From Candidatus Borkfalkia faecigallinarum (GTDB lineage Bacteria; Bacillota; Clostridia; Christensenellales; Borkfalkiaceae): a DNA stretch of 48,615 nucleotides. A model generated the notes under the pieces. It was not told the origin of the DNA. It ran no database searches and worked only from the letters and a program-made list of their open reading frames with translations. Below, piece by piece: positions 1 through 48,615 of this stretch; position 1 is the first letter of the stretch, and each line of letters starts with the position of its first letter. Both the position numbers and the translations under genes were made by a program. The DNA is taken from assembly GCA_019114625.1 (NCBI GenBank), contig DXFD01000060.1, forward strand, positions 1 through 48,615. Direction: 5' to 3'.

Positions 1-1287
1 ATCACCGACGAGCAGATCGCAGACCTGAAAAAATATGCGGACGACATCAACTATGACGACGCCCGTCGCTTCGAGCACGAAGTGCGGCACGACGTCATGG
101 CGCACGTCAAGGCGTACGGCGAACAGGCGAAAAAGGCGAAGGGGATCATCCATCTCGGCGCCACCTCCTGCTATGTGACCGACAACGCCGAGGTCATCGT
201 CATCGACGACGCCCTGCGCATCGTCGAGACCAAGCTGGTCAACGTCGTGGACAAGCTCAAAAAGTTTGCCCTGCGCTACAAAGATCTCCCCACGCTCGGC
301 TTCACCCACCTGCAGCCCGCGCAGCTGACCACCGTCGGCAAGCGCGCGACCCTGTGGCTGTCCGACCTTTTATTGGACTATCAGAACCTCAAACACCTGC
401 AAAGCTGCGTTCGGCTGCGCGGCGTGAAGGGTACGACGGGCACGCAGGCGAGCTTTTTGGACCTTTTCGACGGCGACGGTGAAAAAGTCAAGCAGCTCGA
501 GCGCAAGGTCGTCGCCAAATTGGGGTACGACAAAGTGTACGGCGTGACCGGCCAGACGTATCCGCGCAAGTTCGACTACAACGTGCTCTGCGTCCTTTCG
601 CAGATCGCGCAGAGCGCCTATCGCTTCTCCAACGACATCCGCCTGCTGCAGAACATGAAGGAGATCGAAGAGCCCTTTGAAAAGAGCCAGATCGGCTCCT
701 CGGCGATGGCGTACAAGCGCAACCCCATGCGCAGCGAGCGCATCGGCTCGCTGGCGCGCTATGCGATCAGCCTGCCGACCAACGCGGCGATCACCGCCTC
801 TACGCAGTGGTTCGAGCGCACCCTCGACGATTCCGCCAACAAGCGCATCGTCATCGCGCAGGCATTCCTCACCGTCGACGCCGTTCTCAACCTGTACATG
901 AACGTCGCCGAAAACCTCGTCGTGTATGAAAAGGTCATCGCCAAGCACATCGCGGCGGAGCTCCCGTTCATGGCGACGGAAAACATCATCATGGAGTGCG
1001 TCAAGGCGGGCGGCGACCGTCAGGAGCTGCACGAGCGCATCCGCGTCCTGTCCATGCAGGCGGGCAAAGTCGTCAAAGAGGAGGGCGGCGACAACGACCT
1101 CGTCGCCCGCATCCGCAAGGACGAGATGTTCCGCGCCGTATGGGACAAGCTCGACGCCATGCTCGACGCCAAAAACTTCATCGGCCGCAGCAGCGCGCAG
1201 GTGGAGGAGTTCATCTCCGCCGAGATCGACCCTGTCCTCGCCTCCCACGCGGCGGGTTTGGGCGCGCACGGGGAAGTGAACGTATAA
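1..1287 (+). CDS. purB: adenylosuccinate lyase, 5' truncated by window edge
   Basis: Frame open from base 1 ([42 protein letters not shown]...); ASL signature [17 protein letters not shown]. Confidence 0.97.
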
Positions 1288-1417
1288 CAAAAGAGCGGCC
1301 TTTTTGCGTGCCGCGCGCCTCTGCCGCATGGCGGGGCTGCGCGCACGGGGAAGGGAACGTATAACAAAAAAGCGGTCTTTTTGCGTGCCGCGTGCCTCTG
1401 CCGCCCGGCGGGCGCAG
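1264..1417. repeat. 77-bp tandem duplication, 2 copies (1264-1340, 1341-1417), spanning the purB 3' end
   Basis: gcgcacggggaag(t/g)gaacgtataacaaaa(g/a)agcgg(c/t)ctttttgcgtgccgcg(c/t)gcctctgccgc repeated at 77-bp spacing. Confidence 0.9.
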
Positions 1418-1486
1418 CGGCGAAACCAAACCAAAAACGGAGCGGATTTCATCCGCAAAACAGGGCGGCGAGCCGCGTGTAAATGT

Positions 1487-1516
1487 TTGACAGCGGCCCG
1501 CCGTCTGCTTTATAAT
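1487..1516 (+). promoter_or_regulatory. sigma70-type promoter for suf genes (TTGACA-N18-TATAAT) followed by palindrome GATCTT-TC-AAGATC (1523-1536)
   Basis: Consensus hexamers read directly; upstream of sufC. Confidence 0.8.
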
Positions 1517-1567
1517 TTGCGGGATCTTTCAAGATCGCGCAAAAGACATACCGCAGCAGGAGAACGA

Positions 1568-2290
1568 ATGTTAGAGCTGAAAAATATTTCATATTCGGTG
1601 CGCGACGAAGCGACGGGCGCCGAGCAGGAGATCCTCAAAGACGTCGACCTGACCTTTGACGACGGCGCGATCAGCGTCATCACCGGCCCGAACGGGAGCG
1701 GGAAATCCACCCTGATCCGCATCCTCATGGGCTTTGTCCGCCCGACGTCCGGCACCATCCTCTTCAACGGCGAGGACGTGACCGACCTGTCCGTGACCGA
1801 GCGGGCGCGCAAGGGGTTCACGATCGCCTTCCAGCAGCCCGTCCGCTTCAAGGGGATCACGGTCAAAAAACTTTTGGAACTTGCGAGCGGCAAGACGATG
1901 GACACGGACGCCATGTGCGAGTGCCTCTCTTCGGTCGGCCTGTGCGCGCGCAACTATATCGGCCGCGCGGTGGACGGCACCCTGTCCGGCGGCGAACTCA
2001 AGCGCATCGAGCTCGCGACGGCGATCGCCAAGGGGGGCGAAGTGTTCCTCCTCGACGAGCCGGAGGCGGGCATCGACCTTTGGAGCTTTGAAGATCTCGT
2101 CAAGGTGTTCGAGCGGCTGCACGACAAGACGGTGATCATCGTCAGCCACCAGCAGCGCATCATGGAGACGGCGGACAAGATCGTCCTGTTTGAAAACGAC
2201 CGCCCGGTCAGCGTCGGCCGCAAGGAAGAAATGTTCAAGAAACTGACGCAGCGCCCCAATCTCTGCTGGCGGAACGTCAAGGAGGACTGA
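1568..2290 (+). CDS. sufC: Fe-S cluster assembly ATPase SufC (SMS-type SmsC)
   Basis: Walker A GPNGSGKST, signature LSGGELKRIE, LLDEPEAGIDLW; ATG 1568 preceded by AGGAG. Confidence 0.95.
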   Translation: MLELKNISYSVRDEATGAEQEILKDVDLTFDDGAISVITGPNGSGKSTLIRILMGFVRPTSGTILFNGEDVTDLSVTERARKGFTIAFQQPVRFKGITVKKLLELASGKTMDTDAMCECLSSVGLCARNYIGRAVDGTLSGGELKRIELATAIAKGGEVFLLDEPEAGIDLWSFEDLVKVFERLHDKTVIIVSHQQRIMETADKIVLFENDRPVSVGRKEEMFKKLTQRPNLCWRNVKED

Positions 2291-2293
2291 GTT

Positions 2294-3220
2294 ATGGCTA
2301 CGATGGATAAGACGGACGAGCAGCTTTTGGAGACCATCGCCGATCTGCACGGCATTCCGGAGGGCAGCTTCAACATCCGCAAGAACGGCAAACTGCTCGC
2401 CCGCAATTCGGACGCGGACGTCGAGATCGTTTCCAAGACGGACAAGGACGGCATCGACATCATCGTCCGCCCGGGCGTCAAAAACAGATCGGTGCACATC
2501 CCCGTGCTCCTGACCGTGGGGGATCTTCACGACACCGTCTACAACGACTTCTTTATCGGCGAGGATGCGGACGTGACCATCGTCGCCGGCTGCGGCATCC
2601 ACAACGCGACCTGCGCGGATGCCGAGCACGACGGCATCCACACCTTTCATCTCGCAAAAAACGCGCGCGTGCGCTATATCGAGCGGCACTACGCCGCGGG
2701 CGGCGGCAGCGGCAAAAAGGTCTTTGATCCGGTCACGAATATCGAGCTCGCCGAGGGCGCGCAGTTCACGCTCGAATCCACGCAGCTGGGCGGCGTGACG
2801 CATACCGACCGCAAGACGTACGCGAAAGTGGGCGAGCGCGCGCAGCTCATCGTCAAGGAAAAGATCCTCACCGACGCGGAGGAGACCGCCGTCACCGATT
2901 TCAAGATCGAGCTCGTCGGCCGCGACAGCCGTGCGGACATCGTCAGCCGCAGCGTCGCGCGCGGCCATTCCCGGCAGGAATTTCGTTCCGATCTGGTCGG
3001 CAAGAGCGCGTGCTTCGGCCACGTCGAGTGCGACGGCATTTTGCTCGAAGGCGCGCGCATCGTCTCCGTCCCGCAGATCGACGCGGTCGATCCGGAGGCG
3101 AGCCTCGTACACGAGGCGGCGGTCGGCAAGATCGCGGGGGAGCAGCTGATGAAGCTGATGAGCCTCGGGCTGACCGAACAGGAAGCGGAGGACGCGGTCA
3201 TCCGGGGATTTTTGAATTGA
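2294..3220 (+). CDS. SufB/SufD-family Fe-S scaffold (short, SMS SmsB-like)
   Basis: 308 aa; VAGCGIHN, SVARGHSRQEFRSDLVGKSACFGHVECDGILL, HEAAVGKIAGEQLMKLMSLGLTEQEAEDAVIRGFL. Confidence 0.92.
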   Translation: MATMDKTDEQLLETIADLHGIPEGSFNIRKNGKLLARNSDADVEIVSKTDKDGIDIIVRPGVKNRSVHIPVLLTVGDLHDTVYNDFFIGEDADVTIVAGCGIHNATCADAEHDGIHTFHLAKNARVRYIERHYAAGGGSGKKVFDPVTNIELAEGAQFTLESTQLGGVTHTDRKTYAKVGERAQLIVKEKILTDAEETAVTDFKIELVGRDSRADIVSRSVARGHSRQEFRSDLVGKSACFGHVECDGILLEGARIVSVPQIDAVDPEASLVHEAAVGKIAGEQLMKLMSLGLTEQEAEDAVIRGFLN

Positions 3221-3240
3221 AAAAAGATTTGTTTTTTACG

Positions 3241-3278
3241 GCCGATCGTGCGCATTTTGGAGTGCACGGTCGGCTTTT
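3241..3278 (+). terminator. Rho-independent terminator after sufB-like gene
   Basis: gccgatcgtgcgc-attttg-gagtgcacggtcggc-tttt. Confidence 0.75.
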
Positions 3279-3283
3279 CCTTA

Positions 3284-3313
3284 TTTTGCGAAGTACTCTG
3301 CCTGACATAAATC
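3284..3313 (+). repeat. Dispersed 30-bp motif, copy A
   Basis: TTTTGCGAAGTACTCTGCCTGACATAAATC; aligns without gaps to copies B, C, D. Confidence 0.75.
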
Positions 3314-3390
3314 GCGCATTGCGGCGCTTCGGATCGGGCGAGGAACACAAAAGGCGGTAATTTATTTTGCCGCACGGGAGGGCAGCCTCT

Positions 3391-3419
3391 TGACAAGGCC
3401 TTCCTTTCCGTATTATAAT
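3391..3419 (+). promoter_or_regulatory. copA promoter (TTGACA ... TATAAT)
   Basis: cttgacaaggccttcctttccgtattataataa. Confidence 0.8.
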
Positions 3420-3518
3420 AATCACGACTTTTACGGTAGGAATTTGCGCGCCGGTTTTGCTTCGCGCGCCGGCTTTGCGCCGCGCGCGGAGCGGCGGATA
3501 CAGGGAGAGGTCGAGGAT

Positions 3519-6020
3519 ATGCAGCAGAAATTCAAAGTGACGGGCATGACCTGCGCGGCGTGTTCGGCGGGGATCCAAAAGCGGGTCGGGAAGATGCAGG
3601 GCGTCCGCCGCGCGGACGTCAGCCTGATGGGCGAGTGCATGGAGGTGGATTACGACGAGTCCGCCGTCGGCGCGGACGAGATCGTCCAAGCGGTCGCCGC
3701 GCTCGGCTACGGCGCGAGCGTCGACGACGGTTCGCCCGCCTCGCCGCGCGCCGAAAAGAAGGCGAATTCCTTCGGTGAGGAGGCGAAGCGGCTGCGCGCG
3801 CGCTTTTTCGCGTCCCTGTGTTTTCTCCTGCCGCTCATGTATTTTACGATGGCGCACATGTTCGGCGCACCCCTTCCCTTTTTCTGGGACCCGCACGAGA
3901 GCGCGCAGAACTTCGCGCTCATGCAGCTGCTTCTGACGACGCCCGTCCTGTTCATCAACTTCGCCTTTTTCACGAGCGGGGTGCGCGCGCTGTGCAAGCG
4001 GGTGCCGAACATGGACACGCTCGTCAGCCTCGGCTCGGCGGTCTCCTATCTGTACAGCGTCGTCGTGCTGTTCGTCATGCCCTTCGCGCAGGACGCGCAC
4101 GCCCTCGCGATGGAGGATCTGTTCTTTGAATCGGCGGCGATGGTGCTCACGCTCGTCACGCTCGGCAAGTGGCTGGAGGCGCGCTCCAAGAGCCGCACGG
4201 GCGAGGAAGTGGAAAAGCTCCTGCGCCTCGCGCCCGATCAGGTCACCGTCGAGCGCGGCGGCAGCCTGCGCACCGTCCGCCTTTCCGAAGTCGTCCGCGG
4301 CGACGTCGTCGTGGTGCGCCAGGGGGACAGCATCCCCGTAGACGGCGTCATCCTGTCCGGGAACTCCTTCGTCGACAAATCGGCGATCACCGGCGAGAGC
4401 CTGCCTGTCGAGGTGGGAGAGGGGGATCTCGTGACCAGCGCCTCCGTCAACACGGGGAACGTGCTGCGCATCCGCGCCGAAAAGGTCGGCGAGGACACCG
4501 TGCTCTCCAAGATCGTGCGCATGGTGCGCGAGGCGGGCGCTTCCAAGGCTCCCATCGAAAAGGCGGTAGACAAGATCGCCGGCATCTTTGTGCCGGCCGT
4601 GCTCGCCGTCGCCCTCCTCACCTTCGTCATCTGGATGATCCTTTGGAGCACGGGCGCCGTGGCGGTGACCGTCCCCGAAATTTTGAGCATGGCGATCAGC
4701 GTGCTCGTCATATCCTGTCCCTGCGCGCTCGGCCTGGCGACGCCCGTCGCGGTCATGGCGGCGACGGGGCGGGCGGCGTCGATGGGCATCCTCTTCAAGG
4801 ACGCGGAGGCGCTGCAAAAGGCGAAGGGCATCCGCACGGCGCTGCTGGACAAGACGGCGACCATCACCGAGGGCAAGCCGCGCGTGACGGATATCGTGAC
4901 CTACGGCGGCTATACGGCGGAGCGCGCGCTCGCGCTGGCGGCTTCGGTCGAGCTCAATTCCAACCACCCGCTCGCCTCCTGCATCGTCGAGCGGGCGCGC
5001 GCGGCGGGCGCCGACTTCGCGGCGGCCGGGCAGTTTTCCTATCTCCCCGGCAAGGGCGCGCAGGCGGCGTGCGGCGGCAGCGTCTGCCGCATCGGCAACC
5101 GGCGCCTGCTCGAAGAGGCGGGCGTGGACGCCGCCGCGGCGGAAGCGGATGCGGCGCGCCTCGCGGACGAGGGGAAGACGGTGCTCTATTTCTCCGTCGG
5201 CGGCGAAGCGGCGGCGCTGTTCGCGGTCGCGGACACCATCAAGGCGGGCAGCGCGGAGGCAGTCGCGGGGTTGAAGGCGCGCGGCATCGCCCCCGTCATG
5301 CTCACGGGCGACAGCCGTCAGGCGGCGCAGGCGATCGCGCGGCAGGCGGGCATCGACACGGTCATCGCCGAAGTGCTTCCGCAGGACAAGCTGCGCGCCG
5401 TCGCGGACAGCAAAAAGTCGGCGGTCACGGCGATGGTCGGCGACGGCATCAACGATTCGCCCGCATTGAAGGAGGCGGATATCGGCGTCGCGATGGGCGA
5501 CGGCACGGATGTCGCCATCGATTCGGCGGACGTCGTGCTGGTGGGCGGCGATCTGCGCGCGCTGAGCGCGGCCGTCGATCTGAGCCGGGCGACGGTGCGC
5601 AACATCCATGAAAACCTGTTCTGGGCGTTTCTCTACAACGTGCTCTGCATCCCGATCGCGGCGGGCGCGCTGTACGCCGTCGGCGTCGTGCTCAGCCCCA
5701 TGATCGGCGCGCTCGCGATGAGCGTCAGCTCGGTCTTTGTCGTGACCAACGCGCTGCGGCTGATGCGCTTCCGCCCGAAAATCAATATCGAGCCCCGTAC
5801 GGGCAAAGGAGAGAAAGAGATGAAAAAGATCCTGATGATCGAAGGTATGAGCTGTCCGCATTGCAGCGCCCGCGTGGAGAGCGCTCTCAATGCGATCGAG
5901 GGCGTCCGCGCGGCGGTCGAACTCAAAAAGAAGCGCGCTATCGTCGAGACGGAAGTCGCCGACGACGTGCTGATCAAGGCGGTCGAGGATGCCGGCTACA
6001 AGGTGACCGCCGTCAAGTAA
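3519..6020 (+). CDS. copA: Heavy-metal (copper) translocating P1B ATPase with N-terminal HMA domain and in-frame C-terminal CopZ-like HMA domain
   Basis: GMTCAAC, TGES, CPCALGLATP, NHPLA, GDGIND; C-terminal GMSCPHC. Start chosen downstream of the promoter rather than the track start at 3390. Confidence 0.95.
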   Translation: MQQKFKVTGMTCAACSAGIQKRVGKMQGVRRADVSLMGECMEVDYDESAVGADEIVQAVAALGYGASVDDGSPASPRAEKKANSFGEEAKRLRARFFASLCFLLPLMYFTMAHMFGAPLPFFWDPHESAQNFALMQLLLTTPVLFINFAFFTSGVRALCKRVPNMDTLVSLGSAVSYLYSVVVLFVMPFAQDAHALAMEDLFFESAAMVLTLVTLGKWLEARSKSRTGEEVEKLLRLAPDQVTVERGGSLRTVRLSEVVRGDVVVVRQGDSIPVDGVILSGNSFVDKSAITGESLPVEVGEGDLVTSASVNTGNVLRIRAEKVGEDTVLSKIVRMVREAGASKAPIEKAVDKIAGIFVPAVLAVALLTFVIWMILWSTGAVAVTVPEILSMAISVLVISCPCALGLATPVAVMAATGRAASMGILFKDAEALQKAKGIRTALLDKTATITEGKPRVTDIVTYGGYTAERALALAASVELNSNHPLASCIVERARAAGADFAAAGQFSYLPGKGAQAACGGSVCRIGNRRLLEEAGVDAAAAEADAARLADEGKTVLYFSVGGEAAALFAVADTIKAGSAEAVAGLKARGIAPVMLTGDSRQAAQAIARQAGIDTVIAEVLPQDKLRAVADSKKSAVTAMVGDGINDSPALKEADIGVAMGDGTDVAIDSADVVLVGGDLRALSAAVDLSRATVRNIHENLFWAFLYNVLCIPIAAGALYAVGVVLSPMIGALAMSVSSVFVVTNALRLMRFRPKINIEPRTGKGEKEMKKILMIEGMSCPHCSARVESALNAIEGVRAAVELKKKRAIVETEVADDVLIKAVEDAGYKVTAVK
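5820..6020 (+). CDS. Possible internal translation start giving free CopZ-like chaperone (66 aa) from the copA 3' end
   Basis: AAAGGAG-N8-ATG (5805-5822) in frame: MKKILMIEGMSCPHCSARVESALNAIEGV... Confidence 0.45.
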   Translation: MKKILMIEGMSCPHCSARVESALNAIEGVRAAVELKKKRAIVETEVADDVLIKAVEDAGYKVTAVK

Positions 6021-6091
6021 GCCGCGCGCGGCCGCAGCCTATGCCGCCCGGCGGGCGGCGCATCCGCAAAAAGTGTATCGACAACAGAGGG

Positions 6092-6121
6092 GCGGGCGAT
6101 CGTTTGGATCGCCCGCACTTT
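6092..6121 (+). terminator. Terminator-like hairpin after copA
   Basis: GCGGGCGATC-GTTTG-GATCGCCCGC perfect 10-bp stem, weak T tract. Confidence 0.55.
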
Positions 6122-6162
6122 CCGATCGTGCAGTCGTATGTAAACGGTTTCAAAGGCCGCCG

Positions 6163-6191
6163 TTGACAAAGTTGCCTGCGTTTGCTATAAT
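6163..6191 (+). promoter_or_regulatory. Consensus promoter TTGACA-N17-TATAAT
   Basis: Read directly. Confidence 0.85.
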
Positions 6192-6268
6192 CAATATGCA
6201 TCCGGGCTGTTGCGGGTCGTCTGCCGACGAAAATAAGATACAGATATGTAAAGGCGTAAAATGATGCG

Positions 6269-6751
6269 ATGAGTAAGAGAGCGATAAAACAAGGAAAATG
6301 GCAGCGGATCTTTGACTTTGATTTTGGTAACCGCGATTTTTTTACGATTGCGACGGATCGCTACAAAATAGTGATGAGCGGCGGCAGCGTATCTGTTTCC
6401 GATAGTCGCACGGGTGAGCAGCTGTTTCAAAAGGGAGGGTTTCATTATCTCTATACGGGCGACGTTTCGCCGGACGAAAATGTGCTTGCTGCGTTAGAGA
6501 ACGGAAAGCATTTCTATATTTTTTCGCTGCAAAATTTCGGCGCGCCAAGACGCGTAACGCTGCCGCGCGGCTATGAAAGCATCGACGGCTACCCATCCTT
6601 TTCTGCGGACGGCGACGAACTTATGGTGCCTGCAAGTATATACCGTGCAGGTGAATACCATTACTTCTTGTGCAAGTACGATACCGCTGCTTATCATTTA
6701 CTCTCTATGGAAGAAATTGGCGATGACGAATTTCCCTTTTGGCCGGTCTGA
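6269..6751 (+). CDS. Hypothetical protein, beta-propeller/WD-like sequence character
   Basis: 160 aa, promoter upstream; FSADGDELMVPA-type repeats. Confidence 0.65.
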   Translation: MSKRAIKQGKWQRIFDFDFGNRDFFTIATDRYKIVMSGGSVSVSDSRTGEQLFQKGGFHYLYTGDVSPDENVLAALENGKHFYIFSLQNFGAPRRVTLPRGYESIDGYPSFSADGDELMVPASIYRAGEYHYFLCKYDTAAYHLLSMEEIGDDEFPFWPV

Positions 6752-6802
6752 TGACGGTACCGCGGTCAAAATAATGCATATGCAAAATAGGGAAGGAAGA
6801 TC

Positions 6803-7525
6803 ATGAAAAGATACTGCTTATCGCTCGTCGCGGCACTTCTGTGTGTTGCCTGCCTTTCGGGGTGCTCGCTTTTGCCGCAATACAGCGACCCTGCGCGCAT
6901 GGAGATAGACGGGCAGACCTTTGTCACGGGCTTTTACGATCACCTTTGGCCGGACGGCATCGTCGTCGGTGAAGGCGAGCCTGCGGCATTTGAAAGCGAA
7001 TATCATATTTGGTGGAAGGTAGACGGCGCGCCCTTCGAACTGTATTGCGCTCAGAATAAAGAAGCGTTGTATTGGAACCCAGCCATCTATTGCAGGGAGA
7101 GCGAGTTTGAAGAGGTCGAGGCCTACTATGCCGATCCCGAAAATTATCATTTTTATATCGGCAGATACCTCGAAGAGGATACGAGCGTCCTGCTCGGCAA
7201 CGATGACGAGGCGTATGCCGAGCGGGCGATCGGGTTTATCATGGAATTGGACAGCACCTTCGGCGTCGGCGGCATCTTCGACCCCTTTATGGAGAAAACG
7301 GTCGCTTTCAGCGGTGAGGTATCGGGCTATGACAGGGTGACCATATACCGCGTCAGCAAGGACGGTTTCTTTACGACCCTCCATATGGAACTCGCCGTCT
7401 GCGACGGCGGCCTGTACAGATATCGGTCTTACGACGAGCAAAAGGACCAGACGATTTTTTATCGCTTTGACGACGACGTGAGCGAGCATATGGTCAATTT
7501 ATTTGAACGATACGAATTGATCTGA
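6803..7525 (+). CDS. Hypothetical lipoprotein
   Basis: Signal peptide with lipobox LSGC (MKRYCLSLVAALLCVACLSGCSLLP). Confidence 0.8.
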   Translation: MKRYCLSLVAALLCVACLSGCSLLPQYSDPARMEIDGQTFVTGFYDHLWPDGIVVGEGEPAAFESEYHIWWKVDGAPFELYCAQNKEALYWNPAIYCRESEFEEVEAYYADPENYHFYIGRYLEEDTSVLLGNDDEAYAERAIGFIMELDSTFGVGGIFDPFMEKTVAFSGEVSGYDRVTIYRVSKDGFFTTLHMELAVCDGGLYRYRSYDEQKDQTIFYRFDDDVSEHMVNLFERYELI

Positions 7526-7599
7526 AAAGGACAAGCGCCCCATTCGCGCCTATTCGACGCGCAAACCGCCCATCCGCCAAAAGGCCCCGCAAGCGCTCG

Positions 7600-7629
7600 T
7601 TGACATTTTCGTGCGGCGTATTCTATAAT
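7600..7629 (+). promoter_or_regulatory. Promoter TTGACA-N18-TATAAT upstream of ArsR gene
   Basis: Read directly. Confidence 0.8.
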
Positions 7630-7684
7630 AGTGTCGCGTCACGAAAGGGCGCCCCGCGGCCGCGGGCAAAGGGGGAGAGGGGAG

Positions 7685-8026
7685 ATGGAAGAGCAGATGC
7701 TTTTGCTGGATAAGCGCACGCAGGCGATGGTGGAGAGCTATATCCCGTCGGGGGATACGCTGGAGGGGCTTGTCTGCTTTTTCTCCGTCTTTGCAGACGG
7801 AACGCGCCTGCGCATCCTCTCCGCGCTCGCCGTCACCGAGCTGTGCGTCACCGACCTCGCCCGTCTGCTGCGCATCCACCAGACGACAGTTTCGCACCAG
7901 CTGCGCCTGCTCAAAAACCTCGGCATGGTGCGCGCCAGCCGCTGCGGCAAGGTCATCTTTTACAGTCTGCGCGGCGATACCGTCAACGACGTCCTGTGCA
8001 AGGGGGCAGAATTTTTGGGCCTTTGA
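7685..8026 (+). CDS. ArsR/SmtB-family transcriptional regulator
   Basis: FADGTRLRILSALAVTELCVTDLARLLRIHQTTVSHQLRLLKNLGMV. Confidence 0.93.
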   Translation: MEEQMLLLDKRTQAMVESYIPSGDTLEGLVCFFSVFADGTRLRILSALAVTELCVTDLARLLRIHQTTVSHQLRLLKNLGMVRASRCGKVIFYSLRGDTVNDVLCKGAEFLGL

Positions 8027-8137
8027 GCGCCCGCCGCTTGCGGCCGTTCAGCGGGGCGCTTCGCGCGGGCAAAAACAAAGGGCGGCGGACGAAAAAACAA
8101 AGGGCGGCGGCTGCCGCTCTTTTTTTCGCGCATTTTA

Positions 8138-8166
8138 TTGCAAAAACGGCGGGCGTGGTGTATAAT
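8138..8166 (+). promoter_or_regulatory. uvrC promoter TTGCAA-N17-TATAAT
   Basis: Read directly. Confidence 0.7.
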
Positions 8167-8221
8167 AAAAACGGGTCTTTGGCGCCGCGCCCGCAGCGGC
8201 CGCGCCCCGCCCTCACCTGCT

Positions 8222-10027
8222 ATGAATGAGATCCAGGAAAAGTTGAAACTGCTGCCGGATCAGCCCGGCGTCTATATCATGCTCGACAAGGACGGGAACG
8301 TCATCTACGTCGGCAAGGCGCGCGTCCTGAAAAACAGGGTGCGGCAATATTTTCATTCCACCCAAAAGGCGGAAAAGGTGGAGGCGATGGTCTCCAACGT
8401 CGATGATTTTTATTACATCATCACGAAGTCGGAGATCGACGCCCTCTCCCTCGAAAACAACCTCATCAAAAAATACAAGCCCAAGTACAACATCCTTTTG
8501 AAGGACGACAAGACCTACCCGTACATCAAGGTCTCCGTCTCCGAGGCGTACCCGTCGTTTACCGTCTCGCGCAAGCTCAAAAAGGGGAACAAGTACTTCG
8601 GCCCGTACATGGGCGGCGTGCGCGTCGGCGACGTGCTCGAGATCGTCAACATGGCGTTCGGCGTGCGCACCTGTTCGACGGCCGTCACCGCCAAGCCCAA
8701 AAAGCCCTGCCTCCATTACCACATCCACCGCTGCGCCGCGCCATGCGCGCACAAGATCTCGCCCGAAGAGTACGGCGAGCGCGTGAAGGCGGCGATGCGC
8801 TTTCTGGAAAGCGGCGAGGGGGACGTGGAAAAGCTGCTGCGCGAGAAGATGGCGGCGTATGCCGCGGCGGAGGAGTTCGAGCTGGCTCTCGACTGCCGCA
8901 ACAAGCTGGAAATGCTCTCCAAGATCTCGCTGAAGCGGATCACGGCGCTGCGGCGGGACATCAACGCGGACGTCATCGCCTATGTCAGCAACAAGATGTA
9001 TTCGGCGGTCAACGTGCTGATCACCCGCCGCGGCATCATGCAGGGCGCGCGCACCTACGCGGTGGAGAACGCCTCCGACGACGGCGAGGCGCTCACCTCC
9101 TTCATCACCCAGTACTATGCGGGGCGGGAGATCCCGGACGAGCTGATCGTGCAGGACTTCTGCGAGGCGCCTCTGCTGGAAGAATTTTTCCGTTCGGCGT
9201 ACGGCAAGTGTGTCGGCGTCGTCGCCCCGAAGCAGGGCGTGCGGCGGCGTCTTTTGGAGATGGCGGAAAAGAACGCGGCGGATTATCTGGAAAAGTCCAT
9301 CGACAAGATCCGCCATAAAGAGGACATGACCGTCAACGCCTGCCGCCGCCTGCAGGAGATCCTGGGGCTGTCCCGCTATCCCCGCCGCATGGAGTGCTAC
9401 GACATTTCCAACATCAGCGGGGTGGACAAGGTCGGGTCGATGGTCGTCTTTATCGACGGCGAGGCGGACCGCAGCAGCTACCGCCGCTTCAAGATCCGCA
9501 CGGTGGAAGGGGCGAACGACTTCGCCAGCCTGAAGGAGGTGCTCTCCCGCCGCCTTTCCAAGCTCGGCACGGAGGAAGAGGAGCGCTTCCCCAAGCCCGA
9601 CCTCGTCATCATCGACGGCGGCAAGGGGCAGCTGTCCGCCGTGCAGGAGATCTTCGAGCGCGCCGGCGTCACCGGCATCGACCTCATCTCCCTCGCCAAG
9701 CGGGAGGAGGAGATCTTCACGCTGCACTCCAAGGAGAGCGTCCTGCTCGACAAGCGCGATTACTGCCTGCAGATGCTGCAGCGCATCCGCGACGAGGCGC
9801 ACCGCTTCGCGATCACCTTTTTCCGCAATATCCACAGCAAGCGCTCGCTGACCTCCGTTTTGACCGAGATCCCGGGCGTGGGCAAGGTCAAGCGCCGCGC
9901 GCTGATCGAAAAGTTCGGGACCATCGACCGCATCATGCGCGCGGACGTGCGCGAGCTGGCGGCGGTCGACGGGATCGGCGAAAACCTCGCCGCGGCGATC
10001 AAAAAATATTTTGAGGAAGAACTGTAA
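8222..10027 (+). CDS. uvrC: Excinuclease ABC subunit C
   Basis: GIY-YIG start (QPGVYIMLDKDGNVIYVGKA), UvrC family throughout, C-terminal HhH. Confidence 0.97.
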   Translation: MNEIQEKLKLLPDQPGVYIMLDKDGNVIYVGKARVLKNRVRQYFHSTQKAEKVEAMVSNVDDFYYIITKSEIDALSLENNLIKKYKPKYNILLKDDKTYPYIKVSVSEAYPSFTVSRKLKKGNKYFGPYMGGVRVGDVLEIVNMAFGVRTCSTAVTAKPKKPCLHYHIHRCAAPCAHKISPEEYGERVKAAMRFLESGEGDVEKLLREKMAAYAAAEEFELALDCRNKLEMLSKISLKRITALRRDINADVIAYVSNKMYSAVNVLITRRGIMQGARTYAVENASDDGEALTSFITQYYAGREIPDELIVQDFCEAPLLEEFFRSAYGKCVGVVAPKQGVRRRLLEMAEKNAADYLEKSIDKIRHKEDMTVNACRRLQEILGLSRYPRRMECYDISNISGVDKVGSMVVFIDGEADRSSYRRFKIRTVEGANDFASLKEVLSRRLSKLGTEEEERFPKPDLVIIDGGKGQLSAVQEIFERAGVTGIDLISLAKREEEIFTLHSKESVLLDKRDYCLQMLQRIRDEAHRFAITFFRNIHSKRSLTSVLTEIPGVGKVKRRALIEKFGTIDRIMRADVRELAAVDGIGENLAAAIKKYFEEEL

Positions 10028-10848
10028 TGCTGCAATACAAACTGATCGTATCCGATTTTGACGGGACGCTGCGCCGCAGCGAAGGCGGCATTTCGGAGGG
10101 GAATATCCGCGCGGTGGAGGAATACGTCGCGGCGGGCGGGGTCTTTGCCCTCTGCACGGGGCGCATGATGTCCTCCATCCTCCCGTATGCGCGCAAGCTG
10201 CATCTGAGCGGGCTCGTCTCCGCCTACCAGGGCGCCCTGATCTGCGACATCGGCAGCGGCGAGGTCGTGCGCGACTGCCGCATTGCCTGCGCCGATGCGC
10301 AGGAGATCTGCCGCTTCCTGCAATCGATGGGGCGGCACATCCACGTCTACGACGGGGACGACCTGTATATCAACCGCGACGACGACTTCCGCGTCTGGTA
10401 TGAAAAGGCCTGCGCGGTGCGCGGCATCCTCACGCCCGAGGACATCGCGGAAACGGTGCGCGAAAAGCAGATCTCGCCGCACAAGATCATCGCCGTCAGC
10501 CCGCCCGAGGAGCGGGAAACGGTGCTCTCCGCCGTCGAGGCGGCGTTCGGCTCCCGCTTCTATGTCACGACGAGCATGGAATACCTCGTCGAGATCGTCT
10601 GCAAGGGCTGCGACAAGGGGGGCGCGCTCGAATATCTGTGCGGCTATTACCGCATCCCGGCGGAGCAGTCCGCCGCGATCGGGGACAACTACAACGACCT
10701 GCCGATGGTCCGCGCGGCGGGGCTGGGCGTCGCCGTGGCGAACGGCGAAGAGGCGCTGCGCCGCGAGGCGGACTTCGTGACCCGCTCCTGCGACGAGGAC
10801 GGCGTCGGCTATGTCATCCGTAAATTCGGATTGGGGGAAAACATATGA
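10027..10848 (+). CDS. HAD-superfamily hydrolase (Cof type)
   Basis: DFDGTL motif, GDNYNDLPM motif; TAATG overlap with uvrC stop. Confidence 0.93.
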   Translation: MLQYKLIVSDFDGTLRRSEGGISEGNIRAVEEYVAAGGVFALCTGRMMSSILPYARKLHLSGLVSAYQGALICDIGSGEVVRDCRIACADAQEICRFLQSMGRHIHVYDGDDLYINRDDDFRVWYEKACAVRGILTPEDIAETVREKQISPHKIIAVSPPEERETVLSAVEAAFGSRFYVTTSMEYLVEIVCKGCDKGGALEYLCGYYRIPAEQSAAIGDNYNDLPMVRAAGLGVAVANGEEALRREADFVTRSCDEDGVGYVIRKFGLGENI

Positions 10849-11759
10849 ACGAATCGGAAATGATCCTGCTCGACAGCTTCTGTGGGGGCCTCGGTTTAGA
10901 GATCGTGTTCGCGGGGCGGGGAAGGGTGACCCTCTCCTCGTACAGCGTCCTGCGCCCGGGCCTGCAATTCGCGGGGTATTTCAAATACTTCGACTCTTCG
11001 CGCATCCTCGTCATCGGCAATTCGGAGTACGAGTACCTGCGCGACCTCGCGCCGGACGTGCGCCGCGAGCGGGTGGACAAGCTGCTCTCCTATCACGACA
11101 TCCCGTGCATCATCTTCTCGCGCGACCTTCCCGTCCCGCAGGAGATCCTCGAGGCGGTGCGCCGGACGGGCTGCCCCGTGCTGCGCACGGAGAAGGTGAC
11201 GACGGCGGTCATGAACGACCTCTTCTTCTATCTCAATAAAAAGCTGGCGCCCTCGCTGACCATGCACGGCGTGCTGATGGACATCTCCGGCGTCGGCATC
11301 CTGATCACCGGGCACAGCGGCGTCGGCAAGAGCGAGACGGCGATGGAGCTGATCAAGCGCGGCCACCGCCTCGTCGCGGACGACAGCGTCGTCATCAAGC
11401 GGGTGGCGGAGTCGCTGGTCGGCACCTCGCCCGAACTGATCCGCTACTTCATGGAGCTGCGCGGCATCGGCATCCTCAACATCAAGAATATGTACGGCTC
11501 CGGCTCCGTCCTCAACGAAAAGGAGATCGACCTCGTTATGGAATTGGAGGACTGGGTCGAGGGCAAGGAGTACGACCGCATCGGCGACGACACGCTGTAC
11601 GAGACCATCCTCGGCAAGCAGGTGATGAAGCACGTCGTCCCCGTCAAGCCGGGCCGCAATCTCTCCATCATCATCGAGGTCGCCGCCCGCAACTTCCGCC
11701 TCAAAAGCATGGGCTACGACGCCGCGCAGGAGCTCATCAGCCGCACCATCGGCCGCTGA
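10845..11759 (+). CDS. hprK: HPr kinase/phosphorylase
   Basis: GHSGVGKSETAMELIKRGHRLVADD and HprK C-terminal motif. Confidence 0.97.
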   Translation: MNESEMILLDSFCGGLGLEIVFAGRGRVTLSSYSVLRPGLQFAGYFKYFDSSRILVIGNSEYEYLRDLAPDVRRERVDKLLSYHDIPCIIFSRDLPVPQEILEAVRRTGCPVLRTEKVTTAVMNDLFFYLNKKLAPSLTMHGVLMDISGVGILITGHSGVGKSETAMELIKRGHRLVADDSVVIKRVAESLVGTSPELIRYFMELRGIGILNIKNMYGSGSVLNEKEIDLVMELEDWVEGKEYDRIGDDTLYETILGKQVMKHVVPVKPGRNLSIIIEVAARNFRLKSMGYDAAQELISRTIGR

Positions 11760-11786
11760 GCGCGCTTTTTTCCGGCAAGCCTCTTT

Positions 11787-11877
11787 CCGCCCGCGCCCGC
11801 GGGCGGATCTTTTTGCCCTCGCCCGCCCTTGCGGGCGTTCTTTTTTTGGGATTTTTGCGCCTGCGGGCGTTTTTTTG
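11787..11877 (+). terminator. Tandem array of two clear and one weak terminator hairpins after hprK
   Basis: CCGCCCGC-GCCC-GCGGGCGG-ATCTTTTT; CGCCCGC-CCTT-GCGGGCG-TTCTTTTTTT; CGCC-TGCG-GGCG-TTTTTTT. Confidence 0.75.
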
Positions 11878-11907
11878 CAGAAATTTGCGTCTATGCCGCC
11901 AAAACAC

Positions 11908-11936
11908 TTTACTAATTTAGCGCGATAAAGTATAAT
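11908..11936 (+). promoter_or_regulatory. Candidate promoter TTTACT-N17-TATAAT for amino-acid ABC operon
   Basis: Read directly. Confidence 0.6.
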
Positions 11937-12015
11937 AAAACAGGTTCGCGCCTCTGCGCGGGCCGAAAGCGCGTTGCGCCGCGCTTGACAGGGCGCAAAA
12001 AGGAGTGTTATAATT

Positions 12016-12774
12016 ATGAAAAAGTTTTTGGCATTGATCTGCTCGCTGGCCCTGCTGGCGATGGGCGTTGTGGCGTTTGCCGGCTGCGGCGGCGATGCGC
12101 TGAAGATCGGCGTCACCAATTATCCGCCGATGGACTATCCGGATGAATCGGGCGAGTGGGTCGGATTTGACGCGGAACTGGCGGAAAAGGCGTTTGGTGA
12201 GCTGGGCTATGAAGTCGAGTTCGTGGAGATCGTCTGGGAAACGAAAGTCACGTCTTTACAGTCGGGCGAGATTGACTGCATCTGGAACGGCATGACGGTG
12301 ACGGACGAGCTGCGGGAAAACATCCTGCTCTCCGAACCGTACATGGTCAACCAGCAGGTCCTCGTGATCCGCACGGAGGACGCGGACAAATATACCTCGC
12401 AGGACGATCTTTCGCAGGCGGAAACGATCGCGTTTGAAGGCGGTTCCGCGGCGGATACCATCCTCAGCGAAATGGAAAACCTGACGGAAGATCAGCTGCT
12501 GTCGATGGAAAAGCAGGCGGATACCTTCCTCGAAGTCAAGACAGGTTCTTCCGACGTTGCCGTCGTCGACATCGCGCTCGCAAAAGAGGTCGCGGGGCAG
12601 GGCGACTATGCGGACCTGACGTATGTCGACATCGGGTTTGCCAGCGAAGATTTTGCGGTCGGCTTCCGCAAGGAAGATACGCAGCTGTGCGAACAGATCA
12701 ACGAGATCCTCGCCAAATACAAAGAAGACGGGACCATCGAGGCGCTGGCAGAGAAGTACGGCGTAGCGGTGTAA
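12016..12774 (+). CDS. Amino-acid ABC transporter substrate-binding lipoprotein
   Basis: Lipobox FAGC; family-3 SBP (VGFDAELAEKAFGELGYEVEFVEI). Confidence 0.93.
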   Translation: MKKFLALICSLALLAMGVVAFAGCGGDALKIGVTNYPPMDYPDESGEWVGFDAELAEKAFGELGYEVEFVEIVWETKVTSLQSGEIDCIWNGMTVTDELRENILLSEPYMVNQQVLVIRTEDADKYTSQDDLSQAETIAFEGGSAADTILSEMENLTEDQLLSMEKQADTFLEVKTGSSDVAVVDIALAKEVAGQGDYADLTYVDIGFASEDFAVGFRKEDTQLCEQINEILAKYKEDGTIEALAEKYGVAV

Positions 12775-12784
12775 CGGTCGGGCC

Positions 12785-13432
12785 ATGAACGAGTTTTGGG
12801 AGATCTCTCTCGATCTTTTGGGCGGGTTCGGCGTCACTTGCCTGATCTTTGCGGCGACGCTGCTCTTTGCTCTTCCGCTCGGGCTTCTGTTCGCGTTCGG
12901 GTCGATGTCGCGCTTCCGCCCGCTGAAATACGTCGTAAAAGTTTTCGTGTGGATCGTCCGCGGCACGCCGCTTATGCTGCAGATTTTGGTCATCTATTAC
13001 GGCCCGGCGCTGTTGTTCGGCTGGGGCTTTTTGGAGAGGATCAACGCGGTGATCGTGGCGTTCGTCATCAACTACGCCTGTTATTTTTCCGAGATCTACC
13101 GCGGCGGCATCGAAAGCATCTCGAAGGGGCAGTACGAGGCGGGGCAGGTGCTCGGCATGACCCGCCCGCAGATCTTTTTCAAAGTCATCCTGCTGCAGGT
13201 CGTCAAGCGCATCGTGCCGCCGATGTCCAACGAGGTGATCACCCTCGTCAAGGACACCTCGCTCGCGCGCATCATCGTCGTCGAAGAGATCTTGAAGATC
13301 GCGTATGATTACACCGTCAAGGGGTTGATCTGGCCGCTCTTTTACACGGCCGTCTATTATCTCATCTTCGTCGGCATCCTGACCCTTCTCTTCGGCTTTT
13401 TGGAAAAGAAGCTCAACTACTTTAAGGTATAA
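12785..13432 (+). CDS. Amino-acid ABC transporter permease (HisMQ type)
   Basis: RGTPLMLQ, YCCYFSEIYRGGIESISKGQYEAGQVLGM-type motif. Confidence 0.95.
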   Translation: MNEFWEISLDLLGGFGVTCLIFAATLLFALPLGLLFAFGSMSRFRPLKYVVKVFVWIVRGTPLMLQILVIYYGPALLFGWGFLERINAVIVAFVINYACYFSEIYRGGIESISKGQYEAGQVLGMTRPQIFFKVILLQVVKRIVPPMSNEVITLVKDTSLARIIVVEEILKIAYDYTVKGLIWPLFYTAVYYLIFVGILTLLFGFLEKKLNYFKV

Positions 13433-13435
13433 TCG

Positions 13436-14314
13436 ATGGCATTTCTCGAGATCAACAACTATCACAAGCGCTTTGGCGAAAACGAGGTGCTCAAAGGCAT
13501 ATCCTTTTCTTTGGAAAAGGGGGAAGTGCTCGCCGTCATCGGCTCGTCCGGCGGCGGCAAGACGACGCTGCTGCGCTGCCTCAATTTTTTGGAGATGCCG
13601 GACGAAGGCACGCTCACGCTGAACGGCGAGCTCCTGTTCGACGCATCGCGCGCCCGCGGCTATTCGGACGCGCAGATCCGCGAAAAGCGCCTGCACTTCG
13701 GGCTCGTGTTCCAGCAGTTCAACCTCTTTCCTCAATACACCGTATTCAAAAACATCGCGCTGGCGCAGACGCTGCTCGCGGGGCAGGAGCTGCGGCAGAA
13801 AAAGAAGGACTTCCGCGCCACGCTTCGCCTGACGCCGCGCGGCGAGCGCGCCCGCGTCCGGGCGGAGCTCCGTGCCGCGCTCGACGCTCTGCGCGCCGAC
13901 CGCAAGGAGCGCATCGATGCGCGCACGCGCGAACTGCTCGCCCGCGTCGGCCTCACCGAAAAGAGCGCCGCCTATCCCTTCGAGCTGTCGGGCGGCCAGC
14001 AGCAGCGCGTGGCGATCGCCCGCGCCCTCGCGCTCAGTCCGGACATCCTGTGCTTCGACGAGCCGACCAGCGCGCTCGACCCCGAGCTCACCGGCGATGT
14101 GCTTGAAGTCATCCGCGGCCTCAAATCGTCGGACAGCACCATGATCGTCGTCACGCACGAGATGGGCTTTGCGCGCAGCGTCGCCGACCGCGTCCTCTTC
14201 ATCGCCGACGGCGTCATCGAGGAGCAGGGGACGCCCGCCGAGGTGTTCGACGACCCGAAGAGCGAAAAGACGCGCGCCTTTCTGCGCCGTTCTTTGGAGG
14301 GGGCTTTTGCATGA
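13436..14314 (+). CDS. Amino-acid ABC transporter ATP-binding protein (GlnQ type) with insertion between Q-loop and signature
   Basis: GSSGGGKTTLL, LSGGQQQRVAIARAL; extra segment LLAGQELRQKKKDFRATLRLTPRGERARVRAELRAALDALRADRKERIDART. Confidence 0.95.
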   Translation: MAFLEINNYHKRFGENEVLKGISFSLEKGEVLAVIGSSGGGKTTLLRCLNFLEMPDEGTLTLNGELLFDASRARGYSDAQIREKRLHFGLVFQQFNLFPQYTVFKNIALAQTLLAGQELRQKKKDFRATLRLTPRGERARVRAELRAALDALRADRKERIDARTRELLARVGLTEKSAAYPFELSGGQQQRVAIARALALSPDILCFDEPTSALDPELTGDVLEVIRGLKSSDSTMIVVTHEMGFARSVADRVLFIADGVIEEQGTPAEVFDDPKSEKTRAFLRRSLEGAFA

Positions 14315-14598
14315 AAGAGAGCGATAAGATGCTGGATATCCTGTATGCGACCATTCTGAACTGCAAGACGAAGGAGGACGCCGCCGCCCTGCTCGCCGAC
14401 CTCTGCACCTATCAGGAGATCGAGCAGATGGCGCAGCGCGCCGCCGCCGCCAAGCTGCTGTCCGAGGGCAAGACGTATGCCGAGATCATCGAGCAGACGG
14501 GCATCTCCTCGGCGACGCTCTCGCGCGTCTCCAAAGAACTGCACCGCGGCCACGGCGGGTACGCGCGCTGCCTGCCCGGGGACGAGGGCGGCGCATAA
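14311..14598 (+). CDS. YerC/YecD-family TrpR-like regulator
   Basis: LADLCTYQEIEQMAQRAAAAKLLSEGKTYAEIIEQTGISSATLSRVSKEL. Confidence 0.92.
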   Translation: MKESDKMLDILYATILNCKTKEDAAALLADLCTYQEIEQMAQRAAAAKLLSEGKTYAEIIEQTGISSATLSRVSKELHRGHGGYARCLPGDEGGA

Positions 14599-14617
14599 GC
14601 GGCGGAGGAGAAGACAA

Positions 14618-15709
14618 ATGAGCTTTCAATATCATATGCCCGTCCGCGTCATCGCGGGGGCGGATTGTGTTTGGGAGAACGGGGCGCTGTTTGCCCCGTT
14701 CGGCGCGCGTGCGCTGATCGTCACGGGGCGCAGCTCGGCAAAAAACGGCGCGCTGGACGACGTCGCGGCGGTGCTGCGGCGGAACGGTCAGGCGTTCGCC
14801 GTCTATGATCGGGTCGAGGCCAACCCGTCCGTCGCGACGGTCCGGGAATGCGCCGCGCTCGCCCGCTCGTTCGGCGCGGATTTCATTGTGGCGGCGGGCG
14901 GCGGCTCGCCGATGGACGCGGCTAAGGCCGTCGCTTTGTGCGCGCGGCAGGAGGTCGGCGACATCTTCACTCACCCGATCGGCGGCGACGTCCTCCCCAT
15001 GATCCACATCCCGACGACGGCGGGGACGGGGAGCGAAGTCACGCAGTATTCCGTCCTGACCGACGACGCGGCGCAGACCAAGCGCAGCATCGCGGCGCCG
15101 CAGCTGTTCCCCAGGCTCGCCTTCCTGGACGGGAAGTACATGGCAACGCTGCCGCAGTCGGTCACGGTCAACACCGCGCTGGACGCCCTCTCGCACGCGG
15201 TCGAGGGGATGCTCTCCGTGCGCGCGGGCGCCTTTTCGGACGCGCTCGCGCGGGAGAGCCTGCGCCTTCTCGGCGGCGAATTTCCGGCGCTGTGCGCGGG
15301 CGAGTATGCGGCGGAGGATCGGCAGACGCTGCTGCAGGCGGCGGCTTTGGCGGGCATGGTCATCGCCAACACGGGCACGACGCCCGTACACGGCATGGGC
15401 TATTCGCTCACATATTTCCGCGGCGTCCCGCACGGCAGGGCGAACGGGCTGCTGCTGCCCGCCTTTTTGGAGGCGTGCGCGCGCAGGATCCCGCAGCGCG
15501 TGCGGGAGATCTGCGGCGCGTTCGGCGCGGACCTCGGCGAATTTGCGCGGCGGGTGGACGTTCTGCTCGGCGCGCGGGAGAGGTGTACGGAGGCGGAGCT
15601 GCGCGATTATGCCGCGCGCGCGGCGAAAAACCGCAACGTCGAAAACTGCGCCGTCCGCTTCTCGGAGGAGGATCTTTTGGATGTGATGCGCCGTTCGCTG
15701 GGCGACTGA
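14618..15709 (+). CDS. Iron-containing alcohol dehydrogenase
   Basis: GGGSPMDAAKAVAL, IPTTAGTGSEVTQ; ATG 14618 after GGAGGAG. Confidence 0.93.
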   Translation: MSFQYHMPVRVIAGADCVWENGALFAPFGARALIVTGRSSAKNGALDDVAAVLRRNGQAFAVYDRVEANPSVATVRECAALARSFGADFIVAAGGGSPMDAAKAVALCARQEVGDIFTHPIGGDVLPMIHIPTTAGTGSEVTQYSVLTDDAAQTKRSIAAPQLFPRLAFLDGKYMATLPQSVTVNTALDALSHAVEGMLSVRAGAFSDALARESLRLLGGEFPALCAGEYAAEDRQTLLQAAALAGMVIANTGTTPVHGMGYSLTYFRGVPHGRANGLLLPAFLEACARRIPQRVREICGAFGADLGEFARRVDVLLGARERCTEAELRDYAARAAKNRNVENCAVRFSEEDLLDVMRRSLGD

Positions 15710-15803
15710 ATCCTTTCATTGCAAAATAGGGGAGTTTTTGCCGCGTCGGCGGGGAAGGGGTCGTCTGTCCCCGAAGCGCGTCGCATTTCCCCGAAAGCCC
15801 TTT

Positions 15804-15851
15804 CGCGGGCGGGCGCATACCCTTGTCATGCGCCCGCCCGCGTGCTATAAT
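15804..15851 (+). promoter_or_regulatory. Promoter TTGTCA-N17-TATAAT embedded in a 15-bp perfect inverted repeat
   Basis: CGCGGGCGGGCGCAT-ACCCTTGTC-ATGCGCCCGCCCGCG-tgc-TATAAT. Confidence 0.7.
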
Positions 15852-15885
15852 AAGCGCAAGAATGCCTCGGGGGGAGGGCTTTGCG

Positions 15886-17475
15886 TTGTTTCAGAAACTG
15901 ATTCTCGTTTGCATCCGGGAAGCGCTGATCGCGTTCCCGTGGCGGCTGACTGCCGCGCTGGCGGCGGGGCTCGGCGCGGCGGCGATCGCCGCGTATTTTC
16001 TCATCCGCGCCTGTTCGTTTCGGCTGATCCTGCATCTGGGCGACGGAACGACCGTCAGCGAGCGCCATCCGGGCGATTGTCGGCTGGATCTGTATCCGCT
16101 CCCGCCGCGGGAGGGGTACCGCTTCGTCGGCTGGTTTCGAGACGAAGCGTGTACGGAACCGGTCGCGGGCGTTTTGCGCGTTCCCCGTCGCGGGGCGGAG
16201 CTGTACGCGCGCTGGAAGGCGGAGCTGCCGCAGGGCTCGCCGTGCGCGGTTTCGCCGCTGCGGAAAGCGGAGGGCTCCGCCGCGGAATTGTCCGCGCCGT
16301 CCGTTCCCGCGTCGGCTTCGTCCGTGTCGTCAGCTCCCGCAGCGGCTCCGCTTGTGCCGTCCGTCCCCGAACGCGCGGGCGCGGCAAGCGGCTCCGACCT
16401 CGAACGCGCGGGCGCGGCAAGCGGCTCCGTCTCCGATCGCGCGGTCACGGCAAACGGCTCCGGTTCCGCGGCGAGATCGCCCGCGCCGTCCGGCCTTGTC
16501 GCCGATGTGTCCGCGCCGCCGAGTTCTTTATCCCGTTCGCGCTCCGTGCCGACGGAGGACGATTTCACCCGCGCGCTGCTCACGACCGCCGCGGGGGAGC
16601 TCATATTTCTATACCGCCGCCGCAGCTTTCTGGCGCGCCTCGCGCTCGCCGACGGCGCGGTGCAGGACTTTTTTCGGGAGGTGCGCGCCGCGCTCCTGTC
16701 CTTTGCGGGCGTGCGCGAGCGCATCGGCTGGGGCGGGGCGAGCTATGCCGCCGGGCGGACGACCCTCGCCCGCATCGCCGCAAACGCGAAGAGCCTCGTC
16801 GTCTGCCTCGCCCTCGACCCGCGCGGGGCGTATCTCGCGGGCGTGCATTTTGCCGATCTGTCCGCGCGCGGCCGCTACGCGTCCGTCCCCGTCCGCTGTA
16901 AGGTCACGGGGCGCCGCGGCCTGCACGCGGTGCTCGATCTCGTGCGCGAGCTGGCGCGGCTGCACGCGCTTGCGGGCTGCGCCCCGCCCGCCCCGCCCGA
17001 ACTTCCGCCGCCCGATCCGCGTTTGTTGGCGGAGCGCGGCCTGATCCGCGTCGTCGCCCGTCGGGAGAACGGCGACCCCGTCGCGGAGGAGGAGCTGCGC
17101 GCCCTCCTGGAGGCGGGCGCCACGCTGGAAAAATTCTCGTCCGCCTTTGCGCTTCGCCGTATGCGCGGCCGCGCCGTGCGCTTTTTGTTGGGGGAAGGCG
17201 CTTCGCCCCGCCCCGTGCCCGCCCGTTCGTCCGCCGCGCGCGCCCTCGTCAACCTGGATACGATCGCGGCCTGCTTTGCGGACGGGGCGCGGGTCGATCT
17301 GGAGACGCTGCGCGAGAAGGGGCTGATCGGCCGCCGCGCGACCGCCTGTAAAATTCTGGCGCGCGGCAGGCTGGACAAGGTGCTCACGGTGGAGGCGGAA
17401 GAATTTTCGCGTGCGGCGGAGCGCCTCATCGCGCAAAAGGGAGGCAAGGCCGTGCGCGTACACAAGGGGAAGTAG
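15886..17475 (+). CDS. Membrane-anchored InlB-repeat-like protein with conserved central domain and C-terminal ribosomal protein uL15-like domain
   Basis: TTG start after GGGGAGGG; TM LTAALAAGLGAAAIAAYFLI; InlB-like GYRFVGWFRDEACTEPV...LYARW; C-terminus VNLDTIAACFADGARVDLETLREKGLIGRRATACKILARGRLDKVLTVEAEEFSRAAERLIAQKGGKAVRV resembles uL15. Confidence 0.8.
   Translation: MFQKLILVCIREALIAFPWRLTAALAAGLGAAAIAAYFLIRACSFRLILHLGDGTTVSERHPGDCRLDLYPLPPREGYRFVGWFRDEACTEPVAGVLRVPRRGAELYARWKAELPQGSPCAVSPLRKAEGSAAELSAPSVPASASSVSSAPAAAPLVPSVPERAGAASGSDLERAGAASGSVSDRAVTANGSGSAARSPAPSGLVADVSAPPSSLSRSRSVPTEDDFTRALLTTAAGELIFLYRRRSFLARLALADGAVQDFFREVRAALLSFAGVRERIGWGGASYAAGRTTLARIAANAKSLVVCLALDPRGAYLAGVHFADLSARGRYASVPVRCKVTGRRGLHAVLDLVRELARLHALAGCAPPAPPELPPPDPRLLAERGLIRVVARRENGDPVAEEELRALLEAGATLEKFSSAFALRRMRGRAVRFLLGEGASPRPVPARSSAARALVNLDTIAACFADGARVDLETLREKGLIGRRATACKILARGRLDKVLTVEAEEFSRAAERLIAQKGGKAVRVHKGK
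16369..16467 (+). repeat. 33-bp (11-aa) coding tandem repeat, 3 copies, in linker of the uL15-like protein
   Basis: ERAGAASGSDL / ERAGAASGSVS / DRAVTANGSGS. Confidence 0.85.
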
Positions 17476-17499
17476 CGCCTCCGCCCGCCTTCTCCCCGC

Positions 17500-17905
17500 T
17501 TCCGGCGCGGCCGTTTGCCCGTGCGTTCGCCTTTGCGTTTCGTCTCCGCGCGCCTTGTGTTCGGCGCGCCGACATCATTTCCGCATTTCCGCTTATGCCC
17601 GCGCCCGCGGCTCTGTGTTTCGCCCGCGCCCGTTTCGCGTTCGGCGAGCCGATATCATTTTCGCCCATGCCCGCGCCCGTTTCGTGCGCGGCGCCCCGAC
17701 GACATTTCCGCTTTCCCATGCCCGCCCGCCTCGATATCCGCGCCCGTCTGTTTTCCCATGCCCGCCCGCCTCGATATCCGCGCCCGTCTGTCCCGCGAAG
17801 GATCGCCCGCGCGGCACCGCTTCTTCAAGAGAGCAAAACGATCCCGTCCCGCCGTTGGGGCGGATCTTTTTTATAAAAAGGGGCGGATCTTTTTTTATAA
17901 AATGC
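17500..17905. repeat. Noncoding degenerate repeat region incl. exact 40-bp tandem repeat (about 17713-17791) and duplicated GGGGCGGATCTTTTTT(T)ATAAAA block
   Basis: cccatgcccgcccgcctcgatatccgcgcccgtctgt twice at 40-bp spacing; gttcggcg(c/a)gccga(c/t)atcattt twice. Confidence 0.85.
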
Positions 17906-17915
17906 GGGCAAACGC

Positions 17916-17954
17916 TTGACAAATTGTGTATAGTGTATATAATGTATATATACA
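17916..17954 (+). promoter_or_regulatory. Promoter TTGACA-N16-TATAAT overlapping palindrome TGTATATATACA (probable GntR operator)
   Basis: Read directly. Confidence 0.75.
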
Positions 17955-17976
17955 GTTAAAACGTCGGGAGGGGACC

Positions 17977-18351
17977 ATGAATGTGATCGTCAGCAACGCG
18001 AGCGACCGCCCGATCTACGAGCAGATCTATCTCCAGCTCAAGGGGGCGATCCTGCGCGGCGAGCTGCGCGAAGGGGATGCGCTCCCGTCCATACGGGCGC
18101 TGGCGAAGGACCTGCGCATCAGCGTCATCACGACCAAGCGCGCCTTCGACGACCTCGAGCGGGACGGGTTCATCTACACCGTGCAGGGCAAGGGCAGCTT
18201 CGTCGCCGCAAAGAACGGGGAACTGCTGCGCGAAGAGCAGCTCAAACAGATCGAGCAAAAACTGACGGAAGCGCTCGCCCTCGCGCGGCAGGGCGGCATT
18301 TCCGACGCCGAATTGGCGGAAATGTTCCAAGTATTATTACAGGGAGAGTAG
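17977..18351 (+). CDS. GntR-family (YtrA-type) transcriptional regulator
   Basis: PIYEQIYLQLKGAILRGELREGDALPSIRALAKDLRISVITTKRAFDDLERDGFIYTVQGKGSFVA. Confidence 0.95.
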   Translation: MNVIVSNASDRPIYEQIYLQLKGAILRGELREGDALPSIRALAKDLRISVITTKRAFDDLERDGFIYTVQGKGSFVAAKNGELLREEQLKQIEQKLTEALALARQGGISDAELAEMFQVLLQGE

Positions 18352-18352
18352 T

Positions 18353-19198
18353 ATGTCTGACAATATTCGTATCCAAAACCTCACAAAACGGTTCGAAGGT
18401 TTCGCGCTGGAGGGGGTGACGTTCGCCGTGCCGCGCGGCGCGGTCGTCGGCTTCATCGGCGAAAACGGCGCAGGCAAGAGCACGACCATCAAGAGCATCT
18501 TGGGGCTGATCCGTCCGGACGGCGGCAGCATCGAAGTGTTCGGGAAGGACGTCGGCTCGCTCACCAAAGAGGAGCGCGGCAGGATCGGGGCCGTGCTCGG
18601 CGACGGAAAGCTGCCCGAAAACCTAACCGCCAAAGATCTGGACGGCGTATTCCGCCACATCTTCGCCCGGTGGGACGCCGCCGCCTTTTTTGCCTATCTC
18701 GACCGCTTCGCGCTGCCGCGCGGCAAAAAGATCAAGGATTTTTCCCGCGGGATGCGCCAGAAGTTCGCGCTCGCCGTCGCTCTCTCGCACGGGGCGGACG
18801 TGCTCGTGCTGGACGAACCGACGGCGGGGCTGGACCCCGTCGCCCGCGACGAGATCCTGGACATCCTCTACGACTTCATGCAGGACGAGCGCCGCTCGGT
18901 GCTCATCTCCTCGCACATCGTCTCCGACCTCGAAAAGCTGTGCGACTACATCGCCTTCATCCACCGGGGCAGGCTCGTCTTTTTTGAAGAGAAGGACGCC
19001 CTCTATGAAAAGTACGCCGTGCTGCGCGCCCCGCTCGAGACGCTGCGTTCCTGCGCGGACGCCGTCGTCGCCGTCCATCGCGGCGAGTTCGGCGCCGGAG
19101 CGCTCGTGCTGCGCGCCAAACTGCCCGCCGGCATTCCCGCCGAGCGCGCGGGCATCGAGGACATCATGCTCTATTTTGCGCGGGGAGAAAAATTATGA
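18353..19198 (+). CDS. ABC transporter ATP-binding protein
   Basis: GENGAGKSTTIKSILGL, DEPTAGLDPVARDEILDIL. Confidence 0.95.
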   Translation: MSDNIRIQNLTKRFEGFALEGVTFAVPRGAVVGFIGENGAGKSTTIKSILGLIRPDGGSIEVFGKDVGSLTKEERGRIGAVLGDGKLPENLTAKDLDGVFRHIFARWDAAAFFAYLDRFALPRGKKIKDFSRGMRQKFALAVALSHGADVLVLDEPTAGLDPVARDEILDILYDFMQDERRSVLISSHIVSDLEKLCDYIAFIHRGRLVFFEEKDALYEKYAVLRAPLETLRSCADAVVAVHRGEFGAGALVLRAKLPAGIPAERAGIEDIMLYFARGEKL

Positions 19199-19812
19199 TC
19201 GGCTTGCTGCAAAAGAGCTGGAAAAACGTCCGCCCGGTGATCGGGTACTACCTCTTTTTCTGTCTCCTCTTTTTCGTCGTCTCCGCCGTCGGCCGCGACC
19301 CGCTGTATTTTTCGGTGGTCGGCGTCCTGTTGGCGGTCGCGCCGTCGCTCGCCTCGCTGTCGCGGGACGAGGCGGACGGCTGGGACGCCTTTGCCGTGGC
19401 GGCGGGCGTCTCGCGCGCACGGCTCGCCCTCTCCCGCTATCTGTTCGCGCTCTGCTGCGTCGCGCCCGCCTGGGCGGTGTCCGCCGCACTCGTGTTTTGC
19501 GCGCAGGACAGGCTGCAGGCGCTCGCCGTCGTCCTGTTCTTTGCGGGGGCGGGGATGATCGCGGCCTCCGTCATGCTGCCGCTCTGTTTGCGCTTCGGCG
19601 TCGAAAAAGCGCGCGTCCTTCTCATCGTCGTCGCGATCCTGCTCTTTGCGGCGGCGACGACCAACGGCATCCTGTTCTTCGGCGAGGGAAGGGGCGGGGC
19701 GGAAGGCGCGCCGCACTTCGCGCTGCCGTGCGCGGTCCTCGCGGCGGGAGTGCTCGCCGCGGCCGTCTCGCTTCTCGCCGGTATCCGTATCCTGCAAAGG
19801 AAAGATCTGTAA
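19195..19812 (+). CDS. ABC-2 family transporter permease
   Basis: Multiple hydrophobic segments, paralogous to next ORF (DEADGWDAFAVAAGVSR / DEKDEWDAFALAAGMRR). Confidence 0.85.
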   Translation: MIGLLQKSWKNVRPVIGYYLFFCLLFFVVSAVGRDPLYFSVVGVLLAVAPSLASLSRDEADGWDAFAVAAGVSRARLALSRYLFALCCVAPAWAVSAALVFCAQDRLQALAVVLFFAGAGMIAASVMLPLCLRFGVEKARVLLIVVAILLFAAATTNGILFFGEGRGGAEGAPHFALPCAVLAAGVLAAAVSLLAGIRILQRKDL

Positions 19813-19825
19813 GGAGGAAGATCGT

Positions 19826-20428
19826 ATGTTCGGGCTGATCTGCAAGGATCTCAAAAACGTGCGCGGGCAGGCCGTCTACTACGGCGTGATCCTCGCCGTT
19901 CTCTATGCCGTCGCCTTTTGGACGAAGAACGTCTATTTCTACGCGGGCGCGGTCGTCTTTTTCAGCGTCACCGTGCCCGTCTCGGCGATCGCCTATGACG
20001 AAAAGGACGAGTGGGACGCCTTCGCGCTCGCCGCGGGGATGCGCCGCCGCGACCTCGTGCTCGGCCGCTACCTGCTCTGCCTGTCCGTGGCGCTGTGCCT
20101 CCTGCTCCCGTCCGCCGCCTTCTTTGCGGTAGAGGAGCTGCGCACGGCGGAGACGCTCTCCGTCTTTCTCGCGTACGGCGGGATCACCCTTCTGGTCGCC
20201 GACCTCCTGCTCCCGTTCGTGCTCAAGGTCGGGACGGAAAAGGCGCGCGCCGCCTTCACGCTCATGGTGCTCGGCGTCCTGGCGCTGGGCGGCGGGGTCG
20301 CCGCTCTGACGCAGCTGCTGCCCGTCGGCGCGGCGGCGGCATCATATATCCTGCTCGCGCTCGGCGCCGTCGGCTGCGTTCCCTCGTATCGAATCGCCCT
20401 GCGCCTGTATTCGGCAAGGAATTTTTAA
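19826..20428 (+). CDS. ABC-2 family transporter permease
   Basis: As above; AAGGAGG upstream of ATG 19826. Confidence 0.85.
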   Translation: MFGLICKDLKNVRGQAVYYGVILAVLYAVAFWTKNVYFYAGAVVFFSVTVPVSAIAYDEKDEWDAFALAAGMRRRDLVLGRYLLCLSVALCLLLPSAAFFAVEELRTAETLSVFLAYGGITLLVADLLLPFVLKVGTEKARAAFTLMVLGVLALGGGVAALTQLLPVGAAAASYILLALGAVGCVPSYRIALRLYSARNF

Positions 20429-20458
20429 GTTTGCGGAGTACTATGTCAGGCAGAATAT
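20429..20458 (+). repeat. Dispersed 30-bp motif, copy B
   Basis: GTTTGCGGAGTACTATGTCAGGCAGAATAT. Confidence 0.7.
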
Positions 20459-20519
20459 GCCGAAAACGTGGCGATATTGTGAAAGCTTCCGTAAAAACGG
20501 GGGCTTTTTCGTTTCCCGC

Positions 20520-20548
20520 TTTACAAACGGGGCGGCGTGTGCTATAAT
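20520..20548 (+). promoter_or_regulatory. Promoter TTTACA-N17-TATAAT
   Basis: Read directly. Confidence 0.8.
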
Positions 20549-20592
20549 AAGTTAAAGCAATGCGGGCCGCACGGCCCGAAGGAAGGGAACAG

Positions 20593-21378
20593 ATGAACGA
20601 TCTCGAGCGCGCCGGCAAGGTCGGCGCGGTTCTGCCGGCGGTCGCGCCCGGCGCGCAAAGCGGCGATCCCGTCGACCGCGAAGAACTTCTGCGCGTCCTG
20701 GTCCGGGAGGGGGAGGACGGAGCGGAGGACGTCTACGGGCGGCTCAACTCTTTTGCGGAGCTTTTGATGCGCTACAGCGCGGCGATCCGCGAGGTGCGCA
20801 CCAAATTCGAAGTGCTCAACGAGGAGTTTTCCTTCCGCAACAGCCGCAACCCGATCGAGAGCATCTCCTCGCGCGTCAAGCGCCCGCTGAGCATCGTCGG
20901 CAAGCTGCGCCGCCGCGGCCTGCCGCTGACCGTCGAGGCGATCGAACAAAACCTGGACGACGTGGCGGGCGTGCGCGTCATCTGCTCGTTTATCGACGAC
21001 ATCTACGCGGTCGCCGAGATGTTCGCCCGCCAGGACGACGTCACCGTGCTTGAGGTCAAGGACTACATCCGCAAACCCAAGCAGAACGGCTACCGCAGCT
21101 ATCACATGATCGTGCAAATCCCCGTCTTTTTTTCGGACGGGAAGCGCCCCATGCGCGTCGAGATCCAGCTCCGCACGGTCGCCATGGATTTTTGGGCGAG
21201 CCTCGAGCATCAGATGAAATACAAAAAGGACAGCGCCGACCGCCCCGAGATCTCGGCGGAGCTGCGCAGCTGCGCCGAGACCATCGCCGCGACGGACGCG
21301 CGGATGCTGGGCATCCGCAAGCGCATCGAAAAGCTGGAGATGGAGCGCGAGGACGGCGGCGCGGGAGGACAGAGATAA
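20593..21378 (+). CDS. Small alarmone synthetase, RelA/SpoT-domain GTP pyrophosphokinase
   Basis: SRVKRPLSIVGKLRRRGLPLTVEAIEQNLDDVAGVRVICSFIDDIY, PKQNGYRSYHMIV, RVEIQLRTVAMDFWASLEH. Confidence 0.95.
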   Translation: MNDLERAGKVGAVLPAVAPGAQSGDPVDREELLRVLVREGEDGAEDVYGRLNSFAELLMRYSAAIREVRTKFEVLNEEFSFRNSRNPIESISSRVKRPLSIVGKLRRRGLPLTVEAIEQNLDDVAGVRVICSFIDDIYAVAEMFARQDDVTVLEVKDYIRKPKQNGYRSYHMIVQIPVFFSDGKRPMRVEIQLRTVAMDFWASLEHQMKYKKDSADRPEISAELRSCAETIAATDARMLGIRKRIEKLEMEREDGGAGGQR

Positions 21379-21746
21379 TGATAAAAGAAACAGCGCCTTC
21401 GCGCGCATTGCTGCAAAAATTACAGGGCCGCCTCGATGAACGCAAGTGGCTGGCGAGTGCCGCCGCCCGGCGCGATTTGTGCGGCGAAATGCCTTGGTGC
21501 GCGTTTTGCCGCAGAGAAGAGGAGTACCCCTGTGCCCGCGCCCGCATTCGCGAGCGCGCGGCCGTGGCGGCGGAAATGTCCGACGTGGAGGCGGAGATCG
21601 CGCAGGACGAGCGGGATGCCGCCCTCGCCGCGCGCTCCCTCGCCGCGGAAGGGGAGTCGGGCGCCGCGTCGACCGCCGAAGCCGTCCGCGAGGCAGTCCA
21701 AGAGGCGGTTTTGGAGCAAAAACTCGCGGTTAAAGACGAAGAATAG
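21378..21746 (+). CDS. Hypothetical small protein translationally coupled to alarmone synthetase
   Basis: TAATG overlap; 122 aa, helical, WCAFCRREEEYPC. Confidence 0.6.
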   Translation: MIKETAPSRALLQKLQGRLDERKWLASAAARRDLCGEMPWCAFCRREEEYPCARARIRERAAVAAEMSDVEAEIAQDERDAALAARSLAAEGESGAASTAEAVREAVQEAVLEQKLAVKDEE

Positions 21747-21872
21747 CGCTTTTTTGTTGCATTAGCAACAGAAATGTTGCGCGTTCGATGGTACAATATT
21801 ATCGAGATTTCGGGAAGCGGCCGCGCCGGGCGCTGCGCGCTTTCAAAAATAAAAATCGAGTGAGGTATTATC

Positions 21873-22406
21873 ATGAAGAGATGTGCGTTCTGCGGCGAAG
21901 TTGTCGCCGACGATGTCGAGGTCTGCCCCGTCTGCAAGGCGACGAAGTTCGTCCCCATCGACGATGCGGCGGAGATCAAGTTTGCCTGCGAGCACGAAGT
22001 CGGCGTCGCGCAGGGGCTGGACGAGGAGGTCGTGAACGGTCTGCGCGCGAACTTCGAGGGCGAGTGCACCGAAGTCGGCATGTATCTGGCTATGGCGCGC
22101 GTCGCCGAGCGCGAGGGGTATCCCGAGGTCGCCGAGGCGTACAAGCGCTATGCGTTTGAAGAGGCGGAGCACGCATCCAAGTTCGCGGAACTGCTGGGCG
22201 AGTGCATCACCGATTCGACCAAGAAGAACCTCGAACTGCGCGTCGCGGCGGAAACGGGCGCCTGCGCGGGCAAGCTGGCGATCGCCAAGCGCGCGAAGGA
22301 GCTGGGCTACGACGCCATCCACGACACCGTCCACGAGATGGCGAAGGACGAGGCGCGCCACGGCGCCGGCTTCAACGGCCTGCTCAAGAGATATTTCAAG
22401 AACTGA
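21873..22406 (+). CDS. Reverse-type rubrerythrin (N-terminal rubredoxin-like domain)
   Basis: [25 protein letters not shown] followed by ferritin-like EXXH motifs. Confidence 0.95.
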
Positions 22407-22415
22407 CGTAAAAAA

Positions 22416-22481
22416 GTCCCGTATTCTTTACGGGACGGAAGGATCGGGAAGGCGCCGCTTTTTTCCAAAAGCGGCGCCTTC
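22416..22481. terminator. Two hairpins between convergent genes
   Basis: GTCCCGTA-TTCTT-TACGGGAC and GAAGGCGCCGCTTTT-TTCC-AAAAGCGGCGCCTTC (15-bp perfect stem). Confidence 0.85.
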
Positions 22482-22515
22482 TCATGCCTTGCGGCTGTGT
22501 TTTGCGTTGTCTTTG

Positions 22516-22662
22516 CGCCCCGCGCGGCGGCGCGGCCGGCCGTCCTCTTTGCGGCGCGGCGGCTCGGTTTTGGCTTTCGCCCCGCGCGGCGGCTTTGCGA
22601 GCGCTTCGCGCGCCGTACGCGCGGGCTCGGTCTGCCGTGGGCCTTTCGCCCCGCGCGGCGGC
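22516..22662. repeat. Three spaced copies of CGCCCCGCGCGGCGGC (starts 22516, 22578, 22647)
   Basis: Exact 16-mer read three times in noncoding DNA. Confidence 0.8.
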
Positions 22663-22691
22663 TCGGCCTTGTCCTTCGCCGGGCGCGGCGT

Positions 22692-23156
22692 TCAGCGGTC
22701 GTCCTCCTCGTCGCGGTCGCTGGTGGAAACGTCGTAGCGGATGTTCTTGTTCCGCGCGATCATCTCTTTGGTCAGTTCGCGGTACCACTCCGGTTTGACG
22801 ACGATCACCGCATACTTGTCCTCCTTCAAATAGAGGACGAGCTTGTTCGTCTTGGAGAAGAGGCGGATCGATTCGATATCCGACAGCTTATAGACCGACT
22901 TGATGAACCCGAACCAGAGGATCAGTTCGGTATCCGTCAGTTTATAGACGGAGCGGATGAGGATGGAGGCGAACAGCGCGATCGCGAGCGCGGAGACGAG
23001 CAGCACGACGACGTGCTGGATGATCAGCTGCGCCGAGGAAAACCCGTATTTCCAGATGCGGAAGGCGGTCACGCCGATCCCGGCCAATCCGAGCAGGATG
23101 CCGGCGATGCAGCCGACCGTGGCGGCGGCCGAAAGTTTGAAGCGATAAGATTTCAT
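22692..23156 (-). CDS. Hypothetical membrane protein, 2 TM plus PH-like domain
   Basis: Start MKSYRFKLSAAATVGC preceded by GGGAGG on minus strand; promoter TTGCTT-N17-TACAAT (minus, 23205-23177). Confidence 0.8.
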   Translation of the reverse strand: MKSYRFKLSAAATVGCIAGILLGLAGIGVTAFRIWKYGFSSAQLIIQHVVVLLVSALAIALFASILIRSVYKLTDTELILWFGFIKSVYKLSDIESIRLFSKTNKLVLYLKEDKYAVIVVKPEWYRELTKEMIARNKNIRYDVSTSDRDEEDDR

Positions 23157-23344
23157 GGCGTCCTCCCTTTGCAAGAATTGTAGCATATCTGCACATAAAA
23201 AGCAAGGGTATCACAAAATTTTGCCGCCGTTTTTGTGGGGCGGCGCGCGCGTTTTTTGGGGGAAGGGGTCGCCGTCTGCCGACCCGCGGCGAAAAAATTG
23301 GCGCGCGGCGGCAAAATATTTATCTTTCGCCCGCGATCATTTGC

Positions 23345-23373
23345 TTGAAAATTTTCCGGGAAAGTAGTAAAAT
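23345..23373 (+). promoter_or_regulatory. atp operon promoter TTGAAA-N17-TAAAAT
   Basis: Read directly. Confidence 0.7.
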
Positions 23374-23406
23374 GTTTTTGATTTTGTTCGGAGAGAGGGT
23401 TGTCGG

Positions 23407-24186
23407 ATGGCTGGAGAAAATGAAAATATTTTTGCCGAACTGAATGAAAAAGTTTTTCCGCGCAAGGTCGTCGACCTGGGCTGGCTGACGATCAACGAGA
23501 GCGTCATCTCCGGCTTTATCGTCGTGGCGCTCATCCTGCTGGCGGCGCTCATCCTGCGGCTGACCATCATCCGCAAATGGAAGACGACGCCGACGGGCGG
23601 GCAGATGTTCCTCGAGTGGCTGGTCACCTTTTTCGACAAGAGCGCGGACGAGCTGACGGAAAATTACAGCGGGCTGATGGGGCCGTACACCTTCGGGGCG
23701 GCGGCGTACATCTGCTGCGGGGTGCTCATCGAGCTGTTCGGCCTGCGCCCGGCGATCGCCGACCTCGGCGCCTGCCTGGCGCTCGCGCTGTGCACCTTCT
23801 TTTTCATCCACGCGCTCGGCTTTGTCAAGAACAAGGGGCGGCGGCTGCTGCATTACGTCAACCCCATCAACATCATCACCGATCTCGCGGTCCCCGTCTC
23901 CATGACCTTCCGTCTGTTCGGCAGTATATTGAGCGGCATGGTCATCATGGAGATGGTCTACATCCTCATTATCACCTTGTTTGAGATGCTGCCCGTGCTC
24001 GGCGTCACCGTCGTTCTGGCGGCGGTCCTGACGCCGCTGTTCACGCTCTTCCACGCGTTTATCCAATCCTACGTCTTTGCTTCGCTGACGCTCACGTTCG
24101 TGCAGGAGGCGATCGAGACGCCGCCCAAAAAGCCCAAGCGCGTCAAAGCCAAAAAAGGTGCGCGCGCGCAGAGCACGGCTGCTTGA
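23407..24186 (+). CDS. atpB: ATP synthase subunit a
   Basis: Essential Arg motif SMTFRLFGSILSGMVI. Confidence 0.95.
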   Translation: MAGENENIFAELNEKVFPRKVVDLGWLTINESVISGFIVVALILLAALILRLTIIRKWKTTPTGGQMFLEWLVTFFDKSADELTENYSGLMGPYTFGAAAYICCGVLIELFGLRPAIADLGACLALALCTFFFIHALGFVKNKGRRLLHYVNPINIITDLAVPVSMTFRLFGSILSGMVIMEMVYILIITLFEMLPVLGVTVVLAAVLTPLFTLFHAFIQSYVFASLTLTFVQEAIETPPKKPKRVKAKKGARAQSTAA

Positions 24187-24297
24187 AGTGCGCCGCGGCG
24201 GACAAGGTTATGCCGGCGGGGTTGTATAGCCGAAGCTGCGCCGGCAAAATGATACAGTCACTTTTTATAAATACTACTCGAATTTGCGGAGGTACGT

Positions 24298-24588
24298 TTG
24301 ATTATGGAACTTTTGGTCACGATGATCGCGAATTTTCTCGCGGAGGCCGCCGAAGCGGTCGATATGGCGTCGCTGGGCGCCTTCATCGGCGCGGGCATCG
24401 CGGCGTTGACCGGCCTGGGCGCCGGCGTGGGCATGGGCATCGCCACGGGCAAGGCGGTCGAGGCGACTGCGCGCCAGCCGGAAGCGGTGGGGCAGATCCG
24501 CACGATGCTGCTGCTCGGCCTCGCGTTCGCCGAAACGACGGCGATCTACGGCCTGCTGGTCAGCCTGCTGCTGATCTTCGTCGCCTGA
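24298..24588 (+). CDS. atpE: ATP synthase subunit c
   Basis: [47 protein letters not shown] start after GGAGG. Confidence 0.95.
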
Positions 24589-24634
24589 TCTCTTTGCGCG
24601 GCACGCGCTGAAATCCACAGGGAAAGGTACTATC

Positions 24635-25165
24635 ATGTTGATGACAATGGCAGAAAGCCGCCTGCTGGCAGTCTCGCTCAGCGAGATCTTTGAGCCGTCC
24701 AGCATCATATTCCATCTGATCGCGCTCGTCATCCTGACGGTGGGCTTATACCTGCTGCTCTTCCGCCCGGTCAAGCGGATGATCAAGCAGCGGCAGGAGA
24801 AGATCCGCAAGATCGAAAAGGAGAATGCGGACCTCAACGAAGAAGTCAAAGAGATGAAGTCCGGCATCGAGCGCGTCCTCACCGATGCGAAGAAGGAGGC
24901 GGCCGCGATCCAGGAGAACGCGGTCAAGGTCGCCAATCAAAAGGCGGACGACATCGTTTCCTCCGCGCGCCGTCAGGCCAAAAATCTGGTCGAGCGCACG
25001 GAACAGGCGATGGAGGAAGAGTACCGCAAGCTGCAGGAGGACATCGAGGGGCAGATCGCCGACGTTTCGTTGGCGGTGGCGCAGAAGGTGCTCGCCCGCG
25101 AGATCACGCCCGAGGACGACAAAAAGCTGATCGAAGACTGCCTCGCGCAATGGAGCAAGGACTGA
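24635..25165 (+). CDS. atpF: ATP synthase subunit b
   Basis: N-terminal TM plus long helical domain; operon position. Confidence 0.93.
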   Translation: MLMTMAESRLLAVSLSEIFEPSSIIFHLIALVILTVGLYLLLFRPVKRMIKQRQEKIRKIEKENADLNEEVKEMKSGIERVLTDAKKEAAAIQENAVKVANQKADDIVSSARRQAKNLVERTEQAMEEEYRKLQEDIEGQIADVSLAVAQKVLAREITPEDDKKLIEDCLAQWSKD

Positions 25166-25169
25166 ATCT

Positions 25170-25388
25170 ATGGATAAGCAAAGAGCGGAGGCGAGGGTCG
25201 TCCTCGCCAGAGAGCCGGACACGGAGCTTTCGGAAAAGATCTCCGCGTTTTTGAGCGCCCACGGCTGCGCGGGCGCGCGGTACACGATCGACCCGGACAT
25301 CCTCGGCGGCATCGTCATCTATATCGGCGACAAGATTTTTGACGGCTCCGTGCGGAGCCGGCTGGAGAACATCAAGCAGTCGCTTTGA
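25170..25388 (+). CDS. atpH: Truncated ATP synthase delta subunit (C-terminal domain only, 72 aa)
   Basis: DPDILGGIVIYIGDKIFDGSVRSRLENIKQSL matches delta C-terminal signature; position between atpF and atpA. Confidence 0.85.
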   Translation: MDKQRAEARVVLAREPDTELSEKISAFLSAHGCAGARYTIDPDILGGIVIYIGDKIFDGSVRSRLENIKQSL

Positions 25389-25409
25389 TGTTCCGCGTAC
25401 AGGAGAAGT

Positions 25410-26963
25410 ATGATCGACGTCAATGCAATCGGAAAAGACCTGCTCGAAAAGCTGGATTCGGTGCGCAGCGTCCGCGACGAGCGCTCTTGCGGCAGGATCG
25501 TCTATGCGGGCGACGGCATCGTCCGCATCGCGGGCCTGAGCGATGTAAAATACAACGAACTTCTGGAGATCCGCGGCGGCTATCACGCGCTCGCGCTCAA
25601 CCTCGAAAAGACGTGCGTCGGCGCCGTCCTCCTCTCGGGGGAGGAAAAAGTCGGCTGCGGCGACCTCGTCTATTCGACGGGTGCGACGGTGCAGATGCGG
25701 GTGGGGGAAGAGCTGCTCGGCCGCGTCGTCGACCCGCTCGGCGACCCGCTCGACGGGCTCGCGGTGCTGACCGGGAACGAATTTCGCCCGGTCGAATTCC
25801 CGGCTCCCTCCATCATGGACCGCGCCAAAGTCAACAAACCGCTGCAGACGGGCATCCTCGCCATCGACAGCATGATCCCGATCGGCCGCGGCCAGCGCGA
25901 ACTGATCATCGGCGACCGGCAGACGGGCAAGACCGCCATCGCCGTCGACACCATCCTCAACCAGCGGGGGCAGGATGTCGTCTGCATCTATGTCGCCATC
26001 GGCCAGAAGGCGTCCTCGCTCGCCAAGACGGTCAACACCCTCCGCAACGAAGGGGCGATGGAATATACCTGCGTCGTCTCCTCCACGGCGGACGACCCCG
26101 TCCCGCTGCAATATTTGGCGCCGTACAGCGGCTGCGCCCTCGCCGAGTACTTCATGTACCAAGGGAAGGACGTGCTCATCGTCTATGACGACCTGTCCAA
26201 GCACGCCGTCGCCTACCGCACGATGAGCCTGCTGCTCAAGCGCCCCGCCGGCCGCGAGGCGTACCCCGGCGACGTATTCTATCTGCATTCCCGTCTGCTC
26301 GAGCGCGCGGCGAAGCTCAGCCCCGAAAAGGGCGGCGGCTCGATCACGGCGCTCCCGATCGTCGAGACGCTGGCGGGGGATATTTCCGCCTATATCCCGA
26401 CGAACGTCATCTCCATCACGGACGGGCAGATCTATCTCGAAAGCGAGCTGTTCAACAGCGGCGTGCGCCCGGCGGTCAACGTCGGCCTGTCCGTGTCCCG
26501 CGTGGGCGGCAGCGCGCAGCGCGCGGCCATCCGCCAGATCTCCGGCCAGCTGCGCGTCAACCTCGCCCAGTACCGCGAGCTCGCGATCTTCATGCAGTTC
26601 GGTTCCGACCTCGACGCCGCGACGGCCAAGACGCTCAGCCGCGGCGCGAAGATGACGGACGCCCTCAAACAGCGGCAGTACCGCAACTATTCGGTGCGGG
26701 ACATGGTCATCCTCCTCACCGTCTCGCAGAGCGAGCTCGTCGACAAAGTCCCCGAGCGGCGCATGACCGCCTTTATCGAGGGGCTGCCCGACTATATCCG
26801 CGTCAACCACGCGCAGCTGCTCGAAGAGCTGGACCCGGACAGCAAGCTGACGGACGAGATGCGCGGGAAGATCCTCGCGGCGGCCGCCGAGTACGTCGAC
26901 TGTTCGGTCGGCGCGGCGGAGAGCGCGGCGTCCGAGCCCGCCGCACAGACGGAGGCGGGCTGA
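25410..26963 (+). CDS. atpA: ATP synthase subunit alpha
   Basis: [18 protein letters not shown]; full-length 517 aa. Confidence 0.98.
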
Positions 26964-26964
26964 T

Positions 26965-29245
<2,281 letters not shown>

Positions 29246-29267
29246 CCCGTTCGGGCAGGAGGGCGCC

Positions 29268-29684
29268 GTGCGTACATTCTTTCTCGAGATCATCACCCCG
29301 GAAAAGACCTTTTTCCGCTGCGAAGTGGAGAGCATCCATATCCCGTCGGTCGGCGGCAGCTGTACCGTCATGGCGGGCCACCAGCCCATGGTGTTCGCCG
29401 TCGAGCCGGGGACGATCCGCATCACGGCGGACGGTAAGACGCGCGAAGCGTTCATGAGCGAGGGCTTTATCGAGGTCCGCCCCGACGAGACGATTGCCTT
29501 TTCGCAGGCGGTCGAGTGGCCGGAGGACATCAACGAGCGCCGCGCCGTCGACGCGAAGGAACGGGCGGAGGAGCAGCTGCGCCGCAACCGCAGCGCCGCG
29601 GAGTACCGCCTCAACCGCGTCGCGCTCGCGCGCGCGTTTGCCCGCCTGAAGGTCAAGCATCACAACTATATGTCCGGGAACTGA
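29268..29684 (+). CDS. atpC: ATP synthase subunit epsilon
   Basis: RTFFLEIITPEKTFFRCEVESIHIPSVGGSCTVMAGHQPMVFAVEPGTIRI. Confidence 0.95.
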   Translation: MRTFFLEIITPEKTFFRCEVESIHIPSVGGSCTVMAGHQPMVFAVEPGTIRITADGKTREAFMSEGFIEVRPDETIAFSQAVEWPEDINERRAVDAKERAEEQLRRNRSAAEYRLNRVALARAFARLKVKHHNYMSGN

Positions 29685-29897
29685 CGCAAAGGCGGGGCCG
29701 TTCGGCTCCGCCTTTCGCTTTGGCTCCGTGCTTTTGACAGAGATTCGTGTTTTGATAGGGCTCCGCCCTTCGATTCGGCTTGGATGCAACTTCGCGCAGG
29801 GCGGTGCCGCGCCCGTGCGGACCGCCCGCGCGGGAATGCCGCTTTCGCCGCTTCCGCGCGGAATAGCCGCAGGGCGGCGGATTTGCGGGCGAATGAT

Positions 29898-29926
29898 TTG
29901 ACAAAACGCCCGTTCCGCTTTATAAT
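29898..29926 (+). promoter_or_regulatory. Consensus promoter TTGACA-N17-TATAAT
   Basis: Read directly. Confidence 0.85.
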
Positions 29927-29974
29927 AGTATCATACCCATTTTCATTTTTAGCGTATATAAAGGAGATTCGGCA

Positions 29975-32203
29975 ATGATCAAACTCATCCGCGGCGGCTG
30001 CTATTACATGGGCGGCGCGCTCGTCAAAGAAAGCCAGTCGTTCCTGACGGCTGACCAGAAGGCTGCGGCCCGCAAGGGGACGATGGCCTACCGCATCCTG
30101 CACGCGCACAACCGCGGGACGGAAGAGGACCTCAAACTCAAATTTGACGCGATCGCCTCGCACGACATCACCTACGTCGGTATCATCCAGACGGCGAAGG
30201 CGAGCGGGCTGAAGGAGTTCCCGCTCTCGTACACGCTCACAAACTGCCACAATTCGCTTTGCGCGGTCGGCGGCACCATCAACGAGGACGACCATGTGTT
30301 CGGCCTTTCCGCCGCCAAAAAATACGGAGCCAACTTCGTTCCGCCGCACATCGCGGTCATCCATCAATACATGCGCGAGGTCGAGGCGCGCGTCGGCCGC
30401 ATGATCCTCGGCAGCGACTCGCATACCCGCTACGGCGCGCTCGGCACGCTGGCGGTCGGCGAGGGCGGCCCGGAGCTGGTCAAGCAGATCCTCAATAAGA
30501 CGTACGACATCAAGCGCCCGGAGACGGTCGCCGTCTACCTGCGCGGCAACCTGAAAAAGGGCGTCGGCCCGCAGGACGTCGCCATCGCCCTGTGCGGCGC
30601 CGTGTTCAAGAACGGCTTTGTCAAGAACAAGATCCTCGAATTTGTCGGGCCCGGCATCAAGAACCTCTCCATGGACTACCGCAACGGCATCGACGTGATG
30701 ACCACGGAGACCGCCTGCCTTTCCTCCATCTGGGAGACGGACGAAAAGACGCGCGAATATTACAAGACCCACGGCCGCGAGCAGGATTATCGGGAACTGC
30801 ATCCCGACGAGCCCGCCTACTACGACTGCGGCATCACGGTCAACCTCAGTTCCATCGAGCCGATGATCGCGCTTCCCTTCCACCCGAGCAACGCGTTCAC
30901 GATCCGCGAACTGCTGGCGCACCCGCAGGAGATCCTCGCCGAAGTCGAGGCGGCGGGCCGCAAGCTGCGCGGCGACGACAAGTTCACGCTGACGGACAAG
31001 ATCCGCGACGGCGCGCTGTACGTCGACCAGGGCGTGATCGCGGGCTGCGCGGGCGGTATGTACGAGAATATCGCCGAGGCGTATGAGATCCTGAAGGGCG
31101 GTTCCACGGGCGCGGGCGAGTTCTCTCTCAACGTCTATCCGTCCAGCCAGCCCGTCTACAAGGCGCTCGTCGACAACGGCTATATCGGCGGCCTCATGGA
31201 TGCGGGCGTCGTCGTCAAGACGGCGTTCTGCGGCCCTTGCTTCGGCGCGGGCGACGTCCCCGCCAACAACGGCCTGTCCATCCGCCACACCACCCGCAAC
31301 TTCGAGAGCCGCGAGGGCAGCAAGCCCGCGCAGGGCCAGCTCGCGTCGGTCGCCCTGATGGACGCGCGCTCGATCGCGGCGACGGCCGCCAACGGCGGCA
31401 GGCTGACGCCCGCGACCGAAGTCGAATACACCAAAAAGATCAAAAAATACTTCTTCGACGGGGAGATCTACCGCAAGCGCGTCTATCACGGTGCGGGCGA
31501 CGCGCACCCCGACGCGGAGCTCAAATACGGCCCGAACATCGCGGACTGGCCGGAGATGATCCCGCTCGGGCAGAACGTGCTGATCAAGGCGGTCAGCGTC
31601 ATCACCGATCCCGTCACGACCACGGACGAGCTCATCCCCTCGGGCGAGACTTCGTCCTATCGCTCCAACCCGATGAAGCTGGCGGAATTTGCGCTCTCGC
31701 GCAAGGATCCCGGCTACGTCGGCAGGGCGAAAGCGGTCAAGGCGGATGAGGACGCGCGCCGCGCGACGGGCGAACTCCCGGAAAGCGTCCTGCGCGAAGT
31801 CGAGCCGCTGCATATCCGCCGGGAGGGCACGATCTACGGCAGCTGCGTCGTGGCGGTCAAGCCGGGCGACGGTTCCGCGCGCGAGCAGGCGGCGTCCTGC
31901 CAGCGCGTGTTGGGCGGCATCGCCAACATCGCGGAGGAATACGCGACCAAGCGCTATCGCAGCAACCTGATCAACTGGGGCATGCTGCCCTTCACGGCGA
32001 AGAAGCTGCGCCTCTCCCTCGGCGACTACATCTACGTCGAGGACATCGCGAAATACGTCGCGGAGGGCGCGGAGAGCGTCCCCGCCAAGCTGCTCAGCGG
32101 CAAGAGCGTCAAGGAGATCACGCTCCAACTCGGTTCGCTGACGCCGGGCGAGCGCAGCATCATCCTCAAGGGCTGCCTCATCAATTTCAACGCCGCGAAA
32201 TAA
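29975..32203 (+). CDS. Aconitase-family hydratase (YbhJ-like)
   Basis: 742 aa; GSDSHTRYGALGTLAVGEGGPELVKQ, CGPCFGAGDVP. Confidence 0.9.
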   Translation: MIKLIRGGCYYMGGALVKESQSFLTADQKAAARKGTMAYRILHAHNRGTEEDLKLKFDAIASHDITYVGIIQTAKASGLKEFPLSYTLTNCHNSLCAVGGTINEDDHVFGLSAAKKYGANFVPPHIAVIHQYMREVEARVGRMILGSDSHTRYGALGTLAVGEGGPELVKQILNKTYDIKRPETVAVYLRGNLKKGVGPQDVAIALCGAVFKNGFVKNKILEFVGPGIKNLSMDYRNGIDVMTTETACLSSIWETDEKTREYYKTHGREQDYRELHPDEPAYYDCGITVNLSSIEPMIALPFHPSNAFTIRELLAHPQEILAEVEAAGRKLRGDDKFTLTDKIRDGALYVDQGVIAGCAGGMYENIAEAYEILKGGSTGAGEFSLNVYPSSQPVYKALVDNGYIGGLMDAGVVVKTAFCGPCFGAGDVPANNGLSIRHTTRNFESREGSKPAQGQLASVALMDARSIAATAANGGRLTPATEVEYTKKIKKYFFDGEIYRKRVYHGAGDAHPDAELKYGPNIADWPEMIPLGQNVLIKAVSVITDPVTTTDELIPSGETSSYRSNPMKLAEFALSRKDPGYVGRAKAVKADEDARRATGELPESVLREVEPLHIRREGTIYGSCVVAVKPGDGSAREQAASCQRVLGGIANIAEEYATKRYRSNLINWGMLPFTAKKLRLSLGDYIYVEDIAKYVAEGAESVPAKLLSGKSVKEITLQLGSLTPGERSIILKGCLINFNAAK

Positions 32204-32211
32204 CGGCACGG

Positions 32212-32246
32212 AAAGAAAAGAACGCCTCTTCGGGCGTTTCTTTTCA
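32212..32246 (+). terminator. Terminator hairpin after hydratase
   Basis: gaaaagaacgcc-tcttc-gggcgtttcttttc. Confidence 0.6.
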
Positions 32247-32278
32247 TATACGGTCTGCAACGAAAGGAGGAGGGGACC

Positions 32279-33127
32279 ATGCTCTCGCTGAAAGAGTATA
32301 AAGAGATCATCGACCTGAACTATCGGCCGCGCCCCGCCGCGGAACTGACCGAGGAGGAGAAGAGCGTCATCTGCGACGAGATGCTCGGCGTCCTTTTGGA
32401 AGAGCGCAACGAGATCGCCGCCTTCAGCTATCCCTACCGGGTCAAGCGCGACCTGATCTGGGGGTATCTGAACGAGCGGATGCCGAACCCGGTCTCCTCC
32501 CGTTTTTTGGAGATCCAGGACAAGCTGTTCCGCGCCGAGAGCGTCGAGCGGGGCGTCGTGGACGTCTCTTCCCTCGATTACAGGGAGGGCATCGCGCTCT
32601 GGCAGGGCGACATCACCCGCCTGAACGCGGACGCGATCGTCAACGCGGCCAACAACTCGCTGCTCGGCTGCTTCATCCCGCACCACAAGTGCATCGACAA
32701 CGTCATCCATTCCCGCGCCGGCGTGCAGGTGCGGCTGGACTGCTCGAAGATCATGGGCGCGCAGGGGGAGGCGGAACCCTCCGGCTGCGCGAAGATCACC
32801 CTCGCCTATAACCTGCCCTCCAAATACATTCTGCACACGGTCGGGCCGATGGTGGGGGTGCGCGTGACGGACGAGGACCGCCGCGTGCTGCGCAACTGCT
32901 ACATTTCCTGCCTCAACCTCGCGCGGGAGATGGGGCTGCACACCGTCGCCTTCTGCTGCATCTCGACGGGCATCTTCGGTTTTCCCGGGGACGAAGCCGC
33001 GGCGATCGCCGTCGGCGCCGTCAAGGGCTGGCTGCTCGAGGCGGGCGGCTGCGATATGCGGGTGGTGTTCGACGTATATCTGGACAGAGATCTCGCGATC
33101 TACCGCGACGTGCTGACGAACACCTGA
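32279..33127 (+). CDS. Protein-ADP-ribose hydrolase, zinc-dependent macrodomain type
   Basis: DAIVNAANNSLLGCFIPHHKCIDNVIHSRAGVQVRLDC (putative Zn-binding Cys/His), CISTGIFGFPGDEAA. Confidence 0.93.
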   Translation: MLSLKEYKEIIDLNYRPRPAAELTEEEKSVICDEMLGVLLEERNEIAAFSYPYRVKRDLIWGYLNERMPNPVSSRFLEIQDKLFRAESVERGVVDVSSLDYREGIALWQGDITRLNADAIVNAANNSLLGCFIPHHKCIDNVIHSRAGVQVRLDCSKIMGAQGEAEPSGCAKITLAYNLPSKYILHTVGPMVGVRVTDEDRRVLRNCYISCLNLAREMGLHTVAFCCISTGIFGFPGDEAAAIAVGAVKGWLLEAGGCDMRVVFDVYLDRDLAIYRDVLTNT

Positions 33128-33340
33128 CGGCCCCGCCGCAGGGCGGGGCGCAGCCGCGGCAGGTTCGGAAGGACGCGCACGGGCGGGCGGTGCGGAAAGG
33201 CTCCCGCCGCGACGGCGGGCGGACGGGCGGGCGAAAAGGCCTCCCGCTCATAACTTTCGGCGATGAGCACGGCCGCGCACAGACAGACGGCAATGGCGGC
33301 AAACAGTACGATCTTGCGGAACATACCCATATTTTGCCGC

Positions 33341-33370
33341 GTTTGCATAGAACTATGCGTGACATAATCC
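33341..33370 (+). repeat. Dispersed 30-bp motif, copy C
   Basis: GTTTGCATAGAACTATGCGTGACATAATCC. Confidence 0.7.
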
Positions 33371-33452
33371 GTCGATAAACGGGGATATGGAAACCGCGCC
33401 GCAACTCGCTCCGTATCTCGCTTCGGCGCGCGATTTTTCTGCGCGCGTTCGC

Positions 33453-33481
33453 TTGCTTTTTGCCGAAAAAAAGATTATAAT
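33453..33481 (+). promoter_or_regulatory. Promoter TTGCTT-N17-TATAAT
   Basis: Read directly. Confidence 0.7.
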
Positions 33482-33487
33482 CGATGG

Positions 33488-33596
33488 CAGAAATTCAACA
33501 GACCTGAATCGGAGGGTCCGCCCGACGGTAAAGGACGACATACGGCCGCCGCGCGGCCTTTGCCTCCTTTTGCCGTGGGCATCGGGAGGTTTTTTT
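33488..33596 (+). promoter_or_regulatory. Structured 5' leader / candidate cis-regulatory RNA; terminator-like hairpin sequesters SD
   Basis: GGCCGC-CGC-GCGGCC; CCTCC-ttt-TGCC-GTG-GGCA-tcg-GGAGG-TTTTTTT-ATG. Confidence 0.55.
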
Positions 33597-33845
33597 ATGT
33601 CGGAAAACAGAGTAGCTGTCGTCAGCGTGATCGTCGAGAACACGGAACACACGGATCGGCTGAACGAGGTCCTGCACGAATACGGGCGGTATATCATCGG
33701 CCGTATGGGGATCCCGTACCGCGCGAAGGACATCTCCGTGCTTTCCGTCGTAATGGACGCCCCGCAGGAAGCGATCAATGCGCTGACCGGCAAGTTGGGC
33801 ATGATCGAGGGCGTCAGCGCCAAGACGCTCTTTTCCAAATTCTGA
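33597..33845 (+). CDS. TM1266-family putative iron-only hydrogenase system regulator
   Basis: VIVENTEHTDRLNEVLHEYGRYIIGRMGIPYRAKDISVLSVVMDAPQEAINALTGKLGMIEGVSAKTLFSK. Confidence 0.88.
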   Translation: MSENRVAVVSVIVENTEHTDRLNEVLHEYGRYIIGRMGIPYRAKDISVLSVVMDAPQEAINALTGKLGMIEGVSAKTLFSKF

Positions 33846-33880
33846 TCGGCCTGGCGAAAAATCATAAGGAGCAATAGGTT

Positions 33881-34942
33881 ATGAAAAAGTTTTTTGCGAT
33901 CGCGCTTTCCGCGCTGCTTTTTGTATTCGGCGCCGCGTTTTTTGCCGCGTGCGAACCGTCGGATCCGGGTGACGACGGCAAAGGTCCGTCCGGCACGCCG
34001 GGCGAGCAGGTCGTCGCCGACGTCTATGCGCCGGACGGCGCGCCCGCGCTCGCGCTCGCGCAGCTGATGGCCGAGGATGCGCAGTTCGGCGGCAAGGTCA
34101 CCTATCACGTCGTGCCCGCGACCACCATCCAGACGTATGTCACGGGCGAGGAGCCGCAGGCGGAACTCTGTATCCTGCCCGTCAACGCGGCGGCACAGCT
34201 GCTCGGCAAGGGCGACGTCTATCGGATGCTCGGCACCGTCACGCACGGCAACTTGTATGTGCTCGCGTCTGCCGCGCAGGAGAGCCTGACCGCCTCCAAC
34301 ATCGCGGAACTTCTGAAGGGCTCGAAGATCGGGTGCCTGCAGCTGAACAATTTCGTCGGCTACGCGCTGCGCATCGTCCTCGATCGATACGGCGTCGACT
34401 ATGAGATCCGCGAAAACAAAGAGGAAGAAAATACCTCGGACAAGGCGTATATCTACGAAGTCACGGCAACCGAGATCACGCCCGCCGCGTCCTACGATTA
34501 CATGATCGCGGCGGAACCCGCCGTTTCCACAAAGGTCGCCAAGACGGAGGGCAAGCTGCAGGTGAAGGGCGATCTGCAGGAACTGTACGGGGAAAACGGC
34601 TATCCCCAGGCGGTCCTCGTCGCGAAGGCGGACTTCATTGCGGAGAACGGGAAGTTCATCGCCGATTTCACGCAGGCGGTCGCGGAAAATGCCGAATGGC
34701 TCCTGGCGGATACCACGCAAGCCTCGGTGGTGATGCAGGCCGTCGCGGATCACCTGCCCGACGGCGCGACGCCCTCGTTTACGGCGGACAATCTCACCAA
34801 AGAAGTCATCGCAAATTGCGCGGTGCGTTTTGACGCCGCCGCGAGCTGTAAAGAGCGCGTCAACACCTTCCTCGCCGAACTTTCCGATCTGCTCGGCAAG
34901 ACGTTTTCGGCGGCGGATGCTTTCTACTATATCGCAGAATAA
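33881..34942 (+). CDS. ABC transporter substrate-binding lipoprotein (NMT1/SsuA-like)
   Basis: Signal peptide with AAC lipobox; periplasmic-binding fold sequence. Confidence 0.85.
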   Translation: MKKFFAIALSALLFVFGAAFFAACEPSDPGDDGKGPSGTPGEQVVADVYAPDGAPALALAQLMAEDAQFGGKVTYHVVPATTIQTYVTGEEPQAELCILPVNAAAQLLGKGDVYRMLGTVTHGNLYVLASAAQESLTASNIAELLKGSKIGCLQLNNFVGYALRIVLDRYGVDYEIRENKEEENTSDKAYIYEVTATEITPAASYDYMIAAEPAVSTKVAKTEGKLQVKGDLQELYGENGYPQAVLVAKADFIAENGKFIADFTQAVAENAEWLLADTTQASVVMQAVADHLPDGATPSFTADNLTKEVIANCAVRFDAAASCKERVNTFLAELSDLLGKTFSAADAFYYIAE

Positions 34943-34966
34943 TATATCGCAGAATAGGGATCGTCT

Positions 34967-35755
34967 ATGAACGGGAAGAGAGCGGCCGGCAGAAAACTGA
35001 ATATCCTTTTTTCCGTCGCCGCCGTCCTCGTCATGTGGGGCGTATGGCTGATCGCGCATGCGGTCGTGCAAAACGAATATATCATCCCGTCGTTTGCGGA
35101 TACGCTGCGATCGATGCGAGAGGTCCTGTCGGATGCTTATTTCTGGACGTCGTACGGGTACACGATGCTCCGCGCCGTGGAGGGGTGGGCGATCGCGTTT
35201 GTCTGCGCCGTTCTCTTTTCGGCGCTGGCGGCCGTCAGCGATGCCTGCCGCCGCTTTTTCGATCCGTTCGTCAGCGTGTTCCGCACCGTCCCCACGATGG
35301 CGATCACGCTCATGCTTCTCATATGGACCTCGCCGCGCGTCGCTCCCGTCATCGTCACGTTCCTGATGCTTTTCCCGATCTCCTATGCGCAGCTGACCGC
35401 CGCTTACCGCTCCGTCGACCCGAAGCTCATCGAAATGGCGCAGGTCTATCGCGTGCGCGCGCGGGAGCGTATCCTGCGCATCTATATCCCGCAGATGCTC
35501 CCGTCGCTTTTTTCGCAGGCGGGTCCGAATTTATCCCTTTCCGTCAAAGTCGCCGTATCGGCAGAGGTGCTCTCGTTTACCTTTCAGTCCGTGGGCGGCA
35601 TCCTGCAGCAGGCGTCCGTCTATACCGATATGCCGCAGCTGTTTGCCGTCACCATCCTCATGCTGATCACCGGCGGCGTCTTGGAGTTCGCGCTCGGCAG
35701 CCTGCTCCGCATCACCGACCGCTGGACGCGCGGGCGCGGGAAGGAGGGCGCATGA
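34967..35755 (+). CDS. ABC transporter permease (SsuC/TauC-like)
   Basis: VFRTVPTMAITLMLLIWTSPRVAPVIVTFLMLFPISYAQL. Confidence 0.93.
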   Translation: MNGKRAAGRKLNILFSVAAVLVMWGVWLIAHAVVQNEYIIPSFADTLRSMREVLSDAYFWTSYGYTMLRAVEGWAIAFVCAVLFSALAAVSDACRRFFDPFVSVFRTVPTMAITLMLLIWTSPRVAPVIVTFLMLFPISYAQLTAAYRSVDPKLIEMAQVYRVRARERILRIYIPQMLPSLFSQAGPNLSLSVKVAVSAEVLSFTFQSVGGILQQASVYTDMPQLFAVTILMLITGGVLEFALGSLLRITDRWTRGRGKEGA

Positions 35756-36429
35756 TCGAACTTCGCAACGTCACCCAAAAATACGGCGCGCTCACCGTCT
35801 ATGAAAACTTTTCTCTCTCGCTGGAGGAGGGGAAGATCGCCTGCATCCTCGGCACGAGCGGCTGCGGCAAGACGACGCTGCTGAATATGCTCGCGGGGCT
35901 GGTGCCCTTTTCGGGCGCGATCGTGCCGATGCAGCCGTGTTCGTACATTTTCCAGCAGCCCCGCCTCGTCCCCAACCTCACGGTGGAGGGGAATCTGCGC
36001 CTCGTCTGTCGGGACGCGGCGCGCATCCGGGACATGCTCGGGCGCGTCGGGCTTGCCGACAAGGCGAAGGCGTATCCGGTCGAACTCTCGGGCGGGCAGG
36101 CGCAGCGCGTCTCGATCGCGCGCGCGTTTCTGCACCCGTCCTCCCTCCTCCTGATGGACGAGCCGTTCTCCTCCCTCGACACCGCGCTGAAGATCCGCCT
36201 GATGCGCCTTTTTGCGGAGATCTGGCGGGAGGAGCGCCGCACCGTCCTCTTCGTCACGCACGACGTGGAGGAGGCGTATATGCTCGCGCACCGCGCGCTC
36301 GTCCTGCGCGGCGGAAAGATCGCGGCGGACATTGACTGCGGCGGCGGCGATCTCCCGCGCCGCTACGGGGAGGGCTCCGCCGTCAAGGACGCGCTCCTGG
36401 CCGCATTGTTTGCGGGCGAGGGGGAATGA
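35752..36429 (+). CDS. ABC transporter ATP-binding protein (SsuB/TauB-like)
   Basis: GTSGCGKTTLLNMLAGL, LSGGQAQRVSIARAFLHPSSLLLMDEPFSSLD; ATGA overlap with permease. Confidence 0.95.
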   Translation: MIELRNVTQKYGALTVYENFSLSLEEGKIACILGTSGCGKTTLLNMLAGLVPFSGAIVPMQPCSYIFQQPRLVPNLTVEGNLRLVCRDAARIRDMLGRVGLADKAKAYPVELSGGQAQRVSIARAFLHPSSLLLMDEPFSSLDTALKIRLMRLFAEIWREERRTVLFVTHDVEEAYMLAHRALVLRGGKIAADIDCGGGDLPRRYGEGSAVKDALLAALFAGEGE

Positions 36430-36586
36430 CGCGGGAGAAAAGCGGCCGCGCGCGGAGCCTGCGGCGTGTCTCGGGGCGCCGCCGGGTGCGAAAGTCGGCG
36501 GCGGGTACGGGAATGATGGCGCCGCCGGGCGCATATACTGAAAGCAAAGACGTGCGGGCGGCTTCGTCCGCATTTTTTTGCGGGCG

Positions 36587-36676
36587 GCGCCGTATGGAAA
36601 AGCCGCGCCGTATGGAAAAGCCGCGCCGTATGGAAAAGCTGCGCCGTATGGAAAAACCGCGCCGTACGGGAAAATA
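36587..36676 (+). repeat. 18-bp tandem repeat, about 5 copies (VNTR-like)
   Basis: gcgccgtatggaaaagcc x2, gcgccgtatggaaaagct, gcgccgtatggaaaaacc, gcgccgtacgggaaaata. Confidence 0.95.
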
Positions 36677-36710
36677 TTCGCGCGATTCGCACAGTTTTTC
36701 GGCCGATCGA

Positions 36711-36739
36711 TTGAAAAATCGCCGTAAGTGTGTTATACT
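36711..36739 (+). promoter_or_regulatory. Promoter TTGAAA-N17-TATACT
   Basis: Read directly. Confidence 0.75.
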
Positions 36740-36767
36740 GTAAAAAACAGCAAGGAGGGGCCGCGAT

Positions 36768-37601
36768 TTGAAAACTTTGTTTATTTCCGATCTGGACGGC
36801 ACGCTCCTGACGTCGAAGGAGAACGTGTCCGCGTACAGCCTGGAAGAGCTCAACGAGATGATCGACGGGCACGGGCTGCTCTTTACATACGCGACCGCCC
36901 GTTCCTTGAACTCCGCGGCGAAGGCCTGCTGGGGGCTGCGGCAGAATCTGCCCGTCATCCTGTACAACGGCGCCCTGATCATGGAGCCGTGGAACCGCAG
37001 GATGCTCTACAACAATCACTTCAACGAGGGGCAGCGCGCCTTTTTGCGCGACCTCTTTGAAAAGTACGACGTCTGGCCGCTCGTCTATTCCTTCCGCGGC
37101 GAGACCGAGCGCGTTTCGTGGATCGAGGGGAAGGAGACCTCGGGCGTGCGCCGCTATCTGGAGCGCCGCAAGGGGGACAGGCGTCTCAACCCCGTGCGCG
37201 ACCGCGACGAGGTGCTCGGCGACGAGATCTTCTATTTCAACTGTATCGGAAAGAAGGAGGACCTCGACGCCCTGCACGAAGAGGTGGAGGCCAGCCTCGA
37301 CATCAAGTGCATCTACGAGCAGGAGACCTATCACACCGATTATTGGTGCGAGATCATGCCCGCGGACACTTCGAAGGGGCGCGCGGCGAAGGTCCTGCGC
37401 GAGATCCTCGCGCCGGACAAGATCGTCGCCTTCGGCGACGCGAAGAACGACTGCGAGCTGTTCCGCGCGGCGGACGAGTGCTATGCGGTCAGGAACGCGG
37501 ACGACGCGCTCAAAGCGATCGCCACCTCCGTGATCGGCTATTCGGAGGAGGACGCCGTCGCCAAATTTATCCGGGAGAACCTCGGCCGCTACACGGGATG
37601 A
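36768..37601 (+). CDS. HAD-superfamily hydrolase (Cof type)
   Basis: FISDLDGTLLTSKENVS, FGDAKNDCELF; TTG start. Confidence 0.92.
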   Translation: MKTLFISDLDGTLLTSKENVSAYSLEELNEMIDGHGLLFTYATARSLNSAAKACWGLRQNLPVILYNGALIMEPWNRRMLYNNHFNEGQRAFLRDLFEKYDVWPLVYSFRGETERVSWIEGKETSGVRRYLERRKGDRRLNPVRDRDEVLGDEIFYFNCIGKKEDLDALHEEVEASLDIKCIYEQETYHTDYWCEIMPADTSKGRAAKVLREILAPDKIVAFGDAKNDCELFRAADECYAVRNADDALKAIATSVIGYSEEDAVAKFIRENLGRYTG

Positions 37602-37635
37602 GCCTCAAATACCAATGACAAAGGAGAGACTTGTC

Positions 37636-38193
37636 ATGAAAAAAGAGAGGAAGAAGAGCACATTCTGGCAGGACTTCAAGGCGTTTATCTCGCGCGGCAA
37701 CATCATCGACCTCGCCGTCGGCCTGGTCGTCGGCGCTGCGTTCACCGCCATCGTCAACAGCCTCGTCAACGATATCATCAAGCCGTTCATCGCGCTTTTG
37801 GTCGGCGGCAATTTCAGCGAGCTGGTCGCCGTGCTGCGTCCCGAGGAGGTCAACGAAGCGGGCGAGGTCATCGTCGAGGCGATCACTCTCAATTACGGCA
37901 ACCTGATCATGGCGATCCTGACCTTCCTGATCGACGCGTTCGTCATCTTCACCATCCTGCGGATCGTGCGCAACGCGCAGCGGCGCATGAAGGAGAGCGG
38001 CGAAAAGCTCAAAGAGAAGTTCGCAAAGAAGGGGGAGGCGGAAGAGCCCGCCGCGGAGCCCGCGCAGGAAGCGGCGCCCGCTCCCGAACCGCCGAAGCCT
38101 ACGACGGAAGAGCTGCTCGCGGAGATCCGCGACCTTCTGCGCGCGCAGAACGCAAAGGCGGAGCCCGCCGCGCCGGAAGAGAAAGCCGAATAA
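37636..38193 (+). CDS. mscL: Large-conductance mechanosensitive channel MscL
   Basis: FKAFISRGNIIDLAVGLVVGAAFTAIVNSLVNDIIKPFI. Confidence 0.96.
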   Translation: MKKERKKSTFWQDFKAFISRGNIIDLAVGLVVGAAFTAIVNSLVNDIIKPFIALLVGGNFSELVAVLRPEEVNEAGEVIVEAITLNYGNLIMAILTFLIDAFVIFTILRIVRNAQRRMKESGEKLKEKFAKKGEAEEPAAEPAQEAAPAPEPPKPTTEELLAEIRDLLRAQNAKAEPAAPEEKAE

Positions 38194-38208
38194 AAGCACC
38201 GCGACAAA

Positions 38209-38236
38209 AACGCTTGCATTGTGTCAAGCGTTTTTT
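38209..38236 (+). terminator. Terminator after mscL
   Basis: AACGCTTG-CATTGTGT-CAAGCGTT-TTTT. Confidence 0.85.
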
Positions 38237-38325
38237 CGTGCGCGGACGGAAAAATCGGCTGAAAATTTTTGCAAAACGGCCCCGAAACAGTTTTATAAAA
38301 TTTACGTTTGTGCTATACTTGTTAG

Positions 38326-38570
38326 GGAGAGGGGAAAGGCCTGCGGCGGGATGACGGCGCGCCCTTTTCCGGCTTTCACAAACGAGAAAACGATAGGATG
38401 AATGGGTGGCAGATGATGCTTGTTTCGAACCATGTTCCGCAGGGTATATGTGCGAAGGGCGCTTTGTCCGCCGCAGTTTACCCTTCCGCCGCGAACGGAA
38501 CAAACCATTTGTCTCGGGAAAGCAGAACAGGTTCGTAACGGTACGGGTGTACCTTTGCGGGCCTTTTTTC
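38326..38570 (+). ncRNA. Candidate structured ncRNA upstream of purE, possibly 6S RNA (ssrS)
   Basis: TATACT -10 at 38314; closing stem AAAGGCCTGC(38335)/GCGGGCCTTT(38557) then T tract; nested GCTTTC/GAAAGC, CGAGA/TCTCG, GTTCCG/CGGAAC, GCGAAGGG/CCCTTcCGC rod-like pairing; no credible ORF. Confidence 0.5.
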
Positions 38571-38700
38571 TTGTGCGGGCATCCTTCGGCGCGCCCGCGC
38601 GGGCGCGGCGCAAAGGGGCGGACCGTTCCCGGCTGCCGCCGGGAAGCGAAAAACACGAAAAATACAGCAAAAAACGCGGCATCGCCGCAGGGAGGAACGT

Positions 38701-39198
38701 ATGGCAAAAGTAGCGATCTTAATGGGCAGCAAATCCGACTTTCCGGTCGTAAAGCCCGCCGTCGCGGCGCTCGAAAAATTCGGCATCGAGGCGCAGGTGC
38801 GGGTCATCTCCGCGCACCGCACGCCGGACGCGGCGCACGAATTTGCGGCGAATGCGGAGGCGGACGGCGTCGAAGCGATCATCTGCGCGGCGGGCAAAGC
38901 GGCGCACCTGGGCGGCGTGATCGCCGCGTACACGACCCTTCCCGTCATCGGGCTTCCCGTCAAGACGGATATGATGGGCGGGCTGGACAGTCTTCTCTCC
39001 ATCGTGCAGATGCCCTCGGGTATCCCGGTCGCGACGGTCGGGGTGAACGGCGGCGAGAACGCGGCTCTTTTGGCCGCGCAGATCCTCGCGCTCCGGTATC
39101 CGGAGATCGGCGAAAAGCTGAAGGCGTTCAAAAAACAGATGGCGGAGAAGATCGCCGCCGACGACGCCGCGCTGCAGGAAGAGCTGCGCGCGCTTTGA
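38701..39198 (+). CDS. purE: 5-(carboxyamino)imidazole ribonucleotide mutase
   Basis: MGSKSDFPVVKPA, SAHRTPD. Confidence 0.97.
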   Translation: MAKVAILMGSKSDFPVVKPAVAALEKFGIEAQVRVISAHRTPDAAHEFAANAEADGVEAIICAAGKAAHLGGVIAAYTTLPVIGLPVKTDMMGGLDSLLSIVQMPSGIPVATVGVNGGENAALLAAQILALRYPEIGEKLKAFKKQMAEKIAADDAALQEELRAL

Positions 39199-39228
39199 AA
39201 AAGTTATCAATTTCGGAGGAATACATCC

Positions 39229-39936
39229 ATGAAACAACTCGGTCAGCTGTATGAAGGCAAGGCGAAAAAGGTCTTTGCGACGGACGATCCGGACATCGTG
39301 ATCGTCGACTATAAGGACGACGCGACGGCGTTCAACGGCCTGAAAAAGGGCACGATCGCCGGCAAGGGCGTCATCAACAACAAGATGAGCAACATGATGT
39401 TCCGCATCATGGAGCAGCACGGCATCCCGACCCATTACGTCGAGGAGCTTTCCGACCGCGAGACGGCCGTGAAGAAGGTGCAGATCGTCCCGCTGGAAGT
39501 CATCATCCGCAACACGGCGGCCGGCAGCTTCTCCAAGCGCTACGGCGTGCCCGAAGGCAAAAAGCTGCCCGTCACCGTCCTCGAGTTCAGCTATAAGAAC
39601 GACGACCTCGGCGACCCGCTGATCAACGACTATCACGCGCTCGCGATGGAGCTCGCCACGCCCGAAGAGATCGAGACCATCAAAAAGATGGCGTTCAAGG
39701 TCAACGACATCATGAAGGAATTCTTCAAGACGCTCAACATCGACCTGATCGACTTCAAGCTCGAGTTCGGCCGCTTCAAGGGGCAGATCATCCTCGCGGA
39801 CGAGATCTCGCCGGACACCTGCCGTTTCTGGGATATGACGACGGGCGAAAAGCTGGATAAGGACCGCTTCCGCCGCGACATGGGCGGCGTGGAGGACGCC
39901 TATAAAGAAGTGTTTGCGCGCCTCACTTCCAAGTGA
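39229..39936 (+). CDS. purC: SAICAR synthetase
   Basis: [31 protein letters not shown]. Confidence 0.98.
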
Positions 39937-39951
39937 GCGGGGGCGGCGTCC

Positions 39952-41376
39952 ATGTATTTGCGAGACGGTAAACTCCCGTCGGACGGGATGCACGAGGAGT
40001 GCGGCGTTTTCGGCGTCTACAGCACCGAAACGCGCGACGTCGCGCACACCGTCTATTACGGGCTGTACGCCCTGCAGCACCGCGGGCAGGAGAGCTGCGG
40101 CATCGCCGTGGCCTATGCCAATCAGATACAATATCATAAGGGGATGGGGCTGGTGCCGGAAGTCTTTGCCGGCGGCAACCTTGATTCCCTCCCGGAAGGG
40201 GACATCGCGATCGGACATGTGCGCTATTCCACGACCGGTTCGAGTTCGCTTCTGAACGCGCAGCCCGTCGTGTTCACGGGCAAATGCGGCAAGATGGCGC
40301 TCGCGCACAACGGCAACCTCACGAACGCCGGCAGCCTGCGCGAAGAGCTCATCCGCGACAACGCCGTTTTCCAGACGAGCATCGACTCGGAGGTCATGGC
40401 GCTGCTCATCAACCGCTACAGCGACGGCGACATCGTCAAGGGCGTCATCGAGGCGTGCGGCCGCTTCTGCGGCTCCTTCGCCCTCGTCGTCATGACGGCG
40501 GATAAGCTGATCGCCGTGCGCGACCCGTACGGGATCCGCCCGCTCGTGCTGGGCAAGCTCCTGGACGATACGATCGTCGCGAGCGAATCGTGCGCGATCG
40601 ACGCGATGGGCGCGACGTTCGTGCGCGACGTAAAGCCCGGCGAAGTCGTCGTCATCGACTCGTCGGGGGAAAAGTCCTATTTCCTCGAACGCAAGGACCG
40701 CACGGCCGCGTGCATCTTCGAGTACGTTTACTTTGCCCGCCCGGACAGCGTCATCGACGGCTGCTGCGTCTATGAAGCGCGCAAGGAGGCGGGGCGCATC
40801 CTCGCCCGTACCTGCAAGATCGACGCGGACATCGTCAGCGGCGTACCCGACTCCGCGGTCGTCGCGGCGCGCGGGTATTCCGAAGTCTCCGGCATCCCGT
40901 ATGCGGAGGCGCTGGAAAAGAACCGCTACGTCGGACGGACCTTCATCCAGCCCGACCAGGCGATGCGCGAGAACAGCGTCAGCCTGAAAATGAACGCGCT
41001 GCGCTCCAACGTCTGCGGCAAGCGGATCATCCTCGTCGACGACTCCATCGTCCGCGGGACGACCAGCCGCCGCATCGTGCGGATGCTGCGCGCCGCCGGC
41101 GCGAAAGAGGTGCACATGATGGTCTGCTCGCCGATCGTGCAGAACCCGTGTTTCCTCGGCATCGATATGCAGTCGCGCTCGCAGCTGATCGGCGCGGGCC
41201 GCTCGGTCGACGAGATCTGCGCGTATATCGAGGCGGATTCCCTGCATTATCTCACGGCCGACCGCCTGAAAGAGGCGTGCGGCAGCTGTAAACTGAATTT
41301 TTGCACCGGCTGCTTCGACGGGAACTATCCGTACCCGCTCGAAGGGTACCGGGAAGATAAATACAAACTCGAGTGA
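39952..41376 (+). CDS. purF: Amidophosphoribosyltransferase
   Basis: HEECGVFGVY, ILVDDSIVRGTTSRRIV. Confidence 0.98.
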   Translation: MYLRDGKLPSDGMHEECGVFGVYSTETRDVAHTVYYGLYALQHRGQESCGIAVAYANQIQYHKGMGLVPEVFAGGNLDSLPEGDIAIGHVRYSTTGSSSLLNAQPVVFTGKCGKMALAHNGNLTNAGSLREELIRDNAVFQTSIDSEVMALLINRYSDGDIVKGVIEACGRFCGSFALVVMTADKLIAVRDPYGIRPLVLGKLLDDTIVASESCAIDAMGATFVRDVKPGEVVVIDSSGEKSYFLERKDRTAACIFEYVYFARPDSVIDGCCVYEARKEAGRILARTCKIDADIVSGVPDSAVVAARGYSEVSGIPYAEALEKNRYVGRTFIQPDQAMRENSVSLKMNALRSNVCGKRIILVDDSIVRGTTSRRIVRMLRAAGAKEVHMMVCSPIVQNPCFLGIDMQSRSQLIGAGRSVDEICAYIEADSLHYLTADRLKEACGSCKLNFCTGCFDGNYPYPLEGYREDKYKLE

Positions 41377-41405
41377 TCTCGGTCACGGCAAGGGAGAAAC
41401 GACCA

Positions 41406-42434
41406 ATGGCAATTTCCTATCAGGACAGTGGTGTCGACGTCGAACGCGGCTACAAAGCGGTCGAGTTGATGAAAAAGCACGTACAGAGCACGTTCAACGC
41501 GAACGTGCTGGGTGATATCGGGTCTTTCGGCGGATTTTATTCGATCGCCGGAGAAAAGATGGCCGAGCCCGTGCTCGTCGCGGGTACGGACGGCGTAGGT
41601 ACCAAGCTCAAATACGCGTTCCTCGCGAACAAGCACGATACGATCGGCATCGATGCGGTCGCCATGTGCGTGAACGACATCGTCTGCCAGGGCGCAAAGC
41701 CGCTTTTCTTCCTCGACTATTTTGCGACGGGCAGGCTTTCGCCCGAAGTGGTCGCGTCGGTCGTGTCCGGCGTGGCGGAAGGGTGCCGCCAGGCGGGCTG
41801 CGCCCTGATCGGCGGCGAAACGGCGGAGATGCCCGGCTTCTATGCGGACGGCGAGTATGACATCGCCGGCTTTGCCGTGGGCATCGCCGACAAGAAGGAC
41901 ATCATCAACGGCAGCTCCATCCGTCCGGGCGACGCGCTGGTCGGCATCGCTTCGAGCGGCATCCATTCCAACGGCTATTCGCTGGTGCGCCGCCTGTTCG
42001 GCGACAGCGGCAATTCGCACGACCTCGACCGCTACGACGACCGCCTGAAAGACAAGGTCCTCAACGTGCTGCTCACGCCCACGCGCATCTATGTGCGCAG
42101 TATCCTTTCCCTCATCCAAAAGGTCAAGGTCAAGGGGATCGCGCACATCACGGGCGGCGGCTTTATCGAGAACATTCCCCGCATTTTCCCCGCGGGCGTC
42201 GGCTGCGAGATCCGCAAGGGTTCCTACCCGGTGCCCGAGATCTTCCGCATCATGCAGGAGCGTTCCGAGCTGAAGGACGAACAGATCTACAACACCTTCA
42301 ACATGGGCATCGGCATGGTCGTCTGCGTGGACAAAAAGGATGTCGCCGCGACGATCGCCGCGCTCGAGTCGACGGGCGAACGCGCCTATGAGATCGGCGA
42401 AACGGTGCAGGGCAAAGGAGTTACCATCCTGTGA
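41406..42434 (+). CDS. purM: Phosphoribosylformylglycinamidine cyclo-ligase
   Basis: SYQDSGVDVERGYKAVELMK, GTDGVGTKLK. Confidence 0.98.
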   Translation: MAISYQDSGVDVERGYKAVELMKKHVQSTFNANVLGDIGSFGGFYSIAGEKMAEPVLVAGTDGVGTKLKYAFLANKHDTIGIDAVAMCVNDIVCQGAKPLFFLDYFATGRLSPEVVASVVSGVAEGCRQAGCALIGGETAEMPGFYADGEYDIAGFAVGIADKKDIINGSSIRPGDALVGIASSGIHSNGYSLVRRLFGDSGNSHDLDRYDDRLKDKVLNVLLTPTRIYVRSILSLIQKVKVKGIAHITGGGFIENIPRIFPAGVGCEIRKGSYPVPEIFRIMQERSELKDEQIYNTFNMGIGMVVCVDKKDVAATIAALESTGERAYEIGETVQGKGVTIL

Positions 42435-43048
42435 AAAAGATAGCGGTATTTGCGAGCGGTTCGGGGAGCGATTTTCAGTCGGTGATCGACGCGAACGAGC
42501 GCGACCCGTTCTGCGAGATCGCGCTGCTCGTCGCCTCGAAGGAGGGGATCGGCGCGCTCGGCCGCGCGGCGCGCCACAACATCCCCGCCGCCGTCTGCCG
42601 CGCGCGCGACTATGCGGATCCCGAACAGTTCGGCGAAGAGCTGATCGCGCTGCTGCGCGCGCACGGCGTCGACTACGTCGTGCTGGCGGGGTATCTGTCC
42701 ATGCTGCCGGAGAATCTGATCCGCGCCTTTCCCGACCGCATCGTCAATATCCACCCGTCCCTGATCCCGAGCTTCTGCGGCAAGGGCTATTACGGCATCA
42801 ACGTGCACCGCGCGGCGATCGAATACGGCGTCAAGGTGTCGGGGCTGACCGTCCATTTCGTGGACGAGCGCTACGACAACGGCGCGATCATTTTGCAGCG
42901 CACCGTTCCCGTCCTGGCGGACGACACGCCCGAAACGCTGCAGGCGCGCATCCTCGAAGAGGAGCATAAGGCGCTGCCGGAGGCGGTGCGGCTGCTTACG
43001 ACCGGCAAGCTGCAAAAGCAGGGGCGCAAAGTCACCGTCGTACATTAA
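42431..43048 (+). CDS. purN: Phosphoribosylglycinamide formyltransferase
   Basis: NIHPSLIPSFCGKGYYGINVH. Confidence 0.97.
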   Translation: MKKIAVFASGSGSDFQSVIDANERDPFCEIALLVASKEGIGALGRAARHNIPAAVCRARDYADPEQFGEELIALLRAHGVDYVVLAGYLSMLPENLIRAFPDRIVNIHPSLIPSFCGKGYYGINVHRAAIEYGVKVSGLTVHFVDERYDNGAIILQRTVPVLADDTPETLQARILEEEHKALPEAVRLLTTGKLQKQGRKVTVVH

Positions 43049-43110
43049 ATCCAAAAACAACCGGCGCCGCTCTGTCTGCGGCAAATATTTTACGATCGGA
43101 GGTCATACCC

Positions 43111-43830
43111 ATGAGCGTTTATACCGTTTCCGATATCGGGGAACTGATCCGCGACAACAGCTATGTCGGCCGCGGCATCGTCATCGGCAAGAGCGAGGAC
43201 GGGAAGAAGGCCGTATTCGCCTATTTCATCATGGGGCGGAGCGAGAACAGCCGCAACCGCGTCTTTCGTGAAGAGGGCGAGAACGTCACGATCTACCCGT
43301 TTGACGCGAGCAAGGTCGAGGACCCGTCCCTCATCATCTATTCGCCCGTCCGCCGCGTCGGCAGCGACGTGGTCGTCACGAACGGCGACCAGACGGATAC
43401 CGTCTGCGATTTCCTGCGGGAGGGCAAGACCTTCGAGCAGGCGCTGGAGACGCGCTGCTTCGAGCCGGACGCCCCCAATTTTACGCCGCGCATCAGCGGG
43501 ATCCTGCAATTTGCGGACGGGGATTTCACCTATAAGATGAGCATCCTCAAGAGCGCGGACGCGGCAGGTTCTGCCTGCAACCGCTATACGTTCGCATACG
43601 CCCCGCTTTGCGGCGTCGGGCATTTCATCCACACCTATAATTGCGACGGGAACCCGATCCCGACGTTTACGGGCGAGCCGGAGCGGGTGCGCATCCCGAA
43701 CGACCTGCACGAATTTGCGGACACCCTCTGGGCGAACCTGAACGAAAGCAACAAGATCTCTCTGTATGTGCGCTACACCGATCTCGCATCCGGCAGCAGC
43801 GAGGGCGTCTTGATCAACAAAAATCAGTAA
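43111..43830 (+). CDS. purO: IMP cyclohydrolase, PurO-type
   Basis: NSYVGRGIVIGKSEDGKKAVFAYFIMGRSENSRNRVF. Confidence 0.9.
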   Translation: MSVYTVSDIGELIRDNSYVGRGIVIGKSEDGKKAVFAYFIMGRSENSRNRVFREEGENVTIYPFDASKVEDPSLIIYSPVRRVGSDVVVTNGDQTDTVCDFLREGKTFEQALETRCFEPDAPNFTPRISGILQFADGDFTYKMSILKSADAAGSACNRYTFAYAPLCGVGHFIHTYNCDGNPIPTFTGEPERVRIPNDLHEFADTLWANLNESNKISLYVRYTDLASGSSEGVLINKNQ

Positions 43831-43843
43831 GGAGAAGGAGAGA

Positions 43844-45028
43844 ATGAAAGAATTCCAGCTCAAATACGGCTGCAACCCCAACCAGAAGCCTTCGCGCATC
43901 TATATGGCGGACGGGTCCGATCTTCCCATCGAGATCCTGAACGGGCGCCCGGGGTACATCAATTTCCTGGACGCGTTCAACAGCTGGCAGCTCGTCAAGG
44001 AACTCAAAAAGAGCACGGGTATGCCCTGCGCCACGTCCTTCAAGCATGTCAGCCCCACGTCGGCGGCCGTCGGCAAAAAGCTGTCCGACCGCCTGAAAAA
44101 GGCATGTTTTGTGGATGATATCGAGGGGCTGGACGACTCGCCGCTCGCCTGCGCCTACGCGCGTGCGCGCGGGACGGACCGCATGTCCTCCTTCGGCGAC
44201 TGGATCGCCCTCTCCGATGTGTGCGACGAAGTCACGGCGAACATCATCAAGCGCGAGGTCTCCGACGGCATCATCGCGCCCGGTTATACGCCGAAGGCGC
44301 TCGAGATCCTCAAAGGCAAAAAGAAGGGCGGCTACAACGTCGTCAGGATCGATGCGGATTACCGTCCGGACCCGATCGAGCACAAGCAGGTGTTCGGCAT
44401 CACGTTCGAGCAGGGCCGCAACGAGTTCAAGATCGACGAAGCGCTCCTGCAAAACATCGTCACCCGCAACAAGGAGCTTCCCGACGCTGCCAAGACCGAT
44501 CTGATCATCTCCCTCATCACGCTCAAATACACCCAGTCCAACTCCGTCTGTTTTGCGGCGGACGGGCAGGCGATCGGCGTCGGGGCAGGGCAGCAGTCGC
44601 GCATCCATTGCACGCGGCTCGCCGGCAGCAAGGCGGATCTGTGGCACCTGCGCCAGAGCGACAAAGTGCTCGGCCTGCAGTTTGCCGAAAACGTCAGCCG
44701 TCCCGATAAAAACAACATCATCGACATCTATCTGTCCGACGAGTGCGAGGACGTCCTCGGCGACGACGTGTGGAAGCAGTACTTCGCCGTCCGCCCCGAG
44801 CCGTTCACGAAAGAGGAGCAGCGCGCCTATCTTTCCAAGATCGGCGGCGTCTCGCTGGGCAGCGACGCCTTCTTCCCGTTCTCGGACAACATCGAGCGCG
44901 CGCGCAAGAGCGGCGTCAGCTATATCGCGCAGCCGGGCGGTTCCGTGCGCGACGACCTCGTCATCGAGGCGTGCGACAAGTACGGCATGGTCATGGCGTT
45001 CACCGGTATGCGCCTGTTCCATCACTGA
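43844..45028 (+). CDS. Stand-alone AICAR transformylase (PurH C-terminal domain / PurV)
   Basis: LKYGCNPNQKPSRIY, TSFKHVSPTSAAVG, KYTQSNSVCFAADGQAIGVGAGQQSRIHCTRLA. Confidence 0.95.
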   Translation: MKEFQLKYGCNPNQKPSRIYMADGSDLPIEILNGRPGYINFLDAFNSWQLVKELKKSTGMPCATSFKHVSPTSAAVGKKLSDRLKKACFVDDIEGLDDSPLACAYARARGTDRMSSFGDWIALSDVCDEVTANIIKREVSDGIIAPGYTPKALEILKGKKKGGYNVVRIDADYRPDPIEHKQVFGITFEQGRNEFKIDEALLQNIVTRNKELPDAAKTDLIISLITLKYTQSNSVCFAADGQAIGVGAGQQSRIHCTRLAGSKADLWHLRQSDKVLGLQFAENVSRPDKNNIIDIYLSDECEDVLGDDVWKQYFAVRPEPFTKEEQRAYLSKIGGVSLGSDAFFPFSDNIERARKSGVSYIAQPGGSVRDDLVIEACDKYGMVMAFTGMRLFHH

Positions 45029-45031
45029 TCG

Positions 45032-45078
45032 AAAAAGCCCCGAGAGGACGCTGTTTTCAGGCGTACTCTCGCTTTTTC
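45032..45078. terminator. Strong hairpin within pur cluster between AICARFT and purD
   Basis: AAAAAGC-ccc-GAGAGGACGC-TGTTTTCAG-GCGTACTCTC-GCTTTTT. Confidence 0.8.
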
Positions 45079-45082
45079 TTGT

Positions 45083-45112
45083 ATATGCAGAGTACTCTAT
45101 CAGACATAATTC
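45083..45112 (+). repeat. Dispersed 30-bp motif, copy D
   Basis: ATATGCAGAGTACTCTATCAGACATAATTC. Confidence 0.75.
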
Positions 45113-45137
45113 AATTCTAATCACGGAGGAAAGCGGT

Positions 45138-46430
45138 TTGCTGAACGTTTTGGTGATCGGCAACGGCGGCCGCGAGCACGCCATCGTGGCGGCGCTCGCC
45201 AAAAGCCCGCTGGTCGGTAAAATCTATTGCATGAAAGGGAATGCGGGCATCGCAGAGCTTGCGGAGTGCGTCGACGTCGACTATTGCGACCTGCGGGCGG
45301 TCGGCGATTGGGTGGACGCCCATCCCGACGTCGGATATACGGTCATCGCTCCCGACGACCCGCTCGCGCTGGGGCTCGCGGACGAGCTGGAAAAGCGCGG
45401 GCACAAGGTATTCGGCCCGAACAAGCGCGCCGCCCAGATCGAATCGAGCAAGGCGTTCGCGAAAGAATTGATGAAAAAGTACGGCATCCCGACCGCCGCT
45501 TACGAGACGTTCGACGATTACGATGCCGCGCTCGCGTACATCGAAAAAGGCAAATTCCCCGTGGTCCTGAAGGCGGACGGGCTGGCGCTCGGCAAGGGCG
45601 TGCTCATCTGCGAGACGGAGCAGGAGGCGAAGGAGGGGCTGCGCCGCATCATGCTCGACAAAGCGTTCGGCGCGGCGGGCGACCATGTGGTCGTCGAGGA
45701 ATACCTCACGGGCAAGGAATTTACCCCCGGCGAGGAGGTGTCCGTGCTCACGTTCACGGACGGCAAGACGATCGTCCCGATGATCGCCAGCTGCGACCAT
45801 AAGCGCGTCTTTGACGGGGACAAAGGCCCGAACACGGGCGGCATGGGCACGTTCACGCCCTGCCCGTTTTACGACGAGGCGGTCGCGGAGGAGGTCCGCG
45901 AGAAGATCCTGCTGCCGACCGTCCGCGCGATGAACGCCGAGGGCCGCCCGTTCAAGGGCGTGCTGTATTTCGGGCTCATGCGCACGCCGGACGGCATGAA
46001 GGTGATCGAATACAACGCGCGCTTCGGCGACCCCGAAACGCAGGTCGTGCTGCCCCTGTTAAAGACCGACCTGATGGAGATCTTCCTCGCCGTGACCGAG
46101 GAGCGGCTCGCGGACGTGAAGATCGAGTGGGAGGAGGGCGCCTGCGTATGCGTCGTCCTCGCGAGCGGCGGCTACCCGCAGCACTACGAGAAAGGCAAGC
46201 CGATCGAGATCGGCGACCTCGACGAGGGCGTGTTCCTGTATCATGCGGGGACCAAGCGCGAGGGCGGCGTCCTCCAAACGAGCGGCGGCCGCGTCATCGG
46301 CGTCTGCGCAAAGGGCGCGACGGTGGCGGAGGCGCGCGAAAAGGCGTACCGCAACGTCGAAAAGATCCGCTTCGAAGGGATGCAGTACCGCAAGGATATC
46401 GGCATCAAATACGTCCGTGCGGAGCGCTGA
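45138..46430 (+). CDS. purD: Phosphoribosylamine-glycine ligase
   Basis: TTG start after GGAGGA; LNVLVIGNGGREHAIVAAL, NARFGDPETQVVLPLL. Confidence 0.97.
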   Translation: MLNVLVIGNGGREHAIVAALAKSPLVGKIYCMKGNAGIAELAECVDVDYCDLRAVGDWVDAHPDVGYTVIAPDDPLALGLADELEKRGHKVFGPNKRAAQIESSKAFAKELMKKYGIPTAAYETFDDYDAALAYIEKGKFPVVLKADGLALGKGVLICETEQEAKEGLRRIMLDKAFGAAGDHVVVEEYLTGKEFTPGEEVSVLTFTDGKTIVPMIASCDHKRVFDGDKGPNTGGMGTFTPCPFYDEAVAEEVREKILLPTVRAMNAEGRPFKGVLYFGLMRTPDGMKVIEYNARFGDPETQVVLPLLKTDLMEIFLAVTEERLADVKIEWEEGACVCVVLASGGYPQHYEKGKPIEIGDLDEGVFLYHAGTKREGGVLQTSGGRVIGVCAKGATVAEAREKAYRNVEKIRFEGMQYRKDIGIKYVRAER

Positions 46431-46466
46431 GCCGCGCAGGATCGCAAATCAATCGGGAGAACTGAC

Positions 46467-48615
46467 ATGATCTACAGAGTTTTTGTCGAAAAGAAAGAGA
46501 ATTTACAGGCCAAGAAGATCCGCGGCGACCTCGCGGCGCAGCTCGGCATCGCCGTGGAAGATCTGCGCGAAGTCATTCGCTACGACGCGGAAGGCCTGAC
46601 GGCGGAAGAGCTGGAAGGGGCGATCGTCAACGTCTTTTCCGAGCCGCCCGTCGATAACGTCTGGCGGGAAGAGCTGCCCGTCGGCGAGGGATACAAGGTC
46701 TTTGCCATCGCCTTTTTGGACGGGCAGTACGACCAGCGCGCGGACAGCGCCGCCCAGTGCATCCAGCTTCTGACCCAAAAGACGCGCCCGCTCATCAAGT
46801 GCGCCCGCGTCATCGCGGTCAAGGGCGTGACGGACGAGCAGCTCGAGCGCATCAAAAAGCACCTCATCAACCCCGTCGAGAGCGCCGAGGTCTCCCTCGA
46901 AAAGCCGCAGACGCTCGCCCGCGCGAAGATGGAGACGCACGACGTCGCGAACGTGGAGGGCTTTATCGGCATGAGCGGGGAGGAGATCGCCGCGTACCAC
47001 CGCAAGAACGGCTTTGCGATGAGCGTGGAGGACCTCGCCTTCGTCCGCGACTATTTTAAGGAAGAGGGCCGCGACCCGACCGAAACGGAGATCAAGGTGA
47101 TCGACACCTATTGGTCGGATCATTGCCGCCACACGACGTTCGCCACGGAGATCCGCGACGTGGACATCCGTTCGGACAACCCGCACATCGCGAAGGCGTA
47201 CCGGCTCTACCGCGAGCTGTTTGCGGAATTGAACGGGCAGCGCGCGGACAAATATCCCTGCCTGATGGACATCGCGACCATCGCCGTCAAGAAACTGAAA
47301 AAGGAGGGCAGGCTCGACAACCTCGACGTCTCCGACGAGATCAACGCCTGCTCCATCTGCATCGACGCGGAGATCGACGGCAAGGTCGAAAAATATCTCG
47401 TGATGTTCAAGAACGAGACGCACAACCACCCGACGGAGATCGAGCCGTTCGGCGGCGCGGCGACCTGCCTCGGCGGCGCCATCCGCGACCCGCTGTCCGG
47501 CCGCACCTACGTCTACCAGGCGATGCGCATCACGGGCAGCGCCGACCCCCGCGAAAAGATCGCGGACACGATGCCCGGCAAACTGCCGCAGCGCGTCATC
47601 ACCAAGACGGCGGCGGCCGGCTTTTCCTCGTACGGCAACCAGATCGGGCTCGCGACGGGCATCGTCGACGAGGTCTATCATTCCGGTTACAAGGCGAAGC
47701 GCCTGGAGACGGGCTTCGTCGTCGGCGGCGCCCGCCGCGACATGGTCTACCGCGAAAAGCCGCAGAAGGGGGACGTCATCATCCTGCTCGGCGGAGAGAC
47801 GGGGCGGGACAGCTGCGGCGGCGCGACCGGTTCGTCGAAGGCGCACGACGCGCATTCCGTTGAGACGTGCGGCGCCGAGGTACAGAAGGGCAATCCTCTG
47901 ACCGAGCGCAAATTGCAGCGCCTGTTCCTGCACCGCGACGCGACCCGCATGATCAAAAAGTGCAACGACTTCGGCGCGGGCGGCGTCTCCGTCGCGATCG
48001 GCGAATTGTCGGACGGGCTGGTGATCGACCTCGACAAAGTCCCCCTCAAATATGAAGGGCTTTCGGGCACCGAGCTCGCCATTTCCGAATCGCAGGAGCG
48101 CATGGCGGTGGTCGTGAACGCGGCGGATTGCGACAAGTTCATCGCCCTCGCCGCACAGGAGAACCTCGCGGCGACGCCCGTCGCCGTCGTGACGGACGAC
48201 CGCCGCATGAAGATGCTCTTCAAGGGGCGCGAGATCGTCAACATTTCCCGCGATTTCCTGGACACGAACGGCGTCAAGCAGACGGTCACCGCCGAGATCG
48301 ACGACAATACGGTTCGCTATTTTGACGCGTCCGCGCAGGATTTCCGCGGCGGTCTCATCCGTGCGCTGTCCGATCTGAACGTCTGCTCCAAGAAGGGGCT
48401 CTCGGAGATGTTCGACTCGACCATCGGCGCGCGCACCGTCTTTATGCCCTTCGGCGGCAAGACGCAGTTGACGCCCGCCATCGCCATGGCGGCGAAGATC
48501 TGCGGCGGCGAGACGGACGTCGCGACCGTGTCCGCTTACGGTTACTGCTCCAAACTGATGAGCGAGAGCCCGTTCACGGGCGCGATCTACAGCATCGTCG
48601 CCTCGGTCGCGAAGC
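46467..48615 (+). CDS. purL: Phosphoribosylformylglycinamidine synthase, 3' truncated by window edge
   Basis: Open frame from ATG 46467 to window end (absent from ORF track because no stop): IDTYWSDHCRHTTF, FKNETHNHPTEIEPFGGAATCLGGAIRDPLSGR. Confidence 0.96.
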   Translation, partial: MIYRVFVEKKENLQAKKIRGDLAAQLGIAVEDLREVIRYDAEGLTAEELEGAIVNVFSEPPVDNVWREELPVGEGYKVFAIAFLDGQYDQRADSAAQCIQLLTQKTRPLIKCARVIAVKGVTDEQLERIKKHLINPVESAEVSLEKPQTLARAKMETHDVANVEGFIGMSGEEIAAYHRKNGFAMSVEDLAFVRDYFKEEGRDPTETEIKVIDTYWSDHCRHTTFATEIRDVDIRSDNPHIAKAYRLYRELFAELNGQRADKYPCLMDIATIAVKKLKKEGRLDNLDVSDEINACSICIDAEIDGKVEKYLVMFKNETHNHPTEIEPFGGAATCLGGAIRDPLSGRTYVYQAMRITGSADPREKIADTMPGKLPQRVITKTAAAGFSSYGNQIGLATGIVDEVYHSGYKAKRLETGFVVGGARRDMVYREKPQKGDVIILLGGETGRDSCGGATGSSKAHDAHSVETCGAEVQKGNPLTERKLQRLFLHRDATRMIKKCNDFGAGGVSVAIGELSDGLVIDLDKVPLKYEGLSGTELAISESQERMAVVVNAADCDKFIALAAQENLAATPVAVVTDDRRMKMLFKGREIVNISRDFLDTNGVKQTVTAEIDDNTVRYFDASAQDFRGGLIRALSDLNVCSKKGLSEMFDSTIGARTVFMPFGGKTQLTPAIAMAAKICGGETDVATVSAYGYCSKLMSESPFTGAIYSIVASVAK

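Follow-up and report, generated by a model that had tools for sequence, protein, structure and literature searches.

Ribosomal protein uL15 (rplO; PF00828, TIGR01071) is the described protein closest to the C-terminal end of a gene product encoded in the window, by which we mean the whole 48,615-nt stretch of DNA analysed here, from Candidatus Borkfalkia, a genus of the NCBI order Christensenellales. The likeness covers a C-terminal domain of about 70 aa with the same profile, the same fold and common core residues (VNLD..., K-I/V-L-x-x-G-x-L, GG). The window domain differs from uL15 in lacking the N-terminal rRNA-threading half (about 75 residues), in being membrane-anchored, fused to a YjbR-like domain and encoded outside a ribosomal operon, and in the conserved K to E/D changes and the hydrophobic helix of the fusion domains. 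A second likeness is to the giant InlB B-repeat (Flg_new) and MBG-domain proteins of Firmicutes, which in relatives carry or adjoin the same two-domain module, and of whose repeats one InlB-like segment is found in the window protein. To our knowledge, known giant InlB/MBG surface proteins have a sortase signal or just a few basic residues at their C terminus, whereas the module carriers end in a 260-aa, putatively cytosolic YjbR-uL15 tail. The YjbR/MmcQ, YdhG/DUF1801 and DUF5655 families (PF04237, PF08818, PF18899) give weak but consistent profile and structural matches to the first domain of the module, which differs from them in its tandem and membrane-tethered contexts and in its expansion in the order. 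YjbR homologues have a double-wing fold, and DNA binding has been proposed for them (PMC7641849). No description of a YjbR-uL15 family was found in the open literature.

Gene structure and domain composition

The stretch listed first in Table 1 is a real open reading frame. Its near-consensus promoter agrees at 11 of 12 positions, and two sites of such quality were found against 0.3 expected. The original prediction had given the gene its own promoter and placed it outside a ribosomal operon, and both points held: an amino-acid ABC transporter and an iron alcohol dehydrogenase lie upstream and a GntR/ABC transporter set lies downstream, the gene sitting between metabolic and ABC genes and not in the ribosomal operon before secY. 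The true rplO of the same genome was located at G000:C44:5572-6018 and is followed by a SecY-like gene. The GC-rich gap 3′ of the gene holds a perfect 40-bp tandem duplication at 17712-17791, surrounded by further degenerate repeats, and a perfect TTGACA-16-TATAAT promoter occurs at 17916-17943, ahead of a GntR-type regulator gene.

Table 1. Positions in the window of the gene, its expression signals and its predicted parts
Feature	Positions	Strand	Details or basis
Whole gene	15886..17475	+	529 aa, TTG start at 15886, stop at 17475
Gene layout	15886..17475		membrane helix - InlB-like repeat - linker - YjbR/DUF5655-like domain - linker domain - uL15-like domain
Sigma-70-like promoter TTGTCA-17-TATAAT	15823..15851	+	promoter search, sequence read directly
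Probable ribosome-binding stretch GGGGGAGGG	15870..15878	+	before TTG start; read from sequence
Predicted membrane helix (about aa 21-40)	15946..16005	+	hydrophobic; position conserved in family
InlB B-repeat / Flg_new-like segment (about aa 67-112)	16084..16221	+	sub-threshold match
Low-complexity linker	16222..16569	+	acidic in most homologues; contains 11-aa repeat
11-aa repeat	16360-16462		33 bp unit, 3.1 copies
YjbR/YdhG/DUF5655-like domain (about aa 239-359)	16600..16962	+	family Pfam matches, AlphaFold and Foldseek
Conserved linker domain between YjbR-like and uL15-like domains (aa 374-424)	17005..17157	+	alignment, model
uL15-like C-terminal domain (aa 455-523)	17248..17454	+	profile, PDB sequence and structure searches

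The open reading frame ends in a genuine uL15 C-terminal domain. PF00828 (Ribosomal_L27A, uL15/L18e family) matched it with 53.3 bits (E 3.9e-14; cut-off 21.5), and the match recurred in 27 of the 27 family members scanned, ending 0-10 residues short of the C terminus in the family homologues. The rplO equivalog TIGR01071 (NCBIfam) reached 40 bits against a cut-off of 77.95, with positions 73-143 of the 144 in the profile matched; the N-terminal half of uL15 gave no profile match, and the region before aa 452 is a linker. When the PDB was searched with the sequence of the window protein, Gram-positive uL15 chains came first. The AlphaFold model of aa 225-529 (mean pLDDT 88) matched ribosomal uL15 chains in Foldseek with E down to 6e-7, and its comparison with M. 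tuberculosis uL15 gave 2.5 Å over 80 columns. The claim that the tail corresponds to the end of bacterial L15 was thus borne out by the profile and structure searches that had been proposed as its check, both of which recovered uL15. Furthermore, this part of the protein is under purifying selection: it is 74-78% identical to three close relatives, and changes at third codon positions are about threefold more frequent than at first and second positions. That the resemblance is a chance match or a drifting, functionless remnant, as the short domain length might allow, has next to no probability given the profile E-value, the structural match, this third-position excess and the 88-98% tail identity within a genome of 13 copies described below.

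Because a PDB sequence search with the preceding domain found nothing useful, structure search was used for it. Pfam gave no match for this domain in the window member itself; among the 27 family members, DUF5655 was matched in four (best 3.2e-5) and YjbR in five (best 0.0041). In the AlphaFold model the domain has a mean pLDDT of 90, and Foldseek ranked E. coli YjbR (2fki; prob 0.97, TMt 0.50) first, with YdhG-type structures, including 9t2w and 2oc6, at ranks 3, 6 and 11; the E-values were marginal (best 0.046), and the matches agree with one another. From the model and the family Pfam matches, what had been noted merely as a conserved-looking domain is predicted to be a YjbR/YdhG/DUF5655-type (double-wing/CyaY-like) fold. 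The architecture is near certain.

The N-terminal half also agreed in outline with the first reading of the sequence, in which a transmembrane helix, an InlB/Flg_new-like repeat and low-complexity 11-aa repeats had been recognized. The hydrophobic helix and 3.1 copies of the 33-bp unit were confirmed, and the InlB-like repeat stands as a weak match, short of the curated cut-offs in both databases: at aa 67-94, Pfam gave 19.8 bits (E 8.7e-4; cut-off 27), and NCBIfam gave 20.3 bits against a cut-off of 20.95. The linker is 26-36% identical between the window protein and three close relatives.

Distribution and association with giant surface proteins

Scanning genomes yielded 184 encoded relatives; 80 were retained. 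These come from metagenome-assembled genomes (MAGs), many of which, judging by their titles, derive from gut samples. Their labels are Clostridia, Borkfalkia, Gallimonas, Coproplasma and others, and in a few cases Anaeroplasma/Mollicutes. Homologues with the same architecture, the search for which had also been proposed, were found: the order of helix, InlB-like segment, linker, YjbR-like domain, linker domain and uL15 domain is common to 21 aligned Borkfalkia proteins and recurs in most of the 80 loci from named genomes. Within the order the spread is patchy; judged by eye over 200 genomes, the whole module lies in one match in roughly 19 genomes at least; the YjbR-like domain by itself occurs more widely. 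Among the matches listed for 397 other genomes of the phylum, the whole module was not found, and the matches were to the uL15 part only, in open reading frames of rplO size (about 146-216 aa). A scan of viral contigs gave no relative of the module, and a phage origin was rejected on this ground. In the window's own genome, an assembly 88.6% complete, neither a second copy of the module nor a giant protein carrying it was seen.

No neighbour was shared by all loci across the order; the only recurring neighbours of interest were giant surface proteins and the gene engB, the latter in one lineage. This gene, engB/YsxC, encodes a 50S-assembly GTPase, and four related MAGs under the label Anaeroplasma/Mollicutes have it immediately 5′ of the YjbR-uL15 gene (L086, 217.9 bits for engB/YsxC; L097, L109 and L110).

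In relatives, giant InlB/MBG-type surface proteins either carry the module at their C terminus or are followed directly by a gene for it. A long open reading frame lies directly upstream on the same strand in 11 loci, mostly 0-13 bp from the module gene; most of these 11 end in a hydrophobic stretch followed by basic residues, and one upstream giant protein carries eight InlB repeats. In other relatives a single reading frame encodes both parts; these fusions range in length from 1,359 to over 5,000 aa and have the module as their last segment.

One 1.6-Mb genome (G177; loci L211-L217) contains 14 uL15 matches, of which one has the size and score of rplO and 13 are uL15-like copies, several of them on giant proteins with hardly alignable ectodomains. 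When four long copies were aligned, the ectodomain showed about 9-24% identity per 100-residue block, and the last 230 or so residues were 90-95% identical. Pairwise comparison of seven copies gave 88-98% identity for the YjbR-uL15 tail, with differences at 30-50% of third codon positions and at 1-7% of second positions. Since the tails are this similar despite such third-position divergence, the tail appears to be held constant by strong purifying selection and not by recent copying; an origin of this constancy in recent duplication or in gene conversion is disfavoured. The copies of this genome look like a variable surface-protein family.

A candidate docking tail and its alternatives

The explanation that we consider the most probable, and hold with reasonable though far from full confidence, is that an exapted uL15 domain forms part of a strongly constrained cytosolic tail that docks one shared cytosolic partner. 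The gene product would be a single-pass membrane protein with its C-terminal part in the cytosol, this part consisting of a YjbR-type (double-wing) domain and then the exapted uL15 C-terminal domain, and the two-domain module would serve as an intracellular docking tail. In the relatives, giant and variable surface proteins would end on the cytosolic side in this constant module, or else the gene directly after theirs would supply it on a membrane protein of its own; the window's gene would represent the stand-alone form. The remodelled, partly hydrophobic uL15 surface would bind one conserved cytosolic partner and in this way link the membrane or surface protein with the inside of the cell. 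Homology and fold, the distinction from rplO, the selection on the tail, and the linkage and fusion to surface proteins are computational results. We infer with moderate confidence that the tails share one partner, and the job of the tail inside the cell is probably not ribosomal. We put forward tentatively a wider version for a lineage of uncultured gut bacteria, in which giant diversifying ectodomains share a near-invariant YjbR-uL15 tail and are docked by it to dedicated machinery in the cytosol, perhaps to ribosomes or nucleic acid located at the membrane. We know of no described bacterial counterpart for such surface-to-cytosol coupling; if true, a variable surface-protein system would have recruited a ribosomal protein domain as its constant intracellular half, and the pattern of constant tail and variable ectodomain raises the testable question of what the tail binds.

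The uL15-like domains of the fusions are distinct from rplO, as seen when 107 of them were compared column by column with 50 rplO sequences from the class and order. The fusion domains keep the uL15 core (N8, K46, G52, K56, A69, I73 and GG77-78). Column 61, however, changes from 78% K/R in rplO to 77% D/E in the fusion domains (K61 to E), column 64 from 90% K/R to 91% D/E (K64 to D/E), and column 72 from K to M/L, being 100% hydrophobic in the fusion domains. In the helix at columns 67-76, charged residues number 1.5 in the fusion domains versus 3.9 in rplO, and hydrophobic residues 7.0 versus 4.3. Overall, the basic positions 57, 61, 64 and 72 that are conserved in rplO are reversed or lost, and K46, R51, K56, K71 and C-terminal K/R are basic positions kept or gained. 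A tree built on 78 columns only allows the fusion domains to form a single clade separate from rplO (p-AU 0.71), and the tree holding them together scores better by 14.8 log units. Because conserved basic positions are reversed or lost, a ribosome-like function of the window protein seems doubtful and plain rRNA mimicry is disfavoured; judged from residue conservation, rRNA contacts appear to have been lost from the fusion domains. These residue changes are best read as a uL15 domain repurposed and no longer a ribosomal part. If a core ribosomal domain serves as the tail of a membrane protein, this would be a clear case of exaptation in which the chemical remodelling can be traced, from lysines to acids and from a charged to a hydrophobic helix.

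The main rival, which we regard as unlikely but worth weighing, is a tether: by its uL15 and double-wing domains, the cytosolic module would attach to 23S rRNA, to an intermediate of 50S assembly or to DNA/RNA and so hold ribosomes or the nucleoid at the membrane, for example during the synthesis of giant secreted proteins. Both domains derive from nucleic-acid-binding folds (YjbR double-wing, PMC7641849; uL15), and the basic positions kept or gained, the very strong constraint on the tail and the engB/YsxC gene directly ahead in four related MAGs are consistent with such a tether. Against it stand the absent N-terminal half of uL15, the reversal or loss at positions 57, 61, 64 and 72 together with the hydrophobic C-terminal helix, and the confinement of the engB link to one lineage, other contexts being different.

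The docking explanation also depends on the side of the membrane on which the module lies. An excess of K/R after a helix is the signature of an N-out/C-in arrangement. In 66 homologues with a helix before the module, K/R were counted in the 15 residues before and after the helix and were commoner after it in 64 (mean 4.7 versus 0.8); because of this bias, the YjbR-uL15 module should be cytosolic, a conclusion that we hold strongly. Consistent with it, two fusions (L043 and L082) have a signal peptide, an ectodomain, a single later helix and then the module, and another module protein (L041) has neither helix nor signal peptide. The helix of the window protein itself has roughly even flanks, with 2 K/R on each side, and its orientation would follow from that of the relatives. 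A tail inside the cell requires an odd count of hydrophobic segments, the signal peptide aside; some giant forms have two or three, and a short hairpin segment is assumed for these.

InlB-type repeats are normally extracellular, and the InlB-like repeat follows the helix in both the window protein and L043. That the repeat would then lie on the inner side is the chief point against this placement and argues mildly for the outside. In an adhesin-like protein exposed at the surface, the helix would be an N-in signal anchor and the whole C terminus, uL15 domain included, would lie outside; the family's link to surface proteins and the even charges of the window protein would suit this arrangement. 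We nevertheless judge it improbable, more so than the nucleic-acid tether, since positive residues follow the helix in nearly all homologues, the type I fusions place the module inside, and stand-alone relatives with neither signal nor helix occur. Of the membrane or surface tethering raised in the original prediction, the membrane anchor stood and the surface location is disfavoured.

That the uL15 tail replaces uL15 in ribosomes or competes with it is very improbable. Clear as the homology is, the same genome has a normal rplO in its ribosomal operon, the tail lacks the rRNA-threading half and falls far below the rplO equivalog cut-off, and the domain forms a distinct clade with its own residue signature in a membrane-anchored protein. 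A role as uL15 replacement or ribosome component was rejected on the presence of the true rplO and the missing rRNA-binding half. Because the family proteins match the uL15 profile above its cut-off, pipelines that name proteins by domain or use marker genes could misname them as ribosomal.

The YjbR/DUF5655-like domain has also expanded in the order apart from the module, often in tandem and without a uL15 cap, as at L045:5078-7906 (-). At 21336-21746 (+), the window encodes a short protein in which a conserved Cys motif occurs (LDERKWLASAAARRDLCGEMPWCAFC...PCARAR). Along 47 aa, this protein is 57% identical to the N-terminal region of a companion protein with a YjbR domain (L034:16645-17517). 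Unlike this companion, the short protein has no YjbR-like domain; the companion is kept nearby in Borkfalkia relatives.
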